Shown piece by piece: positions 1 through 63,092 of a stretch of 63,092 bases of DNA. The DNA is from Pseudomonadota bacterium. Lineage in GTDB: Bacteria > Pseudomonadota > Alphaproteobacteria > SHVZ01. Where the stretch lies: contig JACQAG010000071.1 in NCBI GenBank assembly GCA_016195085.1, forward strand, positions 1 through 63,092, read 5' to 3'. Every line of letters begins with the position of its first letter. Within the stretch, counting starts at the first letter, position 1. The translations under genes and the position numbers were made by a program. The notes under the pieces were generated by a model, which saw nothing but the letters and a program-made list of their open reading frames with translations, was not told the origin of the DNA and ran no database searches.

Positions 1-123
1 CCACGCTCCGGAGCGCGGGCCCCCCCCACTCCCCCCCCGGGAGGGCCGGGGAGGGGGTGCGCCGCACCCCCGCCCCGGGCCTCCCTGGGCGGGCGTGGGG
101 GGGGCCCGCGCTCCTGAGCGTGG
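1..123. repeat. Long GC-rich inverted repeat at window edge
   Basis: Positions 1-29 and 95-123 are reverse complements with one mismatch, and further G/C-rich complementary tracts are nested between them. The whole segment could fold into one long hairpin. I see no coding potential. It resembles in composition, but not in exact sequence, the G-rich inverted repeats at 20973, 26023 and 51581. The window starts inside or at the edge of this element, so its true left end is unknown. Confidence 0.7.
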
Positions 124-153
124 CGAAGGAGCGTGGGAGGGTGAGGGTTTTCT

Positions 154-194
154 AGCCCGCCTGTTGCCCATTTCCCCGGGCTTCGGCTAAAGAA
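154..194 (+). promoter_or_regulatory. Possible structured leader before ATPase-metA pair
   Basis: A 6-bp stem (154-159 with 177-182) encloses a 17-nt loop. It is followed by GGCTAAAGAAC, ending 5 nt before the ATG at 200. GCTAAAG is also the 3' tail of SAM-II riboswitches, which often precede metA in alphaproteobacteria. The usual A/T-rich joining segment and loop consensus are missing here, so this is only a weak candidate for a regulatory leader. Confidence 0.2.
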
Positions 195-199
195 CCCCC

Positions 200-1078
200 A
201 TGCGCTTCAAATCAGGCGAAGAGTTCCGCGAATGGCCCGCCAAGGCGGTGACGATATTCGGCATGTCGGGCGTCGGCAAAACCACGCTCGCCGGGCTCCT
301 GCAGCGCAGTGGCTGGTTCCACTATTCCGTCGATTACCGCATCGGCACCCGCTACATGGGCGAGCACATCATCGACAATTTTAAGCGCGAGGCGATGAAG
401 GTGCAGTTTCTGCGCGATCTGCTGCTGTCCGATTCGATCTATATCTGCTCGAACATTACCTTTGAAAATCTGAGCCCGCTCTCGACCTACACGGGCAAGC
501 CCGGCAACACGGCGCTCAAGGGCATCCCGTTCGCGGAATACCAGCGCCGCCAAGAGCAGCACCGCGAAGCGGAGATCCGCGCGCTCCTCGATGTTCCCGA
601 ATTCATCCAAAGGGCGCGCGACATTTATCGGTACGAGCATTTCATCTGCGATACGGGCGGCAGCCTGTGCGAAGTGGCGGATCCCTCAGACGCTTCGGAC
701 CCGGTGCTCAGATGCCTGTCGGACACCAGCCTTCTCCTCTATATAGAAGGCAGCGAACAGCACACGAAGATGCTGGTCGACCGCTTCCGCGACGATCCGA
801 AGCCCATGTACTACCGGCCCAAGTTCCTCGACGAGAAATGGGCCGAGTACAAATCGATCTACGGCATCATCGGAGACAACGACGTCCCTCCCGACGACTT
901 CGCCGCCTGGGGCTTCGAGCAGCTCCTCCACCATCGCCTTCCCATCTACGAAGCCATCGCCCGCAATCACGGTTACCGGGTGCACATGGAGGAATTGCGC
1001 GGCATTAGGGCGCAAACGCCGCAACAGGCGGAGGAAGACTTCGTAGCCCTTGTTTCGCGCGCCATCGACCTGCAATAG
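200..1078 (+). CDS. P-loop ATPase/kinase-like protein upstream of metA
   Basis: A 292-residue cytoplasmic protein. It has a clear Walker A motif, GMSGVGKT, near residues 21-28, followed by an Asp/Arg-rich region typical of small nucleotide kinases (HYSVDYRIGTRYM). No signal peptide or membrane segment is visible. It ends 9 nt before the metA start, so the two are almost certainly co-transcribed. The phosphoacceptor or role is unknown. A link to methionine supply is inferred from position only. The ATG at 200 is chosen because the P-loop follows at the normal distance from the N-terminus. Confidence 0.8.
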   Translation: MRFKSGEEFREWPAKAVTIFGMSGVGKTTLAGLLQRSGWFHYSVDYRIGTRYMGEHIIDNFKREAMKVQFLRDLLLSDSIYICSNITFENLSPLSTYTGKPGNTALKGIPFAEYQRRQEQHREAEIRALLDVPEFIQRARDIYRYEHFICDTGGSLCEVADPSDASDPVLRCLSDTSLLLYIEGSEQHTKMLVDRFRDDPKPMYYRPKFLDEKWAEYKSIYGIIGDNDVPPDDFAAWGFEQLLHHRLPIYEAIARNHGYRVHMEELRGIRAQTPQQAEEDFVALVSRAIDLQ

Positions 1079-1087
1079 ATCCCACTC

Positions 1088-2005
1088 ATGCCGATCAAGA
1101 TCCCCAATGATTTGCCGGCCCGTCTGACGCTTGAGCATGAAGGCGTCATGGTCATGACGGAAGCGACGGCGCTCCGCCAGGACGTCCGCCCTCTGCGCAT
1201 CGGGCTCCTCAACCTCATGCCCAACAAGGTCAAGACCGAAACGCAGTTCGCCAGGCTCATCGGCGCAACGCCGCTGCAGGTCGAGCTCACCCTCGTCAAG
1301 ATCACCGGTCACACGCCGAAGAACACCCCGGCTGAGCACATGATCGCCTTCTACAGCGACTGGGAAGACATCAAGCGCCGGAAATTCGATGGCTTCATCG
1401 TCACCGGCGCCCCGGTGGAGCAGCTCGACTTCGAGGACGTCACTTATTGGGACGAGCTCTGCCGCATCTTCGATTGGACCCAGACCAATGTGCATTCGAC
1501 GATGAACATTTGCTGGGGGGCGCAGGCGGCGCTCTGTCACTTTCACGATGTGCCGAAGCACGCCTTGCCGAAGAAGGCCTTCGGCGTCTATCGCCACCGC
1601 AACCTCAACCCGTCCTCGCCGTACCTGCGCGGCTTTTCGGACGACTTTATGATTCCCGTCTCGCGCTGGACCGAGAACCACCGCACCGACCTGCCGAATG
1701 GCAAAGGCCTTGAGGTCCTGATGGAGTCCGACGAAGCCGGTCTCTGCCTCGTCGCCGACGCGCCGCGCCGTGCCCTCCACATGTTCAACCACATCGAATA
1801 CGACACCAATTCGCTGAGCGAGGAATATTGGCGCGACGTCAAGGCGAGCAAGCCGATCGAGCTGCCGGTCAACTATTTTCCGAAGAACGATCCCAAGGCG
1901 CCGCCGGAAAATCGCTGGCGCAGCCACGCCCATTTGTTGTTCGGCAACTGGATCAACGAAGTCTATCAGACGTCGCCATTCGATCCCGAAAGGATCGGAG
2001 AATAG
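1088..2005 (+). CDS. metA: Homoserine O-acyltransferase (probably acetyl-CoA dependent)
   Basis: A full-length 305-residue MetA-type enzyme, which acylates homoserine in the first committed step of methionine synthesis. The catalytic Cys142 (NICWGAQAA), His235 and Glu237 (FNHIEYD) are all present. Position 111 is Glu ([10 protein letters not shown]). In characterised MetA proteins Glu111 favours acetyl-CoA, while Gly111, as in E. coli, favours succinyl-CoA. The likely product is therefore O-acetylhomoserine, and the protein corresponds to the type now called MetAA. It is the second gene of a two-gene unit with the P-loop ATPase. A weak inverted repeat (GATGGG/CCCATC, 2011-2032) follows the stop. 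Confidence 0.95.
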
Positions 2006-2136
2006 AATGCGATGGGCGTGGGTTGACCCATCCCACCGCCGGGCTCGCATAGGGTTTCCTTTGCTTTTGCCGAAACCCGGGACTACACCTCTCAGTCCCT
2101 CGACTAGGCTCAACAACCCGACGACTTAGAGCGACC

Positions 2137-2991
2137 ATGACGACCGCCCCGCCAGCGCTCGATGCGTTGCGCCGCGAGATCGACGAGATCGACGACGCCA
2201 TCCACGATCTCATCCTCAGACGCGCCGAGATCGTGCGCGAGATCGGCCGAGTGAAGACGAGCGTGGCCTCGCCGATGCTGCGCCCGGCCAGGGAAGCCCA
2301 AGTGCTCAGGCGCCTGGCCCGCCGCCATCGCGGCCCCGTGCCCATGGGCGTCATGGTGCGGCTTTGGCGCGAGCTCATAACCGGCGGCTCGCTCGGGTTG
2401 CAGGAGAACGTTTTGGTGGCGGTCTATGGGGGCGAAGACGGTGTGGGCTGCTGGGATCTGGCCCGCGATCATTACGGCGGCAGCGTCCCGATGCGGAGTT
2501 GCCGGAGCCCGGGCGAGGTCGTCGATGCCGTCGCGGCGGGCACGGCGACGGTCGGCGTGCTGCCGGCGCCCGGGCCTGGCGAGGCGGCACCGTGGTGGCC
2601 GCTCCTCCTCTCGGACCGACCGAATCCGCCACGGGTCGTGGTCAAGCTGCCCTTCGCCGACCGGAGCCGGAGCCGCACCGCCATTGCCACGGCCTTCGTG
2701 GTGGCGGCGATGGCGCATGAGGAGAGCGGCGAGGATCGCACGCTCGTCGCCCTGGCGGCAAAGGCAGGCGCCGACGAAGCTGGCATCGCAACGGCGCTCG
2801 AGCGCGTGGAGCTCAAAGGGTCCGTCCTCGCCATTGCCCCCGACAAGGAGAACGACACGCAATGGCGCTTGCTCGAGCTCGCGGGCTTCGTCGGCGCCGA
2901 TGACCGACGGCTCGCGCTGCTTGCGCGCGAACCCGGCATCGGCCGCGCTCTAACCATCGGCGGCTATGCGACGCCGCTATCCGGCTCCTAG
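2137..2991 (+). CDS. Chorismate mutase-domain protein with C-terminal domain of unknown type
   Basis: A 284-residue protein. Residues about 5-90 are an AroQ-type chorismate mutase helix bundle (LRREIDEIDDAIHDLILRRA, then R..EIGRVK). This domain converts chorismate to prephenate. Residues about 95-284 carry glycine-rich segments (VYGGEDGVG, VGVLPAPGPG) that look like a diverged periplasmic-binding-like or prephenate dehydratase-like fold. I see no intact TRF dehydratase motif, so dehydratase activity is not supported. The gene lies 71 bp upstream of hisC and then tyrA on the same strand. It therefore probably feeds prephenate to the transaminase/dehydrogenase pair. Confidence 0.8.
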   Translation: MTTAPPALDALRREIDEIDDAIHDLILRRAEIVREIGRVKTSVASPMLRPAREAQVLRRLARRHRGPVPMGVMVRLWRELITGGSLGLQENVLVAVYGGEDGVGCWDLARDHYGGSVPMRSCRSPGEVVDAVAAGTATVGVLPAPGPGEAAPWWPLLLSDRPNPPRVVVKLPFADRSRSRTAIATAFVVAAMAHEESGEDRTLVALAAKAGADEAGIATALERVELKGSVLAIAPDKENDTQWRLLELAGFVGADDRRLALLAREPGIGRALTIGGYATPLSGS

Positions 2992-3062
2992 GGCTTCGAT
3001 GCGATTAAACGAAACGCGGAATTGCCGCTAACTTCCTATGCTGTGAACTTTAGGGATATGTC

Positions 3063-4172
3063 ATGACCGCATCGGCCACTCGACCGACACCTACGCCCGG
3101 CATTCTCGATTTGCCGCCCTATCGGGCCTTTCAGCCGCCCAAGCGCCAAGGACGCGTCATTCGATTGATGGCCAATGAAGGCGCGCTGGGGCCGAGCCCG
3201 AAGGCGGTCGCCGCCTTCAAGGCCGCTTCGGGCGAAATCCATCGCTATCCCGAGCGTGGCTCGGGCGAGCTCGTGCAGGCGCTCGCCCGGCATCACCGTC
3301 TCGAACCGGAGCGGCTCATCGTCGGCAATGGGTCGGACGAGCTGATCGAGCTGCTCGCCAATTGCTACGCCGGACCGGGCGATGAGGCTATTCACACCCA
3401 ATACGGCTTCGTCATGTTCAAGCAGTCGACCAGGGCCGCCGGCGCCACCCCGATCTCCGCGCCCGACGTCAACTTCACCGTCAGCATCGATGCGATCCTG
3501 GAGCGCGTGAGCCCACGCACCAAGCTCGTCTTCCTCGCCAATCCGAACAATCCGACCGGCACCTATCTCCCCCATGACGAGGTGGAGCGCCTGCATCGCA
3601 AGCTGCCGGAGCACGTGGTTCTGGTGCTGGATGCCGCCTACGCGGAATACGTCAACCGCAACGACTACTCGGCCGGCAGCGGGCTCGTCGAGCGCAGCCA
3701 GAACGTGATCATGCTGCGCACCTTCTCCAAGCTGTTCGCGCTCGCCGGCTTGCGGCTCGGCTGGGGCTATGGATCGCCGGCGATCCTCGATGCCTTGAAC
3801 CGGGTGCATGGCCCCTTCAACGTGAACCTCGCTGCGCAAGCGGCCGGCATGGCGGCGTTGGCCGATGCGGCGTTCCAGGAAGCCGCCCGGAATCACAACG
3901 CCGCCTGGATGCCGACGATCCAGGAATCGCTGCGGAAGCTCGGTCTCGAGCCGGTGCCCAGCGTCGCCAATTTCGTGCTGGTGCGCGTGCCGGCGAAGAC
4001 CGGCAAGACCGCCGAGGCGGCAATCGAGCACTTGGCCAAGGCCGGCATCTTCGTGCGCGAGATGGCGACCTACGGGCTTGCCGAGCATTTCCGCTTCTCC
4101 ATCGGCACGGCCGAAGAGATGGAAGCCTTGCTCGCGGAGCTGGGCCAGTTCCTGGGCCGCACGCATGGCTGA
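3063..4172 (+). CDS. hisC: Histidinol-phosphate/aromatic aminotransferase
   Basis: A 369-residue class I/II PLP aminotransferase of the HisC type. NPNNPTGT lies at residues 160-167, the Schiff-base lysine is K223 in TFSKLFALAGLRLG, and the C-terminal Arg is in EHFRFSIGT. It overlaps tyrA by 8 nt and follows a chorismate mutase gene. The physiological role is therefore likely transamination of prephenate or aromatic oxo-acids, possibly in addition to histidinol phosphate. Sequence alone cannot separate these substrates. The start at 3063 is the first ATG, with the conserved N-terminal region at the normal distance. Confidence 0.9.
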   Translation: MTASATRPTPTPGILDLPPYRAFQPPKRQGRVIRLMANEGALGPSPKAVAAFKAASGEIHRYPERGSGELVQALARHHRLEPERLIVGNGSDELIELLANCYAGPGDEAIHTQYGFVMFKQSTRAAGATPISAPDVNFTVSIDAILERVSPRTKLVFLANPNNPTGTYLPHDEVERLHRKLPEHVVLVLDAAYAEYVNRNDYSAGSGLVERSQNVIMLRTFSKLFALAGLRLGWGYGSPAILDALNRVHGPFNVNLAAQAAGMAALADAAFQEAARNHNAAWMPTIQESLRKLGLEPVPSVANFVLVRVPAKTGKTAEAAIEHLAKAGIFVREMATYGLAEHFRFSIGTAEEMEALLAELGQFLGRTHG

Positions 4173-5049
4173 GCTTCCCATCAAGACCTTGGCGCTCATC
4201 GGCATCGGCCATATCGGCTCTTCGATCGCCCGCGGCGTCATCGAGCAGAAGCTGGCGGAGCGGATCGTCGTCGCCGACAACAACGAGGAGCACCGGGCCC
4301 GCGCGCTCGAGCTCGGGCTCTGCCAATCGGCAACCGCGGATGCGGGCGAAGCGGTTCGCGGCGCCGACATGGTGATCGTCTGCACGCCCATCGGCACCTA
4401 CCAGGCGATCGGCGAGGCGATGGCGCCGGATTTGGCCGCGGGTGCGATCGTGACCGATGTGGGCTCGGTCAAGCAGGCGGCGATCCGGGCCTTGAAGCCG
4501 GCCTTGCCGCGCCATGCCCGCTTCGTTCCGGGCCATCCCGTCGCCGGCACCGAGAACTCCGGGCCCGATGCGGGGTTCGCCGCACTCTTCCATAACCGCT
4601 GGGCGATCCTGACACCGCTTCCCGGCGAGGATCAGGCCGCCGCCGATCGCGTCGCGTGGCTGTGGCGGGGCCTCGGCTCCAACGTCGTCATCATGGATGC
4701 CGAGCACCACGACAAGGTGCTGGCGATCACTTCGCATCTGCCGCACCTCATCGCCTACACCATCGTCGGCACCGCGACCGACCTCGAGACCTCGCTGCAG
4801 TCCGAGGTGATCAAGTTCTCCGCCGGCGGCTTCCGCGACTTCACCCGCATCGCCGGCTCCAATCCGATCATGTGGCGCGACATCTTCCTCAACAACCGCG
4901 AGGCGGTCCTGGAGATGCTGCAGCGCTTCAGCGAGGACCTGTCGAGCCTGCAGCGCGCCATTCGCTGGGGCGAAGGCGAGAAGCTGGAAGAGTTGTTCAC
5001 CCGCACCCGCGCCATCCGCCGCGGCGTGGTCGCCGCCAAGCAGGCGTGA
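4165..5049 (+). CDS. tyrA: Prephenate/arogenate dehydrogenase family protein
   Basis: A 294-residue NAD(P)-dependent dehydrogenase of tyrosine synthesis. The Rossmann motif GIGHIGSS lies at residues 13-20. The family landmarks GHPVAGTENSGPDAG and the catalytic-region HLPHLIAYT are present. The C-terminal helical dimerisation region ends at AAKQA. The ATG at 4165 overlaps the end of hisC (ATGGCTGA), which suggests translational coupling. A longer upstream reading in this frame is only the shadow of hisC. No ACT domain is fused, so feedback inhibition by tyrosine is not evident from the sequence. Confidence 0.93.
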   Translation: MAELPIKTLALIGIGHIGSSIARGVIEQKLAERIVVADNNEEHRARALELGLCQSATADAGEAVRGADMVIVCTPIGTYQAIGEAMAPDLAAGAIVTDVGSVKQAAIRALKPALPRHARFVPGHPVAGTENSGPDAGFAALFHNRWAILTPLPGEDQAAADRVAWLWRGLGSNVVIMDAEHHDKVLAITSHLPHLIAYTIVGTATDLETSLQSEVIKFSAGGFRDFTRIAGSNPIMWRDIFLNNREAVLEMLQRFSEDLSSLQRAIRWGEGEKLEELFTRTRAIRRGVVAAKQA

Positions 5050-5090
5050 GTCCGACGCGTTCAAGCGCGCACGAAAAGCAGTGTAGTTCC

Positions 5091-6113
5091 CTAAGGCACG
5101 ATCTTCGGCAGCGGCATGATCGGCACCGGGCCCACGGAAAGCTTGCCGTCCTGGGCCGTCAGCGGCACCGTCACCTCGGCGCCGGCGGGTGTGGGCTTCG
5201 AGAGCGCGCTCAAGACCACGCGCGCGATCGAGGCCTGACGCGTGGCGACCGCGCCGAGGGCGACGAGGCGCTCCAGGGTCGCATCCCAGCCGCGGATCGA
5301 AGCGGTTCCGGCACCCAGCGGCCGCATCTCCTCGTCCAGCGCCACCGTGCCGTTGCCGGTGAGGCCGAGCGGGCCCCAATTGAGATCCAAGCGGCTGATT
5401 TCGACGATGCCGCCGGCATCCCGCCAGCGCGCCAGCGCGCGGGCAGGCGAGTCCACCGGCACCGTTCCGAACAAGCTGAGCGCGAGGCTGAGGTCGATCG
5501 GCTCCGAGAATGGCAGGCGCTGCGCCAGCGGCGGGGCGAGGGCCAGGCCCTCGAGGCTGAGGCGACCCGCGGCACTCTCCGTCCGCTCGTCCGCCTGGCC
5601 GGAGAGGTACTTGTCGAGCGCCACGTCGAGGCGCCGGGCCGAGGCGCTCGGCGTGTCCTTCTCGGTCCAGAGCGCCGGCGCAGCGACCTCCATCTCGCCT
5701 TGCAGCGGCCTGTTCAGGCCGAGAACGAGGCTGCCGTGGACCGCATCGCTCGTCACCTGCACGGATTGCGGAATGGCGAGCACGAGGAGGTTCCGACCCT
5801 GGCCTTCAAACGATACGGTCGTCGGATTCCAGGGACGCGCGGCCAAGGTCAGGCTCTCGGCTTGCCAGGACCACGGTGTCGCCCCGCCGGGTGCGGTCAG
5901 CGCCGGCTGCTCGAACCTGGCCCGGATCCAAAGCGGGAAGCCGCCGATGGCTCGCGCCCGCCATTCGACGGTGTAGCCGTCGCTGCGCCGCGCCTCGACC
6001 CACCGCTGGATCGCCTGGTCGAGCGCTCTGGCGGCGAGCCACCAAGAGGCCGCACCTGTCGCCAGCAGCAGAAAAGCCAGCGCCCCTGCCGACCAAACCA
6101 AACGCCACCGCAT
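5091..6113 (-). CDS. DUF2125 domain protein, membrane-anchored
   Basis: A 340-residue protein. One N-terminal hydrophobic segment (residues about 7-29, LVWSAGALAFLLLATGA) is followed by a long beta-rich, apparently periplasmic region. The region carries the DUF2125 landmarks GGFPLWIRARF and repeated W-containing strands. The family is common in alphaproteobacteria and has no established function. It converges on tyrA with a 41-bp gap and diverges from the ChaC-like gene at 6206. The length matches the family. Confidence 0.8.
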   Translation of the reverse strand: MRWRLVWSAGALAFLLLATGAASWWLAARALDQAIQRWVEARRSDGYTVEWRARAIGGFPLWIRARFEQPALTAPGGATPWSWQAESLTLAARPWNPTTVSFEGQGRNLLVLAIPQSVQVTSDAVHGSLVLGLNRPLQGEMEVAAPALWTEKDTPSASARRLDVALDKYLSGQADERTESAAGRLSLEGLALAPPLAQRLPFSEPIDLSLALSLFGTVPVDSPARALARWRDAGGIVEISRLDLNWGPLGLTGNGTVALDEEMRPLGAGTASIRGWDATLERLVALGAVATRQASIARVVLSALSKPTPAGAEVTVPLTAQDGKLSVGPVPIMPLPKIVP

Positions 6114-6205
6114 TGCCGCCCTCGCGCGTGAGACGCGCCGTTATAGCCTCAGCCGTCGGCCCGAGGAACCTTGAGCCGGCTACCCGCTCGGCTATAGTGC
6201 CGGCG

Positions 6206-6907
6206 ATGCCGAGCTCCAAGCGTGACGGGTCGCGCGAACCCGCCTCCGAATTGCCGAAAGGCTGGCCCGGCCGAGGTGCGGCTTGGGTGTTCGCCTACGG
6301 CTCGCTCATGTGGGATCCGGGCTTTGCCCATGCCGAGCACGCTCCGGCCCGCATTTACGGCTTTCATCGGCGATTCTGCGTCTACTCTCACCTCTATCGG
6401 GGCACGCCGGAGCGGCCGGGTCTGGTGCTCGGCCTCGATCGCGGTGGCTCCTGTCATGGTCTGGCGCTCCGCATTCCCCGATCGGAGCTGCCGGCCGTGC
6501 TCGATTACCTGTGGCGCCGGGAGATGCTGACGCGGGTCTATCATCCGCGCCTGATTGCCGCACGCTTGGATCGCGGCCGCGCCGTGCCGGCGCTCGCCTT
6601 CGTCGTCAACCGCGCCCACCGGCAATATGCGGGCGGGCTCACGCCCGTGCAGACGGCGGCCCTCGTGCTGCAAGGCCATGGCGGGCGCGGCCCATGCCGC
6701 GATTATCTCGGCAACACGCTTCGCCATCTCAGCGATCTAGGCCTCGCCGACCGCGGCTTGAGCCGGCTGGAAAGCCTTGTCGAGGGTCTCTGCGCGGGCA
6801 GGCTCGAGACGCCGACTCTGCCGCCGCCACCGCCGCCGGAACCGGTGGTGCTCAATGCGTCGTCATTGAATTGGGCTAATCGGCAAGCCGCTCCCGCGGG
6901 AAAATGA
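6206..6907 (+). CDS. ChaC-like gamma-glutamylcyclotransferase
   Basis: A 233-residue cytoplasmic protein of the ChaC/GGCT fold. It has the nucleotide-like loop FAYGSLMWDPGF (residues about 29-40), YGFHRRFCVYS, and the ChaC-type block YLWRREM...VYHPR. Such enzymes cleave gamma-glutamyl bonds, typically of glutathione, to 5-oxoproline and a dipeptide. The C-terminus ends in an unusual proline run (PPPPPPPEP). The ATG at 6206 is chosen because an in-frame extension upstream would read through the antisense of the DUF2125 gene. Its 3' end overlaps the convergent kinase gene by 32 bp. Confidence 0.85.
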   Translation: MPSSKRDGSREPASELPKGWPGRGAAWVFAYGSLMWDPGFAHAEHAPARIYGFHRRFCVYSHLYRGTPERPGLVLGLDRGGSCHGLALRIPRSELPAVLDYLWRREMLTRVYHPRLIAARLDRGRAVPALAFVVNRAHRQYAGGLTPVQTAALVLQGHGGRGPCRDYLGNTLRHLSDLGLADRGLSRLESLVEGLCAGRLETPTLPPPPPPEPVVLNASSLNWANRQAAPAGK

Positions 6908-8339
6908 TGGTCACCTTGGTTCCCTGACCGGGGCGGCTCTGGATTTCCAGGCGGCCCTGATGCAGCTCGATGAGCCGCTTGGCCAAAGGCAGACCCAAGC
7001 CGCTGCCGGAATGTCTGCGCTTCAGCGAGGTGTCGGCCTGGCCGAATGGCTCGAGCGCGCGCGGGATGTCGTCCGCGGCCATGCCGATGCCGGTGTCGAT
7101 GATGTCGATTGCGAGCGCGCCGCTGCCGAGGCGTTCGGCCGCGACCGTCACCTTGCCGCCGGGGCGGGTGAACTTCACGGCATTGCTCATGAGGTTGAGC
7201 ACGATGCGCCTGACCATGCGCTCATCGGCATACAGCTTCGGCAAGGGTTGCCCGGTCGATAGATTCAGCTCGACGCCGCCCTCGGTCGCGCGCTGAGCCA
7301 GAAGCCGGCCGCAGCGGTCGATCACCGAGGAGATCGCAAAGACGCTCGGGATCGGCTCGATGTCGCCGGCCTCGGCCCGCGACATGTCCAGAATGTCGTT
7401 GATGAGCGCCAGGAGATGCGTGCCGCTTGCATGAATATCGGCGGAATAGGCGCGGTATTCGCCGGCTTTGATCGATTCCGGCGGCAGGCGCTCCAGGAGC
7501 TCGGCGAAGCCGATGATGGAATTGAGCGGGGTCCTCAGCTCATGGCTCATCATCGTCAAGAATTCCGATTTGGCGCGGTTGGCCGACTCCGCGAGATGGC
7601 GTGCCCGCTCGAGCCGATCGATCATGTCCATGCGCTCGAAGCGCAGCCTGAGCGATCGCTCGATGATCCGGCTGGTGTTGCGCGCGGCTAGGCTGAGGAG
7701 CGCGATGTATGCCGTTGCCATGATGCCCATCACCACCTGGGTCTGGTCGCCGGAGACGATGAAGCGGCCGGCAAGCGGCAGGGTGTGAAGGAAGAAGTAG
7801 GCGAAGAACACGGCCGGTACCGCGGCCGTCGAGACCGACGCCGCGGCACCCATTCCCACCGTCACGCTGGTTAGGATCAGGATGCTGGTCGGGGACGTCG
7901 GATCGAAGAAGTAGAAATTGGAGAAGCCCCATCCGAGCCCGCTGAAGGCGGCGCCCGCGATCGCCAAGCCGGCCCATCGCCGCACCTCTTCCGAGGCGGG
8001 CTGCGCGTGCTCGAAGGCAAGGCTCAGGCCGAGGCGGACGACCTGGAGGAGGGTCATGCCGCCGACCCACAGCATCAGCACGAGCCGATCCGCGCTCTGC
8101 CATAGGCCCAGCGCGATCAAGAGCGGGATTACCACGTTGGCGACGAGCGCCAGGTAGAGCTGGCGATAGAGCAGGCCGACCCGGGCGGCGAAGATCCGCT
8201 CATCGAGCCGCGCCACTTCGCCGGCGCTCAACGCCGCACCACCCGCCTCGGCGGACCCCAGCGGAGACCGCTCAGCCGGTGCGCCAGGCGCTGAAAATAG
8301 CGCCGGCGCTTCTTCGGAGCCGCTATCCGAAGCGGTCAT
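6876..8339 (-). CDS. Membrane sensor histidine kinase
   Basis: A 487-residue sensor. Residues about 55-225 contain five to six hydrophobic segments that form an integral-membrane sensing domain. A HisKA dimerisation domain follows, with phospho-acceptor H266 in MMSHELRTPLNSIIGF. An HATPase_c domain then shows N-box LNLMSNAVKFT, DTGIGM, and the G2 box SGSGLGL. No receiver domain and no adjacent response-regulator gene are present, so the partner is elsewhere. The stop is 32 bp inside the convergent ChaC-like gene. The input signal cannot be told from the sequence. Confidence 0.9.
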   Translation of the reverse strand: MTASDSGSEEAPALFSAPGAPAERSPLGSAEAGGAALSAGEVARLDERIFAARVGLLYRQLYLALVANVVIPLLIALGLWQSADRLVLMLWVGGMTLLQVVRLGLSLAFEHAQPASEEVRRWAGLAIAGAAFSGLGWGFSNFYFFDPTSPTSILILTSVTVGMGAAASVSTAAVPAVFFAYFFLHTLPLAGRFIVSGDQTQVVMGIMATAYIALLSLAARNTSRIIERSLRLRFERMDMIDRLERARHLAESANRAKSEFLTMMSHELRTPLNSIIGFAELLERLPPESIKAGEYRAYSADIHASGTHLLALINDILDMSRAEAGDIEPIPSVFAISSVIDRCGRLLAQRATEGGVELNLSTGQPLPKLYADERMVRRIVLNLMSNAVKFTRPGGKVTVAAERLGSGALAIDIIDTGIGMAADDIPRALEPFGQADTSLKRRHSGSGLGLPLAKRLIELHQGRLEIQSRPGQGTKVTIIFPRERLAD

Positions 8340-8385
8340 CCTCGCGGGCCGGGACTAGCCGGCCCGGCCGATGGCGGTGATCCCG

Positions 8386-10722
8386 TCAACCGCACTTCGA
8401 GTAGCCGCAGTCAAGGCATTGATCGCAGCCCTCCTGGCGAATGAGGCTGGGCTGGCTGCATTTGGGACAATGGCGCATGCGCCCGTCGGCGAGGCCGACG
8501 ACCTTGCGCTCGGCCAGCGCCGGGACTTGCCGCTCCGGCGGCTGCAGGAACCCGATGTCGATCATGTGATGCTCGATCACGTCGCCGATCGCCGCCAGGA
8601 GCGAGGGCACGTAGCGGCCGCCCATCCATTGCCCGCCGCGCGGATCGAAGACCGCCTTCAGCTCCTCGACTACGAAGGACACATCGCCGCCGCGCCGGAA
8701 CACCGCGCTGATCATGCGGGTCAAGGCGACGGTCCAGGCGTAATGCTCGGTGTTCTTCGAGTTGATGAACACCTCGAAGGGCCGGCGGCGGCCGTCCTGC
8801 ACGATGTCATTGATGGTGATGTAGATTGCGTGGTCGCTCTCCGGCCACTTGATCTTGTAGGTCTTGCCCGGCAGCTCCTCGGGGCGCTGGAGGGGCTGCG
8901 TCATGTAGACAACGCCGCCGGCATCGAAGTCGTCGGCGGGCTTGGCGGCGGCCGCCGTCGGCATGGTGAGCGGCAGCTCCGGCTGCGCCTTCGCCTGCTC
9001 GTCGGCATGCGCGTGCAGGACGGCGCCGGTCACCTCGTTCGGGCGATAGGTGGTGCAGCCCTTGCAACCGAGGTCGTAGGCCTGCTGATAGACGTCCTTG
9101 AACACCTCGAAGGGCAGGTCGGCGGGACAGTTGATGGTCTTCGAGATCGAGCTGTCGATGTATTCCTGGACGGCGGCCTGCATGACCACATGGTCGCCCG
9201 GCGACAATTGCTGGGCATCGACGAAATACTCCGGCAACGCCACGGTTTCGCCCTTGAGCCGATGGAACAGCCGATAGGCGGCATCGGCCACTTCTTCCTG
9301 CCGCCTGCTGCCGTCGGGCATCATGACCGACCTCGTGTGGCGGAAGCTGAACACCGGCTCCAGCCCCGAGGAGACATTGTCGGCCAAGAGCGAGATCGTG
9401 CCGGTGGGCGCGATCGAGGTCAAAAGCGCATTGCGCATGCCGTTCCGACGGATGGCGTCCTTGACGTCCTCCTCCAGGCCGCCGACGGTCTCGCTGGCGA
9501 GGTAGCGCTCGGCGTCGTAGAGCGGGAACGAGCCCTTCTCGGCGGCGATCTCGGAGGAGGCGAGATAGGCCGCGCGCCGCAAGGCCTTCATCCAGGCGCG
9601 CGTCAAGGTCACCGCCTGCTCGCTACCGTAGCGCGCCCGGCACATGATGAGCGCATCGGCGAGCCCGGTGACGCCGAGCCCGATCCGCCGCTTCGCCTCC
9701 GCCTCGGCCTTTTGCTGCGGCAAGGGGAAGCGCGAGACGTCGGTCACGTTGTCCATGAAGCGGACGGCGGTGCGTACCAGCGTGTCCAGGCGCTCGAGGT
9801 CGAGTGCCGCCGTCTCCTCGAATGGATCCTTAACGAGGCGCGCCAGATTGACCGAGCCCAACAGGCAGGCGCCATAGGGCGGCAATGGCTGCTCTCCGCA
9901 CGGATTGGTCGCTTGGATGCTCTCGCAATAATGGAGGTTGTTGCGACGGTTGATGCGGTCGATGAAGATCACGCCGGGCTCGGCATAGGCGTAGGTCGCG
10001 CGCATGATCTTGTCCCAGAGCTCGCGCGCCTGGACGGTGCGATAGGCAACGCCGCCGAAGCTGAGCGGCCAGGGCTGGTCCTGGCGGACCGCCGTCATGA
10101 ACGCATCCGTCACCAAGACCGAGAGATTGAACATCCGGAGCCGCCCGGGCTCGCGCTTGGCTTCGATGAAGGCTTCGATGTCGGGATGATCGCAGCGCAT
10201 GGTCGCCATCATCGCGCCGCGGCGGTGGCCGGCGCTCATGATGGTGCGGCACATCGCATCCCAGACATCCATGAAGGTGAGCGGACCCGAAGCATCCGCA
10301 CCCACGCCTTTCACCGGCGCGCCCTTCGGCCGTAAGGTGGAGAAGTCGTAGCCGATGCCGCCGCCCTGCTGCATGGTGAGCGCGGCCTCCTTCAAGTGCT
10401 CGAAGATCCCGCCCATGTCGTCGGGAATCGTGCCCATGACGAAGCAGTTGAAGAGGGTAACGGCGCGCGCCGTGCCGGCGCCGGCGATGATGCGACCCGC
10501 CGGCAGGAACTCGAAATCGGCCATGACCCCGTGAAAGCGCTCGGTCCAGAGCGCGCGGTCTTCCGGCTTCTCGGCCTCGGCGACGGCGGATGCCACCCGG
10601 CGCCAGGTCTCGTCGATGGTCTTGTCCACGGGCTGGCCGTCCGCGCTCTTGAAGCGATATTTCATGTCCCAGATCTGCTGGGAGATCGCGGCTACCTGCG
10701 TCATCTTCGGAAGCTCCACCAT
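8386..10722 (-). CDS. nrdJ: Adenosylcobalamin-dependent (class II) ribonucleotide reductase
   Basis: About 778 residues. It reduces ribonucleotides to deoxyribonucleotides with an AdoCbl-generated thiyl radical, independently of oxygen. Visible landmarks are the first redox cysteine in TLFNCFVMG, the active-site loop ATNPCGEQPLPP, the PTGT phosphate loop (SIAPTGTISLLADN), the GCKGCTTYRPNE cysteines, and a C-terminal CPKC...CDQCLDCGYSKCG cysteine cluster. No ATP-cone is obvious at the N-terminus. A TTG at 10737 and an ATG at 10704 are alternative starts; the ATG at 10704 has the better ribosome-binding site. A B12 adenosyltransferase at 23757 could supply its cofactor. Confidence 0.95.
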   Translation of the reverse strand: MVELPKMTQVAAISQQIWDMKYRFKSADGQPVDKTIDETWRRVASAVAEAEKPEDRALWTERFHGVMADFEFLPAGRIIAGAGTARAVTLFNCFVMGTIPDDMGGIFEHLKEAALTMQQGGGIGYDFSTLRPKGAPVKGVGADASGPLTFMDVWDAMCRTIMSAGHRRGAMMATMRCDHPDIEAFIEAKREPGRLRMFNLSVLVTDAFMTAVRQDQPWPLSFGGVAYRTVQARELWDKIMRATYAYAEPGVIFIDRINRRNNLHYCESIQATNPCGEQPLPPYGACLLGSVNLARLVKDPFEETAALDLERLDTLVRTAVRFMDNVTDVSRFPLPQQKAEAEAKRRIGLGVTGLADALIMCRARYGSEQAVTLTRAWMKALRRAAYLASSEIAAEKGSFPLYDAERYLASETVGGLEEDVKDAIRRNGMRNALLTSIAPTGTISLLADNVSSGLEPVFSFRHTRSVMMPDGSRRQEEVADAAYRLFHRLKGETVALPEYFVDAQQLSPGDHVVMQAAVQEYIDSSISKTINCPADLPFEVFKDVYQQAYDLGCKGCTTYRPNEVTGAVLHAHADEQAKAQPELPLTMPTAAAAKPADDFDAGGVVYMTQPLQRPEELPGKTYKIKWPESDHAIYITINDIVQDGRRRPFEVFINSKNTEHYAWTVALTRMISAVFRRGGDVSFVVEELKAVFDPRGGQWMGGRYVPSLLAAIGDVIEHHMIDIGFLQPPERQVPALAERKVVGLADGRMRHCPKCSQPSLIRQEGCDQCLDCGYSKCG

Positions 10723-10823
10723 CGGCGCCGAACCCAAGATCGCCCGCGGGCCGCTTGCACGCGGGGCATCTCGGCTCGAGGCCGGAGCGACGATACTTCG
10801 CCGATTTTACGCTATTGCGAGGG

Positions 10824-10852
10824 AAATGTACGGATCAGTAAGCCCGTGGTCA
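10824..10852 (-). promoter_or_regulatory. Sigma-70 type promoter for nrdJ
   Basis: Reading the minus strand, TTGACC (plus 10847-10852) is separated by exactly 17 nt from TACATT (plus 10824-10829). This would start transcription near 10817, about 95 nt upstream of the chosen nrdJ ATG. It is the best match to a housekeeping promoter in the 190-bp intergenic region. Confidence 0.55.
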
Positions 10853-10857
10853 AGCCA

Positions 10858-10872
10858 TGTTCCCGTTTCGTT
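10858..10872. promoter_or_regulatory. LexA-like half-site pair near nrdJ promoter
   Basis: The plus strand reads GTTC-N7-GTTT, one mismatch from the alphaproteobacterial SOS box GTTC-N7-GTTC. It sits about 6 bp upstream of the -35 hexamer of nrdJ. A single degenerate match of this kind can occur by chance, so this is only a candidate. Confidence 0.25.
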
Positions 10873-10912
10873 TTGTACCGGAACCGACCGCTAACGAATT
10901 GGTAAACAAAGA

Positions 10913-11665
10913 TTATCCTTGGTCGGCAGCGACGCCCCCAAGGGCGGGCTCGGAGCTGGCGGCGATGAGCCGGTTGGACACCGTCTCGATCGCCGTCTCC
11001 AGGCGCTCGGTGAAGGCGGCGCGTTTCAGCCCCGGCGGAATCGCCGGCAGGAAGACCAGCCGGATGGTGCCGGGCCGCTTGAGGAAACCCCGGCGGCCCC
11101 AATAGAGGCCCGAATCGAGCGCCACCGGCACCACCGGCACGCCGAGCTTGCCGTAGAGCGCCTGTACCCCCGGCAGATAGGCTTTGGATTCGCCGGGCGC
11201 GATCCTGGTTCCCTGAGGGAAGATCACGATCTGGCGGCCCGCTGCTGCGGCCCGCTCCGCCTGTCGGACCATGTACTTCAATGCCGAGGCATGTCCGCTG
11301 CGGTCGACCGAGATCATCCCTGCTCGGGCCGCATACCAGCCGTAGAAGGGGATGAGCAGGAGCTCGCGCTTCAGCACATAGGCGGGGTCTTCGAGAAAGA
11401 CGTTGAAGATGAAGGTGTCCCACGCGGATTGATGCTTGGCGGCGATGATCACCGCGCCCGTCGGCAGGTTCTCGCCTCCCTCGATCCGGTAGTCGAGGCG
11501 GCAGATCGCCTTCAAGAGCCACACCGCGCCTCTGGCCCAGAAGCGGGCGACGGCGATCAGCACCGTGCGACGGCAGGCGAGGCTCGGCGAGGCCACGACG
11601 ACAACGAGCGTCGTCCACAGATAGAAGGCGATGTTGAAGGCGAGCGAGCGCAGCCAGATGCTCAC
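10913..11665 (-). CDS. plsC: 1-acyl-sn-glycerol-3-phosphate acyltransferase
   Basis: A 250-residue membrane-associated acyltransferase of phospholipid synthesis, converting lysophosphatidate to phosphatidate. The catalytic motif is KHQSAWDTF (the HX4D block), followed by the acceptor-binding FPQGTR motif and a later PVVPVALDSG block. An N-terminal hydrophobic segment (FNIAFYLWTTLVVVVASP) anchors it. The GTG at 11665 overlaps the stop of the ydcF-like gene (GTGA), which favours this start over longer readings. It is the last gene of the ftsE-ftsX-ydcF-plsC operon. Confidence 0.92.
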   Translation of the reverse strand: MSIWLRSLAFNIAFYLWTTLVVVVASPSLACRRTVLIAVARFWARGAVWLLKAICRLDYRIEGGENLPTGAVIIAAKHQSAWDTFIFNVFLEDPAYVLKRELLLIPFYGWYAARAGMISVDRSGHASALKYMVRQAERAAAAGRQIVIFPQGTRIAPGESKAYLPGVQALYGKLGVPVVPVALDSGLYWGRRGFLKRPGTIRLVFLPAIPPGLKRAAFTERLETAIETVSNRLIAASSEPALGGVAADQG

Positions 11666-12312
11666 AGGACCGGGTCTCGCTCGTGCGCCCAGAGACCGCT
11701 CAGGCTCGAGCGTAGCCACGCGAACAGGAACTTGTTGAACTCGCTCGCGATCAGCTCCGCCGTCCCCGGCCAGCGCCACCAGGCATCCTGGCGCACATTG
11801 CTCGGAAAGACCGGGTTGGCGACGATCGCCGCATGCGGCAGCGCCCGGCGGAACTCGATGAGGCTGCGCGGCATATGGTAGCCGGAGGTCACCAAGCGAA
11901 GCGAGCGGAAGCCCTCCTTTGCCATCCAGCTTGCGCTCTCGGCGGCGTTGCCGACCGTGTCGCTGGCGCTGTAGCCGAGCGATACGCAGCAGGAGAGCAG
12001 TCCCCTGAGCTTCGGCTCATGGCCGGCGATCTCCGCCTTGACCACATCGGAGTGGACGCCGGAGATGAACAGCTTGCGCGCATGCCCCGAGGCCAACAGC
12101 TCGAGCCCGACGGAAACCCGTCGGCTGCCGCCGGTCAGCACCACGATCGCATCGGTCATGCTGTCGGCGTCTTCGACCTCGCGCGGCAGGCTCCCGGCAA
12201 AGAGGATGAGGCCGACGGTCCACACGAGGCCGAGGCCGACGACCGCAAAGGACAGCCAGCGCCAGAATCCGGCCTTGGGTCCGCGGAACGAGCCCGTCGC
12301 CAAGGTGGTCAT
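11662..12312 (-). CDS. ydcF: YdcF family (DUF218) membrane protein
   Basis: A 216-residue protein with one N-terminal membrane segment (residues about 19-41). It then has the DUF218 core: IVVLTGGSRRVSVGLELLASG, LFISGVH, TVGNAAESASW and LVTSGYHMPRS. E. coli YdcF binds S-adenosylmethionine, and ElyC/SanA relatives affect envelope integrity; the exact role here is unknown. The ATG at 12312 overlaps the ftsX stop and its own stop overlaps the plsC GTG. The gene is therefore translationally coupled on both sides. Confidence 0.85.
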   Translation of the reverse strand: MTTLATGSFRGPKAGFWRWLSFAVVGLGLVWTVGLILFAGSLPREVEDADSMTDAIVVLTGGSRRVSVGLELLASGHARKLFISGVHSDVVKAEIAGHEPKLRGLLSCCVSLGYSASDTVGNAAESASWMAKEGFRSLRLVTSGYHMPRSLIEFRRALPHAAIVANPVFPSNVRQDAWWRWPGTAELIASEFNKFLFAWLRSSLSGLWAHERDPVL

Positions 12313-13220
12313 GGCAGGCGCGCCAGCCGGCGCGCGACCGAGAGGCGCGCGGTCACGATGGCGATCAGGCTCGCCGAGAGGGGCAGCAGGCCGAGACTCG
12401 CCCATGCCAGCGGATCCAGCCCGAGGCCCGGTATCTGCGCCACGTGCACGACATCGAGGGCGCGGCCGATCGCGGCCAGCGTGAGGAGCGCCAAGCCGAG
12501 GCCGACGAGCCCACCCCACAGGCTCAGCCGGAAGACGTGATGGGCAAACTGGTTGGCGATGTAGCGGTCGCGCGCGCCGATGAGATGCAGGACTTCGACG
12601 ACGTCGTGATGGATGGCAAGGCCGGTGCGCGTGGCGAAGACGACGGCGGCGACCGCGACGATGCCGACGATGACGAGCACGATGCCCGCCAACGCCTCGA
12701 CGCTGCGCGCCAGCGCCGCCACACCGCCCAGCCATAGCCCGTGGTCGTCCAGCCGGCTGCCGGGAACCGCGGCGCTGAGCGCCTCGGCCAAGACCTTGAC
12801 GTCGATCTTGGCATCGCGCGCTAGGGAGACCTCGATGAGCGAGGGCAGCGGCAAGTCTTCGATGAGCCCGCCCTGGCCGAGCCAGGGTTCAATGAGCTTG
12901 AGCGTGGCGGCGCGGTCCAAGGCTTCGGCCTTCGCCACCCCCGGCGTCGCTCGTAGCAGCGTCACGGCACGCTGCACCCGCTCGCTCTGCAGGCGCGCTT
13001 CGGCGTTCGCGGCGTTTTGGGGCCTTGCGTTCTGGGATAGAGGGATCTCGACGGTGAGCGTGCCGGTGAGAGCCGCGTTCCAGCGCTCGATGACCGCGTG
13101 CACGCTGAAGGCGCCGGCGAGCGCCAGCGCCGCCAGGTAGACCATCGCGGCGGCGATGCAGGGGAGAAATCGCCCGCTGGCGTCGCCCGCCAGCGGCAGG
13201 TCGGAGCGTCGTCTCAGCAT
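12309..13220 (-). CDS. ftsX: Cell division protein FtsX (permease-like)
   Basis: A 303-residue integral membrane protein. Transmembrane helix 1 (about residues 24-46) is followed by a periplasmic loop and three C-terminal helices, the normal FtsX topology. With FtsE it forms an ABC-like complex that controls periplasmic peptidoglycan hydrolases at the septum. The ATG at 13220 lies 4 nt after the ftsE stop. The upstream in-frame codons overlap ftsE and are rejected. The gene overlaps ydcF by ATGA. Confidence 0.9.
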   Translation of the reverse strand: MLRRRSDLPLAGDASGRFLPCIAAAMVYLAALALAGAFSVHAVIERWNAALTGTLTVEIPLSQNARPQNAANAEARLQSERVQRAVTLLRATPGVAKAEALDRAATLKLIEPWLGQGGLIEDLPLPSLIEVSLARDAKIDVKVLAEALSAAVPGSRLDDHGLWLGGVAALARSVEALAGIVLVIVGIVAVAAVVFATRTGLAIHHDVVEVLHLIGARDRYIANQFAHHVFRLSLWGGLVGLGLALLTLAAIGRALDVVHVAQIPGLGLDPLAWASLGLLPLSASLIAIVTARLSVARRLARLP

Positions 13221-13224
13221 GGGA

Positions 13225-13905
13225 TCATGCCTGCGCCCGCCGTCGCGCCGGCACCTCGTAGAGATGCCCGTCTTCGAGATGGAGCTGAGGATGCTTGAAG
13301 CGCGCGACCAGGGCATCGTTGTGCGTGGCGATCAGCACGGTGGTGCCCATCTTGTTGAGCTCGTCCAGGAGGTACATGAGGCGCACCGCGATGCGGTCGT
13401 CGACATTGCCTGTCGGCTCGTCGGCCAAGAGCAGGCTTGGCCGGCCGATGACGGCGCGTGCGATGGCAATCCGCTGCTGCTGGCCACCCGACAAGGTCGG
13501 CGGCAGATCGTCCACATGCGCTCCCAGCCCGACCCAGGCTAGCAGCTCCGCCACATGATCGCGGATCTGGCTTTCCTTCGCTCCGGCCACGCGCAAGGGC
13601 AGCGCCACGTTGTCGAGGGCGGAGAGATGCGGCAGCAGGCGAAAGTCCTGGAAGACGACGCCGATGCGCCGCCTGAGCGCCGGCAGCTCGCCGCGCGGAA
13701 TCAGCGCTGCCTCCCGATCAAAGAGGACAATGCGGCCGCGCGCCGGCTTCAGCGCCAAATAAAGGAGCCTCAGCAAGGTCGATTTGCCGGCGCCGCTGGA
13801 GCCGGTCAGGAAATGGAATGAGCCTGGAGCGAGTTCGAAATTGAGCCCGCGCAGTACTTCCGGTCCCTGGCCATAGCGCGCGGCCACGTCCTCGAAGCGA
13901 ACCAC
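13225..13905 (-). CDS. ftsE: Cell division ATP-binding protein FtsE
   Basis: A 226-residue ABC ATPase. Walker A is GSSGAGKST (residues about 35-43), the Q-loop is VVFQDFRLLPH, the signature is LSGGQQQRIAIARA, Walker B is LLLADEPTGNVD and the switch His is in IATHND. It is the nucleotide-binding partner of the FtsX gene that starts 4 nt downstream. The start codon is GTG at 13905. No in-frame ATG lies closer to the conserved VRFEDV start. It diverges from the zinc-ribbon gene across a 234-bp region in which I find no clear promoter or structure. Confidence 0.95.
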   Translation of the reverse strand: MVRFEDVAARYGQGPEVLRGLNFELAPGSFHFLTGSSGAGKSTLLRLLYLALKPARGRIVLFDREAALIPRGELPALRRRIGVVFQDFRLLPHLSALDNVALPLRVAGAKESQIRDHVAELLAWVGLGAHVDDLPPTLSGGQQQRIAIARAVIGRPSLLLADEPTGNVDDRIAVRLMYLLDELNKMGTTVLIATHNDALVARFKHPQLHLEDGHLYEVPARRRAQA

Positions 13906-14139
13906 CGTATCGCTATCCTAGCAGGCTGCCTTCGTCATCGGCTGGATCGGCCGGAGCATCGCATGGCAGCCGCGTTTGCGTCCACAGCCGGGGGCAAATC
14001 CGTGCCGAGCTACGAACCCGCCGCCGGGGCGGCAGGCTGGAATTGGTTGCATCGCGACATGCGGGGATTGCTCAACAACCGGCTAGTCCCTATAGATCGA
14101 CGTAATTGGAACCGATTGGCGAGATTCGGCCCCTAATTC

Positions 14140-14805
14140 ATGATTCTGACCTGTCCGTCGTGCAGCAAGCGTTATGCGCTCGCCTCCAGCGCCGTCGGCG
14201 ACGAGGGGCGGAAGGTGCGCTGCGGCAATTGCGGCGAGACCTGGTTCCAAGCCCCGGCCGAGATCGAGGAGCAAGAGCCGGTCGACGTGATCGTGCCGCC
14301 GGCCGACGCGATCGAGCCGCCGCCCCTGCGGCGCGGCGCCAACCTGCCGGCGCTCCGCGGTCAGGCGCGGTCGGGCAGCGGGCGGCGCGGCTGGGCGGCT
14401 CTCGCTCTGGGTGCCGTCGTCCTCTTGCTGGGCGTCGTGCTCGGGCGCGAGCCCCTGGTTGCCGCCTGGCCACCCTCGGCGCGGCTCTACGAGGCGATCG
14501 GCATTCCGGTGCCGGCTCCAGGCGCCGGCTTGGCGCTCCGCGAGATCAACTCCGAGCGCAAGGTCGAAGCCGGCACGCCGGTCCTGGTGGTGATGGGCGA
14601 GATCGCCAACATGTCGACGGACGTGCGCGACGTACCGCCCTTGCGCGCGGCCTTGCGCGACTCGGGCCGCCACGAGCTGCAGAGCTGGGTGTTTCCCGCC
14701 GATACGCCGAGGCTCTTGCCAGGCGAGACTGTGCACTTCAAGAGCGAGTTCGCCAACCCGTCTGCCGAGGCGGTCGACCTCACCATTACCTTCAGCGGCG
14801 GGTGA
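14140..14805 (+). CDS. MJ0042-type zinc-ribbon, DUF3426 membrane protein
   Basis: A 221-residue protein. An N-terminal MJ0042 zinc ribbon (CPSCSKRYAL...VRCGNCGETW, residues 5-37) is followed by a Pro/Arg linker. One membrane helix follows (about 85-105, AALALGAVVLLLGVVLG). The C-terminal DUF3426 beta domain carries GEIANMSTDVRDVPPLRAAL. The four Cys residues are intact. This gene is regularly found divergent from ftsEX in alphaproteobacteria, but no function is established. It ends 8 bp before the convergent DUF4175 gene. Confidence 0.85.
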   Translation: MILTCPSCSKRYALASSAVGDEGRKVRCGNCGETWFQAPAEIEEQEPVDVIVPPADAIEPPPLRRGANLPALRGQARSGSGRRGWAALALGAVVLLLGVVLGREPLVAAWPPSARLYEAIGIPVPAPGAGLALREINSERKVEAGTPVLVVMGEIANMSTDVRDVPPLRAALRDSGRHELQSWVFPADTPRLLPGETVHFKSEFANPSAEAVDLTITFSGG

Positions 14806-14813
14806 GGGCGACG

Positions 14814-17384
14814 CTAAAACCGCCTGAGCAGCCGGTCGATATATTCACGCTCGATCGGCGGGCGGTTGGCCTCGCCGGCACGCCGGCGCAGCTCGTCGAA
14901 GATTTCCCGCGCGCGCTGCAGATCCGCCTCTTTGGGAATCTCCACATCGCCCTGGTCCATGCCGGCGGAATTGCGGGTGGTGCGGCCCAAAGGATCGCGG
15001 CCATCCCGGCTCGCCTGTCCGGGACGGGTGCCGGCGGGCCGGCCCTGGCCGTTGTTGTTGCCAGGGTCTGAGCCTGCCATCTGATTGGCGAGCTGATCGG
15101 CCAAGGCCTGGGCGCCTTGCTGCAGCTGGTCCAGAGCCTCGCCCTGCGGGCCCACGGCTTCGCCGGGCTGGGCCCGCTGGAGGGCTTCCGCCGCCTCCTT
15201 CATCGCCCGCTCGGCGCGGCCGAAGGGCTGCGGGATGTCGCCCATCTCGCCCATCTGGCGCATGAGCTCGCCCAGCATCCGCCGGATCGCTTCCTGGCTC
15301 TCGGCACCATTCTGCCCGGGCTGGCCCGGCTGGCCGCGCTGACCGCGCTGGCCCTGTTGGCCTTGCTGTCCCTGCTGACCTTGCTGACCTTGCTGTCCCT
15401 GCTGGTTGTTCTGGCGGTTGGCGTCCTGATAGGTCTGGTCCATGAGCTGGCGCTGGCGGCGGGCCAGATCCTGCAGGTTCTGCAGCATGCGCATCGCCTG
15501 CTGGGTCTTCGGGTCGCCCATCTGCGGCTGGGCCGCGCGCAAATTCTCCAGCATTTCGCGGAGCTGCGAGAGCAGCTGGCGCGCCGCCTCGCGATTGCCG
15601 CTTTTCAGCATCTCGCGCGCCCGATCCATGAGGCTCTGCAGATCCTGCCGGCTCAAGAGCTGCGCATTCGGCGGCAGCGGCTGCATGTCCTGCGGGCTCG
15701 CCTGCTGCTGCTGCTCCATCTGGCGCATCATCGCGTCCAGATATTGGTCGAGCGCCCGCTGCAGCTCTTCCATCAAGCGCTGCAGCTCCTTGTCCTCGGC
15801 ATTGCGGGCGAGCGCATCCTCCAGCCGCTGCTCGGCCATCCGGAGCTCGCGGAGCGCGGTCGACATCTCGCCATCCTCGACTCTGAGCGCGGTCTCCCAC
15901 AGCAATTGCTGCACGGCGGCCAGGCCCTCCTTGGTCCGATCGAGGCTGAGCCGGCCGACCGCCGATTTGAGCGAAAGGAAGGTGACGATGTCGTCGTAGT
16001 AGGTGCCAGGCCTGGATGCGATCTCGCCCAAGGCGGTGATCACCTGCTTGCGGCTGTCGGGCTCGATCGTGAGCCGCCGGCGCTCGGCCACGATCGCGCG
16101 CGCGACCGGATGGGTGAAGACCCGCTCCGGCAGCTTGAAGCGCTCGGGCTGGCTCTCGCCGGAGAGGCCGGCGACATTCTTTGCCACCAGCACCGCTTCC
16201 ACCGGCAGGCCGGCCCAGATATGCGCCGTCAGATCGTGGAAGCTGGCGCTCTGCGCCTGGTGCAAGCCCACGCCCGGCAGCGGCAGGGCGAGCTCGATCG
16301 TCTCCGTCTCCGCCTCCTCGTCCGTCTTGGCGCCGTCGCCGTCGCGCACGCGACGGATGCGGACCTGCACCGTCTCGATGCCGTATTCGTCGCTGGCGGT
16401 GTAGTCGAGCTTGAGGGCGGCGCGGTCGGTCTGCGAGGGCGGGCTGCGGAAGGCGATTGTGGGCGCGTGCTCGGGCAAGACTTGAATGGGCCAGGCGCCG
16501 AGCTCGGTTTGACCGCGCTTGACCACGAGCCGATCGCCCGTGGTGATGGTCGCCTGCACGCGGTGGCTCGTCGGTCCGATGCTCTCGAATTGCGTCGTCT
16601 CATCGCCGATGATCAAGGTGGGCGACGCGCTACCGCCATTCACCTGCGCCAGCACGCTCGAATGGGTCGGCACCGGGATGGGCTGCGCGGACTTCTGGGC
16701 GGCGGCATCGAGGAGGACCGGCGGGAGCCCGGTATAGGCCGGCGGGCTGATCCACAGATCGAGCGTCACCGGGCCGGCACCGGCGCCGGCGAGATTGGGC
16801 GACAGAGCGCGCTCCAGACGCAGCCAGCGATCCTCGGAAGAGGCGACGAGCGCCACCACCAGCACGAGGCCGAGAACCGCACGAAGGCCCCAAGGATCGA
16901 TCCGGGCGAGGCCCGCGGCGGGAAGGCCGACGCGCAAATGGCGCAAGCGCTCGATCAGCCGCTTGCGGTGCGTCTGCCACAGCGCCTGGGTCAAGGGGTC
17001 GTCGCCGCGGCCGACGAAATCGTCTTCGAGCTGGGTCAGCGGGCGGTGGATGAGGCCGCTGGCGGTTTCGACCCGCCGGCGGGCGGCATCAAAGCCGGGC
17101 AGGCTGAGGCGCCTCAGCCCATACCAGCAGGCGAACACCAGGCCGAGGCCGAATCCGGCGAGTGCGGCCGCATGGGCGATGCCGCCCAAGGCCGGCAGCA
17201 TGTCGAAGAGCGCCAGGGCGAGAAAGCTGCCGATGACCGCCAGCGCCGGCCACAACGCCGGCCACAGCCGCTCCCAGAAGAGCGTCACCCGCGCCAGCTG
17301 GAGCCGTTGGACGATGCGCCGGGCGAGGCGCGGCGGCAGATCGAGTCCGGCGGCGCCGAGAATCCCTCGCTCGCTGGTCGCCAT
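14814..17384 (-). CDS. DUF4175/TIGR02302 large membrane protein
   Basis: An 856-residue protein. Two N-terminal membrane helices (about 38-85) and a third near residue 170 are followed by a beta-rich periplasmic region (about 190-430). A long charged helical region (about 500-640, many Gln/Met/Arg heptads) follows. Next comes a Gln-Gly low-complexity stretch, and the end is LLRRF. Length and order match the alphaproteobacterial TIGR02302 family, whose function is unknown. It starts directly after the lysA stop with no gap, so it belongs to the argH-lptM-lysA transcription unit. Confidence 0.85.
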   Translation of the reverse strand: MATSERGILGAAGLDLPPRLARRIVQRLQLARVTLFWERLWPALWPALAVIGSFLALALFDMLPALGGIAHAAALAGFGLGLVFACWYGLRRLSLPGFDAARRRVETASGLIHRPLTQLEDDFVGRGDDPLTQALWQTHRKRLIERLRHLRVGLPAAGLARIDPWGLRAVLGLVLVVALVASSEDRWLRLERALSPNLAGAGAGPVTLDLWISPPAYTGLPPVLLDAAAQKSAQPIPVPTHSSVLAQVNGGSASPTLIIGDETTQFESIGPTSHRVQATITTGDRLVVKRGQTELGAWPIQVLPEHAPTIAFRSPPSQTDRAALKLDYTASDEYGIETVQVRIRRVRDGDGAKTDEEAETETIELALPLPGVGLHQAQSASFHDLTAHIWAGLPVEAVLVAKNVAGLSGESQPERFKLPERVFTHPVARAIVAERRRLTIEPDSRKQVITALGEIASRPGTYYDDIVTFLSLKSAVGRLSLDRTKEGLAAVQQLLWETALRVEDGEMSTALRELRMAEQRLEDALARNAEDKELQRLMEELQRALDQYLDAMMRQMEQQQQASPQDMQPLPPNAQLLSRQDLQSLMDRAREMLKSGNREAARQLLSQLREMLENLRAAQPQMGDPKTQQAMRMLQNLQDLARRQRQLMDQTYQDANRQNNQQGQQGQQGQQGQQGQQGQRGQRGQPGQPGQNGAESQEAIRRMLGELMRQMGEMGDIPQPFGRAERAMKEAAEALQRAQPGEAVGPQGEALDQLQQGAQALADQLANQMAGSDPGNNNGQGRPAGTRPGQASRDGRDPLGRTTRNSAGMDQGDVEIPKEADLQRAREIFDELRRRAGEANRPPIEREYIDRLLRRF
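15313..15405 (-). repeat. In-frame Gln-Gly tandem repeat within DUF4175 gene
   Basis: Near-identical 9-bp units encode consecutive G-Q-Q triplets, followed by GQRGQRGQPGQPGQNG. The repeat keeps the reading frame. Repeat number may vary between strains because the units are almost identical at the DNA level. Confidence 0.8.
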
Positions 17385-18740
17385 CTACGCCACTCCTTTC
17401 TTCGCCGTCCTTCCGGTCTTCGGCAGATGCACCAGCCGCTCCCGGGCATGCCGATCGTCAGCCAGCCGATCGTCGGATCGGGCGATCCAGGCCGGCACGC
17501 GGTCCTGGCCGATCAAATCGTCGTAGCTCGGGCGCGGCCGGACCACGTCGAACTCGCCGCCGCGCACCATGACCTCGGGCGCCAGCAGCCGCGTATTGTA
17601 GCTCGATGCCATCACCGCGCCATATGCTCCCGCGGTTTTGATCGCCACCAGCTCGCCTGCGGCAACCTCCGGGAACGCCCGATCCTTGGCAATATAATCG
17701 CCGCTCTCGCAAATCGGCCCGACGATATCGACCGGGCGCTCGAGCGAATCGGCGGCCTTTTGCCGCACCGGCACGACCTCGTGATAGGCCTCGTACAGGG
17801 TCGGGCGAATCAGGTCGTTCATGGCCGCGTCGATGACGACGAAGCTCTTCGCCGTGCCATCCTTCACGTAGATGACGCTCGCGACCAGCACGCCCGCCTC
17901 GGCGACCAGCGCCCGGCCTGGCTCCACCACCACGCGGCAGCCGGTCTTCCGCGCCGCCTCGCCGATGAGGGCGGCATAGGTGGAAATCGGCGGCGGCTGT
18001 TCGCTCAGATAGCGCACGCCAAGACCGCCGCCGCAATCCAGGACCTCGATCGGGTGGCCATCGGCCTTGAGCGCCAGGGCCAGGTCGGCCATGCGGGCGA
18101 AGGCGAGGCGGTACGGGTCGAGCTGGGTCAGCTGCGAGCCGATATGCACGGAAATGCCCATGAGCTTGATGCCGGGCAAGCGCCGGGCGCGGCCATAGAC
18201 GGCGCGCGCCTGATCGATGTCGATCCCGAACTTGTTCTCCTTGCGGCCGGTCGTGATCTTGGCGTGGGTCCCCGCATCTACATCCGGGTTCACCCGGACG
18301 GCGACCGATGCGGTGCGGCCGGCGCTCGTCGCCAGCTGGGAGAGCAGCTCGAGCTCGGGCTCGGACTCGACGTTGAACTCCGCGATGCCGACACCGAGCG
18401 CGTACTCCATCTCCGCGCGGGTCTTGCCGACCCCTGCAAAGTAGATCTTGTGCGCCGGGACGCCGGCCGCCAGCGCCCGGCGGAGCTCGCCCTCGGAAAC
18501 CACGTCGGCACCGGCGCCGAGCCCGGCAAAGGTGGCGATGACCGCCTGGTTCGAGTTGGCCTTCAAGGCGTAGGAGATGGTCGCATCGATGCCTTTGAGA
18601 GCATCGGCGAAGGCTTGGTAGCGGCTTTCCAGCGCCTTCGAGGAATAGCAATAGAAGGGCGTGCCGACCGACGCGGCGATGCGTTCCAAGGGAACGTCCT
18701 CGGCGTAGAGCCGACCCTGGCGATAGGCGAACTCGGTCAT
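17385..18740 (-). CDS. lysA: Diaminopimelate decarboxylase
   Basis: A 451-residue PLP enzyme that decarboxylates meso-diaminopimelate to L-lysine. The cofactor lysine is K60 (SYALKANSNQ). Other landmarks are VHIGSQ, the phosphate-binding GGGLGVRY, the catalytic Cys in GPICESGD, and GAYGAVMASSYN. The ATG at 18740 overlaps the stop of the lptM gene (ATGA). Readings that begin further upstream merely cover lptM in another frame. The short C-terminal tail after MVRGGEFDVVR is somewhat extended and basic. Confidence 0.95.
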   Translation of the reverse strand: MTEFAYRQGRLYAEDVPLERIAASVGTPFYCYSSKALESRYQAFADALKGIDATISYALKANSNQAVIATFAGLGAGADVVSEGELRRALAAGVPAHKIYFAGVGKTRAEMEYALGVGIAEFNVESEPELELLSQLATSAGRTASVAVRVNPDVDAGTHAKITTGRKENKFGIDIDQARAVYGRARRLPGIKLMGISVHIGSQLTQLDPYRLAFARMADLALALKADGHPIEVLDCGGGLGVRYLSEQPPPISTYAALIGEAARKTGCRVVVEPGRALVAEAGVLVASVIYVKDGTAKSFVVIDAAMNDLIRPTLYEAYHEVVPVRQKAADSLERPVDIVGPICESGDYIAKDRAFPEVAAGELVAIKTAGAYGAVMASSYNTRLLAPEVMVRGGEFDVVRPRPSYDDLIGQDRVPAWIARSDDRLADDRHARERLVHLPKTGRTAKKGVA

Positions 18741-18898
18741 GGCGTCGGTGCCGGCATAGGTGTTGGCTTCGGGTAGGTCTTGGGGAACTGCGTCTGCGCG
18801 TCGTCCCCCGGCGGCTGCAGGCGGTTGGGCTTGCGCCCGCAGGAGGCGAGCCCGGTCGCCAGCACCAGCGCCAGCGCCAGCATGAGAGCCCGCCTCAT
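18737..18898 (-). CDS. lptM: LptM-like small lipoprotein
   Basis: A 53-residue lipoprotein. The signal peptide [16 protein letters not shown] ends in the lipobox LASC, giving lipidated Cys20. A short basic motif [11 protein letters not shown] and a Pro/Thr-rich tail follow. LptM (YifL) proteins stabilise the LptD-LptE lipopolysaccharide translocon in the outer membrane, and they commonly sit between argH and lysA, exactly as here. Both ends overlap the neighbours by ATGA. Confidence 0.85.
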
Positions 18899-20328
18899 AG
18901 ATAGGCCTTGCGCGCGGCGGCGGCGGCGCGGCGGACATTCTTGGGCGCGGTACCGCCATAGCTGGTCCGGCTGGCGAGCGAGCGATCGACGCCCAAGACG
19001 GCGAGCGCATCGGCGGTCAGCCGCTTCTCGATCGCCTGCAGCTCGGCCAAGCCCAGACGGTCCAAGGTGACACCCCGCTCCTCGGCCCGCCTGACGATCC
19101 GGCCGGTGAGGTGGTGGGCTTCGCGGAACGGCAAGCCGAGCCGGCGCACCAGCCAATCGGCGAGGTCGGTGGCGGTCGGATATCCCTGCTCGACCGCCCG
19201 GCGCATGGCGTCCGCCTGCGGGCGCATGTCCTTGACCATGCCGGTCATGGCGGCCAGCGACAAGGAGAGCGTGTCGGCGGCCTCGAAGGTCGGCTCCTTG
19301 TCCTCCTGCATGTCCTTGCCATAGGCAAGCGGCAGCCCCTTCATCATGATGAGGAGCGAATCCAAGGCGCCGATGACGCGTCCGGCCTTGGCGCGCACCA
19401 GCTCGGCCGCATCGGGATTGCGCTTCTGCGGCATGATCGAGCTGCCGGTGGTGAAGGCGTCCGACAGCTTGACGAAGCCGAATTGCGCCGAGGTCCACAA
19501 CACCAGCTCCTCGGCGAAGCGCGAGAGATGCGTGGCGGCGATCGCGGCGGCGGCAAGGAACTCCAAGGCGAAGTCGCGGTCGGAAACGGCATCGAGCGAA
19601 TTGGCCGCCGGCCGGTCGAAGCCGAGCGCCTTCGCCGTCCGCTTGCGGTCGATGGGAAAGGAGGTGCCGGCGAGCGCTGCTGCCCCCAAGGGCGACTCGT
19701 TCAAGCGCCTGCGCGCGTCCTTGAAGCGCCCGCGGTCGCGCCCGAGCATCTCGACATAGGCGAGGAGATGGTGGCCGAAGGTGACGGGCTGGGCCGCCTG
19801 CAAGTGGGTGAAGCCGGGCATGGCGGTCGCCGCGTTCGCTTCGGCCTTGTCGATGAGCGCCTGCTGCAAATCGGCGAGCTGCCGGTCCAAGCCGTCGATG
19901 GCGCCCCTGACCCAGAGCTTGAAGTCGGTCGCGATCTGGTCGTTGCGCGAGCGCGCCGTATGCAGCCGTCCGGCCGGCGTGCCGATGATCTCGGCCAGCC
20001 GCGCCTCGACATTCATGTGAATGTCCTCGAGCTCGACCTTGAAGACGAAGCGGCCGGACTCGATCTCTCCCAGGATCTGCTCTAGACCGCGACGGATCTC
20101 GGCACCATCTTTCTGGGAAATGATATGCTGGGCCACCAGCATCTCGGCATGCGCCAGCGAGCCGGCGATGTCTTCGGCGTAGAGGCGCTTGTCGAAGCCG
20201 ATCGAGGCGTTGATCTTCTGCATGATCGCCGCGGGGCCGCTGGCAAAACGGCCGCCCCACAGCGCGTTCGGGTCGGCGGGTGCGGGGGAACGTTCTGATG
20301 CGGGTGCGGTTGAGGATTTTTGCTTCAT
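18895..20328 (-). CDS. argH: Argininosuccinate lyase
   Basis: A 477-residue fumarase/aspartase-superfamily enzyme that splits argininosuccinate into arginine and fumarate. Conserved parts are LWGGRF near residue 24, the HTARSRNDQ block, [11 protein letters not shown], and the signature [12 protein letters not shown]. The ATG at 20328 is needed to keep LWGGRF, because no closer ATG or GTG is available. It has no clear ribosome-binding site. It shares its CATG with the start of tlpA on the opposite strand. It is the first gene of the argH-lptM-lysA-DUF4175 unit. Confidence 0.95.
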
Positions 20329-20950
20329 GATGGATCGGGTGCGCGGCCTGCGAATCTGGGTGCTGGGAGTGGCCCTGCTGGCGACTGCGGCGATCGGCTG
20401 GGTCGTCATCGCCGGGCCGCTGGCGGCAGGCGATCGGCCGCCGCTCACCGGGCAGATGCGCAAGTTTACCTTGCATGAGGCGCCGCGGCCAGCGCCCGAG
20501 GGCGGCTTCCAGGACCGCGAGGGCAAGCGTGTCCCCCTCGGCCAGTTCCTGGGCCAGGTGGTCCTGGTCAATCTTTGGGCGACCTGGTGCGCGCCCTGCG
20601 TGGAGGAGATGCCGTCCTTGGAGCGCTTGCAAGCGAGCCTCGGCGGCAAGGACTTCACCATCATTGCCGTCTCCTCCGACCGCGCCGGCAATAAGGCGGT
20701 GACGCCGTTCCTGGAGAAGCTCGCCTTGAAGCTGCTGCCGATCTACCTCGATCCCGATTCCAGCTTCACCCGTGGGACCGGAGCCCGCGGCTTGCCGACC
20801 TCCATCCTGATCGACCGCGATGGACGCGAGGTGGGCCGGCTGGAAGGGGCTGCCGCCTGGGACTCGCCGGAAGCCGCCGCCCTCATCCGGCACTATCTGG
20901 CGCCCGCCAAGCCCTCAGGCGGCCCCGCGGTGATCAAGACCGGCGGCTGA
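20327..20950 (+). CDS. tlpA: TlpA-family thiol:disulfide reductase
   Basis: A 207-residue membrane-anchored thioredoxin. One N-terminal helix (about residues 9-29) directs the rest to the periplasm. The redox site is [15 protein letters not shown], with the cis-proline in [12 protein letters not shown]. TlpA/ResA proteins reduce apocytochrome or copper-site cysteines during cytochrome oxidase assembly. The start is ATG 20327 or the adjacent ATG 20330, with GAGGA about 10 nt upstream. The gene is divergent from argH with overlapping start codons. Confidence 0.9.
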
Positions 20951-20972
20951 AGACCGCTTTATTGCGAACGAT

Positions 20973-21074
20973 GCCCCCACCCCAACCCTCCCCCGCCTGA
21001 CGGCGAGGGAAGGAGCTAAAAATTGCTCCACTCCCTCCCCCATGCGCAGCGTGGGGGAGGGTTGGGGTGGGGGC
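20973..21074. repeat. G-rich intergenic inverted repeat, copy 1
   Basis: Perfect 22-bp arms (20973-20994 and 21053-21074; right arm GGGGGAGGGTTGGGGTGGGG then GC) flank a 58-bp centre. It lies between the converging tlpA and hbd genes, where the hairpin could serve both as a terminator. Copies with the same right arm recur at 51581-51683, and a diverged copy is at 26023-26177. Confidence 0.85.
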
Positions 21075-21087
21075 TCTTCGACAGCGC

Positions 21088-21960
21088 TTATCGCGTCGGG
21101 ACCGGCTTCTCGCCCGAGTAGTCGTAGAAGCCGCGCTTGGTCTTGCGTCCGAGCCAGCCGGCTTCGACGTATTTCACCAGGAGCGGGCAGGGCCGGTATT
21201 TCGAGTCCGACAGGCCGCCATGGAGCACATGCATGATTGCAAGGCAGGTATCGAGCCCGATGAAGTCGGCCAGCTCGAGCGGCCCCATGGGGTGGTTGGC
21301 GCCGAGCCGCATCGCCGTGTCGATCGCCTCGACCGAGCCCACGCCTTCGTAGAGCGTGTAGACCGCCTCGTTGATCATCGGCAAGAGGATGCGGTTGACG
21401 ATGAAGGCGGGGAAGTCCTCGGCCACCGCCGGGGACTTGCCCATCTTGACCGCAAGCTCGCGGATGACCTTGAACGTCGCTTCGTCGGTGGCGATGCCGC
21501 GGATGAGCTCGACCAGCTGCATCACCGGCACCGGGTTCATGAAATGCATGCCCATGAACTTGCCCGGGCGATCGGTCGAGGCCGCGAGCCGGGTGATGGA
21601 GATCGAGGAGGTGTTGGAGGCGATGATGGTCTCCGGGCCCAGCTCCGGCACCAGCTTCTTGAAGATCGCCCGCTTGACGTCCTCGTTCTCGGTCGCCGCC
21701 TCGATCACCACATCGCAGCCCTTGAGCGAGGCGAACTCGGTCGAGGTGGAGATGCGCGCCAGTGCGTCCGCCTTCTGCTCGGATGTGGCCTTGCCGCGGG
21801 AGACCTGGCGTTCGATGTTGCGATCGATATTGCCGATCGCCTTCTTCAGCGCCTCGGCGCTGATGTCCGACAGGCGGACGTCGTAGCCGCAGAGTGCCGC
21901 CACATGGGCGATGCCGCTGCCCATCTGGCCGGCACCGATGACGCCGATGGTCTTGGTCAT
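21088..21960 (-). CDS. hbd: 3-hydroxybutyryl-CoA dehydrogenase
   Basis: A 290-residue NAD(P)-binding enzyme that interconverts 3-hydroxyacyl-CoA and acetoacetyl-CoA. The Rossmann loop is [11 protein letters not shown] (residues 9-19). Also present are [21 protein letters not shown], the catalytic-region HFMNPVPVM, and [10 protein letters not shown]. It lies 25 bp downstream of etfA on the same strand. Placement next to the electron-transfer flavoprotein genes suggests beta-oxidation or polyhydroxybutyrate metabolism. Confidence 0.94.
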
Positions 21961-21985
21961 TGCCTTCTCCGTTCTTGCGTGAGGC

Positions 21986-22924
21986 TCAGCGCTTGTCCAG
22001 TTCTGCCGTCAGCTCCGGCACGAGCTTGAAGAGATCGCCGACGAGGCCGTAATCGGCCACCTGGAAGATCGGCGCTTCTTCATCCTTGTTGATGGCGACG
22101 ATCACCTTGCTGTCCTTCATGCCCGCCAGATGCTGGATGGCGCCGGAGATGCCGACGGCGATGTAGAGATCGGGGGCGACGATCTTGCCGGTCTGGCCGA
22201 CCTGGTAGTCGTTGGGCACAAAGCCGGCATCGACGGCGGCGCGGGACGCGCCGACCGCCGCACCGAGCTTGTCGGCGACCGCTTCCAAGAGCTTGAAATT
22301 CTCGCCGTTCTGCATGCCGCGGCCGCCGGAGATGACGATGCGGGCGCTGGTGAGCTCCGGGCGCTCGGATTTGGAGAGCTCGCTCCTGAGGAAGCTCGAC
22401 AGCTTGGCATCGCCCTTGGGCTCACCGGCCTCAATCGGGGCCGAGCCGCCGGTCGCTTGTGCCGGATCGAAGCCCGTGGTCCTGACCGTGATCACCTTGA
22501 CCGGATCGGCCGACTGCACGGTCGCCAGGGCGTTGCCGGCATAAATCGGCCTGATGAAGGTATCGGGCGAGACCACCTCGATGATCTCGGAAATCTGCGC
22601 CACATCCAGCAGTGCTGCCGTCCGCGGCATCACGTTCTTGCCCGAGGTGGTGGCGGGCGCCAAGAGATGGCTGCGTCCCGGCGCCAACGCCACCAGGAGA
22701 TTGGCGAGGGTCTCCGCCATGGGATGGGCGTATTCGCTCGAATCCACCATCAGCACCTTGGCCACGCCGGCGATCTTCGCTGCCGCCTCGGCGGCCGGCT
22801 TGCAGTTCTGGCCGGCGACCAGCACCTCGACCGGCAGGCCGATCTTGGTCGCCGCGGTCACCGCATTGAGCGTTGCCGGCTTGAGCGTGGCGTTGTCGTG
22901 TTCGGCCAGCACCAGCACGGTCAT
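21986..22924 (-). CDS. etfA: Electron transfer flavoprotein alpha subunit
   Basis: A 312-residue FAD-binding subunit. The C-terminal FAD domain has the signature segments [24 protein letters not shown], and the long [17 protein letters not shown] block. With EtfB it carries electrons from acyl-CoA dehydrogenases to ETF:quinone oxidoreductase. The ATG at 22924 overlaps the etfB stop by ATGA. Upstream in-frame codons lie inside etfB and are not part of this gene. Confidence 0.95.
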
Positions 22925-23673
22925 GGGATCACCTTCGCTTCCTGCCTGAGCTTGGCCACGAGCTCGGCCACGCTCGCGACCTTGGCGCCGGCCTTGCGCT
23001 TCGGCGGCTCGTCCACCTTGAGGGTCTTCAGCCTGGGCTTCGGGTCGACGCCGAGCGCTTCCGGGGTCAGCTGCTCGATCGGCTTCTTCTTCGCCTTCAT
23101 GATGTTGGGAAGCGAGGCATAGCGCGGCTCGTTCAGGCGGAGATCGGTGGTGATCACCGCCGGCAGCACCAAGGAGACCGTCTCCAGCCCGCCATCGACC
23201 TCGCGGGTGACCTCGAGCTTGCCATCGCCGAGCACGAGCTTGGAGGCGAAGGTTCCCTGCGCCCAGCCGAGGAGGGCTGCCAGCATCTGTCCGGTTTGGT
23301 TGCAATCGTCGTCGATCGCCTGCTTGCCGAGAATGACGAGACCGGGCTGTTCCTTGGCGACCACCGCTTTCAACAGCTTGGCCACGGCAAGCGGCTGCAG
23401 CCCGGCATCGGTCAAGACATGGATGCCGCGGTCGGCACCCATGGCAAGCGCGGTGCGGATCGTCTCCTGGCATTGCTGGATGCCGAGCGAGACGGCGATC
23501 ACCTCGGCGGCCTTGCCGGCTTCCTTGAGGCGCAGGGCCTCCTCGACCCCGATCTCGTCGAACGGGTTCATCGACATCTTGACGTTGGCGGTCTCGACGC
23601 CGGTCTTGTCGGCCTTGACCCGGACCTTGACGTTGAAATCGACGACCCGCTTGACGGCGACGAGTATCTTCAT
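22921..23673 (-). CDS. etfB: Electron transfer flavoprotein beta subunit
   Basis: A 250-residue AMP-binding subunit. Visible landmarks are the N-terminal [30 protein letters not shown], and ADRGIHV...[19 protein letters not shown]. The recognition-loop region [12 protein letters not shown] follows. It is translationally coupled to etfA. The 83 bp upstream to the cobalamin adenosyltransferase gene contain no obvious terminator, so the genes may form one unit. Confidence 0.95.
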
Positions 23674-23756
23674 CGCTTCCTCAATGAAACCGGCATTTGA
23701 TGATTGGCGGTTTCTTTAGGGGAGGGCTATCTGCAAGTCAAGCCAGCCGGCCGTAC

Positions 23757-24311
23757 CTAGCCGTTCTGGCCGGGAACCCAGAGCACGTCCTTGCCGCCAT
23801 CTTCGTTCACGTGCCGGGACAGGACGAAGAGATGGTCGGACAAGCGGTTTGCGTATTTGATCGCTTCCGGGTTCACGCTCTGGGTCTCGGCGAGCAGGGT
23901 CATCATCCGCTCGGCCCGGCGCACAACGGTGCGCGCCAGATGCAGATAGGCGGCACTCGGCGTCCCGCCCGGGAGCACGAAGGAGGTGAGCGGGGCGAGC
24001 TTGGCGTTCATCCGATCGATCTCGGCTTCGAGCCGCTTTACCTGGGCGGCGTTGATGCGAAGCGCCGCTTGGGCGGTTTCCGGACGACAGAGATCGGCGC
24101 CCAAATCGAAGAGATCGTTCTGGATGCGGGTCAGCATCTGATCCACATCGCCCTTGACGTAGAGCCGGGCCACGCCGAGGACGGCATTGGCCTCGTCCAC
24201 GGTGCCGTAGGCGGCCACGCGCGGATCGTGCTTGGCGACGCGCTCGCCGTCGCCAAGCGAGGTTTGCCCCTGATCGCCGCCACGGGTGTAGATGCGCGTG
24301 AGCCGGACCAT
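23757..24311 (-). CDS. Cob(I)alamin adenosyltransferase, PduO type
   Basis: A 184-residue ATP:corrinoid adenosyltransferase. The N-terminal ATP motif TRGGDQGQTSLGDG lies at residues 8-21. KHDPRVAAYGTVDEANA, VVRRAERMM and RLSDHLFVLSRHVN are all PduO hallmarks. It makes adenosylcobalamin, the cofactor of NrdJ at 8386. The ATG at 24311 is chosen because MVRLTRIYTRGGD is the standard family start. It is 17 bp downstream of the small HIG1-like gene and upstream of etfBA. Confidence 0.93.
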   Translation of the reverse strand: MVRLTRIYTRGGDQGQTSLGDGERVAKHDPRVAAYGTVDEANAVLGVARLYVKGDVDQMLTRIQNDLFDLGADLCRPETAQAALRINAAQVKRLEAEIDRMNAKLAPLTSFVLPGGTPSAAYLHLARTVVRRAERMMTLLAETQSVNPEAIKYANRLSDHLFVLSRHVNEDGGKDVLWVPGQNG

Positions 24312-24328
24312 CGCCCCCGAGGCCTGGG

Positions 24329-24523
24329 CTAGCGGCTGAGCAGCATGAAGAGCGCGAAGAGCGCGATCGCCAAGGCCTGCAAGAGCACGCGCCAGCGCAT
24401 CAGCTTGTTGCTGCGCTGGGCATGGTCGGGGCCGCCCCGGGCCATGCCGATGACGCCGGCGAACAGCACGCCCAAGGTGGCGACCATGGCAAGCCCGACG
24501 GCGATGGCAAAGAAGGTGTTCAT
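24329..24523 (-). CDS. HIG1-like twin-transmembrane small protein
   Basis: A 64-residue protein with two membrane helices (about 4-27 and 44-63). The connecting loop ARGGPDHAQRSNKLMRWRV is typical of the bacterial HIG1 (hypoxia-induced protein) family. Mitochondrial relatives bind respiratory-chain complexes. The bacterial role is not settled. In many alphaproteobacteria this gene precedes the cobalamin adenosyltransferase and etfBA, as here. Confidence 0.8.
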   Translation of the reverse strand: MNTFFAIAVGLAMVATLGVLFAGVIGMARGGPDHAQRSNKLMRWRVLLQALAIALFALFMLLSR

Positions 24524-24599
24524 GGCTATTCATATAGCCCTGCGGAGGGGATGGAACCATCGCCTCATGGAAAAATGGCGGCTCCTTCGATTTCGCCCC

Positions 24600-24872
24600 T
24601 CAATCGATCTCAAGGGTGACGTCGGCGCGCCGGGCTTCGAGCTGGCGCAGGAGGTCCGCCAAGCGGTCATAGTCGCCGCCCATGGCCGTCCGGGAAGCAG
24701 CACCCCGACGCCAGACGATCAGCAGCGGCCCGGCCACGTCGGTCGACAGCGCGTCCCAAAGCGCATCGAGATTGCGGCCGAAATGGCCGGGCAAGGCGAG
24801 GTCCCGGGCGAGCCGGTCATAGGCTTCACCCAGCGAGCGAATGCCGGAGAGATCGGCTTGCCGCCTGCTCAT
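24600..24872 (-). CDS. Barstar family ribonuclease inhibitor
   Basis: A 90-residue cytoplasmic protein. The core LPGHFGRNLDALWDAL matches the barstar recognition helix, and its acidic residues occupy the active site of barnase. The ATG at 24872 overlaps the stop of the upstream ribonuclease gene (ATGA), which couples antidote to toxin synthesis. The C-terminus ends in DVTLEID, as in barstar-type beta strands. It would protect the producing cell before export of the RNase. Confidence 0.88.
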   Translation of the reverse strand: MSRRQADLSGIRSLGEAYDRLARDLALPGHFGRNLDALWDALSTDVAGPLLIVWRRGAASRTAMGGDYDRLADLLRQLEARRADVTLEID

Positions 24873-25327
24873 TGCGGCACTTCGTGGAAGCTCTGATAGT
24901 GGTCGACGGTGATCCAGCGCCTGCCGTTGGAGGCCACGATCAATCGCTTGGCGTTGCGCGGGCCGCCACGATAGTCGAGGTCGGCCTCGATGTAGCGGAG
25001 CCCGCCGGGCAGCAGCCGCTCCCGGTTGGCGAAGCCGTCGCCGCCGATGCTCTTGCCTGGCGCCTTCCGCCAGAGATCCTGGCCGGGTTTCCATCCCGTT
25101 GCCTCGGCTTCGCCCTTGGTGAGATAGCGAGAGGGCAACCGTCCGGTGCGGTCCAGGGTCTCCATGGTCTGGACGAAGGCATCGGTATCCAGAATGCCGA
25201 ATTGGCGGGCGAAGTCCTGCAGGCGCTCGGCACTTGCCGCCATCCCGGCGGCGCCCAGCGCCAGCCACAGCAAGAGGGCCAGCAACAGACGCAAGGTCGG
25301 CTTGGGCTGGACCCGATCGCGGCGCAT
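24869..25327 (-). CDS. Secreted barnase-like ribonuclease
   Basis: A 152-residue precursor with a signal peptide or anchor at residues about 11-32 (LRLLLALLLWLALGAAGMAA). The mature part is barnase-like: LPSRYLTKGEAEATGW, APGKSIGGDGFANRE, YIEADLDY, and DHYQSF. By comparison with barnase the catalytic Glu is E114, the arginines are R124 and R128, and the general acid is H143. It cleaves RNA, preferentially after guanosine. It precedes its barstar gene with an ATGA overlap. The ATG at 25327 is 40 bp from the divergent J-domain gene. Confidence 0.9.
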   Translation of the reverse strand: MRRDRVQPKPTLRLLLALLLWLALGAAGMAASAERLQDFARQFGILDTDAFVQTMETLDRTGRLPSRYLTKGEAEATGWKPGQDLWRKAPGKSIGGDGFANRERLLPGGLRYIEADLDYRGGPRNAKRLIVASNGRRWITVDHYQSFHEVPQ

Positions 25328-25367
25328 GGTTAGAGACTGCGAGCTTCGCCCTCTTGAGACAAGGTCA

Positions 25368-26015
25368 ATGCCGGCGCCGAAGAGCAAAACCTACCCCGAG
25401 AGCAAAACCTACACGGTCGCCTGCCCGAGCCGGTTCCGCGATCGGGTGAACGCGCTCGCCCGGCGCCGGGGCGTCAGCGTCGCCGATTTGGCCCGCGCCG
25501 TCCTCTTGACCCTGCCGGAGGAGGCGCTGGCGGGTCTCCCCGATCCAGGCGAGCCCGGCCAAGGGGACCGCGAGGAGGTCCGGCTCAAATCCGGTCCGGG
25601 CGAGGGGCGCCGGCTCCGGCGCAAACCGCGCCTGCAGCTCCGCCTGGAGCCGGGCCATGGGACGGGCGAGCTCCGGCGCGCCTTGGCGCTGGCCCTGGAT
25701 CTGGCCGAGGGCAGGTTTCGAATCCGCCTCGAAGCCGGAGAGACGCCGTCCGACGGCATCGATCCGGCGGAGGAGATCCGCCGGCTCAAGGGCATGGTCG
25801 GAACCCTGGCGTTCCAGCCGCTCGCCCGCGGCATCGCCAACCGCGAGGAGGCGCTCCATGTCCTGGGCTTCCCACCCGGCGCCAGGCCCGATGCCAAGCT
25901 CATGAAGGCGCGGTTCCGCGCCTTGGCCCAGATCCTTCACCCCGACAGCGCCACCGGCGACCATCTGCGCATGAGCCAGCTCAACGCCGCGATCCGAATG
26001 TTGACGCGGGCATAG
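25368..26015 (+). CDS. J-domain protein with short N-terminal DNA-binding-like helix pair
   Basis: A 215-residue cytoplasmic protein. Residues about 14-46 (CPSRFRDRVNALARRRGVSV, then ADLARAVLLTLP) look like a ribbon-helix-helix or helix-turn-helix segment. A variable charged linker follows. The C-terminal 60 residues form a J-like domain with HPD (AQILHPDSATGDHLRMSQLNAAI). The HPD tripeptide that stimulates Hsp70 is intact. A short duplication (SKTYPESKTY) marks the N-terminus. No dnaK or dnaJ genes are near. Similar DnaJ-domain proteins occur in alphaproteobacteria without known function. Confidence 0.75.
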   Translation: MPAPKSKTYPESKTYTVACPSRFRDRVNALARRRGVSVADLARAVLLTLPEEALAGLPDPGEPGQGDREEVRLKSGPGEGRRLRRKPRLQLRLEPGHGTGELRRALALALDLAEGRFRIRLEAGETPSDGIDPAEEIRRLKGMVGTLAFQPLARGIANREEALHVLGFPPGARPDAKLMKARFRALAQILHPDSATGDHLRMSQLNAAIRMLTRA

Positions 26016-26022
26016 CGGGCAT

Positions 26023-26177
26023 GCCCCCACCCCAGCCCGCCCCACCTGGGGGTGGAATTTGGGAGGGGGTGAGGATCACCCCCTCCCCGACCCTCCCCGG
26101 GACGCATGGGGGAGGGGGCAGGAGGCGCAGCTCGACTCCCTCCCTCGCCGGAGGCGGGGGAGGGCGGGGGTGGGGGC
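26023..26177. repeat. G-rich intergenic inverted repeat, copy 2 (diverged)
   Basis: The terminal arms (26023-26043 and about 26157-26177) are close to those of the copies at 20973 and 51581. The centre is longer and holds a second set of C/G tracts that could form an inner hairpin. It lies just 3' of the J-domain gene and may act as its terminator. Confidence 0.75.
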
Positions 26178-26193
26178 ATTCCGGCGGACCCTG

Positions 26194-26222
26194 TTGATGT
26201 CTTGGGCGTTCTCGCGTAATAT
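26194..26222 (+). promoter_or_regulatory. Sigma-70 type promoter for ACT-like/NUDIX genes
   Basis: TTGATG (26194-26199) is followed after exactly 17 nt by TAATAT (26217-26222), in an A/T-rich pocket within a GC-rich genome. It predicts a start near 26229 and a leader of about 107 nt before the ATG at 26336. Confidence 0.6.
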
Positions 26223-26335
26223 TATTTCCATGGCAATGAGCCTCCGGATGGTTGGGCGAATTAGCGCCCCGGTCCTCGTCGAGGATCGGGTCGTCGCTAT
26301 TCGTCCCCTCACATCCCGTCCGGAGTCTTCGTGCC

Positions 26336-26629
26336 ATGTCGTCCGCCCTCCTCCCCTCGTCTGAACCCAACCACCTCCCTTATTGTTATTGCGTGGAGGC
26401 CCATGCCGAGCCCTCGGTCGTGGCCCGCGTGCTCGAGCACTTCGTCAAGCGCGGGCTGATGCCGACACGGCTGATGGCCGCCCTCGGCGGGCCGGATCGG
26501 GAGGAATTGGTGATCGAGATCCAGGTCGTGGGATTGGAACGCGAGACCGCCGAGCACATCGCCCGCGCGCTGGGCCAGCTCGCCTATGTCGAGCGCGTGC
26601 TGTTCACCCGCGCCCACCAGGCACGCTGA
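26336..26629 (+). CDS. Small ACT-like regulatory-fold protein
   Basis: A 97-residue protein. Its strand-helix-strand order (YCYCVEAHAEPSVVARVLEHF, then LVIEIQVVGLERETAEHIARAL and VERVLFTR) resembles the ACT fold found in regulators of amino-acid enzymes such as acetolactate synthase small subunits. I recognise no catalytic residues. It ends 3 nt before the NUDIX gene and shares its promoter. Its ligand and partner are unknown. Confidence 0.65.
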   Translation: MSSALLPSSEPNHLPYCYCVEAHAEPSVVARVLEHFVKRGLMPTRLMAALGGPDREELVIEIQVVGLERETAEHIARALGQLAYVERVLFTRAHQAR

Positions 26630-26632
26630 GAG

Positions 26633-27493
26633 TTGGCATTCCTCGATCACGTCAGGCGCTGCACCAGGCACGATCCCAAGGCCTTCCGGCCCTGGCTGAT
26701 CGATGGCGGCGTCGCCGGCTATGTCCGGCTGGCGGTGGCCGAGATTCTGGCGGAACGGTGCGATCTCTTCGCGCTTGGCGGCAAGGCTCGCCTCAGCCTG
26801 GCGGCGAAGGGTTTCGAGGCCCGCTCAGCCGCCTTGGCCGAGGCCGCCCTGATGTTGCGGCAAGCCGGATTCGTGCGGCGCATCACCGGCGAGATGTATC
26901 GGGTCGAGACCGGCGGCGAGGCGCTGGCAAAGGTGGATCGCGGCGCCATTTGCGCGCTTGGTGTGCGGGCCCGCGGGGTGCATTTGAGCGGCATCGTCGA
27001 GAAGCAGGGCGGCGTCCATCTCTGGGTCGGGCGGCGCTCGCCGACGAAGGAGACCTTTCCGGGCGAGCTCGACAACATCGTCGCCGGCGGCCAGCCATTC
27101 GGCCTCTCCTTGCGGGCGAACCTCATCAAGGAATGCGAGGAGGAGGCGAGCATCCCGGCGGCGCTGGCACGTCTGGCGCGGCCGGTCGGCGCCATCACCT
27201 ATGCGACGGACACCGAGCCCGGCATGGTCGATCAGGGCCTCAGGCGCGACGTGCTCTATTGCTACGATCTGGCGCTGCCGGAGGATTTCACGCCCAAGCC
27301 CAATGACGGCGAGACCGCCGAATACCGGCTCCTGCCGATCGCCGAGGTGGCGGCGATCGTCGAGCGCGGCCCCGCGTTCAAGTTCAACTGCGCGCTCGTC
27401 GTCATCGACCTCCTGATCCGGCGCGGCATCATTCCTCCCGAGCACCCGGATTATCTGGCCTTGGTGCGCGGCCTCAGGTCCGACACGCTGTAG
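26633..27493 (+). CDS. DUF4743-type NUDIX hydrolase
   Basis: A 286-residue protein. An N-terminal DUF4743-like domain (about 1-115) is followed by a NUDIX domain with IVAGGQPFGLSLRANLIKECEEEASIP. This is the NUDIX box, with the usual Gly-x5-Glu spacing partly altered but with REE-like KECEEE intact. Relatives resemble the NUDIX partner of thiamine pyrophosphokinase and may act on oxidised thiamine phosphates or other nucleoside diphosphate derivatives. The start is probably TTG at 26633, because the conserved start region has no ATG. It is operonic with the ACT-like gene. Confidence 0.82.
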   Translation: MAFLDHVRRCTRHDPKAFRPWLIDGGVAGYVRLAVAEILAERCDLFALGGKARLSLAAKGFEARSAALAEAALMLRQAGFVRRITGEMYRVETGGEALAKVDRGAICALGVRARGVHLSGIVEKQGGVHLWVGRRSPTKETFPGELDNIVAGGQPFGLSLRANLIKECEEEASIPAALARLARPVGAITYATDTEPGMVDQGLRRDVLYCYDLALPEDFTPKPNDGETAEYRLLPIAEVAAIVERGPAFKFNCALVVIDLLIRRGIIPPEHPDYLALVRGLRSDTL

Positions 27494-27502
27494 CCCCGCT
27501 CT

Positions 27503-27771
27503 AGCCCGCATTTCTCAAACCTATCGGGGCAGCGACGTGGCTCATGCGGTCACAGGCTAGGAAAGGCGCGAAGAGCGATGCCACGCATCGGTCGAGCGCC
27601 TTGACGACGTCCTGTGACCGCAGGAGCCCGTCCCTTCGGGTCGCGTTTAGCGGGTCGCCCGACGTCGTCGCGAACCTCGGCCGTAGCTGGGCTACGCCCT
27701 TCGGTCCGCTCCTTGCGGGCGACCCGCCAAACGCGACGCTGCTCCCGATAGGTTTGAGAAATGCGGGCTAG
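27503..27771. mobile_element. 269-bp MITE-like element with multi-arm hairpin structure
   Basis: Perfect 28-bp terminal inverted repeats (27503-27530 and 27744-27771) begin and end with CTAG. Inside are two further long pairings: 27545-27556 with 27611-27622 (12/12), and 27640-27661 with 27716-27737 (21/22). Each encloses a smaller hairpin (CGATGC-CAC-GCATCG; GTAGC-TGG-GCTAC). The whole can fold as a three-way junction. No transposase is encoded. It lies between converging genes, and its right end contains the stop codon of the lipocalin-like gene. Confidence 0.75.
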
Positions 27772-28196
27772 GCCCGCCGCCAGGTGAGCTCGGCGATGCC
27801 CGATTGGCCCTTGCGGGTCATCGGCGGCGTCCGGAGCTTCAAGAGCTCGCCTTCGAAGCGAAAGAAGCGCCGCTGCTCGCTGCCGACCATGTTCGGATAG
27901 ACCGCCAGCTCCACCGAATGCACGACGCTGTCGCCGTCGAGCCGATAGCGCCCGCAATAGCTGTGGCAGGTGGACATCGCCTTGTGGCACTCCGCTTCGC
28001 TCCCGCCCAAGGGGTCGTTGCCGGCGAATTTCTCGCGACCGGGCGCCATCAATGTGCCGAACATGTAGCCGTCGGAGGTGTAGGTGAGCAGCCCGATCGG
28101 GTTCGGCCCCATCGGCTCGTGCCGCGTGCCCGCGCCGTCGTCCAATATCCAGCTCACCAAGCGCCAGGTGCCCATGAAATCCATTGCCCTCGCCAT
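27768..28196 (-). CDS. Lipocalin-like domain protein
   Basis: A 142-residue protein of the lipocalin-like (Lipocalin_5 type) family. Landmarks are FMGTWRLVSW near the N-terminus, PMGPNPIGLLTYTSDGYM, and the strand-rich C-terminus ending TWRRA. No signal peptide is visible. The ligand is unknown. The TAG stop lies inside the CTAG terminus of the adjacent repeat, so the element may have truncated or fixed the C-terminus. It is 29 bp downstream of gluQ. Confidence 0.75.
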   Translation of the reverse strand: MARAMDFMGTWRLVSWILDDGAGTRHEPMGPNPIGLLTYTSDGYMFGTLMAPGREKFAGNDPLGGSEAECHKAMSTCHSYCGRYRLDGDSVVHSVELAVYPNMVGSEQRRFFRFEGELLKLRTPPMTRKGQSGIAELTWRRA

Positions 28197-28225
28197 TCTG
28201 AGACGCCCTCCAATCGGTGTTGCTC

Positions 28226-29071
28226 TCAATCGAAACCCGCCATGCGGCGCACCGCCGCCGGATCATGCCCGTCCAGGCGCAGCTGAGCCAGAGTGGGCGC
28301 GCGGTCGCGCTTGGCGAAGCGACGGCCGTCGCGATCCGTCAGGAGACGGTGATGGAAATACGCCGGCGTCGGCAGGCCGAGGAGCGCCTGCAGGAGCCGA
28401 TGCACATGGGTCGCCTCGAAGAGATCGAGGCCGCGGGTGACCAGGCTCACACCCTGGATCGCATCGTCGAGGGTGACGGCGAGATGGTAGCTCGTCGGCG
28501 TTTCCTTGCGCGCCAGCACCACATCGCCGAAGCGTTTGGGATCGAGCGCCTGGGTGCCGCGCTCGCGGTCGTGCCAGCTCAAGGCGCCGAGCATGGAAGC
28601 GGCCCGCGCGGCATCCAGCCTGATCGCGAACGGGTGCCCCGCGGCTTGGCGTTCTTCGCGCTCGGCCAGGCTCAAGCTTCGGCAAGTGCCGGGATAGAGC
28701 GGGCCGTCGGGCCCATGGGGGGCCGCCCCGGAGCGAAGGATCTCGGCGCCGATGTGGCTCCGCGTGCAGAAGCAGGGATAGAGGAGCTGGCGCCTGGCCA
28801 AGCGATCGAGGGCGGCTCGATAGTCGTCCATGTGCTGGGATTGCCGGCGCACCCGGCCGTCCCAGTCGAGCCCGAGCCAGGTGAGATCCTCGAGGATCCC
28901 GTCGGTGAATTCCGCCCGGCAGCGGCTTTGGTCGATGTCTTCGATGCGCAGCAGGAACCGCCCGCCCGTCGACCGCGCTTGCCGCCAGGCGACCAGCGCT
29001 GCATGGGCATGGCCCAGATGCAATCGCCCGGTCGGGCTCGGCGCGAAGCGGGTAACGACGGCTTGGCTCAC
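28226..29071 (-). CDS. gluQ: Glutamyl-Q tRNA(Asp) synthetase
   Basis: A 281-residue paralogue of the glutamyl-tRNA synthetase catalytic domain, lacking an anticodon-binding domain. It attaches glutamate to queuosine in tRNA-Asp. The HIGH-like motif is HLGHAHAA (residues about 18-25), and the KMSKS counterpart is FAKRDRA. Zinc-ligand cysteines are in YPCFCTR and PGTCR. The length matches the family. The other synthetases are not in this window. Confidence 0.92.
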   Translation of the reverse strand: MSQAVVTRFAPSPTGRLHLGHAHAALVAWRQARSTGGRFLLRIEDIDQSRCRAEFTDGILEDLTWLGLDWDGRVRRQSQHMDDYRAALDRLARRQLLYPCFCTRSHIGAEILRSGAAPHGPDGPLYPGTCRSLSLAEREERQAAGHPFAIRLDAARAASMLGALSWHDRERGTQALDPKRFGDVVLARKETPTSYHLAVTLDDAIQGVSLVTRGLDLFEATHVHRLLQALLGLPTPAYFHHRLLTDRDGRRFAKRDRAPTLAQLRLDGHDPAAVRRMAGFD

Positions 29072-29147
29072 GCCGGAGCGGATGGCAGGCGTGACACCCC
29101 GGCGCCATATCGGCTAGGACTACCGCCCCCATAGAGGATCATCGGCC

Positions 29148-29831
29148 TTGCAGAATCCCTTCGTGCTTACCGGTCCGCGGCTGCCTCCCGCATCCGGCGG
29201 CAAGCCCAAGCACCTCGTCATCCTGCTACACGGGCTCGGCTCCGACGGCAACGACTTGATCGGGCTGGCACCCTATTGGGCGCCGCTGTTGCCGGACACC
29301 GCCTTCGTCTCGCCCAACGCGCCCTTTCCCTGCGACATGGCGCCCTATGGCTATCAGTGGTTCAGCTTCCTCGACCGCTCGCCCAATCGCATCCAGGCCG
29401 GCGTGCAAGCCGCGGCACCCATCCTCGACGGCTTCATCGACCAAGAGCTCGGCGAGGCCGGTCTTGCGGAGAACGATCTGGCGCTGGTGGGATTCTCCCA
29501 GGGTGCCATGATGGCCCTCTACGTGGCGCTCCGCCGGGCCCGACCGGTCGCCCAGGTGCTGGGCTATTCCGGCCGCATCATCGGTGCCGAGCGCTTGGCC
29601 GAGGAGATCCGCTCGCGCCCGCCGGTGCAGCTGGTCCATGGCGAGGCCGACGAGGTGGTGCCGTTCGAGTCCCTGGCGCATGCGGCGGCATCCCTCAAAG
29701 CCGCCGGCGTGCCGGTGGAGACCCTGGCGCGGCCACGCCTCGGTCACTCCATCGACGAGGCCGGGCTCAAGCGGGGCGGCGAGCGTCTCGTGGCCGCCTT
29801 CAGCAGTCACAAAGCCTTAACCGGGAAATAG
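29148..29831 (+). CDS. Alpha/beta-hydrolase, phospholipase/carboxylesterase family
   Basis: A 227-residue cytoplasmic serine hydrolase. Landmarks are LVILLHGLGSDGNDL, the nucleophile elbow GFSQGAMM, the Asp in VHGEADEVVP, and His in RLGHSIDEAG. This gives the full Ser-Asp-His triad. Family members act on short-chain or thioester substrates, and the natural one is unknown. The start appears to be TTG at 29148. It diverges from gluQ with a 76-bp gap. Confidence 0.87.
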   Translation: MQNPFVLTGPRLPPASGGKPKHLVILLHGLGSDGNDLIGLAPYWAPLLPDTAFVSPNAPFPCDMAPYGYQWFSFLDRSPNRIQAGVQAAAPILDGFIDQELGEAGLAENDLALVGFSQGAMMALYVALRRARPVAQVLGYSGRIIGAERLAEEIRSRPPVQLVHGEADEVVPFESLAHAAASLKAAGVPVETLARPRLGHSIDEAGLKRGGERLVAAFSSHKALTGK

Positions 29832-29942
29832 CCCCCCAGATATTGTGTTCTTTTCGCCCATCGGCTATCAAGGAATGGTCGTTGCGGTGCGCTCAGCCGC
29901 GCCGCGCCTTGGTAATTCGGGTAGGTTGGTGAGCGCGAACTC

Positions 29943-30506
29943 TTGTCCCTATCGCTTGAAAACTGTCCGGCCCTGGTCCTGAACGCGGACTTCCGTCCGC
30001 TCAGCTACTTTCCGCTTTCGCTCTGGTCCTGGCAGGATGCGGTCAAGGCCGTGTTCTTGGGTCGCGTCAACATCGTCTCGGAATATGAGCGCACGGTGCG
30101 TTCGCCCAATTTCGAGATGCGCCTGCCCAGCGTGATCGCGCTCAAGGACTACATCTCCTCGGCAAGGCGCCCGGCCTTCACCCGGTTCAACGTGTTCCTG
30201 CGCGATTGCTTCGCCTGCCAGTTCTGCGGCGACAACTATCCCACACCGGAGCTGACCTTCGATCATCTGGTGCCGCGCTCGCGCGGCGGCCGCACCACCT
30301 GGACCAACGTGGTCACCGCCTGTGCGGGCTGCAACCTGATGAAGGGCAACCGGCTTCCCAGGGAAGCGAAGATGTTCCCGTTGGAGGAGCCGGTGCAGCC
30401 GACCGTCTACGAGCTGCAGGAGAACGGCAGGGCGTTTCCGCCGAACTTCCTGCATGAGAGCTGGCGCGACTTCCTCTATTGGGACGCCGAGTTGGAAAGC
30501 AGCTAG
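29943..30506 (+). CDS. HNH endonuclease
   Basis: A 187-residue protein with an HNH nuclease domain in its second half. It has CQFCGDNY, then FDHLVPRSRGG (HNH histidine), WTNVVTACAGCNLMKGNR. Both CxxC pairs for structural zinc are intact. The N-terminal half (ADFRPLSYFPLSLWSWQDAVK) is the common extension of chromosomal HNH proteins in alphaproteobacteria. The start is TTG at 29943. It is not linked to a methylase, so restriction activity is not implied. Confidence 0.88.
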   Translation: MSLSLENCPALVLNADFRPLSYFPLSLWSWQDAVKAVFLGRVNIVSEYERTVRSPNFEMRLPSVIALKDYISSARRPAFTRFNVFLRDCFACQFCGDNYPTPELTFDHLVPRSRGGRTTWTNVVTACAGCNLMKGNRLPREAKMFPLEEPVQPTVYELQENGRAFPPNFLHESWRDFLYWDAELESS

Positions 30507-30674
30507 CCGGCGAAATTTCACGCCCCTTCGACGAGCTCAGGAGGGCGCGGAGAACGACACAGAGCGCGCAGACTTCCGATTTCCGCCGCGGCGAAGCGCG
30601 GCATTGAGATTTTACCCTCCGCGATCTCTGCGACTTCTCAGCGCTCTCAGCGGTTCACCGCTTCTCCCGTGCCT
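30507..30674. other. Non-coding spacer with repeat-like sequence
   Basis: The 168 bp between converging HNH and coq7 genes contain segments such as CTCTCAGCGGTTCACCG. These resemble sequences dispersed in many proteobacterial intergenic regions. I see no ORF, tRNA or convincing terminator hairpin. Confidence 0.4.
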
Positions 30675-31262
30675 CTACAGCCGTTCCGAAAGCCAGATTG
30701 CGGTGCGGCTGCCGAGCTTGATCGCTTGCGTCAACAGATCGTAGCCGGTGGCGGTCTCGCCGCCGGCGGCAACCGCGATCTCCTTGTGCTCGAGCTCTTG
30801 CCGGCGGAAACGGTCGATGGTCTGGCGGAGCGGAGCCTCGTCCTCGCCCAGCCGATCGATCTGGCCCCGATAGTGCTCGTCGATCACCTCTTCGACGGCG
30901 ATGGTGCAGGCCATCGCCGCGCGCTGGCCCAAGAGCGCCGTGGCCGCTCCCAGCGCGTAGCCGGCCACATGCCAGAGCGGCTGCAGCAAGGTTGGCCGCA
31001 CCCGCCGCTGGACCATGAGCCGCTCGAACTCCGCCAGGTGCTCTTCCTCCTGGCGGGCCATGTGCTGGAGCGACGGTGCGGCGGGCGAGCGTGCGAGGAT
31101 GGCGAGCTGGCCCTCATAGATGCGCTTGGCGCCGTATTCGCCGGCATGGTCGACGCGGATGATGCGCTCGATGAGCTGGCGGCCCGAGAGGTCGCCCGGC
31201 AGCCGGCCTTCGCCGGTGCGCTCGGTCGCGGGCGGGCCTAGGGGCGGCTCCTTCCTAGTCAT
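30675..31262 (-). CDS. coq7: Demethoxyubiquinone hydroxylase
   Basis: A 195-residue di-iron oxygenase of ubiquinone synthesis. It hydroxylates 2-polyprenyl-3-methyl-6-methoxy-1,4-benzoquinol. The carboxylate ligands sit in DHAGEYGAKRIY, ARQEEEHLAEF, AVEEVIDEHY and QELEHKE, the four-helix pattern of Coq7. The start at 31262 overlaps the dsbB stop by 8 nt. The pairing of coq7 with dsbB links quinone supply with the quinone-reducing DsbB protein. Confidence 0.94.
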   Translation of the reverse strand: MTRKEPPLGPPATERTGEGRLPGDLSGRQLIERIIRVDHAGEYGAKRIYEGQLAILARSPAAPSLQHMARQEEEHLAEFERLMVQRRVRPTLLQPLWHVAGYALGAATALLGQRAAMACTIAVEEVIDEHYRGQIDRLGEDEAPLRQTIDRFRRQELEHKEIAVAAGGETATGYDLLTQAIKLGSRTAIWLSERL

Positions 31263-31782
31263 GGCCGAAGAGCCGCTTGGCGCCGAGACCGGCGAAGGCC
31301 GTCAATCCCAGCGACACCAGCACATTGAACCCGGCCATGGAGACCCCGAACAGGGACCAGGCGACCTCGTCGCAGCGCACCACCGGCTGGGCCAGGAGCT
31401 GCGCTTTCAGCTGCGCGGCGCTGGCGGCGGCCGGGAGCGTGGTGCCGCATTCCGCCGTGCCCGCCCACCAATGCTGCTCGACCCCGACATGGAAGAGGGC
31501 GATGGCAGCACCGGCGAGGAAGCCCACTCCGGCGAGGCCCACCAGAGCCGCGCTCGCCCGCCGTCCGCCCGGCATGCGCATAGCCGCCAGCGCCAGGACC
31601 GACAGCGCGATCGCGATCCAATAGGGGTAGCGCTGATACAGGCAGAGCACGCAAGGCTGCAGCCCGCCCACATATTGCGAGGCGAGTGCGGTGCCGAGCA
31701 CCAGCGCGCTCGCCGCCAGCACCAGCGAAGGGACCGCCCGGGGCGGCAAGGCATCGAGCTCTGAGAGGAATTTCATGGGCAT
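31255..31782 (-). CDS. dsbB: Disulfide bond formation protein B
   Basis: A 175-residue inner-membrane protein with four helices. The periplasmic redox pairs are CVLC (GGLQPCVLCLYQRYPYW) and the later Cys pair AECGTT and VVRCDEVAW. It re-oxidises DsbA and passes electrons to ubiquinone. The start is ATG 31782 or ATG 31776. It lies 14 bp after yqaA and overlaps coq7, so yqaA-dsbB-coq7 is an operon. Confidence 0.92.
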   Translation of the reverse strand: MPMKFLSELDALPPRAVPSLVLAASALVLGTALASQYVGGLQPCVLCLYQRYPYWIAIALSVLALAAMRMPGGRRASAALVGLAGVGFLAGAAIALFHVGVEQHWWAGTAECGTTLPAAASAAQLKAQLLAQPVVRCDEVAWSLFGVSMAGFNVLVSLGLTAFAGLGAKRLFGHD

Positions 31783-31796
31783 CAGACTATAGCCGG

Positions 31797-32378
31797 TCAA
31801 AGGAGGAAACGGACGAGCACAAAGCCGCCGACGAGGAAGAGGGCGAAGACGCTCGTGACCCACACCATCCGCTCTTCGATGAAGCGGCGGATCGGCGGCC
31901 CGAACCACCACAAGAGCGCCGTCAGCGGATAAAAGCGGAGTGCCCGGGAGATGAGCGAGGCGGCCGCGAAGGACAAGAGGTCGAACTCAGCCGCGCCGCT
32001 GGCGATGGTCACCAGCTTATAGGGGATCGGCGTCATCCCCTTGATGACGATGATCCACCAGCCATAGCGGTTGAACAGCTCCTGGAATTCCAGGATGCGC
32101 GGGCCGTAGCCGTAGAATTCCAGGATCGGCCGGCCGATCGCATCGAACAGATAGTAGCCGACGGCATAGCCGAGGAACCCGCCGAGAACCGAGGCAAGCG
32201 TGCAGAGGAAGGCATACCACCAGGCCCGCTCGCGCCGGGCCAATACCATCGGGATCAACAGCACGTCGGGCGGTATCGGGAAGACCGAGCTTTCGACGAA
32301 GGAGACGAACGCCAGGGCCTCGGTCGCCCGGGAATGGCCGGCGAGGGCGAGGATGCGGTCGTAGAGTTTTCGCAGCAT
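31797..32378 (-). CDS. YqaA/DedA-family membrane protein
   Basis: A 193-residue integral membrane protein of the VTT/SNARE-associated family. It has FVESSVFPIPPDVLLIPMVLA, the glycine-rich GGFLGYAVGYYLFDAIG, IVIKGMTPIPYKLVTIASG, and a C-terminal helix. The re-entrant loop motifs are intact. Relatives of DedA act in lipid carrier transport or envelope homeostasis; the specific role of YqaA proteins is not known. First gene of the yqaA-dsbB-coq7 unit. Confidence 0.88.
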   Translation of the reverse strand: MLRKLYDRILALAGHSRATEALAFVSFVESSVFPIPPDVLLIPMVLARRERAWWYAFLCTLASVLGGFLGYAVGYYLFDAIGRPILEFYGYGPRILEFQELFNRYGWWIIVIKGMTPIPYKLVTIASGAAEFDLLSFAAASLISRALRFYPLTALLWWFGPPIRRFIEERMVWVTSVFALFLVGGFVLVRFLL

Positions 32379-32454
32379 GGGGATGCGGGTCTAGCAGGTG
32401 AGACGACCCGAAGTGAAGGGCTTATGACTCTGGTCGGCCCGGAAGGCGGCTCGA

Positions 32455-33426
32455 CTACGATCCGCACCGATTGCCGGCAAGCACGTCCGCCTGCTCGGCA
32501 AACAGCACCTTGATCCAATCGATGACCGCGCGCACGCAAGGGGCACGTCGCAAATCGCGGTGGACGATCATCCAGTAGGTGGCGGCAAGCTCGGGGATCG
32601 GCGAGGTCAGCCGCTCCAGCAGGGGATGGCCGTCGCCGATATAGCAAGGTATTACGCCGCGACCGGTGCCGGCGCGGATGGCCTCCACATGCATCAGCAG
32701 CGTTGAGGCGCGCAGCGCCACCGGCATTCCGGTCTCTTCCACCTGTCGCTGGACCCAGCGCGCAGGCTCGTGCGACTGCCCCTGCGACTGCTCCTCGGTA
32801 TAGGCCACCCAGGCATCAGTGTCCTCGCCGCGGCGCCGGTAAACCGCGACGGCGAAGGTCCCGAGTTTGACGACATAATAGTTGCCGCTTTCCGGCGGCT
32901 GGTGACGCAAGGCCAGATCGGCCTCGCGTCGCACGAGGTTCGCCGGCTGCAGAGACTGGACAAACTCCAAGGTGATGCCGGAGGGCAGCGGCGTTGCCGT
33001 CGCTCCCGACAAGCACCGCGCCAGAAATCCGGCGGCGCACTCGCCGGTCGATACCCGCACCGTGCCGCTCAGCATCGGCGAGACCGCCGCGCGCCGCCGC
33101 TCAAGCGCCAGCATCGCCCGCTCGGCGTCTTCAGCCGCGCCGAGGAGTTGCTCACCGGCAGCGTTGAGGCGCCCCCCTTCGGGCAGCCGGTCGAACAAGG
33201 GCTGACCGTCGAAACCGGCCTCGAACGCGGCCAGTCGGCGCGCGATGGTCGGTTGGCTCAACCCGAGCGCCCGCCCAGCAGCACGCATTGAGCCCTCGCG
33301 GGCAACGGCAAGAAACACCCGCACTCCGTCCCAGTCCATGGTTCCGCGGCTCGATGGCGGCCGCTGCGTTGCCGGCTCATGCCGCGGCTCGTCCTCGGCG
33401 ATCGCCAAACCCTCTGGTGCAGCCAT
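32455..33426 (-). CDS. LysR-family transcriptional regulator
   Basis: About 323 residues. The winged helix-turn-helix (WDGVRVFLAVAREGSMRAAG, then GLSQPTIARRLAAFE) is followed by a LysR substrate-binding domain. The ATG at 33426 has a strong Shine-Dalgarno (AGGAAGGGAC). The ATG at 33339 would give the more usual 294-residue length beginning MDWDGV. Both are possible. It diverges from the cupin remnant at 33590, and the intervening 163 bp contain palindromes suitable for LysR binding. The inducer is unknown. Confidence 0.88.
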   Translation of the reverse strand: MAAPEGLAIAEDEPRHEPATQRPPSSRGTMDWDGVRVFLAVAREGSMRAAGRALGLSQPTIARRLAAFEAGFDGQPLFDRLPEGGRLNAAGEQLLGAAEDAERAMLALERRRAAVSPMLSGTVRVSTGECAAGFLARCLSGATATPLPSGITLEFVQSLQPANLVRREADLALRHQPPESGNYYVVKLGTFAVAVYRRRGEDTDAWVAYTEEQSQGQSHEPARWVQRQVEETGMPVALRASTLLMHVEAIRAGTGRGVIPCYIGDGHPLLERLTSPIPELAATYWMIVHRDLRRAPCVRAVIDWIKVLFAEQADVLAGNRCGS

Positions 33427-33523
33427 GCCCTGTCCCTTCCTCGCGAAGCGGAACGTTCCGACTTCGTACCAGGAAATCGGCGCCACGAAAACGTTCCAGT
33501 GGTCTCCAAAAACGGCGATCACT

Positions 33524-33536
33524 GCAATTAAATTGC
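33524..33536. promoter_or_regulatory. Candidate LysR operator palindrome
   Basis: GCAATT-A-AATTGC is a perfect interrupted palindrome with the A/T-rich centre typical of LysR-type binding sites. It lies between the divergent LysR gene and the cupin fragment. A second palindrome, CGGAACGTTCCG, lies at 33449-33460, and its core AACGTTCC recurs at 33490-33497. Confidence 0.45.
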
Positions 33537-33589
33537 GGCGCTACGCTCCCTCACCGCGGTGCAGCATCCATTAAAAAGCGGAGGAAGAC

Positions 33590-33703
33590 ATGGAACGCAA
33601 AACGCCCACTATCATCGATCTCAACGCCGAAGCCGAAGCTCACGATGCTCCGCGGCGCCAAGGCGGGTGTCGCGCGCCTCTGAGCCAACCCAAACCGCTT
33701 TGA
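33590..33703 (+). pseudogene. Frameshifted, truncated cupin N-terminus
   Basis: The first 11 codons (MERKTPTIIDL) match the starts of both cupin repeats at 33905 (MGNRTPGIIDL and GTPSIIDL). A one-base deletion near 33632 moves the continuation KLTMLRGAK into another frame, where it ends at a stop near 33682. The remaining frame runs to a stop at 33703 as 37 codons without meaning. An excellent Shine-Dalgarno (GGAGGAAG) and the palindromic promoter region remain. It is best read as the dead first copy of the cupin gene. Confidence 0.75.
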
Positions 33704-33714
33704 CGAGCCAACCG

Positions 33715-33915
33715 ATGATCAAGGTGTGGGGACGGATGACATCGACCAACGTCCAGAAGGTTATGTGGTGCATCGACGAACTCGGCGTGGCGCACGAGCA
33801 CATCGACATTCCGCACGGGCGCGCCAAAGAGGAGCCGGCCTATCTCGCCATGAATCCGAACGGCCTGGCGCCGACGATCGAGGAAGACGGCTATGGAGAA
33901 GGAAATGGGAAATAG
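33715..33915 (+). pseudogene. Truncated glutathione S-transferase N-terminal domain
   Basis: The 66 codons encode the thioredoxin-fold half of a GST: MIKVWGRMTSTNVQKVMWCI, then LAMNPNGLAPTIEEDG. At the point where the family continues with the Glu/Ser-containing glutathione-binding segment (ESNAI-like) it runs into GYGEGNGK and a stop. The whole helical C-terminal domain is missing. The truncation coincides with the start of the downstream cupin gene, whose ribosome-binding site lies inside this reading frame. The fragment may still be translated but cannot be an active GST. Confidence 0.8.
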
Positions 33916-34750
33916 AACGCCTGGCATCATCGATCTCACCGCGGAACTTGCGAAGCTGACCATGTTCCGTGGACTGACACCGCAAACAAAGAGGGCGGAG
34001 CGCCGGGGCAGTGGGACGCAACTGGGCCCTTATCGCGACGGTATCCTCATCGCCGGTAAGTCCGCAGGGACAAGTCATTGGGAAACACATCCCGACGACG
34101 AGCTAGTTCACGTTCTCGACGGTACGAAGACCCTGGAAATTGTCTGCGATGACGGGCCGCCCAAGTCCTTCGTGCTTCGCGCCGGAATGATCGCCGTCGT
34201 TCCGCGGGGTGCGTGGCACCGCTTTCAATCGTCGGAGGGCGGAACGACCTGGAGCGCGACGCTTCCCGGCGACCACATTGAGCTCGATGTCAACGACCCT
34301 CGGACGGTAGAGCCGAAGAAAGTAATAACAACCGGAACGCCCAGCATCATCGATCTCAACCAAGAAGTCGCGAAGCTGAAGATGTTCCGACGGGCCCCCA
34401 ATTCGACGGCGGCGGATCGCGAAGGAAGCGTCGCACAATTGGCTTCCTACCGCGACGGCCTCCTTTTGGCCATCAAGTCTTCGGGGAAGGATCATTGGGA
34501 ACGTCATCTCACCGGCGACGAGCTGGTTCACATCCTCGACGGCACTGCAACCCTGGACATCGTGTGCGATGACGGACCGCCGAAGTCATTCGAGCTTCGC
34601 ACCGGAATGATCGCCGTCATTCCGCAGGGTGCGTGGCACCGCCTTCTCTCTTCGCAGGGTGCCACGCAAATGGCCGTGACGCCTTTTCCCGGCGAGCATA
34701 TCGAGCTCGATGTCGACGACCCGCGCACGGTCGAGCGCAAGCCGGCCTGA
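33905..34750 (+). CDS. Tandem two-domain cupin protein
   Basis: A 281-residue protein made of two similar cupin halves of about 137 residues. Each starts with a G/TPxIIDL motif, and each carries HWE...DELVHxLDGTxTL and GAWHR. At the DNA level the halves are strikingly alike around 34110-34230 and 34530-34650, indicating a recent internal duplication. Metal ligands (His, Glu, His) appear present in both halves. The ATG at 33905 has GGAGAAGG directly upstream. An in-frame ATG at 33893 is also possible. The substrate is unknown. Confidence 0.8.
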   Translation: MGNRTPGIIDLTAELAKLTMFRGLTPQTKRAERRGSGTQLGPYRDGILIAGKSAGTSHWETHPDDELVHVLDGTKTLEIVCDDGPPKSFVLRAGMIAVVPRGAWHRFQSSEGGTTWSATLPGDHIELDVNDPRTVEPKKVITTGTPSIIDLNQEVAKLKMFRRAPNSTAADREGSVAQLASYRDGLLLAIKSSGKDHWERHLTGDELVHILDGTATLDIVCDDGPPKSFELRTGMIAVIPQGAWHRLLSSQGATQMAVTPFPGEHIELDVDDPRTVERKPA

Positions 34751-34845
34751 GCAAATGGCCATGACGGTCGAGCGAGCTCTCGTCGCGGCCGAAAAGCGGA
34801 GCGGTTGGCGATGAACACGCTGAACATCGTTGTACGGTCGAACCC

Positions 34846-36042
34846 GTGAAGAAGAACATCAAGCTCCTCTACGGCTTCTCCTTCTTCGATCAGTTCATGA
34901 TCGTGATCCCCCTGCTCGTCCCCTATCTCGCGACGAAGGGTATCGGCATGGGGCAGTTCATGGAGCTGCAAGCCGTGTTCGCGCTGGTGATCGTCTGCGG
35001 CCAGATGCCGACCGGCCTGCTTTCGGACGTGTGGGGAAGGAAGAAGACGCTGCTGCTGGGCTCGATCCTGAAGGCGGCCAGCTTTTCGCTCCTTCCGCTG
35101 TGGGACACTTATGAGGGTTTCCTCCTCTACCACCTCACCATGGGGATCGCCCTCAGCATGATCTCAGGCGGCGATGTGGCGTTCGTCTATGAATCGTATC
35201 TCGCGGCGGGCGGCGAGAAGTCCCGGGGAACAGCCGTTCTCGGGAACGCCAAGCTCGCCGCGCAAATCGGAACGACGGTGAGCGCGCTCATCGGTGGCGC
35301 GGTCGTCATCCTGTCCTATGGGCATCTCTTGTGGGCGAACGCGGTGCTGAGCTGGATCCCGGTCATCCTCGTGCTCGGCCTCGCCGAGCCGCAAGCGGGC
35401 CCGGCCCGGGGGAAGATACGGGCGGAAGCGCTCAAGACGATGCTCTCGACCACGCTGGTGCGGGACGCCGCGATACGGCTCGTGCTCCTCAATATGGTCG
35501 CCTGGGGAACCGGCGGGCTGGTGATGTTCTGGGTGAACCAGAAATACTGGCAGGAGAGCGGCGTGCCGCTCGCCTATTTCGGAGTCCTGTTGGCTGGCTA
35601 CGGTCTCATCCTCGGCCTCGCCGGGAGATCCGCCGCTCTTCTGCAGGCAAGGTACGGAAGGCGACGATTGCTGGCCGCGGTCGGCGTGTTGCCCATCGTC
35701 GCGTATTTCGCCATGGCATCCTTCTTCGGCTGGGGCGGGATCTTGGCCGGGGCCGTGGGCCAGGTCGGCCGGGGCCTGGGCGAGGTGCTCTTCCTCAATG
35801 CGCTCAACGAGAGGATTTCTTCCGCGTTCCGCGCGACCGTGATCTCCATGGCGCAAATGGGCATCCGCGGCGCGTTCTTTCTCCTCGGCCCCCTCGTGGG
35901 CTATGGGATCGACGGCTGGGGCCTACCGTCCGTCTTGTCGGCGCTGGGCATCCTGTTCTCGATCGCCCTTGTATTTCTGCTCCTGCCGCTCATCCTGCGG
36001 GAACCCGCTCCGAGCCCGGCCGGCTCGACTAAAGACGCGTGA
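34846..36042 (+). CDS. Major facilitator superfamily transporter
   Basis: A 398-residue integral membrane protein with about 12 helices. The MFS motif A region between helices 2 and 3 is GLLSDVWGRKKTLL. Other landmarks are GGDVAFVYESYLAAGG and a weaker repeat in the second half (GRSAALLQARYGRRRLL). The start is GTG at 34846. Members of this branch export small molecules or drugs. No regulator overlaps it, and the preceding cupin gene is 95 bp upstream on the same strand. Confidence 0.85.
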   Translation: MKKNIKLLYGFSFFDQFMIVIPLLVPYLATKGIGMGQFMELQAVFALVIVCGQMPTGLLSDVWGRKKTLLLGSILKAASFSLLPLWDTYEGFLLYHLTMGIALSMISGGDVAFVYESYLAAGGEKSRGTAVLGNAKLAAQIGTTVSALIGGAVVILSYGHLLWANAVLSWIPVILVLGLAEPQAGPARGKIRAEALKTMLSTTLVRDAAIRLVLLNMVAWGTGGLVMFWVNQKYWQESGVPLAYFGVLLAGYGLILGLAGRSAALLQARYGRRRLLAAVGVLPIVAYFAMASFFGWGGILAGAVGQVGRGLGEVLFLNALNERISSAFRATVISMAQMGIRGAFFLLGPLVGYGIDGWGLPSVLSALGILFSIALVFLLLPLILREPAPSPAGSTKDA

Positions 36043-36131
36043 CCACCGGAAGCGGATCCCGCGAGGGCTCCCCGTGGACGCATTTCGAAGTTGCCGTCCC
36101 GCGGTATTCCGGGCTAATCCCAGGGCGCGTT

Positions 36132-36217
36132 GCCCCTGTGGCGGAATGGTAGACGCGGCAGACTCAAAATCTGTTGCCCGCAAGGGCGTGCTGGTTCAAG
36201 TCCGGCCAGGGGCACCA
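36132..36217 (+). tRNA. tRNA-Leu (anticodon CAA)
   Basis: An 86-nt class II tRNA including the encoded CCA. The acceptor pairs GCCCCTG with CAGGGGC, the discriminator is A, and the T-arm is GGTTCAAGTCC. The anticodon arm GCAGA-CTCAAAA-TCTGT gives anticodon CAA (UUG codons). A long variable arm (GCCCGCAAGGGC) is typical of leucine tRNAs. Its 3' end is repeated at 41700-41728. Confidence 0.95.
36186..36214 (+). repeat. att-like direct repeat, left copy (tRNA-Leu 3' end)
   Basis: This 29-nt part of the tRNA matches 41700-41728 at 27 of 29 positions, with an exact 22-nt core ending in CAGGGGCA. The 3' end of a tRNA gene is the classic attachment site for tyrosine integrases. Confidence 0.6.
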
Positions 36218-36434
36218 ACCATTCCAATGTCTTAACTTCGACACTCCGGAATCGAATCCGTCGAGCGATCGCGCCAGGTAGCAAATAGGTAGCAGGCGAC
36301 ATAGCAGCGGATGGGGTTATTCGAAGGACAAAGCGTTTCAGCAAACTCTTCCTGCACGTCGAAGGGCCTTGACCCATTTGTCGCTCGGCTCCACATCATC
36401 ACCAGCCGAGAGGGCGCTCACAAAGGAGCTCACA

Positions 36435-36629
36435 ATGAGCAAGCGCACTTCTCGAATCGATCGTTCGTCGGAGGCATCTGAGCAGGCTCGCCCAACCGGG
36501 GAACAATACGCAGGCGTAATCACCGCGGTGATCTACGCTACTCGCATTCTGAGTCCCGTCGCCGCATCATTGTCGTTGGGTGTTGTTGTTGCTGGAGTTG
36601 TGTATGACCTGCTTTCCGGCAACGAGTGA
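36435..36629 (+). CDS. Small membrane protein of unknown function
   Basis: A 64-residue protein. A polar, Ser/Arg-rich N-terminus (MSKRTSRIDRSSEASEQARP) precedes one hydrophobic region (about 28-60, AGVITAVIYATRILSP then VAASLSLGVVVAGVVYDLL). That region could form one long or two short helices. The start has a near-perfect Shine-Dalgarno (AAAGGAGCTCACAATG), which is the main support for a real gene. It is the first gene inside the segment bordered by the tRNA-Leu repeat. I do not recognise its family. Confidence 0.55.
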   Translation: MSKRTSRIDRSSEASEQARPTGEQYAGVITAVIYATRILSPVAASLSLGVVVAGVVYDLLSGNE

Positions 36630-36758
36630 GAGCTGATGATCGAGACGCCACATTGGTTGTTTCGACCCCCCCTTGGGGGTCCGTTAGCCCTCTCGGCCAT
36701 CTCTCTCGCATAAGGGCCGGTTACATCTTCGCTGGCGCCTCAGTCCTTGAACCTCGTC

Positions 36759-36875
36759 CTAGAGTCTGATCCGGTTGGAAGGAATTGCCTGAGGCCCCTC
36801 GCCCGCTTCGCGGGCGAGGGGTTAAGGACGATGCGGGTTCAATGGCTGATCCCACCTCATCGGATCAGACTCTAG
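36759..36875. mobile_element. 117-bp MITE-like element with CTAG ends
   Basis: Perfect 15-bp terminal inverted repeats (CTAGAGTCTGATCCG at 36759-36773 and its complement at 36861-36875) flank a core. The core contains a strong hairpin (CCCCTCGCCCGC-TTC-GCGGGCGAGGGG, about 36796-36822). No protein is encoded. TA/CTAG ends suggest mobilisation by an IS630-like transposase elsewhere. Its right end is read as the C-terminus of the adjacent HGG-motif gene. Confidence 0.75.
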
Positions 36876-37043
36876 TTTCCGTCGAGCTTCGGCGATCCGA
36901 GGTTTTCCATCGTCGGTCTTCGGGCCCGTGCTCAATCCACCATGCAACCGATAGCGCCAGGCTCCCCGCTTCGTCCGGATCGCCATCCATCTGCACGGCG
37001 TCCCACGGCGCGTGCGAGCCCCGCAGAAGCGTTTCAGCCGCAT
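36822..37043 (-). CDS. HGG-GPKT motif small protein, C-terminus replaced by MITE
   Basis: About 73 residues starting MRLKRFCGARTRRGTPC, with the family core YRLHGGLSTGPKTDDGKPRI. Such short proteins (a CGA.TR.GTPC zinc-like segment followed by HGG.STGP.T) are scattered in proteobacterial accessory DNA and have no known role. The usual second Cys before the HGG is Tyr here (WRYRLHGG). The last residues (KLESDPMRWDQPLNPHRP) are encoded by the inserted 117-bp element, so the original C-terminus is lost. An upstream ATG at 37127 is a less likely start. Confidence 0.55.
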   Translation of the reverse strand: MRLKRFCGARTRRGTPCRWMAIRTKRGAWRYRLHGGLSTGPKTDDGKPRIAEARRKLESDPMRWDQPLNPHRP

Positions 37044-37133
37044 TGTCCAACTTGTACTTCGCACGAAACGGGGGGGGGCCGTCAGATTTCGAGACAACAC
37101 GCCGCTCCGCTCGGGGAAAATGAACACTTGCGC

Positions 37134-37163
37134 GGGCTCCCGATCGGCGCCGATCGGGAGCCC
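37134..37163. repeat. Perfect 30-bp palindrome
   Basis: Two 15-nt arms meet with no spacer; the centre reads CGATCGGCGCCGATCG. The flanking C/G extends it to 32 bp. It lies between the HGG-motif gene and the downstream end of the ABC permease gene. It could be a protein-binding site or a terminator hairpin, but no T-run follows. Confidence 0.7.
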
Positions 37164-37244
37164 GGCAGATCGCCAATTTTAATCGCTGAGACAATGCTTT
37201 GGTCCGGCGCTTTGGCGGGGTCCCGGTTCCATGCTTATTCACAG

Positions 37245-37922
37245 TCAGGTCGAATTCAAACCGAAGCGGCGGCGTTGAAAATCGGCTAATGCCTTGCCCG
37301 CCGTGGACACCAGAAACACGAGTCCAATGTAGATCGCGGCCGTTGCGGTCAAGACCTCGATCGGTTCGTACCAGATGTTGACCAGCTTCATGGCCTGGAG
37401 CATCAAATCCGGCACTGTAATGACCGACACCAGGGTCGATGACTTCACGATGACCGTGAACTGGTTGACGATCGAGGGCGCCACGGTCAGCAGAGTCTCC
37501 GGCAGGACGATCCGTTGAAAGACCTGGAATGGCGACATGCCGACGGAATAACCGGCTTCCCGGTGGCCGCGCGGCACGGCCTCGATTCCGGCGCGGAAGG
37601 TCTCGGCCAGATAACCGCTCGATTGCAGTCCAAGCGCCACCCACCCCGCGGTGAAGAAGCTGTTGGGCCAGCCGAACAGCTCAGGCCAGACGTAGTTGAC
37701 CCACATGAGCTGCACGAAGATCGGTGTCGCGCGAAAAAACTCGATCAGCGCCATGGCTGCCGGTCGTAGCGGCCGGACATGAAGACGAACCAGGCACAGC
37801 ACCAACCCGCCGACGATCGCCATGAAAAAGGCGATGGCGCAGACCTCGACCGTGACAGCCAACCCTTGCAACAGAAGGCCGCGTTGATTCCAGACCAGGC
37901 GTTCCCAGTTGCTCATCGCCAT
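37245..37922 (-). CDS. Polar amino-acid ABC transporter permease
   Basis: A 225-residue HisM/GlnP-type inner-membrane permease with about five helices. The ABC-contact (EAA) segment is AVPRGHREAGYSVGMSPFQV followed by FQRIVLPETL. It is 6 bp downstream of a second permease gene, which would form the heterodimer. The substrate class (polar amino acid) follows from family membership. Confidence 0.9.
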   Translation of the reverse strand: MAMSNWERLVWNQRGLLLQGLAVTVEVCAIAFFMAIVGGLVLCLVRLHVRPLRPAAMALIEFFRATPIFVQLMWVNYVWPELFGWPNSFFTAGWVALGLQSSGYLAETFRAGIEAVPRGHREAGYSVGMSPFQVFQRIVLPETLLTVAPSIVNQFTVIVKSSTLVSVITVPDLMLQAMKLVNIWYEPIEVLTATAAIYIGLVFLVSTAGKALADFQRRRFGLNST

Positions 37923-37928
37923 GCACTC

Positions 37929-38630
37929 TCAGGCATAGACCTTGTTGCGCCAACGCTCGGACAGCCCGCGGACGCTCCCGGCAACGACGTAAATGACTGC
38001 GAAATAGGTCACCGCCGCGCCGGTATAGAGCGGCAGCGGCCGCATTTCTTGCTGCGTCACCATCGAGACCTGATACATCAAGTCGGGTACAGCGATCAGC
38101 GACACGATCGTCGTTGCCTTGAACAGCGATACGAATTGATTGACCGCTTCGGGCAGCATGCGGCGGACCACTTGCGGCAATATGATCCGGCACAGGATCG
38201 TAGACTCGCCCATGCCGCAGGCACGCCCGGCATCGAGATGGCCTTGGGGGATCGATTGGATGCCGGCACGGAACGTCTCCGCGAAATAGCCGCTGTAGAC
38301 GAAGCCAAGCGCGATCACAGCCGACACAAAGGGCGAAAACTCGATGCGCTGGCCGATTAATTTGCCCAGCAGCAACGGCAGAACGAAATGCACCCAGATG
38401 ACCATGATGTAGTCGGGCGCATTGCGGAATACCTCGACATGCAGGGTCCCGATCCAGCGGAACGGCCAGGCGCGATTGACCCTGAGCAGCGCCGCCGCCA
38501 GTCCGACGATCAACGCCACGGTGGCCGCGGCAAAGAAGACATAAGCATTGAAGGCCAGGCCGCGCAGCAGGACCAGGCGATATTCCCAGAACAGCGCCGG
38601 ATTGAGAGCGTCGATGAGTGCTTCTGACAA
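37929..38630 (-). CDS. Polar amino-acid ABC transporter permease
   Basis: A 233-residue HisQ/GlnP-type permease. Its EAA segment is SIPQGHLDAGRACGMGEST followed by CRIILPQVVRR. The start is TTG at 38630, because no ATG or GTG precedes helix 1 in frame except inside the ATPase gene. AGGAACC provides a ribosome-binding site. It sits between the ATPase and the second permease in one operon. Confidence 0.87.
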   Translation of the reverse strand: MSEALIDALNPALFWEYRLVLLRGLAFNAYVFFAAATVALIVGLAAALLRVNRAWPFRWIGTLHVEVFRNAPDYIMVIWVHFVLPLLLGKLIGQRIEFSPFVSAVIALGFVYSGYFAETFRAGIQSIPQGHLDAGRACGMGESTILCRIILPQVVRRMLPEAVNQFVSLFKATTIVSLIAVPDLMYQVSMVTQQEMRPLPLYTGAAVTYFAVIYVVAGSVRGLSERWRNKVYA

Positions 38631-38640
38631 TTCGGGGTTC

Positions 38641-39414
38641 CTACTGCAGCTTCTTGGATAGGAACTGGCGGCAGCGCTCGGATTTGGGTGCGCCGAAGAC
38701 CTGATCGGGCGGGCCTTCCTCCTCGATCCGGCCGTTATGCAAGAACAACACGCGGTCGGACGCATCGCGGGCAAACGCCATCTCGTGGGTGACGACGATC
38801 ATCGTGGTGCCGTCGGCGGCCAGCTCGCGCATCACTGTCAGAACCTCGTCCGTTAATTCGGGATCGAGCGAGGAGGTCGGCTCATCGAACAGCATGGCCT
38901 TAGGTTGCATCGCCAAGGCGCGCGCGATGGCAACGCGCTGCATCTGTCCGCCCGAGAGTCGCGCCGGATATTCCTCGCCCTTCTCCGACAAGTGCACGCG
39001 CGCCAAGCATTCTTCGGCAAGCGCGATGGCGTCCTTTCGGCTCATCCGGCGTACACGCAGGGGCGCTTCGATGACGTTGCCGATCACGGTCATATGGGGC
39101 CACAGATTGAACTGCTGGAACACCATGCCCAGGTCGCGTCGCATGCGGTTGATGTCCGACATCGGCCGCTCTTTTCGGTCACCGGAAGCCGTCACCGGCC
39201 CGCCCATCGGTTCGCCGTCGATAAAGACCTCACCCGCGCTCGGCCTTTCCAGGCGATTGATACAGCGCAGCAATGTGCTCTTACCCGACCCGCTGGCGCC
39301 GATCATGCTGACGACGCTACCGCGATGGACATCGAACGACACGCCGCGCAGCACCTCGAGCGCGCCGAAGCTTTTGCGCAGATCGACCACGCGTATTGCG
39401 GGAACCGCGTCCAT
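38641..39414 (-). CDS. Polar amino-acid ABC transporter ATP-binding protein
   Basis: A 257-residue ATPase of the HisP/GlnQ group. Walker A is GASGSGKST (about residues 38-46), the Q-loop is MVFQQFNLWPHMT, the signature is LSGGQMQRVAIARAL, Walker B is MLFDEPTSSLDPE and the H-loop is VTHEMAF. It is the first gene of the operon with two permeases. The binding-protein gene is divergent at 39702. Confidence 0.94.
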   Translation of the reverse strand: MDAVPAIRVVDLRKSFGALEVLRGVSFDVHRGSVVSMIGASGSGKSTLLRCINRLERPSAGEVFIDGEPMGGPVTASGDRKERPMSDINRMRRDLGMVFQQFNLWPHMTVIGNVIEAPLRVRRMSRKDAIALAEECLARVHLSEKGEEYPARLSGGQMQRVAIARALAMQPKAMLFDEPTSSLDPELTDEVLTVMRELAADGTTMIVVTHEMAFARDASDRVLFLHNGRIEEEGPPDQVFGAPKSERCRQFLSKKLQ

Positions 39415-39701
39415 GCCTGGGCCTCTCCCTGTCCCTCCATACCTTCGCCCGTGCCTAGACCTTGCACGAAGTCGTATAGCATGATGGGATTGCCTAATCC
39501 GTCATGATGGTTCAACCGTCGTTCGATTGGCAACCTCGCCATGACACTCCATTCCGGTCGCACCGGAGCGACCGTCGTTGATCATGGCAATTCGATTGCA
39601 TCCTCGCCGCGATACGCTTGCGCGCGATTGCGTAAGCGGTCGCCCTAGGCGGGGCTTTGACGCTTAAGCGCGGTTTCGTACGCAAACCTGAGGAGAGCGA
39701 T
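39415..39701. other. Divergent regulatory region of ABC transporter
   Basis: The 287 bp between the divergent ATPase and binding-protein genes hold the direct repeat CATGATGG (39480 and 39503) around an ATTGCCTAAT palindrome-like core. An imperfect inverted repeat, CTTGCGCGCGATTGCGTAAG, lies near 39617. These may be operator sites. No regulator gene is adjacent, and I cannot place promoters with confidence. Confidence 0.35.
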
Positions 39702-40565
39702 ATGAGCGATCAAGTCAGCACGAGCAAACGGGAATTTCTGAAGGGTGCCGCGATCCTGGGCACGGCATCGAGCCTGGTGGGTGCGGCGATGGCGCCGCGC
39801 GAATTGCTGGCTCAGGTGCTTGAAACGGGGGTACGGGAGGACTCGATCCTGGCCAAGGTTCGCAAGGAAGGCGTGCTCAGGATCGGTTACTCCCAGACCG
39901 GCCCCTGGTTCTACAAGGACGCCAAGACCGGCGATCTCGGCGGCATCTACAAGGATGTTTGCGATCGCCTGTGCAAGGAACTCGAGATCAAGCCCGAATA
40001 CAAGGAAGTGACGTTCGCCAACGCGACGGTGGGTCTGCGCCGCAGCGACTACGACCTCTATGGTTCGTCGCTGACCTATACGATTCCGCGCGCGCTGACC
40101 GTGAACTATGTCGGCCCGCTCTACTCCAAGGGCAGCTTGTTGCTGATCCACAAGGACGACGCATCCCGGTTCAAGACCGTGGCCGATTTCAACGACCCCA
40201 GCGTGACCTTCTCGGTCACCGCGGGCGCCAGCGAAGAGGGGCGAATCCCGGTCCTGTGGCCGAAGGCGAAAATTGTCACCACGACCGGACAAGTCACCCT
40301 CGGCGCCGAGCCCGTGCGCGCCAAGCGTGCCCATGCCTGGATGAGCGGCGACAGCGACGTCATCCTGTTCGCCAAGCGCAATGCGAACTGGGCCACGGTG
40401 TTTGCGCCGGATCAGCCGATCGACAAGCGCCCGAACACCTGGGCCGTGCGCTATGGCGATGCGGAGTGGAAAGCGTTCCTCGATTTCTGGGGACAGTTCG
40501 TAGTGGTGAATGGCGAGATGGACCGGCTGTTTGCGCATCACATGGAAAAGCTGGGCGCGGCCTGA
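39702..40565 (+). CDS. Extracellular solute-binding protein, family 3
   Basis: A 287-residue periplasmic binding protein. The N-terminus TSKREFLKGAAILGTASSLV resembles a twin-arginine signal, with Lys-Arg in place of Arg-Arg. A bilobed SBP_bac_3 fold follows (KVRKEGVLRIGYSQTGPWFY, then DYDLYGSSLTYTIPRA). The ATG at 39702 has AGGAGAG upstream and is preferred over an earlier in-frame codon. It is the partner of the divergent permease and ATPase genes. Confidence 0.9.
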   Translation: MSDQVSTSKREFLKGAAILGTASSLVGAAMAPRELLAQVLETGVREDSILAKVRKEGVLRIGYSQTGPWFYKDAKTGDLGGIYKDVCDRLCKELEIKPEYKEVTFANATVGLRRSDYDLYGSSLTYTIPRALTVNYVGPLYSKGSLLLIHKDDASRFKTVADFNDPSVTFSVTAGASEEGRIPVLWPKAKIVTTTGQVTLGAEPVRAKRAHAWMSGDSDVILFAKRNANWATVFAPDQPIDKRPNTWAVRYGDAEWKAFLDFWGQFVVVNGEMDRLFAHHMEKLGAA

Positions 40566-40811
40566 ACGTCGGAGGCAAGCGGGACCCGCCGAGCGACGGG
40601 TAGTTGGCCGCGCGTGAGGCCTTGGTTAATGTCCTGGAGCGCCGGCATGCGTCGTGGCCGGCGCTGTTCCAGAGAGCCTCGACGCCGCCCGCGCCGCCAC
40701 GCTGCTGGATGGCGGCATTTAACTTCGCCTTGGCTCGGGGGTCTCCGCGACCGCTTCGGTCTGCGTTCGCTCACCCGTTCCTAAACCATCGGCACCCCCG
40801 AGGAGACCAAG

Positions 40812-41597
40812 ATGACCTGGAGCTTCAAGGACAAGAAGGTGGTGATAACCGGAGCCGCCGGCATCTTCGGCCGGCGCATCGCCGCGGATTTCGCCGCCGC
40901 CGGCGCACTTCTCTGCCTGTCCGACATCCGCTCGAAAGAGCTGGCCAAGCTGCCGAAGGCGCTCGGCCTCAAGCGGGGCCGCTATCTCACTCATGCGACC
41001 GAGCTGACCGACGAGAAATCGATCGGACAGCTCGTCCGCCACGTCGCCAAGGCCTGGAATTCTCCCGACGTCGTCGTCAACAACGCCGGCATCTATCCGC
41101 GCAGCGGCTCGCTTCTCGCCATCAAGACCGAGGACTGGGATCGGCTCATGGACGTGAACCTCAGGGCACCCTTTCTTCTCTCCCGGGATTTCGCCCGGCT
41201 CATGCGCGACCGTGGCGTCAAGGGCAGCATCGTCAACATCTCCTCCGGCGCGTCCCGGCGCATGGCCATGGGCTCGGTGCCGTACTGCACCTCGAAGACG
41301 GCGATCGACCGCCTGACCAAGGGCTTTGCCCTCGAGCTGGCCCCGTTCGGCATCCGCGTCAATGCGGTGGAGCCGGGCTTCGCGCCGGGCAGCGAGGTCA
41401 GTCTCCTCAGCGAGGACTACGTGAAGACCATGATCCAGCGCATCCCCATGGGCCGCGCCTCGGGCTCGCATGATGCGCCGAACGCCGTCATGTTCCTCTC
41501 ATCGGCGGCGGCGGCGTTCATCACCGGCGCCACGCTTGCCGTCGATGGCGGCAACTCGATCGGCACCTTCAACCCCGACTTCTATGAGAAGCGCTGA
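40812..41597 (+). CDS. Short-chain dehydrogenase/reductase
   Basis: A 261-residue classical SDR. The nucleotide loop is TGAAGIFGRRIA (residues 14-25), with NNAG in VVVNNAGIYP, the catalytic Ser in NISSGASRR, and the YxxxK pair in VPYCTSKTA. It ends with the usual GGNSIGTF segment. The substrate is not predictable. It is preceded by a 246-bp spacer rich in short hairpins and no ORF. It is the last gene before the partial tRNA repeat. Confidence 0.9.
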   Translation: MTWSFKDKKVVITGAAGIFGRRIAADFAAAGALLCLSDIRSKELAKLPKALGLKRGRYLTHATELTDEKSIGQLVRHVAKAWNSPDVVVNNAGIYPRSGSLLAIKTEDWDRLMDVNLRAPFLLSRDFARLMRDRGVKGSIVNISSGASRRMAMGSVPYCTSKTAIDRLTKGFALELAPFGIRVNAVEPGFAPGSEVSLLSEDYVKTMIQRIPMGRASGSHDAPNAVMFLSSAAAAFITGATLAVDGGNSIGTFNPDFYEKR

Positions 41598-41699
41598 GCC
41601 GGACCGATCTCATGTTCAAGCCATGTGGCAGCCTGCCACCTCCGCGGCTAACGGCGACCGCGCCGGAGACCCACATCAGCAGCTCGTGATCTGCTGCCT

Positions 41700-41728
41700 G
41701 CATGCCGGTTCAAGTCCGGCCAGGGGCA
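41700..41728 (+). repeat. att-like direct repeat, right copy (tRNA-Leu 3' fragment)
   Basis: The sequence matches 27 of 29 positions of the tRNA-Leu 3' part at 36186-36214, including an exact 22-nt T-arm/acceptor core (GGTTCAAGTCCGGCC onward). No 5' acceptor strand or other tRNA arm that fits lies upstream, so it is a fragment, not a second tRNA gene. Confidence 0.65.
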
Positions 41729-41799
41729 GCAAACGACCGCCATCGACAATGAGGGAATAGAACCGCCCGGCCTCGGGCGGACGATAAGAGCTCGGTCCG

Positions 41800-42144
41800 C
41801 TACTCAGCGAGCGCCCGACGCACCGCTTCAGGCTCCCTGGCAATGACCGCGAGAAGGACGCGAGCCGCGCGGTCGGGGCAGCGGCGGCCTTGCTCCCAGG
41901 CGTGGATCGCCGTCACATCGAGACCGAACCGCCGGGCAAAGGCGGATTGCGATAGACCCAGGGCCTTTCGCAGCTGAGCCACGTTGACCCTCTCCGGCAC
42001 CGTCACGGTGTATTCGGGAAGCTTCGTCTCGCCACGCGCATGGGCAAGCGCATCGCGGAGCCCCGCGATCACGCGGCGGCCGAGCGCGCTATGACGCGGC
42101 TTCGAGCGCCGCGGTGAGCCTGCGGATTTCCTGCTTCTCGGCAT
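41800..42144 (-). CDS. XRE-family antitoxin
   Basis: A 114-residue protein. A basic N-terminus (SRKSAGSPRRSKPRH) precedes an XRE helix-turn-helix (VAQLRKALGLSQSAFARRFG, then VTAIHAWEQGRRCPD). This is typical of NadS/HigA-like antitoxins. It overlaps the end of the toxin gene by 56 nt, so the two are translated from one mRNA, toxin first. It probably autoregulates the promoter upstream of the toxin. Confidence 0.85.
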   Translation of the reverse strand: MPRSRKSAGSPRRSKPRHSALGRRVIAGLRDALAHARGETKLPEYTVTVPERVNVAQLRKALGLSQSAFARRFGLDVTAIHAWEQGRRCPDRAARVLLAVIAREPEAVRRALAE

Positions 42145-42412
42145 TCGTCACATCCTCTTTGTCATTCTTGGCGTAGATATCGATCAAGTAGAGCACGTCC
42201 CGAGCGGTCATGACGTAGTAGATGACGCGGGCACCACCCCGCTTGCCCTTGCCGCCGCGAGCCGCCCGCGCCTTGCGCGCTCCACCGGTGCCGGCGATCA
42301 CAGGCCAGGCCAACGGCGCCAGCGCAATCTCAAGCTCGGCGGTGGCCCGTTCGCCGGCGGTCAGCAGCTTACGCGCCCGCCGGTCGTAACCCGGCGTGGC
42401 TACCACCCTCAT
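42089..42412 (-). CDS. RelE/HigB-type toxin
   Basis: A 107-residue protein of the RelE/ParE superfamily, of the type paired with NadS antitoxins. It has the basic core KARAARGGKGKRGGARVIYY and the strand VLYLIDIYAKNDKEDVT. Such toxins usually cleave mRNA at the ribosome. The ATG at 42412 begins MRVVATPG; a TTG at 42430 is an alternative. TATAGT and TATAAG sequences immediately upstream suggest a very short leader. The toxin-first order is the HigBA arrangement. Confidence 0.85.
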   Translation of the reverse strand: MRVVATPGYDRRARKLLTAGERATAELEIALAPLAWPVIAGTGGARKARAARGGKGKRGGARVIYYVMTARDVLYLIDIYAKNDKEDVTNAEKQEIRRLTAALEAAS

Positions 42413-42616
42413 GTTGGGACTATACGGCAATGTCTTATACGAGGGAAGGTGCGTGAGTCCGCAGCATGGTGCGGGCTGTTCGATTGCTGTTTGCCGTGAG
42501 AAGCTCGCGGTGTCCAGTTACGTGGCATTCGCAATCTACCCGCGCCGCTGCGGCATCGACTAAGATCGCGCCCAATAGGGCCGAGCAGAGTGAGCCTTTG
42601 CGGGGCGTCGACAGCA

Positions 42617-44254
42617 ATGCCAGAGACCATACCCGTCAGCATCAAGGTGGCGGCCGACAAGCCGCTCGGGCCCTATCGGCCGATCTGGAATTGGTTCGGC
42701 TATGACGAGCCGAACTACACCTATACCGAGAACGGCCGAAAGCTCCTGGGCGAGCTGGCAGAGCTCTGTCCGGCGCCTTCCTATGCGCGCACCCACAATC
42801 TGCTCACCAGCGGCGACGGCACGCCGTCCTTGAAATGGGGTTCGACCAACGCCTACACCGAAGATAGGACGGGCCGGCCGGTCTATGATTGGCGGATCAT
42901 CGACCGCATCTTCGATGCCACTCTCGATGCCGGCGTGGTGCCCTTCGTCCAGGTCGGCTTCATGCCCGAGGCCTTGTCGACCAAGCCGGTGCCCTACCGC
43001 CACAGCTTCCCCGACATGGGGCCGGGCGGCATCAAGACGGGATGGGCCACACCGCCCAAGGACTACGGCAAATGGGGCGAGCTCGTTGCCGCCTGGGCCC
43101 GGCACATGGCCGAGCGCTACGGCCAGCGCGTGGTTGCCTCCTGGCCCTGGGAGGTGTGGAACGAGCCCGATGGCAATTATTGGACCGGCACGGTCGAGGA
43201 GTTCTGCCGACTCTACGATGTGACGGTGGATGCGCTCACCCGCGTCTTGCCGGGCGTGCGCGTAGGCGGCCCACACACCTGCGGCGCCCATGGCCGTCCC
43301 GGTGCCGGTCCGTTCCTCAGGCAGTTTCTCCAGCACTGCGTCGGCGGCACCAATTGGGCGACCGGCGCCCGCGGGACCCAGCTCGACTTCATCGGTTGCC
43401 ACGCCAAGGGCCGTCCCTCGATCGGCTCCGGTGTGGTGCGCATGGGTCTCCAGCGGCACCTCAACGACATCCAGACCAACCTCGATATCGTCAAAGAATT
43501 TCCCGAGCTCGCGGGCCGGCCCGTCATCCTCGGCGAGTCCGACCCGGAGGGGTGTGCCGCCTGCTCGATGCGGACCCATCCGGAGAACGCCTATCGCAAC
43601 GGGCCGCTCTATGGCGCCTATGTGGTGGAGGCGATCGCGCGCACCTATGAGCTGTCACGGCGCGCGGGGGTCGACATCGAAGGCAGCGTCACCTGGGCCT
43701 TCCTCTTCGAGGGCCAGGCGTATTTCGAGGGCTTCCGCGATCTGGCGACGAACGGCATCGACAAGGCGGTGTTGAACGCGTTGCGCATGCTGGGCATGCT
43801 GGAAGGCGCCTGGCTCCATGTCGCCTCCAGCCACGCTCTATCCCTTGATTCCATCCTGAGCCAGGGCGTGCGCGGTGCGCCGGACGTCAATGCGCTGGCG
43901 ACGTCGAGCGATGCGGGCGTGAGCATCCTCCTCTGGCACTATCACGATGACGACGCCGCCGGTCCGGAGGCGGCGATCACGCTCGAGGTCTCGGGCCTGC
44001 CGCATGCATCGAAGCCGGTCAGCCTCCGCCACTACCGGATGGACGAGCGCCACAGCAACGCCCATCGCCTCTGGCAGGAGATGGGCGAGCCCCAGGATCT
44101 CGCCGGTGAGGCTTATGCGACGCTCGAACGGGCGGGGCAGCTGCAGCGTTTCGAGCCCGAGCGAAGCGTGACGGCGACGAGCGGCGCGCTGCCGCTCTCC
44201 TTCACCCTGCCGCGCCAAGGCGTCTCGTTGCTGCGGTTGACATGGGGTGATTGA
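42617..44254 (+). CDS. GH39 family glycoside hydrolase (beta-xylosidase-like)
   Basis: A 545-residue protein. The catalytic (beta/alpha)8 barrel shows WEVWNEPDGNYW with acid/base E183, and VILGESDPEGC with nucleophile E307. A C-terminal beta domain ends in LSFTLPRQGVSLLRLTW. GH39 contains beta-xylosidases and alpha-L-iduronidases, and the sequence does not decide between them. No signal peptide is evident from the ATG at 42617. A GTG at 42590 would add nine residues. Confidence 0.88.
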   Translation: MPETIPVSIKVAADKPLGPYRPIWNWFGYDEPNYTYTENGRKLLGELAELCPAPSYARTHNLLTSGDGTPSLKWGSTNAYTEDRTGRPVYDWRIIDRIFDATLDAGVVPFVQVGFMPEALSTKPVPYRHSFPDMGPGGIKTGWATPPKDYGKWGELVAAWARHMAERYGQRVVASWPWEVWNEPDGNYWTGTVEEFCRLYDVTVDALTRVLPGVRVGGPHTCGAHGRPGAGPFLRQFLQHCVGGTNWATGARGTQLDFIGCHAKGRPSIGSGVVRMGLQRHLNDIQTNLDIVKEFPELAGRPVILGESDPEGCAACSMRTHPENAYRNGPLYGAYVVEAIARTYELSRRAGVDIEGSVTWAFLFEGQAYFEGFRDLATNGIDKAVLNALRMLGMLEGAWLHVASSHALSLDSILSQGVRGAPDVNALATSSDAGVSILLWHYHDDDAAGPEAAITLEVSGLPHASKPVSLRHYRMDERHSNAHRLWQEMGEPQDLAGEAYATLERAGQLQRFEPERSVTATSGALPLSFTLPRQGVSLLRLTWGD

Positions 44255-44318
44255 GCGCGCACCAGGCACTTCAGCGTTCGGCCGCCGCCTGCGGGACCGT
44301 CCCGACCTCCCTCAGGTC

Positions 44319-45461
44319 CTAGCGGAACCGCTCCCCGGGGATCCTGGCGGTGACCACGGTCCCGGCGCCGGGCGCGCTCTTGATGTCCATCGTGCCGCCA
44401 TGCAGCTCGACTAGGCGCTTGGTCAGCGGCAAGCCGAGGCCGATGCCGCCAAATCGCCGCACCAAGCTGGTATCGAGCTGACCGAAGGGCGTCAGCACGA
44501 TCTGAAGCTTCTCCGCCTCGATGCCGATGCCGGAATCTTCGATGCGGATCTGCAGCCGGCCCTCGGCGTCGCGCGCGACCTTGAGAGCGACGGTGCCGCC
44601 GGCCGGGGTGAACTTGATCGCGTTGGAGAGGAGATTGATCAGGATCTGGCGGAGCTTGGCGGCGTCGCCATAGAACTGGGGCAGGGTTTCTTCGATCTCG
44701 ACGCTGTAGGTCACCTGGGCCTTCTCCGCCATCTCCCTGACGATGCTGCTGCTGAGCGAGACGACACCGGCGATCTCGACTGCCTCTTCGCTCAGCACCA
44801 GGCGGTTCGATTCGGCCTTGGTGATGTCGAGGATGTCGCTGATGATGGCGAGCAGATGCTCGCCGCTGTCGGTGATGTAGCCGGCGTATTCGGTGTGCTT
44901 CGGCGTCGCCTTCCCGTTCATGCCGGCGCGGATCATGCTGGCGAAGCCGATGATGGCGTTCAACGGCGTGCGCAGCTCGTGGCTCATATTGGCGAGGAAC
45001 TCGGTCTTCGCCCGGTTTGCGGTCTCGGCCGCGGCGACGGCGGTGAGCAAACGCTCTTGGTTTTGCCTGAGCTCGTCGAAGGCGCTGCTGGCGCGCAGCA
45101 AGTAGCGCACGCGATGGCTCAAAATGACCCACTGGATCGGCTTGGCGATGAAATCGGTGGCACCGACTTCGTAGGCTCTGGTGATCGAGTGCAGGTCGTC
45201 GAGGCCGGTCGCCATCAGGATCGGCACATACGCCCATTGCGGAAGCTGCCTGAGCTGGCGACAGAGCTCGAACCCGTCCATCCGCGGCATGACCAGGTCG
45301 ACCACCAGGAGATTCGGGCTCTGCTCCTGGCACAGCCGGTATGCCTCTTCGCCGTCGCTCGCCTCGGTGACGGCGTAGCCGTCGTCTTCGAGGCTGGCGC
45401 GCATGATCGAGCGCACCAGCGCATCGTCGTCGACGATTAGAATCGAGGCTTGCTTCTCCAC
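44319..45461 (-). CDS. Hybrid receiver-histidine kinase
   Basis: A 380-residue cytoplasmic protein. An N-terminal receiver domain (about 5-122) has phospho-acceptor D55 (LLVVDLVMPRMDG) and the conserved K107 (IAKPI). A HisKA domain follows with H161 (NMSHELRTPLNAIIGF), then HATPase_c with LINLLSNAIKFT, DSGIGI and GGIGLGLPL. There is no membrane segment, so the signal probably arrives as phosphate on the receiver. It begins 21 bp downstream of the MHYT hybrid kinase on the same strand, a likely phosphorelay partner. Confidence 0.92.
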   Translation of the reverse strand: MEKQASILIVDDDALVRSIMRASLEDDGYAVTEASDGEEAYRLCQEQSPNLLVVDLVMPRMDGFELCRQLRQLPQWAYVPILMATGLDDLHSITRAYEVGATDFIAKPIQWVILSHRVRYLLRASSAFDELRQNQERLLTAVAAAETANRAKTEFLANMSHELRTPLNAIIGFASMIRAGMNGKATPKHTEYAGYITDSGEHLLAIISDILDITKAESNRLVLSEEAVEIAGVVSLSSSIVREMAEKAQVTYSVEIEETLPQFYGDAAKLRQILINLLSNAIKFTPAGGTVALKVARDAEGRLQIRIEDSGIGIEAEKLQIVLTPFGQLDTSLVRRFGGIGLGLPLTKRLVELHGGTMDIKSAPGAGTVVTARIPGERFR

Positions 45462-45482
45462 GCAGCACGGGTCCGGGGATTG

Positions 45483-48332
45483 TTAGGTCAGCTCCTTGAG
45501 ACTCTTGGTGGCCGCGGCGAGCTCGGCATCGAGCGCGTCGAGGAGCGGCTTGACCGGTTCGGCGCCCACCTCGCGGGCGATGGTCTCGATCTCGGCGCAG
45601 CGCTCGGAAAGCTTGCGCGCGCCGATCGCACCTGCGCTGGATCTGAGGCTGTGCGCGGCCCGCCACACCGCCTCGGCGTCGCCGGCATCGGCCTTGGCGC
45701 GGATCGTGGCCGCGAGCGGCGGGCTGGTCTGGGTGAATTGCGTGACCACGCGCTGCAGCAGCTCGACGCTGCCCTTGCCTTTGATGGCGCGGATCTTTTC
45801 GATGGTGCTGTGGTCGATCGTCGCTGGATCGGCGGCGCCCCGCGGATCGGATCTGACGGGCGCACGCTCCAAGCTCGGCAGCCAGCGTCTCAGCGTCTCG
45901 GCGAGCTGCACCTCGTCGTAGGGCTTCACCAGGAAATCGTCCATTCCCGCCTCGAAGCAGCGCTGCTGCACGGCGGTCAAGGCATGCGCCGTCACCGCGA
46001 CGATGGCGGTCCTTCGCCGGGATGCCTCGCCGGCCTCGGCGACCTTAGCTTCGATCTTGCGCATGCGCCGCGCCGCCTCGAAGCCGTCCATCACCGGCAT
46101 CTCGCAATCCATCAGCACGAGGTCGAAGCGATCCTCCGTGAAGCGCTCTTCGGCGATGCTGCCGTTGGACGCGGTCACGGTCTGGCAGCCCATGGCTTCC
46201 AGCATACCGACAGCGACCTCCTGGTTGGTGGCGTTGTCCTCCACGACCAAGATGCGGGCGTCGAACTGCGCACGCTGCGTGCGCACGCTGCGGCGCATGA
46301 AGTAGGGAGCGACGTCGGTCTCGCGCGACTTAGAGGCGAGCGTCGCTAGGCAGTTGAACAGCTCGGATGGACGCGCAGGCTTGGTCAGGGTCGCGAATAT
46401 GCCGAGCCGCGTCTGGCTGTCGTCGGTGATGAGGCCGTCGATGCCGGCCAGCGCCACGACCTTCGCCTTCCTGCCGCTGTCATCGGTGTGGATCCGGTGC
46501 GCGAGGTTGACGCCGGCCCCCTTCAGCCCCTTGACGTCGATGATGGCCACATCGAAGCCGCGCGCCGAGGTGCCGGCCGCGGTCCACGCCGCCTCGGCTT
46601 CCTCGGCATTGGTCGCGACCGTGGTCTCGATTCTCCAGCTGGACAGGTACAACGACAAGACGCGCGCGCTAACCGCGTTGGTATCCACCAGCAGCGCGCG
46701 GAACGGCCGCGCGACATGGCGGGAGGCGCGGGTCTCGTCCGCCTCGCCGGCGACCCGCCCCAGCCGGACGGTAAACCAGAAGCGCGATCCATCGCCGAGC
46801 TCGCTGGTCACGCCGATCTCGCCGCCCATCAATTCGACGAGATGCTTGGCGATGGTGAGGCCGAGCCCGGTGCCGCCGCGCGCGCGGGTCATCGCATGGT
46901 CGGCCTGATAGAAGGAGCTGAACACTTGCTGGCGCTGCGCGGAGGCGATGCCGATCCCGGTGTCTTCCACGGAAAAGGCAAGCACCACATGGTCGGGACC
47001 GCTGCCGGCGACATCGATCTCGATCAGGACCTCGCCGCGCTCGGTGAACTTGACGGCATTGCCGACGAGGTTGATAAGGACCTGGCGCAGCCGAATGGGA
47101 TCGCCGTGCAGCTTGCCCGGCACCTCCTCGGCGATGAAGTAGACGAGCTCGAGTCCCTTGCTGGCCGAGGGCTCGCAGAAGAGATCGGTCACCTCCGCGA
47201 TCACCTCGCGCGGGTCGAAATCCACATCAAAGAGCTCGAACCGTCCGGCTTCGATCTTGGAGAAATCGAGGATGTCGTTGATCGTCGCCAACAGCGCCTT
47301 GCCCGAACGCGACAGCGTCTCCGCCAACCGCCGTTGCCGGTCATTGAGCGGCGTGGAGATGAGCAGGTTCGCCATGCCGAGCACGCCATTCATCGGCGTT
47401 CGGATCTCGTGGCTCATCGTCGCCAGGAACTGCGACTTGGCGAGGTTCGCTGCCTCGGCCTGCTCGCGGGCGCGCACCAGATCTTCTTCCGTTCGTTGCC
47501 GGCGCTGCACTTCGGCCGTCAGGCTAAGGGCGAGCTCGTTCTGGCGGCCGGCGAAGGTCGCGACCAGCGTGCTGGTGGCGATGAGGACGGTGAAGATGGT
47601 GATGAGGAGCGCCAAGAGCGTCGGAGAGAGCGCCATGCTGGACGTCGGCGCGTCGGGGAGCGGATAGAAGATCGACGCCTGCATGGCGGTGTAATGCATG
47701 CCGGCGACGGCCAAGCCCATGACCGTTGCGGCAATGATCGTTTCCGGCCGGCCCGAGGAAAACGGCCGATGGATGCGGAAATGGATGCTGAGCGAGATAA
47801 AGGCCAGCACCACCGCCACGACGATCGACAGCAGCACCAGTCCGGGATCGTATCGGAGCAGCGCCTCCGGCTGCATCGCCGCCATGCCGGAGTAGTGCAT
47901 GGTGCCGATGCCGGCCCCCATCAGCACCGCGCTGACGCCGAGGCGCTTCACATCCGGCTCCGTCGGGCGGCTGATCGTGCCGAGCGCGGTGCCGCTCGCC
48001 AGCACGCCCGGGATCATCGATAAGACGGTGCCGACCGAGTCGTAGGTGATACCGCAGGGCAGCGAGAAGGCGAGCATGCCGATGAAGTGCATCGACCAGA
48101 TGCCGCCGCCCATGCTGAGAGCGCCGGCCGTCGCCCAGGCCCAACGGCCGCGTTGGGTGGCGGCGGCGACGATGCGCCCGGAAATCGACAGGGCGACGAA
48201 GGCGGCAAGGATGGCAATGACGACCGAAGTCGCCACCAGCGCCAAATCATAGGCGCCGAGATAAGCCGTGGCCCGGTCGATCGCATCGTAGACCGGGAAA
48301 AACCGCCAGTCCAGTTCAAGCATAGATGGCAC
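45483..48332 (-). CDS. MHYT-sensor hybrid histidine kinase with two receivers and Hpt
   Basis: A 949-residue membrane kinase. The N-terminal MHYT sensor has seven predicted helices and three MHxxxM motifs (MHFIGM, MHYSGM, MHYTAM) that may bind a metal such as copper. Then come HisKA ([16 protein letters not shown]), HATPase_c ([11 protein letters not shown]), a degenerate receiver (VAIIDVKG), and an intact receiver ([14 protein letters not shown]...[13 protein letters not shown]). A C-terminal Hpt domain carries [14 protein letters not shown]. All steps of an internal phosphorelay are present. The start is 48332 or the in-frame ATG at 48323. Confidence 0.93.
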
Positions 48333-48491
48333 AGACCGCCCCCCACGCGCAGACTGTCACACTAATTTCGCGCGGTTTTTCACGAATGGAACCACCGAGT
48401 TCTTATTGTATGGCGGCTATTCTCTCGGACGCAATCGCGCGTTGGCGCCGGCGGCGCCTCACTCGCGCGCGCATGTCGCGACAGCGAAGCC

Positions 48492-48854
48492 TTAGAAGGG
48501 TCTTCGGTGCCCGGATGCGATGGCGCCACCCGGCCGCGGCTGAGCGTGGGTGTGCTGCGTGTGGGCGAGCGCTTTCCAGCTCTGCCAGATGTAGTAGAGG
48601 AGCACGGTCACCGGAATGGCGAGAGCGGCCACCAGGAGCGCGCGGGCGAAGGGCTGCGCCAGATGCACGACCACGGTGCCGCCGAGAGCGCATAGGAACA
48701 GAGTCGCCGCCAAGAGGACGAAGATCTTCGCCGCCGTCGCCATACGCCATCCCGCATACACCTCTTCATAGGCATTGGCGGGCTCGCGCGGACCGCCACC
48801 CGTCGGGCGCGCCGGCTTGGTGATCGGAGACTTCGGAGGGGATTGGGAGGCCAT
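48492..48854 (-). CDS. Two-helix membrane protein, unknown
   Basis: A 120-residue protein. A Pro-rich N-terminus (PPKSPITKPARPTGGGPREP) precedes two membrane helices (about 43-63 and 70-92). A His/Gln-rich tail (THAQPRPGGAIASGHRRP) follows. I do not recognise a family. It is upstream of the MHYT kinase gene with a 159-bp gap. No regulatory site is clear. Confidence 0.55.
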   Translation of the reverse strand: MASQSPPKSPITKPARPTGGGPREPANAYEEVYAGWRMATAAKIFVLLAATLFLCALGGTVVVHLAQPFARALLVAALAIPVTVLLYYIWQSWKALAHTQHTHAQPRPGGAIASGHRRPF

Positions 48855-49067
48855 GGAACGCTCCTTTCTGGATCGTCGCCGTCAGGTCGAGGCCGACTTT
48901 GCGGCTCGTTTCCGAAGCTTTTCTTCGGAACGGTGGCTCCTGGCCAGCCAACATCGGCAATTTTACGCGAAATTGATCGAATGTCGAGGGCGACGCGTAG
49001 AAGCCGGCAGAGGATCTTCGGCCGTCAACTCTCGCCGGCCGTTCCTTGCCCGTCTTGCTTCGTCCCC

Positions 49068-49543
49068 CTAGTGTCCCGCCCCTGAAATTCGCAGGCGAAT
49101 TTCAGGGATAAGCGGGCCACTACTCTGTTGAATCTAGTGTGATGATTCCGAAGTTCGCTTGCGAACTTCGGAATCATCACACTAGGCTGGCGCCCCTCAC
49201 GGGGAGCCACGACTTGACCTACGATCTTCTCATCAAGGGCGGCCATGTCATCGACCCGGCCCAGAGCCGGGACGGGATCGCCGATGTCGCCAAGGCGATC
49301 CTGGAGATCCGCAAAGGGCCGGTCTCCTACATCGATGCCGTCGGCGGCGAGCTCGAGGCGGACCGGCGCCTCATGCCGCTTGGTGTGGTTCTGGGCGGAC
49401 GTTGGTGGCATGACGGCGCCGTCCACTAGTGTGATGATTCCGAAGTTCGTGTACGAACTTCGGAATCATCACACTAGATTCAATAGATTGGTGGCCCGCT
49501 TGTCCCAGAAATTCGCTGACGAATTTCTGCGGCGGGACACTAG
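49068..49543. mobile_element. Composite hairpin-repeat cassette with CTAG ends
   Basis: Four palindromic units are arranged as two mirror-image pairs. Outer units lie at 49068-49122 and 49489-49543. Inner units lie at 49134-49185 and 49426-49477, each two perfect 25-nt arms around 2 nt. The left and right pairs are inverted copies of about 117 bp. All units begin or end with CTAG, except where the right outer unit has drifted. Between the pairs lies a 240-bp amidohydrolase remnant. No transposase is present. Confidence 0.8.
49214..49429 (+). pseudogene. Internally deleted amidohydrolase remnant
   Basis: The reading frame begins TTG-TYDLLIKGGHVIDPAQSRDG, the standard N-terminus of dihydroorotase-like amidohydrolases. 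It then jumps to a C-terminal-like segment (EIRKGPVSYIDAVGGELEAD, then RRLMPLGVVLGGRWW). About 300 residues, including every metal ligand, are missing. The stop codon TAG falls in the CTAG of the right inner hairpin. It cannot be an active enzyme. It is flanked on both sides by the mirrored hairpin units. Confidence 0.75.
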
Positions 49544-49552
49544 CAAACGCGC

Positions 49553-51139
49553 ATGATGCCGGAAGCGCGGCTCGATCCCGTCGACGTGGTCGTCGTCGGT
49601 GCCGGCTTCGGCGGTGCGGCCTTCTCGCGGCGCCTCGCAGAGCGCCGGCCCGGGCTCCGCATCGTCTGCCTGGAGCGCGGGCGCTGGGTCGACCGCGCCG
49701 CCATGCCGGCCCATCGCCAGGACTGGCAGCGCGCCATCCTCAATGAATGGGCGACATCGCCCAATCTCCGCCTCAAAGCTGAAGCGCCCTCGCCATCGGC
49801 GGACTATCCCGTCGATGACCGCGGGTCGGTCTTCAAACCCTTGATGTGGAGCGGCGTCGGCGGCTCCACCATCACCTGGGCCGCGCATTTTCCCCGCCTC
49901 CATCCCTCGGATTTCCGCACCCGGAGCCTGGACGGCGTCGGCGATGACTGGCCCTTCGACTATTTCGCGCTCGAGCCCTACTACGATCAGAACGACGTCG
50001 AGGTCGGCGTCGCCGGGCTCGACGGCGATCCCGCCTATCCGCCGAAGATGCGGCGCCCGATGCCGCCCTTGCCCTTGGGCAAGCTCGGCATGACGGCGGC
50101 CAGCGGGTTCGATCGATTGGGCTGGCATTGGTGGCCGGTCGATGCCGCGGTCAATTCCCGCCCCTATGACGGCCGGGACGCCTGCAACAATTGCGGCCCC
50201 TGCCTCATCGGCTGCGCCAGCCGCGCCAAATCGTCGGTCGACGCCACCTATTGGCCGAAGGCAATCCAGAGCGGCGTCGAGCTCAGGACCGAGGCGGTGG
50301 TCGAACGCGTCCTGATCGAAGGCGGCCGCGCCACCGGCGCCTTGTATCGCGACAGCCACGGACGCGAGGTGCTGCAGCCGGCGGCTTTCGTGGTCGTCGC
50401 CGGCAACGGCATCGGCACGGCGCGCCTGCTGCTCGCCTCCGGGCTCGAGAGTCCGGCACTCGGACGCAATCTCATGTTCCATCCCGCGGCCTATCTCCGC
50501 GGCATGTTCAGCCAGGAGCTCGACGGACCGATCGGGCCGGTCGGCTGCGCCCTCTATAGCCATGAATTCTATGAGACCGATCCGGCCCGCGGCTTCAAGC
50601 GCGGCATCCACCTGCAGGTCACCCGCGAGAACAATGCGCTGACGCAGGCCACGCGCCTGGAGACGCTGTGGGGCGAGGCGGCGCATCGGCAGCTCCGCGA
50701 GGAGTTTCGGCACTCCATCGCCATCCTGGTGATGGCCGAGGATCTGCCGGAAGCCCACAACCGGGTGAGCTTGACCGACGACATCGCCGCCGACGGGTTG
50801 CCGGGGGTGAAGCTCGACTACACCATGTCGGAGCATTCCAAGCGAAGCCTCGCCTTCGGTGTCGAGCGGGCGGAGGAGGTGCTACGTGCCGCCGGCGCCT
50901 ATCGCATCGCCCGCATGAATCCCTCGCCGATGACCGGATGGCATCTTCTGGGCACGGCGCGCATGGGCACCGATCCGGCGAGCTCGGTCACGGATGCCAG
51001 CGGGCGCTGCCATGGCGCACCCAACCTGCTCATCGCCGATGGCAGCCTGTTTCCGACCGTGGGTGCCGTCAACCCCGGCTCCACCATCGGCGCGCTTGCC
51101 TTGAAGATCGCCGACGATCTCGCGCGGGACCTCGCATGA
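49553..51139 (+). CDS. GMC-family FAD oxidoreductase with cysteine cluster
   Basis: A 528-residue flavoprotein. The FAD-binding GAGFGGAAFSRRL is at residues about 16-28, with WSGVGGSTITWAAHFPRL and a C-terminal GMC block NPSPMTGWHLLGTARMG...GAVNPGSTIGALAL. A central CNNCGPCLIGCASRAK segment may hold an iron-sulfur centre, as in membrane gluconate/sorbitol dehydrogenase-like enzymes. It is coupled by ATGA to a small-subunit gene. No signal peptide is visible. The right end of the hairpin cassette is only 10 bp upstream, so its promoter may lie within the cassette. Confidence 0.88.
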   Translation: MMPEARLDPVDVVVVGAGFGGAAFSRRLAERRPGLRIVCLERGRWVDRAAMPAHRQDWQRAILNEWATSPNLRLKAEAPSPSADYPVDDRGSVFKPLMWSGVGGSTITWAAHFPRLHPSDFRTRSLDGVGDDWPFDYFALEPYYDQNDVEVGVAGLDGDPAYPPKMRRPMPPLPLGKLGMTAASGFDRLGWHWWPVDAAVNSRPYDGRDACNNCGPCLIGCASRAKSSVDATYWPKAIQSGVELRTEAVVERVLIEGGRATGALYRDSHGREVLQPAAFVVVAGNGIGTARLLLASGLESPALGRNLMFHPAAYLRGMFSQELDGPIGPVGCALYSHEFYETDPARGFKRGIHLQVTRENNALTQATRLETLWGEAAHRQLREEFRHSIAILVMAEDLPEAHNRVSLTDDIAADGLPGVKLDYTMSEHSKRSLAFGVERAEEVLRAAGAYRIARMNPSPMTGWHLLGTARMGTDPASSVTDASGRCHGAPNLLIADGSLFPTVGAVNPGSTIGALALKIADDLARDLA

Positions 51140-51558
51140 GCCCGGAGTTTCTCCGCGCCGTTCTGGATACGCTCATGCCGGGCGAGGCGACGGCGGCATC
51201 GGAAGGCGCGCTGCCCGCCGCCAGCGCTTGCGGCGTCGATCTTGCCCCTCGGGCAGGGGCGCATGCGGCGACGCTGGATGCGATCGCCACCGAAGCTGGC
51301 GGCGCGGAGCGCTTCCTCGGAGCCTCGCCGGAGGCGAGGATCGCCACAATGCGCGCGGTCGAACAGCGTATGCCCGAGGCGTTCCGCTTCCTGGTGCTGA
51401 CGGTCTTGCAGGACTACTACGAAATGCCGGCGGTGATCCGATCCCTGGGATGGCGGATCGAGCCGCCGCAGCCCCGGGGCCATCGCCTCATCGAAGCCGA
51501 CGAGGCGACATGGCAGCTTCTCGAACGGGTGAAACAACGGGGGCGGCTATGGCGATAG
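51136..51558 (+). CDS. Gluconate 2-dehydrogenase subunit 3-like protein
   Basis: A 140-residue protein that overlaps the GMC stop by ATGA. It starts with SPEFLRAVLDTLMPGEATA and carries FRFLVLTVLQDYYEMPAVIR and LGWRIEPPQPRGH, the pattern of small subunits of GMC dehydrogenases. Unlike many relatives it has no twin-arginine signal, which fits the absence of one on the large subunit. No cytochrome c subunit gene follows. Confidence 0.8.
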   Translation: MSPEFLRAVLDTLMPGEATAASEGALPAASACGVDLAPRAGAHAATLDAIATEAGGAERFLGASPEARIATMRAVEQRMPEAFRFLVLTVLQDYYEMPAVIRSLGWRIEPPQPRGHRLIEADEATWQLLERVKQRGRLWR

Positions 51559-51580
51559 AGATGCTTGCAGATTGTGCGAT

Positions 51581-51683
51581 GCCCCCACCCCGACCCTCCC
51601 CCAACAAGTTAGGGGAGGGAGTAAGAGGGACGCAGTTCTTGACTCCCTCCCCCGCGAATGCGGGGGAGGGTTGGGGTGGGGGC
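51581..51683. repeat. G-rich intergenic inverted repeat, copy 3
   Basis: The 22-nt arms (51581-51602 and 51662-51683) differ at one position. The right arm is identical to that of the copy at 20973. The right arm ends exactly at the ATG of the next gene (51684), so its G-tract occupies the ribosome-binding region of that gene. Confidence 0.85.
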
Positions 51684-52496
51684 ATGCGGCGATTGCGGAC
51701 GGTGCTGGCCGCGCTCGTCGCGCTGTTGCTTTGCGCCGCCTCCGCATTTGCCGGCGAGCCGGTCACTGTTCGGCTCGAATCCGGCACCTATCATGCCGTG
51801 GCGCCGGCCGCATGGGACGGCCGGTCGCCCTTGCCGCTGGTGCTCTATCTGCATCTCTACCGAGGAAGCGGCGCCGATATCGTCGGCAATGAGTATATGG
51901 TCGACGCGGTCACCTCGGTCGGCGGCTTGCTGGTGGCGCCCGACGGGGTGAACAATGGTTGGGGTTTTCACGGCTCGCCGCAACGGGGCCGCGACGACGT
52001 CGCCTTTCTCCGTGCGGTCGTTGCCGATGCGCAAACGCGCTGGCCGGTCGACCGCACGCGTGTGGTGGCGGCCGGGTTCTCGATCGGCGGCTCGATGGTC
52101 TGGGAGCTCGCTTGCCATGCGGCCTCCGGCTTCACCGCCTTCCTGCCGATGTCCGGCAGCTTCTGGCTGCCCTACCCGGAAGGCTGCGAGACGGGATCTA
52201 TCGATCTCCGCCATGTCCATGGGCTGAACGACCGCACGGTGCCGATGGGCGGGCGCGCCATCGGCGGCTCTTGGCATCAAGGCGATACGCTGAAGAGCTT
52301 CGAGATCTTGCAGGCGCTCGATCGCTGCCCGGCCGAGCCCGACCGCCGCGAGCAACAGGGCGATCTCGAGTGCCGGAGCTGGATCGGCTGCGCCTCGGGC
52401 CGGGAGCTGCAGCTCTGCGTGCATCAAGGCGGGCATGATCTGGCGCCGGTCTGGCTGCGCGACGGTCTCATCTGGGCATTCGGGCTCAAGCGCTGA
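51684..52496 (+). CDS. Exported PHB-depolymerase-like esterase
   Basis: A 270-residue protein. A signal peptide (about 1-23, LRTVLAALVALLLCAASAFA) is followed by an alpha/beta-hydrolase of the LpqC/polyhydroxybutyrate depolymerase type. Landmarks are LVLYLHLYRGSG, the nucleophile elbow AAGFSIGGSM, Asp in HGLNDRTVP, and His in HQGGHDLAP. It would act in the periplasm or outside on polyesters or feruloyl-type esters. Its start codon abuts the G-rich repeat. Confidence 0.85.
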   Translation: MRRLRTVLAALVALLLCAASAFAGEPVTVRLESGTYHAVAPAAWDGRSPLPLVLYLHLYRGSGADIVGNEYMVDAVTSVGGLLVAPDGVNNGWGFHGSPQRGRDDVAFLRAVVADAQTRWPVDRTRVVAAGFSIGGSMVWELACHAASGFTAFLPMSGSFWLPYPEGCETGSIDLRHVHGLNDRTVPMGGRAIGGSWHQGDTLKSFEILQALDRCPAEPDRREQQGDLECRSWIGCASGRELQLCVHQGGHDLAPVWLRDGLIWAFGLKR

Positions 52497-52568
52497 GGGA
52501 TCGGAATTCGCCCGCGGGGAACGGCCCGTGGGTCTAGGATCCGTCCCAGAGGGTGGAGGAACGGGCCC

Positions 52569-53567
52569 ATGTCCAGCCGATGGAACATTTCCGAGCGTGC
52601 GGCGACACTGCACGCCGATGCGCTGGTCTGGGACGACCACTCCGGGTTCTGGCCCTACCCCGAAGCCGATCTCGACAAGCTCGATCGCTGGATCGCGTCG
52701 GGCGTCGACTATCTGTCGGTCAATGTCGGCTTCGACGTCGAGGACTGGCAGAAGACCGTCAAGAATCTTGCGGCGTTCCGCACCTGGTTCGAGAAGCACC
52801 CGGAGCGCTTCCGCCTCGTCGACACCGCCGAGGACATTCGCCGGGCCAAGCGTGCCGGCCGGCTCGCCATCGCCTTCGACATCGAAGGCATGGAGTCCTT
52901 GGACGGCCACGCGGCGATGGTGTCGCTCTACTACAAGCTCGGCGTCCGCCAGATGCTGTTCGCCTACAACCGCAACAATAGGGCTGGCGGCGGCTGCCAC
53001 GACGAGAATGTCGGCCTGACCCCGTTCGGGCGCACGGTGATCGCCGAGATGAACCGGGTGGGCATGCTGGTCGATTTGAGCCATTGCAGCCTCAAGACCT
53101 CGCTGGAAGCGATGGAGGCCTCGAGCCAGCCGGTCATCTTCTCCCACTCCAACCCCAAGGCGCTCAACGACCATGGGCGGAACATCGTCGATGCGCAGAT
53201 CAAGGCCTGCGGCGCCACGGGCGGCGTCGTCGGCCTGCACGGCATCGGCCTCTTCATGGGCGATCCCGAGGCGCGGACCGAGACATTGGTCCGCAACATC
53301 GCCTATGTCGCCGAACGCATCGGCGCGGCGCATGTCGGCATCGGGCTCGACTACAATTGCAGCCCCGGCGAGCCCGTGGACATCCGCGACCCGCATTTCT
53401 GGCCGCCCGCCGCCGGCTACGGCAAGTACCGGAATTCCCGCAACGCCGATCCCGAGCAGCTCCCGGCGGTGACCGAAGGGCTGTTGGCCCATGGCTTCAG
53501 CGACAGCGAGGTGCGCGGCATCCTGGGCGAGAACTTCTTCCGGCTGGCGAGCCGGGTGTGGCGGTGA
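52569..53567 (+). CDS. M19 family membrane dipeptidase
   Basis: A 332-residue zinc dipeptidase with a TIM-barrel fold. Metal ligands are visible as DDHSGF, the bridging Glu in IAFDIEGMESL, His in LVDLSHCSL, and His in VIFSHSNPKAL. The C-terminal Asp is in IGLDYNCSPG. It hydrolyses dipeptides, including D-amino-acid or beta-lactam-like substrates in relatives. No signal peptide is present, so it is probably cytoplasmic. Confidence 0.93.
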   Translation: MSSRWNISERAATLHADALVWDDHSGFWPYPEADLDKLDRWIASGVDYLSVNVGFDVEDWQKTVKNLAAFRTWFEKHPERFRLVDTAEDIRRAKRAGRLAIAFDIEGMESLDGHAAMVSLYYKLGVRQMLFAYNRNNRAGGGCHDENVGLTPFGRTVIAEMNRVGMLVDLSHCSLKTSLEAMEASSQPVIFSHSNPKALNDHGRNIVDAQIKACGATGGVVGLHGIGLFMGDPEARTETLVRNIAYVAERIGAAHVGIGLDYNCSPGEPVDIRDPHFWPPAAGYGKYRNSRNADPEQLPAVTEGLLAHGFSDSEVRGILGENFFRLASRVWR

Positions 53568-53820
53568 AGCCTCCCCGCGTGAGCAGCGTCGAAATGCGTG
53601 TGGCGGATAACGGCCGGCAAATCTTCTGAATATCCGCCACGGTTCGCCGACGTCGAATCCGGCGCCGCGGTGCTAGGCTGACGAATTGCCACGGGCGGCG
53701 CGACGGTGTCCCAGTGTCCCAGTCCCGGGCACGCCTGGGATGGGACAGCGATGGACCGAGGCTCGGTCTCCGTACCAGCGTCCCCGCCCCGCGCACGCAC
53801 GCGCTGGGACAGCCCTCGCT
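53568..53820. other. Non-coding region with TGTCCCA hairpin repeats
   Basis: The region between converging genes contains GTGTCCCA twice in tandem (53707 and 53714). An inverted copy TGGGACA follows (53741-53747), giving a hairpin at 53715-53747. A further CTGGGACAG is near 53801. I find no ORF or RNA gene. Confidence 0.5.
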
Positions 53821-54597
53821 TCAGCCTCCGCCCGCCTTTCCGGGGTAGCTCACCGCCATCCCGGCGCGCACATCCTGCTGGATGCCGTATTGCGGGAAGG
53901 GATAGCGCAGCCCGTTCTTGGCCAAGGCCTCCATGCCGGATATCGCTTTCGCCAACAGCTCCGGCGGCAGCGCCATCAGCATCTCATCGTCGAGCACGCC
54001 GCCATAGCGCCGCTCGGCGAAGCAGGGGATCGACAGGCTGGGCTCCCGCGTCTTCAACGCCCTTCCCCAGGAATCGGCGCAGGCGGATTCGCCGACCACG
54101 CCCCAATCGAGCTTCTTGTAGCCCTGCCATTGCAATCCGTTGATGAAGTACATCATGGCGCCGGGCGTGGCGTAGAAGAGGGCGATGTCGGGCGGGTCCA
54201 GCCTGCCGCTGGCGAGCGGGGCTACGGCGAGTGCGCGGTAGCGCCCGTGCGGCACCACGTCCATCGCCTCCTGGTGCCGGCGTGCGTCCTCCGGGCTCGA
54301 ATACCAGACGCCGACATAGCTGGTGCCGGCGCGCCATGACTCGTCCTGCGCCGTCAGCCCGACGACGGCGCGGCATTGCTGGCCCACCAGATCCTCCGCC
54401 GTGATGCCGACGGTCCAGCCGAGCCGTGCCGCCTGGGCCACCACCTGATCCAAGGTGTGGACCGCCTTCGGCCGCCGAATGCGCGGGATCGCCGCCATCT
54501 CTTCCACGCTCTCAAAGAGCTTCATGCCGAAGGGGATGGCACGGAGCTTGAGCAGACGCTCGAGGTCGGCGACCAGCTTGGTTATGTCGGGCTGCAT
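53821..54597 (-). CDS. DUF169 family protein
   Basis: A 258-residue cytoplasmic protein. DUF169 landmarks are the N-terminal LKLRAIPFGMKLFE, a conserved Cys in EDLVGQQCRAVVG, LYATPGAMMYFINGLQW, and CFAERRYGG. The family is often seen near anaerobic or one-carbon genes. Its activity is unknown. It follows the desaturase gene by 9 bp on the same strand. Confidence 0.82.
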   Translation of the reverse strand: MQPDITKLVADLERLLKLRAIPFGMKLFESVEEMAAIPRIRRPKAVHTLDQVVAQAARLGWTVGITAEDLVGQQCRAVVGLTAQDESWRAGTSYVGVWYSSPEDARRHQEAMDVVPHGRYRALAVAPLASGRLDPPDIALFYATPGAMMYFINGLQWQGYKKLDWGVVGESACADSWGRALKTREPSLSIPCFAERRYGGVLDDEMLMALPPELLAKAISGMEALAKNGLRYPFPQYGIQQDVRAGMAVSYPGKAGGG

Positions 54598-54606
54598 GGT
54601 GCTCCT

Positions 54607-55584
54607 CTACAAGGCTTGGCCGGATGCGAGCCGGCGCACGAATCCCCGATGGGTCGAGAGATACCCAGGCGCCACATGGGCGAGCTTGCCCTGCATCAAG
54701 GTGTGGGCCGCGGGCAGCGCGTGAAACGGAATCGACGGGTAGAAGTGATGCTCGGCATGAAAGGGCATGTTCCACAAGATGAAGCGCCACGCCCCCCAGG
54801 TTTCGGTCGAGCGGGTATTGGCGAGCCCGTCGGGCTCGTTGCTGCAGCCGGTGTGCTCGGCCAGCAACATGACGCTGAGAAACGGCCGGCCCAGCATCGC
54901 CGGCAGGATCCAGTAGGTGAGCGGCGCCAGGCTCTCGAAGGCCGCCGCCGAAGTGCCGACCGCCGCGTAGAGGACGAGCTGGAGGGCGACCGAGCGCCTG
55001 AGCCCCGCTTTCGCCGCGTCGGGCACATAAGGCATGGTCAGGAATCGGCCGCGGAGCGCCAGGATGAGGAAGCGCGCCCGGTCGCGCCAGAAAGTGAGGC
55101 CGATGATGCGCCAGGCATAGCCCGTAAGCGAGGATGGCTTGGCTCCGGCCAGCTCCGGATCCAGCACCGGATCCTGGGTGAACTGATGGTGGGCCTTGTG
55201 GAAGAGGCGATAGTGGGTCGCGTTGTAGAGATTGGGCAAGGCCGCGATCCAGGCGACCAGCTCGGCCACGCGTCGGGACCTGAACGAGGTGTAGTGCACG
55301 CTCTCATGCATGGGCGCGAAGCAGGCGGCCAGCAGCATTCCCTGCAGCAGCATCGCCGGCAGCAGCCATACCCCGCCGACGAGGCTGATCAAGGTCGAGG
55401 TCGTCGCAAGCAACGTCAGATGCAAGCCGATCTGCGCCAGGCCGCGCGCATCCGAGCGCCGCGTGAGATCGCGCAGCAGATCGAGCGGGATCGGCCGGTC
55501 GTCGCGGTTGCGCGTGGTCCAGCTTCTGGGTTCGCTGATATCGGCCTGGAGCCCGCTCGCGCCGACCGTCGGGATTTCAGTCAA
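54607..55584 (-). CDS. Membrane fatty acid desaturase
   Basis: A 325-residue di-iron membrane desaturase. Three histidine boxes are present: H93-ESV-H97, H129-KA-HH133 and H276-AE-HH280, between hydrophobic pairs of helices. Relatives desaturate acyl chains or carotenoid/sphingolipid-type substrates, and the substrate here is not clear. It is upstream of DUF169 in one transcription direction. Confidence 0.88.
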   Translation of the reverse strand: MTEIPTVGASGLQADISEPRSWTTRNRDDRPIPLDLLRDLTRRSDARGLAQIGLHLTLLATTSTLISLVGGVWLLPAMLLQGMLLAACFAPMHESVHYTSFRSRRVAELVAWIAALPNLYNATHYRLFHKAHHQFTQDPVLDPELAGAKPSSLTGYAWRIIGLTFWRDRARFLILALRGRFLTMPYVPDAAKAGLRRSVALQLVLYAAVGTSAAAFESLAPLTYWILPAMLGRPFLSVMLLAEHTGCSNEPDGLANTRSTETWGAWRFILWNMPFHAEHHFYPSIPFHALPAAHTLMQGKLAHVAPGYLSTHRGFVRRLASGQAL

Positions 55585-55699
55585 GGAGGTTGCTCTCGGG
55601 ATGCGGCCGAACTGCTCCTACGCCATCGGCGCGAAGCTGTCGAGCGCCGCCTGGCCGAGCCGGAGCGAGGGCGGCCGCTCCGAGGCTGGGGGATCCGGC

Positions 55700-56059
55700 T
55701 CAATCGGCAAAGGCTTGCAGCGCCGCCTCGGCCTTGAGCCATAGCTCGCCCAGCGCCTGGGCCATATCCTCAGGATCGCTGCAGAGGCTGGCGGTGAAGG
55801 CCTCGCGCCAAACCGCATCGGCGGCGGTGGCGGCGGCCAAGAGCTCCCGGACAGCTTGCGGGGCCTTGCCTCCGGCCGCGGCGAGGCGGTCGGCTGCATG
55901 GACGATTGCGCCTTTGACCTCGTGGAACGCCTCCCGCGACAGACCGGCGGCGAGTCCGGCCTCGAGCCTCGTGATCGCCGCCTGCAAATCGCCGCGCTCG
56001 GTCGCCCATGCCGGGTGCGCCATGAGCGCCCAGGCCAAGACGAGGAGACGCGCGCTCAC
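55700..56059 (-). CDS. Small exported helical protein downstream of CHAT gene
   Basis: A 119-residue protein. A signal peptide (about 1-19, LLVLAWALMAHPAWA) precedes an alpha-helical region rich in Ala and Leu (LQAAITRLEAGLAAGLSREA, then AIVHAADRLAAAGG). I do not recognise a family. It begins 28 bp after the CHAT/TPR gene on the same strand and is probably co-transcribed with it. Both proteins carry export signals. Confidence 0.6.
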   Translation of the reverse strand: MSARLLVLAWALMAHPAWATERGDLQAAITRLEAGLAAGLSREAFHEVKGAIVHAADRLAAAGGKAPQAVRELLAAATAADAVWREAFTASLCSDPEDMAQALGELWLKAEAALQAFAD

Positions 56060-56087
56060 GGCATCGGCCGGATCTGCATTGCCACCG

Positions 56088-59000
56088 CTACAGCGTGCTG
56101 CCGCCGTCGCCGACGACGGTGAACGGCGCCCAGAAGATCGGATGGGCGTAGGAGAACAACGGCGCTTTGCTCTCGGGGTCGAGATATCCCGGACCGTCGA
56201 TCAGCGCCAGCTCGGCCTGGCGCATCGCCTCGCCACGTCCAAGCCCGGCCTTCTCCGCCTGGCGGCGGAAGAGATCGGTGGTCAGCGTCTTGGCCGAGCT
56301 CGTCTCCACCGGCCAATTGGAGACCAGGAGCGCCCTTGTGCCGGCATAGAAGAAGGCGCGGCCGAGGCCGGAGACGGCCTCAGCACCGGCGCCGGCGGCG
56401 GTCGCGGTGTTGCAGGCCGACAGCACCACCCAGTCGGCGTTGAGCTTGAGGCCGAGGATCTTCTCCATGGTCAAGAGGCCATCGCCGTCGATCTTCGCCA
56501 CCGCCGGCGAAGACAGCGCCAGGGCCGGCTGTGTCAGCCCATTGAGATCGCCCGGCACCAATCCATGGGTGGCGAAGACGATGATGCGACGGTCGGCGAG
56601 GTTCATCGACCGGACGGTCTTCTCATTGGCCGCGGCGCCGAGGATCACGTCCTTGGTGAGATCGGCGTTGAGCGCCAGCGCGATGTTGCGGACCTCCTCG
56701 GCGGTGTCCGGCAACCGCGGCAGCATCGCCAGCTCGGCGCTGTTCACACCTTGGGTCGCCGGCGCGCTGCGACGCACCAAGGGAATGCCGCGGGTCTGCA
56801 GCTGCGCGGTCTTGGGCGCCCCCCGCGTCTTCAGCGGGCCGGGGTTGGCCTCGGCCAGCGCCTGCTCGGCCTGCTCCGGGCTGAACCAAGGGTCGCCGAA
56901 GCCGATGAAGGCGATGCGCGCACCCTTGGGCGGCGGCAGCGAGCGCAAGGTCGCCAGCGAGGCAACCGAAGGCAGCTGGGTCACCGCCACCTTGCGCACC
57001 AGGAACGGCACCGCCTTGTAGTGCGCAAAGGGCAGCTTGGTCTTCGCCGGCAGCTTGATGGGCTCGGTCACCAAGAGCGCCATCGGCAGCTGGCCCAGCG
57101 CCTTGTGCGGCACGAACATCAGGCCCTCCGCCTTCCCCCAGCCGGTCTCGATCGGCTTCAAGATGAGCTCGTAGAGCTTGTAGGCCATCGCCAGGTCGAA
57201 CTCCGGCACCTCCTCCAGGCTGGACGCGTTCGGATCCAGCGCCTTGCGGAGTTCGGAGACCATGGAAGCGATCTCGCGATCGCCGACCTTGGCCGCGGCG
57301 AAGGCGGCCGAGCCTTGTTGCGGGATCGCCCAGACGAACAAACGCTCCTCGCCAGCATAGGTGGCAATCAGCGCCTCGCCGGGACGGAGGCTTTTTTGCG
57401 CCTGCTCGATCGTCGCCGGTCTCGGGTCGATCAGGTTCACGTAGTCCGGGAAGCTTCGCTCGATCTCCTCCCTGAGCCGCGCGCGCGCATCTCGGAGCTG
57501 ATCGATCTGCTCCCGCAGTTTCTGCACCGCCGCTTGATCCTGCTCGTTCGTCGGCAGGGATAGAACATTAGTCAGCATGCCCTGCAGAGCAGCGATCTGC
57601 TTTTGCGCATCCTGCTCGCGTCGTACCAGCTCGGCCAGCGCCGGATCGGAGGCGGCGCCGCGGGCGGCGGAGGCGGCGAGTGCCCGCTCAACCGATCGAC
57701 CGCGCACCGCCTCGGCCAGGTGGAAGGTTTCAGCGGCGGCCGCCGCACCCTTAGAGTCGGCAAGCAGGCCCAAATAAGCCTCGATGATCTTCTGCGCCCG
57801 TCGATCGCGCTCGGCAATCGAGCCGCCGGCCTCGCTATTGTCATTGGCCTCGCGCGAGGCCGAGGTCAGGATCGGTAGCGCCATCAAGAACTCCTTGAGC
57901 GCTCGATCATTTTGCCCGGCACGCACCAGCGCCGCGCCGAGCCAGCCCCGCGCCTCGGCGGTCGCATAGGCCTTCTCGCCCAGCCGTTTCGCATTTTGCT
58001 CGGCGACGTTTTGGATGATGCGGATCGCCTCTTCGCTCCGATTGGATCGAAGCAAGACCAGGCCATAGTTAATGTTGCCATCGAGGAACTTTCGGCGCAG
58101 CCCCGGCTCATCGCCGATGTCCCGTTCGAGCGCCGCATAGGTCGCCTGCGTCGCCTCGTGCTTGCCTGCGGCCGACTGCGATTGGGCGATCCAGCGCCTT
58201 GTGTTGGCGAGGAAACCGGATCCCTTGCCATGCCCGAGATTTTCCAGGATGTCGCGAGCGGCGTCGGCCAGACGCTCGGCCTCGGCATAGCGTCCCTGCT
58301 CGTACAGCACTTGCGCGAGAAGGAGAATTTCGGTTGCGCTCTCGGCGGCGTAGCGTCCCCGTCGTTCAAGCCGGCCCAACAGCGAGCGGCGTGACTCGGC
58401 CTCGGCCTCGATGAGCCGACCCTGGGACATCAACGACAGGGTGAGGCCGTTGAGATAGCGGTCCTGCGCATCGGCGAAGGTTCCAGGCGCAACCGGGAAC
58501 TGGCCTTCGTTTGGAAGCACATTCTTCGTGAAGAGAGACAAGGCCTCGCGCAAGGTCGCTTCGGCCTCGGCGTAGCGACCGGTGTCTTGCGCGATCTGGG
58601 CGCGAGCTGAAAGAAGCGTCGTGCGCGCAGCATCGCGCATGTGTGTCGGCACCCGCTGCAAGTTGGAATAGGTACCCATAAACGCCTCTGCCTGAGCCAT
58701 GGCGTCGCTCGCCATAGCAAGCTGCCCAAGGGTCAGCGCGAGCGAGATCTTTTGAGCATATAAGCCAAAGAGGGCGGTCAATTGTTGCGACTGGGCCATG
58801 AGCCGCAGACGCTCGTCGACCAGCTCGAGGGCCGCCCTGGTATCGCCTGCGCCTTGAAGGGCGCCGGTCAGTTGCTGCAGGTAAGCCCCCAGCAAGGCAG
58901 GCGCGATATTCGCGCGCTTGCCAAGTTCGGAGGCCTGCTTCAGGTCCGCGAGCCGTTGCTGCGAGCGGCCGATCTCGCCCGCGGCGAGTCCGCGTTGGAA

Positions 59001-59384
59001 ATAGAAATCCGCCAGCGCCGCCGGTTCCAACCCCTTGGGCGGTTCCTTATCCGCCGCCGCAAAGTTGGCGGCACGCTTGGCGGGGTCCGGCTTCTGCTTG
59101 TCGAGGATCTCGGTGATATCCGCGATCGTCCGCGGCGGCGCCATGAGCGGTGCTGCGGGGCTGCTCGCCTCGGGCTGCGGCACCGGGCTTGCCGGCGGAG
59201 GCGACGTCTTGCGAACGGGCGCGGGTGAGGCGGGGGATGGCGCGACCGATCCGGCCGCGTCTCCGGCCGCGAGTTGCGGCATCGGCAAGAGCGCCTCAGC
59301 ACCGGCGAGGCGCAGGGTCCCGGCGGCCAGCACCAAAAGCACCAGCACGGCCAGACGGATTGAGTAGGCGATCGGACGGTGCAT
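56088..59384 (-). CDS. CHAT-domain protease with TPR repeats
   Basis: A 1098-residue protein. It has an N-terminal signal peptide or anchor (about 9-29), then a Pro/Ser-rich linker (50-85). About ten TPR-like helical hairpins follow (120-560, for example GRYAEAEATLREALSLF). A coiled-coil (610-690) leads to a C-terminal CHAT domain (770-1095). The caspase-like dyad is intact: H940 in VFATHG and C991 in VVLSACNTA. CHAT proteins are cysteine peptidases of clan CD, often activated by partners bound to the TPRs. Substrate and trigger are unknown. Confidence 0.9.
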   Translation of the reverse strand: MHRPIAYSIRLAVLVLLVLAAGTLRLAGAEALLPMPQLAAGDAAGSVAPSPASPAPVRKTSPPPASPVPQPEASSPAAPLMAPPRTIADITEILDKQKPDPAKRAANFAAADKEPPKGLEPAALADFYFQRGLAAGEIGRSQQRLADLKQASELGKRANIAPALLGAYLQQLTGALQGAGDTRAALELVDERLRLMAQSQQLTALFGLYAQKISLALTLGQLAMASDAMAQAEAFMGTYSNLQRVPTHMRDAARTTLLSARAQIAQDTGRYAEAEATLREALSLFTKNVLPNEGQFPVAPGTFADAQDRYLNGLTLSLMSQGRLIEAEAESRRSLLGRLERRGRYAAESATEILLLAQVLYEQGRYAEAERLADAARDILENLGHGKGSGFLANTRRWIAQSQSAAGKHEATQATYAALERDIGDEPGLRRKFLDGNINYGLVLLRSNRSEEAIRIIQNVAEQNAKRLGEKAYATAEARGWLGAALVRAGQNDRALKEFLMALPILTSASREANDNSEAGGSIAERDRRAQKIIEAYLGLLADSKGAAAAAETFHLAEAVRGRSVERALAASAARGAASDPALAELVRREQDAQKQIAALQGMLTNVLSLPTNEQDQAAVQKLREQIDQLRDARARLREEIERSFPDYVNLIDPRPATIEQAQKSLRPGEALIATYAGEERLFVWAIPQQGSAAFAAAKVGDREIASMVSELRKALDPNASSLEEVPEFDLAMAYKLYELILKPIETGWGKAEGLMFVPHKALGQLPMALLVTEPIKLPAKTKLPFAHYKAVPFLVRKVAVTQLPSVASLATLRSLPPPKGARIAFIGFGDPWFSPEQAEQALAEANPGPLKTRGAPKTAQLQTRGIPLVRRSAPATQGVNSAELAMLPRLPDTAEEVRNIALALNADLTKDVILGAAANEKTVRSMNLADRRIIVFATHGLVPGDLNGLTQPALALSSPAVAKIDGDGLLTMEKILGLKLNADWVVLSACNTATAAGAGAEAVSGLGRAFFYAGTRALLVSNWPVETSSAKTLTTDLFRRQAEKAGLGRGEAMRQAELALIDGPGYLDPESKAPLFSYAHPIFWAPFTVVGDGGSTL

Positions 59385-59506
59385 TGGGCCCCCCCTGACG
59401 CCAATCTCTGCGGCTACTGTGGAATTCCGACAATACTACTCAATGCCGAGCGATCCGGCACCACGCAAATGGGGGCGCCCGTTCAGGGCGAGGGGTTAGG
59501 CCGCGC

Positions 59507-59953
59507 TCAGAGGATCTTGCGGTACTGGATGAAGCCGGAGCGGTCGCCGATGCGGTCGTAGAGCTGCATGGCGGTGTGATTGGTCTCGTGGGTCAGCCAA
59601 TAGACCCGGGAGCAGCCGCCGCTTCGCGCCAGATCGTAGACATGCTGGATGAGGCGCCTGCCGACGCCCTGGCCGCGCACCGTCTGATCGACGTAGAGAT
59701 CCTGCAGATAGCAATAGTCGCCCGTGGTCCAGCAGGAGCGGTGACGGATGTGGTGCACGATGCCGACGGCGCCGCCGTCTTGGAGGGCGATGGCGCCGCC
59801 CATAGGCTCGGCCGGATCGTTGAGCCGCGCCCAGGTGACGTCGCTCACCTCTTTGGCGATATCGACCTTGTAGAAGACCTGATAGGCCCGCCAGAGCGGA
59901 TACCAGAGGGCGTGATCGCCTTGTGCCAAGGGACGTATGGTGATGGCGGTCAT
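59507..59953 (-). CDS. GNAT family N-acetyltransferase
   Basis: A 148-residue acetyltransferase. The acetyl-CoA loop is VRGQGVGRRLIQHVYDLA, preceded by YLQDLYVDQ, and the C-terminal strand has TNHTAMQLYDRIG. The ATG at 59953 has a strong GGAGGAACG ribosome-binding site. It is 49 bp downstream of aroG on the same strand. The acceptor substrate cannot be predicted. Confidence 0.88.
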   Translation of the reverse strand: MTAITIRPLAQGDHALWYPLWRAYQVFYKVDIAKEVSDVTWARLNDPAEPMGGAIALQDGGAVGIVHHIRHRSCWTTGDYCYLQDLYVDQTVRGQGVGRRLIQHVYDLARSGGCSRVYWLTHETNHTAMQLYDRIGDRSGFIQYRKIL

Positions 59954-60002
59954 CGTTCCTCCGAATGGCGGCGGATGCGGCACACTACCGGGCAATGAAC
60001 TC

Positions 60003-61121
60003 TCAATTTCGTCTCGCAGTCTGAATCGAACGGATATTTTGACCGGGTGAAGCGGCGTTCAGGGCTCGCGACTGCTGCCGTTGTTCCACGGCCGCCGCCA
60101 GCCGTTCGAGCACTCTGACCGATGTATCCCAGCCGATACAGCCGTCAGTGATACTTTGGCCATAGACAAGCGGTCGGTCGGCGATGAGTTCCTGGCGCCC
60201 GCCCACCAGATTACTCTCCACCATGACACCGACAATGCGGCTGTCGCCCGCCTCGATCTGCTGCGACACATCTTCGATGACCCGGGGCTGCTTCTCCGGG
60301 TCCTTGGCGCTGTTGGAATGGCTAGCATCGATCATGACGACCGGAGGCAGCCCGGATCGATCCAGCTCTCCGCAAGCGGCGTTGACACTTGCTGCATCGA
60401 AGTTTGGCGTCTTGCCGCCACGCAGAATGATGTGGCAATCATCGTTGCCCTTCGTGGCCGCGATGGCAGAGCGGCCGCCTTTGGTTACGGCAAGGAAATG
60501 ATGCGGCTGCGAGGCTGACATGACCGCATCGACCGCAATCCTCACATTGCCGTCGGTTCCGTTCTTGAATCCAACCGGGCAGGAGAGGCCCGAGGCCATT
60601 TCTCGATGGATCTGGCTTTCCGTCGTGCGCGCGCCAATGGCGCCCCACCCGACGAGGTCGGCAATATATTGCGGTGTCGTCGTGTCCAGAAATTCGCAGC
60701 CGGCAGGCAAGCCCGCACCGTTGATCTCAAGCAGCAATTTGCGCGCGAGCCGCAGGCCCTTGTTGATTTCGAAGCTGCCGTCGAGGTTGGGGTCGTTGAT
60801 CAGTCCCTTCCAGCCGACGGTCGTGCGTGGCTTCTCGAAATAGACTCGCATGATGATTTCGAGCGCACCGCCTAAGCGCCGGCGCATGCCGACGAGCCGA
60901 CCCGCATAGTCGAGTGCGGCTGTCGGATCATGGATTGAGCAAGGTCCGACTACTACCGCAAGGCGGCCATCGGCACCATGCAGAATGTCGTGCAGAGCGA
61001 GACGACAGTTGGCGACCGTGCGGGTCGCCGCGTCGGTGCGCGGGAATTCATCTATGACGTCCGCGGGAGCAATGAGTTCCTTGATCTCTCGGATCCGAAC
61101 GTCATCGGTCGTGCTTGTCAC
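60003..61121 (-). CDS. aroG: 3-deoxy-7-phosphoheptulonate synthase (DAHP synthase, class I)
   Basis: A 372-residue class I DAHP synthase that condenses phosphoenolpyruvate with erythrose 4-phosphate, the entry step of the shikimate pathway. Landmarks are VVGPCSIHDP, YFEKPRTTVGWKGLINDP, GFKNGTDG, and MIDASHSNS. The start is GTG at 61121 with GAGGAGA upstream; the ATG at 61205 lies beyond the terminator and is rejected. Expression is probably governed by the Phe/Tyr attenuator at 61160-61295. Homology and leader codons suggest an isoenzyme responsive to Phe or Tyr. Confidence 0.95.
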   Translation of the reverse strand: MTSTTDDVRIREIKELIAPADVIDEFPRTDAATRTVANCRLALHDILHGADGRLAVVVGPCSIHDPTAALDYAGRLVGMRRRLGGALEIIMRVYFEKPRTTVGWKGLINDPNLDGSFEINKGLRLARKLLLEINGAGLPAGCEFLDTTTPQYIADLVGWGAIGARTTESQIHREMASGLSCPVGFKNGTDGNVRIAVDAVMSASQPHHFLAVTKGGRSAIAATKGNDDCHIILRGGKTPNFDAASVNAACGELDRSGLPPVVMIDASHSNSAKDPEKQPRVIEDVSQQIEAGDSRIVGVMVESNLVGGRQELIADRPLVYGQSITDGCIGWDTSVRVLERLAAAVEQRQQSRALNAASPGQNIRSIQTARRN

Positions 61122-61159
61122 GGTGTGGTCTCCTCGGGGTTTCACCACACCGGCGGCAC

Positions 61160-61189
61160 AAAAAAGCCGCCAGTGAGGCTGGCGGCTTT
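61160..61189 (-). terminator. Intrinsic terminator acting as attenuator of aroG
   Basis: On the minus strand an 8-bp GC stem (GCCGCCAG with CTGGCGGC), extended by three A-U pairs, has a 5-nt loop and is followed by six U. It lies between the leader peptide and the aroG GTG, so it must be bypassed for aroG to be made. The 5' arm is also complementary to a segment inside the leader peptide gene. Confidence 0.85.
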
Positions 61190-61211
61190 CGGGGTGTCTA
61201 TGCATCCAAAT

Positions 61212-61295
61212 TCAGATTGAACGCAGCCCTCCGTCCGCCGCCACTTTCGGATAGCCATAAAATCGATAGAAGCGGTTGGCGGGCACGAGGTGCAT
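61212..61295 (-). CDS. Phe/Tyr-rich attenuation leader peptide of aroG
   Basis: A 27-residue peptide with FYRFYGYP at residues 9-16. Two Phe and three Tyr fall within seven codons. It lies 26 nt upstream of the attenuator terminator and 90 nt upstream of aroG. CCGCCA in codons 5-7 can pair with TGGCGGC in codons 18-20, which in turn can pair with the 5' arm of the terminator. These are regions 1, 2 and 3 of a classical attenuator. Stalling at Phe/Tyr codons would free region 2 to form the antiterminator. Confidence 0.8.
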   Translation of the reverse strand: MHLVPANRFYRFYGYPKVAADGGLRSI

Positions 61296-61302
61296 GCCGC
61301 AG

Positions 61303-61331
61303 ACACTAGTCGGGAAGCGCCATCGTGTAAA
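61303..61331 (-). promoter_or_regulatory. Candidate promoter of the aroG leader
   Basis: Minus strand: TTTACA (61326-61331), a 17-nt spacer, then TAGTGT (61303-61308). The predicted start would fall at or next to the leader-peptide ATG, implying a leaderless transcript. The -10 match is modest. Confidence 0.4.
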
Positions 61332-61439
61332 CACCCGCCGATGCGCTCCGCGCCGCTCTTGGCGCTCCCATGCCCTTGCGTTACGGGCGCGGACCGGCTC
61401 GAATGATCCGAACGGTGATCGCCCTGGAGGATAGCCGGC

Positions 61440-61766
61440 ATGGATCCCAAGACCAGAACCCGCGTCGGCGATCTCGACCTGCTGCCGTTTCCGCCGGGGC
61501 GTCTGTCGAAGCAGGCCTTCGATACCGGCGCGATCGAGCTGCGGCACTACGCGCCCAAGGGCGTCGACAATCAGGTGCCCCATGACCAGGACGAGCTCTA
61601 TGTGGTGATCAGCGGCACCGGCTCCTTCAAGCGGGCGGGCGAGACGGTCCCGTTCGCGGCCGGCGACGTGCTGTTCGCCGCCGCCCATGAAGAACACCGC
61701 TTTCTGAATTTCTCCGAGGATTTCCAGACCTGGGTGCTGTTCTACGGGCCGAAGCGGGCGAAATGA
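61440..61766 (+). CDS. Single-domain cupin protein
   Basis: A 108-residue cupin. Metal-binding residues are visible in NQVPHDQDELYVVISGTG and the later HEEHRFLNF. The first His pair is separated from Glu by the expected distance. GGAGGATAG precedes the ATG. It diverges from the aroG leader. It is unrelated in detail to the tandem cupin at 33905. The substrate is unknown. Confidence 0.82.
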   Translation: MDPKTRTRVGDLDLLPFPPGRLSKQAFDTGAIELRHYAPKGVDNQVPHDQDELYVVISGTGSFKRAGETVPFAAGDVLFAAAHEEHRFLNFSEDFQTWVLFYGPKRAK

Positions 61767-61861
61767 GCAAGCAGGCACCGCCGGCGCGCGGCAATCCCGG
61801 CCGGTATCCGAGACCTGCTAGACTGGCAGCGACCATGGCGGGCAGAGGGGAGAACTCAACG

Positions 61862-61894
61862 ATGCTCGAGGCCGCGCGCGGGTGCGATGCATGA
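61862..61894 (+). CDS. Possible 10-codon upstream ORF coupled to aldolase
   Basis: ATG at 61862 is preceded by a strong GAGGGGAGAA ribosome-binding site and encodes MLEAARGCDA. It ends at a TGA that overlaps the ATG of the class II aldolase (ATGA at 61891-61894). The aldolase start itself has no good ribosome-binding site. A translational-coupling role is inferred from this arrangement alone. Confidence 0.4.
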   Translation: MLEAARGCDA

Positions 61895-62619
61895 CCGGAT
61901 CGGGGGACGCCGGCACCTTGCCCGCCTCTGATCTGATCGACGAGCTCGTCATCGGCAACAAGATCCTGTCGCACCAGAAGGTGGTCGACGCCTTCGGGCA
62001 TCTGAGCGTGCGTCACGACAAAGATCCAACCCGGTACCTGATGTCCCGCCACCTGGCGCCGGGCCTGGTGACGGAAGCCGACATCGTGACCTTCGATCTC
62101 GACAGCAATCCGATCGTCGACAAGGGCCAGCGCTATTACAGCGAGCGCTACATTCACGGCGAGATCTACAAGGCGCGGCCCGAGATCGTCGCCGTGGTGC
62201 ATTGCCATGCCCGCGAGCTCATTCCCTATGGTGCTACGGGAACGCTGCTGCGCCCGATCTTTCACATGAGCGGCTTTCTCGGCGCCGGCGTGCCGATCTT
62301 CGAGATCCGCGAGGCCGCCGGCATGACCAACATGCTGGTGAGGACGCCGGCCTTGGGCAAGGCTCTCGCCAAATCCCTCGGCGACAAGCCCGTGGTGCTG
62401 ATGCGCGGTCATGGCGCCACCATGGTCGGCAAGTCGATCAAGCAGGTGGTCTATCGCTCGATCTACGCATCGGTGAACGCCCAGCTGCAGATGGACGCGG
62501 TCAAGCTGGGCCAGCCGATCTTTCTCGCCGATGAAGAAGCAAAGAAAGCGGCGGAGGCCAATGACGGCTCGCTCGACCGCGCCTGGAACTATTGGAAGCA
62601 TGAGGCATTGGGAGAATGA
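61891..62619 (+). CDS. Class II aldolase/adducin family protein
   Basis: A 242-residue protein with the class II aldolase fold. Zinc-ligand histidines are in VVHCHAREL and the later VLMRGHGATMVG, and the N-terminal GHLSVRHD supplies the substrate loop. Relatives include fuculose-phosphate aldolases and hydroxy-acid or decarboxylase-like enzymes of aromatic catabolism. The substrate is not evident. The start at 61891 is coupled to a short upstream ORF; GTG 61882 is an alternative. Confidence 0.88.
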   Translation: MTGSGDAGTLPASDLIDELVIGNKILSHQKVVDAFGHLSVRHDKDPTRYLMSRHLAPGLVTEADIVTFDLDSNPIVDKGQRYYSERYIHGEIYKARPEIVAVVHCHARELIPYGATGTLLRPIFHMSGFLGAGVPIFEIREAAGMTNMLVRTPALGKALAKSLGDKPVVLMRGHGATMVGKSIKQVVYRSIYASVNAQLQMDAVKLGQPIFLADEEAKKAAEANDGSLDRAWNYWKHEALGE

Positions 62620-62649
62620 CGATCGACGTATACTGGTCGATATAGAGAT

Positions 62650-62735
62650 CCCTCACCCTCCCACGCGAGCGCGTGGGCCCCTCCCTCTCCCGCGATGCGG
62701 GAGAGGGTGCCGAGCGTAAGCGAGGCGGGTGAGGG
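62650..62735. repeat. Intergenic inverted repeat with nested hairpins
   Basis: Outer arms CCCTCACC and GGTGAGGG (62650-62657, 62728-62735) enclose two perfect hairpins: CCCACGCG-AG-CGCGTGGG and CCCTCTCCCGC-GAT-GCGGGAGAGGG. It differs from the G-rich family at 20973. It separates the aldolase gene from the next gene and may terminate transcription. Confidence 0.75.
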
Positions 62736-62756
62736 TCGGCTCGGGGAGGTTCAACA

Positions 62757-63092
62757 ATGCGATCGATGCTCGGCGTGACGATGCTTGCCGGCGCAGTCTT
62801 GGCGGCAACGCTCGGCGGTGCCGTGCCGGGAGCGACCGCAGCCGATCCGCCGAAGCCATGGCGCCACGGCCTCCTGGAGGCGAAGAGCGACGCCGGCATC
62901 ATCTTGATGCCGAGCCGCGGCGGCTTTGCCGTAAAACAGGGGCTGGCGCTGGAGATCGTACAGATCAAGAGTGACATCACCGGCCTGCAGGCTTTGCTCG
63001 CCGGCGAGCTGGATAGCTTCGAGGGCGGCATCGGCGGCTCGATCAAGGTTGCCGCGCGGGGCGTCGATGTGAAGTTCGTCGGTTGCTTCTGG
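62757..63092 (+). CDS. ABC transporter substrate-binding protein (5' part)
   Basis: The first 112 codons of a gene that runs off the window. A signal peptide (about 1-27, LGVTMLAGAVLAATLGG) is followed by a mature start DPPKPWRHGLLEAKSDAGI. The SRGGFAVKQGLALEIVQIKS segment resembles NitT/TauT (NMT1/THI5-like) binding proteins. Permease and ATPase genes would be expected downstream, outside the window. AGGTTCAACA gives a moderate ribosome-binding site. Confidence 0.75.
   Translation, partial: MRSMLGVTMLAGAVLAATLGGAVPGATAADPPKPWRHGLLEAKSDAGIILMPSRGGFAVKQGLALEIVQIKSDITGLQALLAGELDSFEGGIGGSIKVAARGVDVKFVGCFW

Follow-up and report, generated by a model that had tools for sequence, protein, structure and literature searches.

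Several described leader-peptide systems resemble the aroG leader reported here. In C. glutamicum, control of DAHP synthase (aroF) by the Phe/Tyr leader AroR is established, according to the part of PMC11802643 that reports Neshat et al. 2014. In that account ribosome stalling at Phe/Tyr codons controls DAHP synthase, as is proposed for aroG, and Phe limitation, not Tyr limitation, is reported to matter. The AroR leader peptide contains F-Y-F (PMC4046766). Compared by description, AroR differs from the aroG leader in being actinobacterial and in having the shorter motif.

The trpL leaders of S. meliloti and E. coli, like the pheL-pheA and pheST leaders of E. coli, share the ribosome-mediated design, with hairpins that exclude one another. 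They carry Trp or Phe codons only and belong to other genes, whereas the aroG leader carries Phe and Tyr codons, often with Trp in relatives. The motif uORFC-13-1 upstream of aroF in Acholeplasma has been proposed to be a Phe-dependent uORF (PMC8632094). Like the aroG leader, it is a uORF ahead of a terminator and a DAHP synthase gene. It differs in structure and is confined to Acholeplasma and environmental sequences. A Tyr attenuator was proposed for aroF of E. coli/Shewanella (Camakaris 1980, cited in PMC2659441 and PMC8632094). It concerns the same enzyme step, and attenuation is hypothesized there; the citing passages describe no confirmed leader peptide, and the likeness to the aroG leader is one of description.

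The searched literature contained no paper on a proteobacterial aroG leader; an earlier prediction is possible in Panina 2001 or Vitreschak 2004. Rfam 15 gave no leader or attenuator family above the gathering score in the stretch 58000 to 63092 or in 16 related loci. The matches in the locus and its 16 relatives were glycine riboswitches only, and they lay elsewhere. The mechanism of the device is already known (trp/phe; AroR of C. glutamicum), and its use at aroG is highly likely from the features described below. We suggest tentatively, with confidence a little short of even, that the loci form an uncatalogued family of alpha-, beta- and gammaproteobacteria, which moves with type-I aroG and in which promoter and leader start are locked together, giving leaderless translation. 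The device would add the first reaction of the shikimate pathway, in a broad range of proteobacteria, to the processes under ribosome-mediated attenuation.

Leader, terminator and aroG in the window

The window is the whole stretch of DNA analysed (63,092 nucleotides). The leader, the terminator and aroG are on its minus strand. The leader peptide ORF (MHLVPANRFYRFYGYPKVAADGGLRSI, then a stop codon) occupies 61212 to 61295, with the ATG at 61295-61293 and the stop at 61214-61212, and has 27 codons. Residues F9 Y10 R11 F12 Y13 G14 Y15 include five Phe/Tyr in seven, and F9, Y10, F12, Y13 and Y15 are the putative control codons. Such clustering of end-product codons in a short translatable leader ORF is typical of trp/phe attenuators.

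An intrinsic terminator lies between the leader ORF and aroG, again as in trp/phe attenuators, and it covaries among relatives. The hairpin is AAGCCGCCAG-CCTCA-CTGGCGGCTT followed by T (61188-61160), with its stem at 61188-61164. Region 3, the 5' arm (AAGCCGCCAG, 61179 to 61188; core segment GCCGCCAG, 61186-61179), can pair with region 2 or region 4. Region 4, the 3' arm (CTGGCGGCTT, 61164 to 61173; core segment CTGGCGGC, 61173-61166), is followed by the U6 tract (61160 to 61165). Region 2 (GTGGCGGCGG, 61235 to 61244; core TGGCGGC, 61243-61237) starts 6 nt past the last Tyr codon. Region 1 (CCGCCA, 61277 to 61282) can pair with region 2. An earlier sequence-only reading of this DNA had described the 27-codon ORF with F-Y-R-F-Y-G-Y, a terminator and then aroG, together with four complementary segments and a U6 tract. 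Direct reading confirmed the ORF, terminator and gene order to the base and found all four segments where they had been placed.

RNA folding gave a 12-bp terminator stem, with a z score of -3.7 for the whole stretch. The hairpin was also recovered by our own terminator scan across aroG loci. A simple consensus terminator scan of the window did not report it, probably an artefact that arises because the stem pairs into the T run. Constrained folding with a ribosome on F9 or Y13 and the polymerase just past region 3, before region 4 exists, gave the 2:3 pairing. When the ribosome was placed at the stop codon instead, 1:2 plus the terminator hairpin resulted. With the ribosome at Y15 the 2:3 pairing was not favoured, so Y15 may contribute little. 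The terminator wins in full-length minimum-energy folds; the switch must therefore rest on timing, like other attenuators of the trp/phe class.

The gene under putative control belongs to the pathway of the amino acids that would be sensed, as expected of an attenuator. It is aroG, encoding a type-I DAHP synthase, at 60003 to 61121. The product is an equivalog of TIGR00034 (aroFGH; 520 bits, cut-off 173). The gene starts at a GTG behind a Shine-Dalgarno sequence, GAGGAG (-8.4 kcal/mol). An open frame of 400 codons also runs from the in-frame ATG at 61205, upstream of the hairpin, and a start there would put the hairpin inside the coding sequence. This is very improbable, and we rejected it. 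Homology to relatives begins near GTG 61121 (matches from residue 1-5), at the good Shine-Dalgarno sequence. The extension would code through the terminator and the U tract, and relatives carry the same terminator outside the gene.

We scanned the window for ORFs that start with ATG, are 12-45 codons long and have five or more aromatic residues within a run of eight. One was found in the 63 kb. It was the aroG leader, with the terminator after it. In 20 dinucleotide-shuffled versions of the window the mean number of such ORFs was 0.05, and no version had one with a terminator. High-GC genomes commonly contain terminators of the GCCGCC/GGCGGC type, and the pair could in principle be a chance aromatic-rich ORF beside the terminator of an upstream transcription unit. 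We consider this extremely improbable. The upstream cupin gene is divergent, the shuffles did not yield the arrangement, and its retention in 79 of 94 homologous loci already contradicts chance.

Conservation and pairing across aroG loci

The locus set comprised the window, 80 aroG relatives and 13 loci from an even class sample plus relatives (n=94). An aromatic-rich leader ORF with an intrinsic terminator was present at the same position in 79 of the 94 type-I aroG loci, from alpha-, beta- and gammaproteobacteria. The sequence-only reading had named missing leader codons and hairpins in close relatives as grounds for dropping it; they are conserved in three proteobacterial classes, and the 2:3 and 3:4 pairings covary. 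The alphaproteobacteria with the device include Inquilinus, Kaistia, Devosia, Bauldia, Methylosinus, Rhizobium, Leisingera, Caulobacter and Phenylobacterium. Betaproteobacteria are represented by Advenella, Paraburkholderia, Massilia and others, and gammaproteobacteria by Stenotrophomonas, Pseudoxanthomonas, Dyella and Rhodanobacter. Loci without the device were mostly from planctomycetes or from distant gamma- or betaproteobacteria, or lay too near a contig end (L084). One locus (L087) has the terminator and no leader accepted by the filter.

Leaders had a mean length of 25.7 codons, and the leader ATG was mostly 165-230 nt upstream of aroG. The usual alphaproteobacterial motif resembles YFWYFSYP. 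The window has FYRFYGYP, with Arg in place of Trp. Trp accompanies Phe and Tyr in 54 of the 79 leaders and is absent from 25, the window among them. Per leader, frame 0 held 6.3 aromatics and the two remaining frames 2.5 and 2.2, a bias that is partly built in by the choice of leader ORFs for aromatic content. The aromatics are encoded by synonymous codons (TTT/TTC and TAT/TAC). Their placement in frame and the synonymous codon use point to selection on the leader peptide.

The median distance from the last aromatic codon to the start of region 2 (core TGGCGG) is 8 nt, and about 42 nt separate the end of region 2 from region 3. Formation of 2:3 excludes the terminator, as in trp/phe attenuators. 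The 2:3 duplex had a mean energy of -16.0 kcal/mol versus -11.6 kcal/mol with shuffled leader tails. In a swap test (n=75), which used the 36 nt downstream of the aromatic codons in every locus and clades assigned by hand, own 2:3 pairs averaged -17.6 kcal/mol versus -16.5 kcal/mol with region 3 swapped within clades. Own 3:4 pairs averaged -19.8 kcal/mol versus -17.5 kcal/mol when swapped. For both pairings 0/5000 permutations were as good as the own pairing, a count that is not a strict probability because the loci are related.

The sequence-only reading had treated 1:2, 2:3 and 3:4 alike as possible pairings. The covariation bears out 2:3 and 3:4. The 1:2 pairing can form in the window (-17.7 kcal/mol), but its z score of -1.0 is not clearly above chance. 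As a putative protector hairpin it is only weakly conserved in the family (mean z -0.7).

The Rhizobium leaders (L040, L045, L048, L050, L054, L056, L061) encode a different peptide (YASRFYSYRCSQRRRACA and like), with SQRRRACA after the aromatic cluster. Their 2:3 pairing barely exceeds the shuffled level. Together with the different peptide, this indicates that the branch deviates.

Promoter-like elements, predicted leaderless start and proposed mechanism

A promoter-like sequence was found upstream of the leader at 61303 to 61331 (minus strand), from its sequence and its homologous position. It consists of TTTACA (61331-61326) and TAGTGT (61308-61303) with a 17-nt spacer. It is far from consensus, yet it is placed where relatives have theirs. 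A consensus promoter scan of the window did not report it. Transcription is predicted to start on the leader ATG or immediately beside it.

Alphaproteobacterial relatives have GTGACA/TCGACA and CTATAT/GCTAGC-like elements upstream of the leader ATG. Among 50 alphaproteobacterial loci, the -10 element begins at -13 or -12 from the ATG in 36, TGACA/CGACA occurs in the -35 area in 41, and C is found at -1 in 43. Paired -35/-10 elements at the leader distance were present in 47/78 of all loci versus 0.3 in shuffles, for a pattern defined after viewing the sequences. The pattern is less clear in betaproteobacteria. No Shine-Dalgarno sequence above the shuffled level was detected before the leader ATG (-1.0 versus -1.1 kcal/mol); the aroG start averages -5.5 kcal/mol. 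Transcripts in relatives are thus predicted to begin on the leader AUG or directly beside it.

The nearly leaderless transcript had been called unusual for a ribosome-sensing device. The sequence features that predict such a start are conserved in alphaproteobacteria, and the AroR leader of C. glutamicum is reportedly leaderless as well. The trpL RNA of S. meliloti starts with the leader AUG, as predicted for the aroG leader (PMC7298713, PMC10117765), and this precedent answers the surprise. If the start is as predicted, the first ribosome, loaded at the 5' end, would fix the ribosome-polymerase distance that the switch needs. The 79 loci provide a large comparative set on which to study why leaderless starts are so frequent among attenuator leader peptides.

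The device is very probably a ribosome-mediated transcription attenuator of the trp/phe class that controls aroG. The sequence-only reading had proposed this design, and the conserved leader and terminator and the covariation of 2:3 and 3:4 support it. Transcription would begin at or near the leader AUG, and the ribosome would load without a Shine-Dalgarno sequence. If charged tRNA-Phe or tRNA-Tyr ran short, the ribosome would stall within FYRFYGY. Region 2 would then be free to pair with region 3, no terminator would form, and aroG would be transcribed. When both tRNAs are plentiful, the ribosome would reach the stop codon, and region 2 would be either covered or held in a pairing (with region 1 in the window copy). 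With region 2 unavailable, the 3:4 terminator would form and transcription would end before aroG. The window stop codon is 20 nt past region 2. A ribosome there would not itself cover region 2, so sequestration by region 1 or timing would be needed; a protective role of 1:2 is what we infer for this copy.

The terminator could instead be constitutive and partial and yield a small RNA. The short RNA or peptide would then act mainly in trans, in the manner of rnTrpL/peTrpL, and attenuation in cis would be secondary. Attenuation would indeed yield a leaderless RNA of about 136 nt, and rnTrpL/peTrpL of S. meliloti have documented trans functions (PMC7298713). This reading is unlikely, as conservation is focused on the codons for aromatic residues and on the 2:3 and 3:4 pairings, which exclude each other; a trans-acting RNA would not need these. 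A trans-acting role is also compatible with attenuation and does not exclude it.

Genome context and distribution

Besides the putatively attenuated type-I enzyme, this genome encodes a second DAHP synthase, of type II (L083, G000:C35:6003-7316; PF01474, 704 bits). A comparable aromatic leader with a terminator was not found upstream of the type-II gene. Type-I aroG was present in 14/386 sampled genomes of the class, this genome included, and in 0/6 other genomes of the same family. Its patchy distribution in the class and its absence from the six same-family genomes suggest that aroG and the attenuator were probably gained together by horizontal transfer. Loss of aroG elsewhere is a possible alternative. 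Under joint transfer, the regulation appears to move together with the gene.

A small cupin gene (61440-61766, plus strand) is divergent from the attenuator. Cupin genes 69-75% identical to it occur in 3/6 same-family genomes with no aroG beside them; aroG, aldolase and GNAT genes were not found in those flanks (up to 1.5 kb). A GNAT acetyltransferase gene (59507-59953, minus strand) lies about 50 nt downstream of aroG. It may be cotranscribed with aroG under the attenuator. Its homologs in same-family genomes are weak (at most 48% identity).

The nearest aroG sequences come from Inquilinus and from a record labelled Mycobacterium sp. KBS0706; the two group together. The aroG locus of the latter (L002) closely resembles the one in Inquilinus limosus (L003), so the record probably carries a wrong name or is contaminated.
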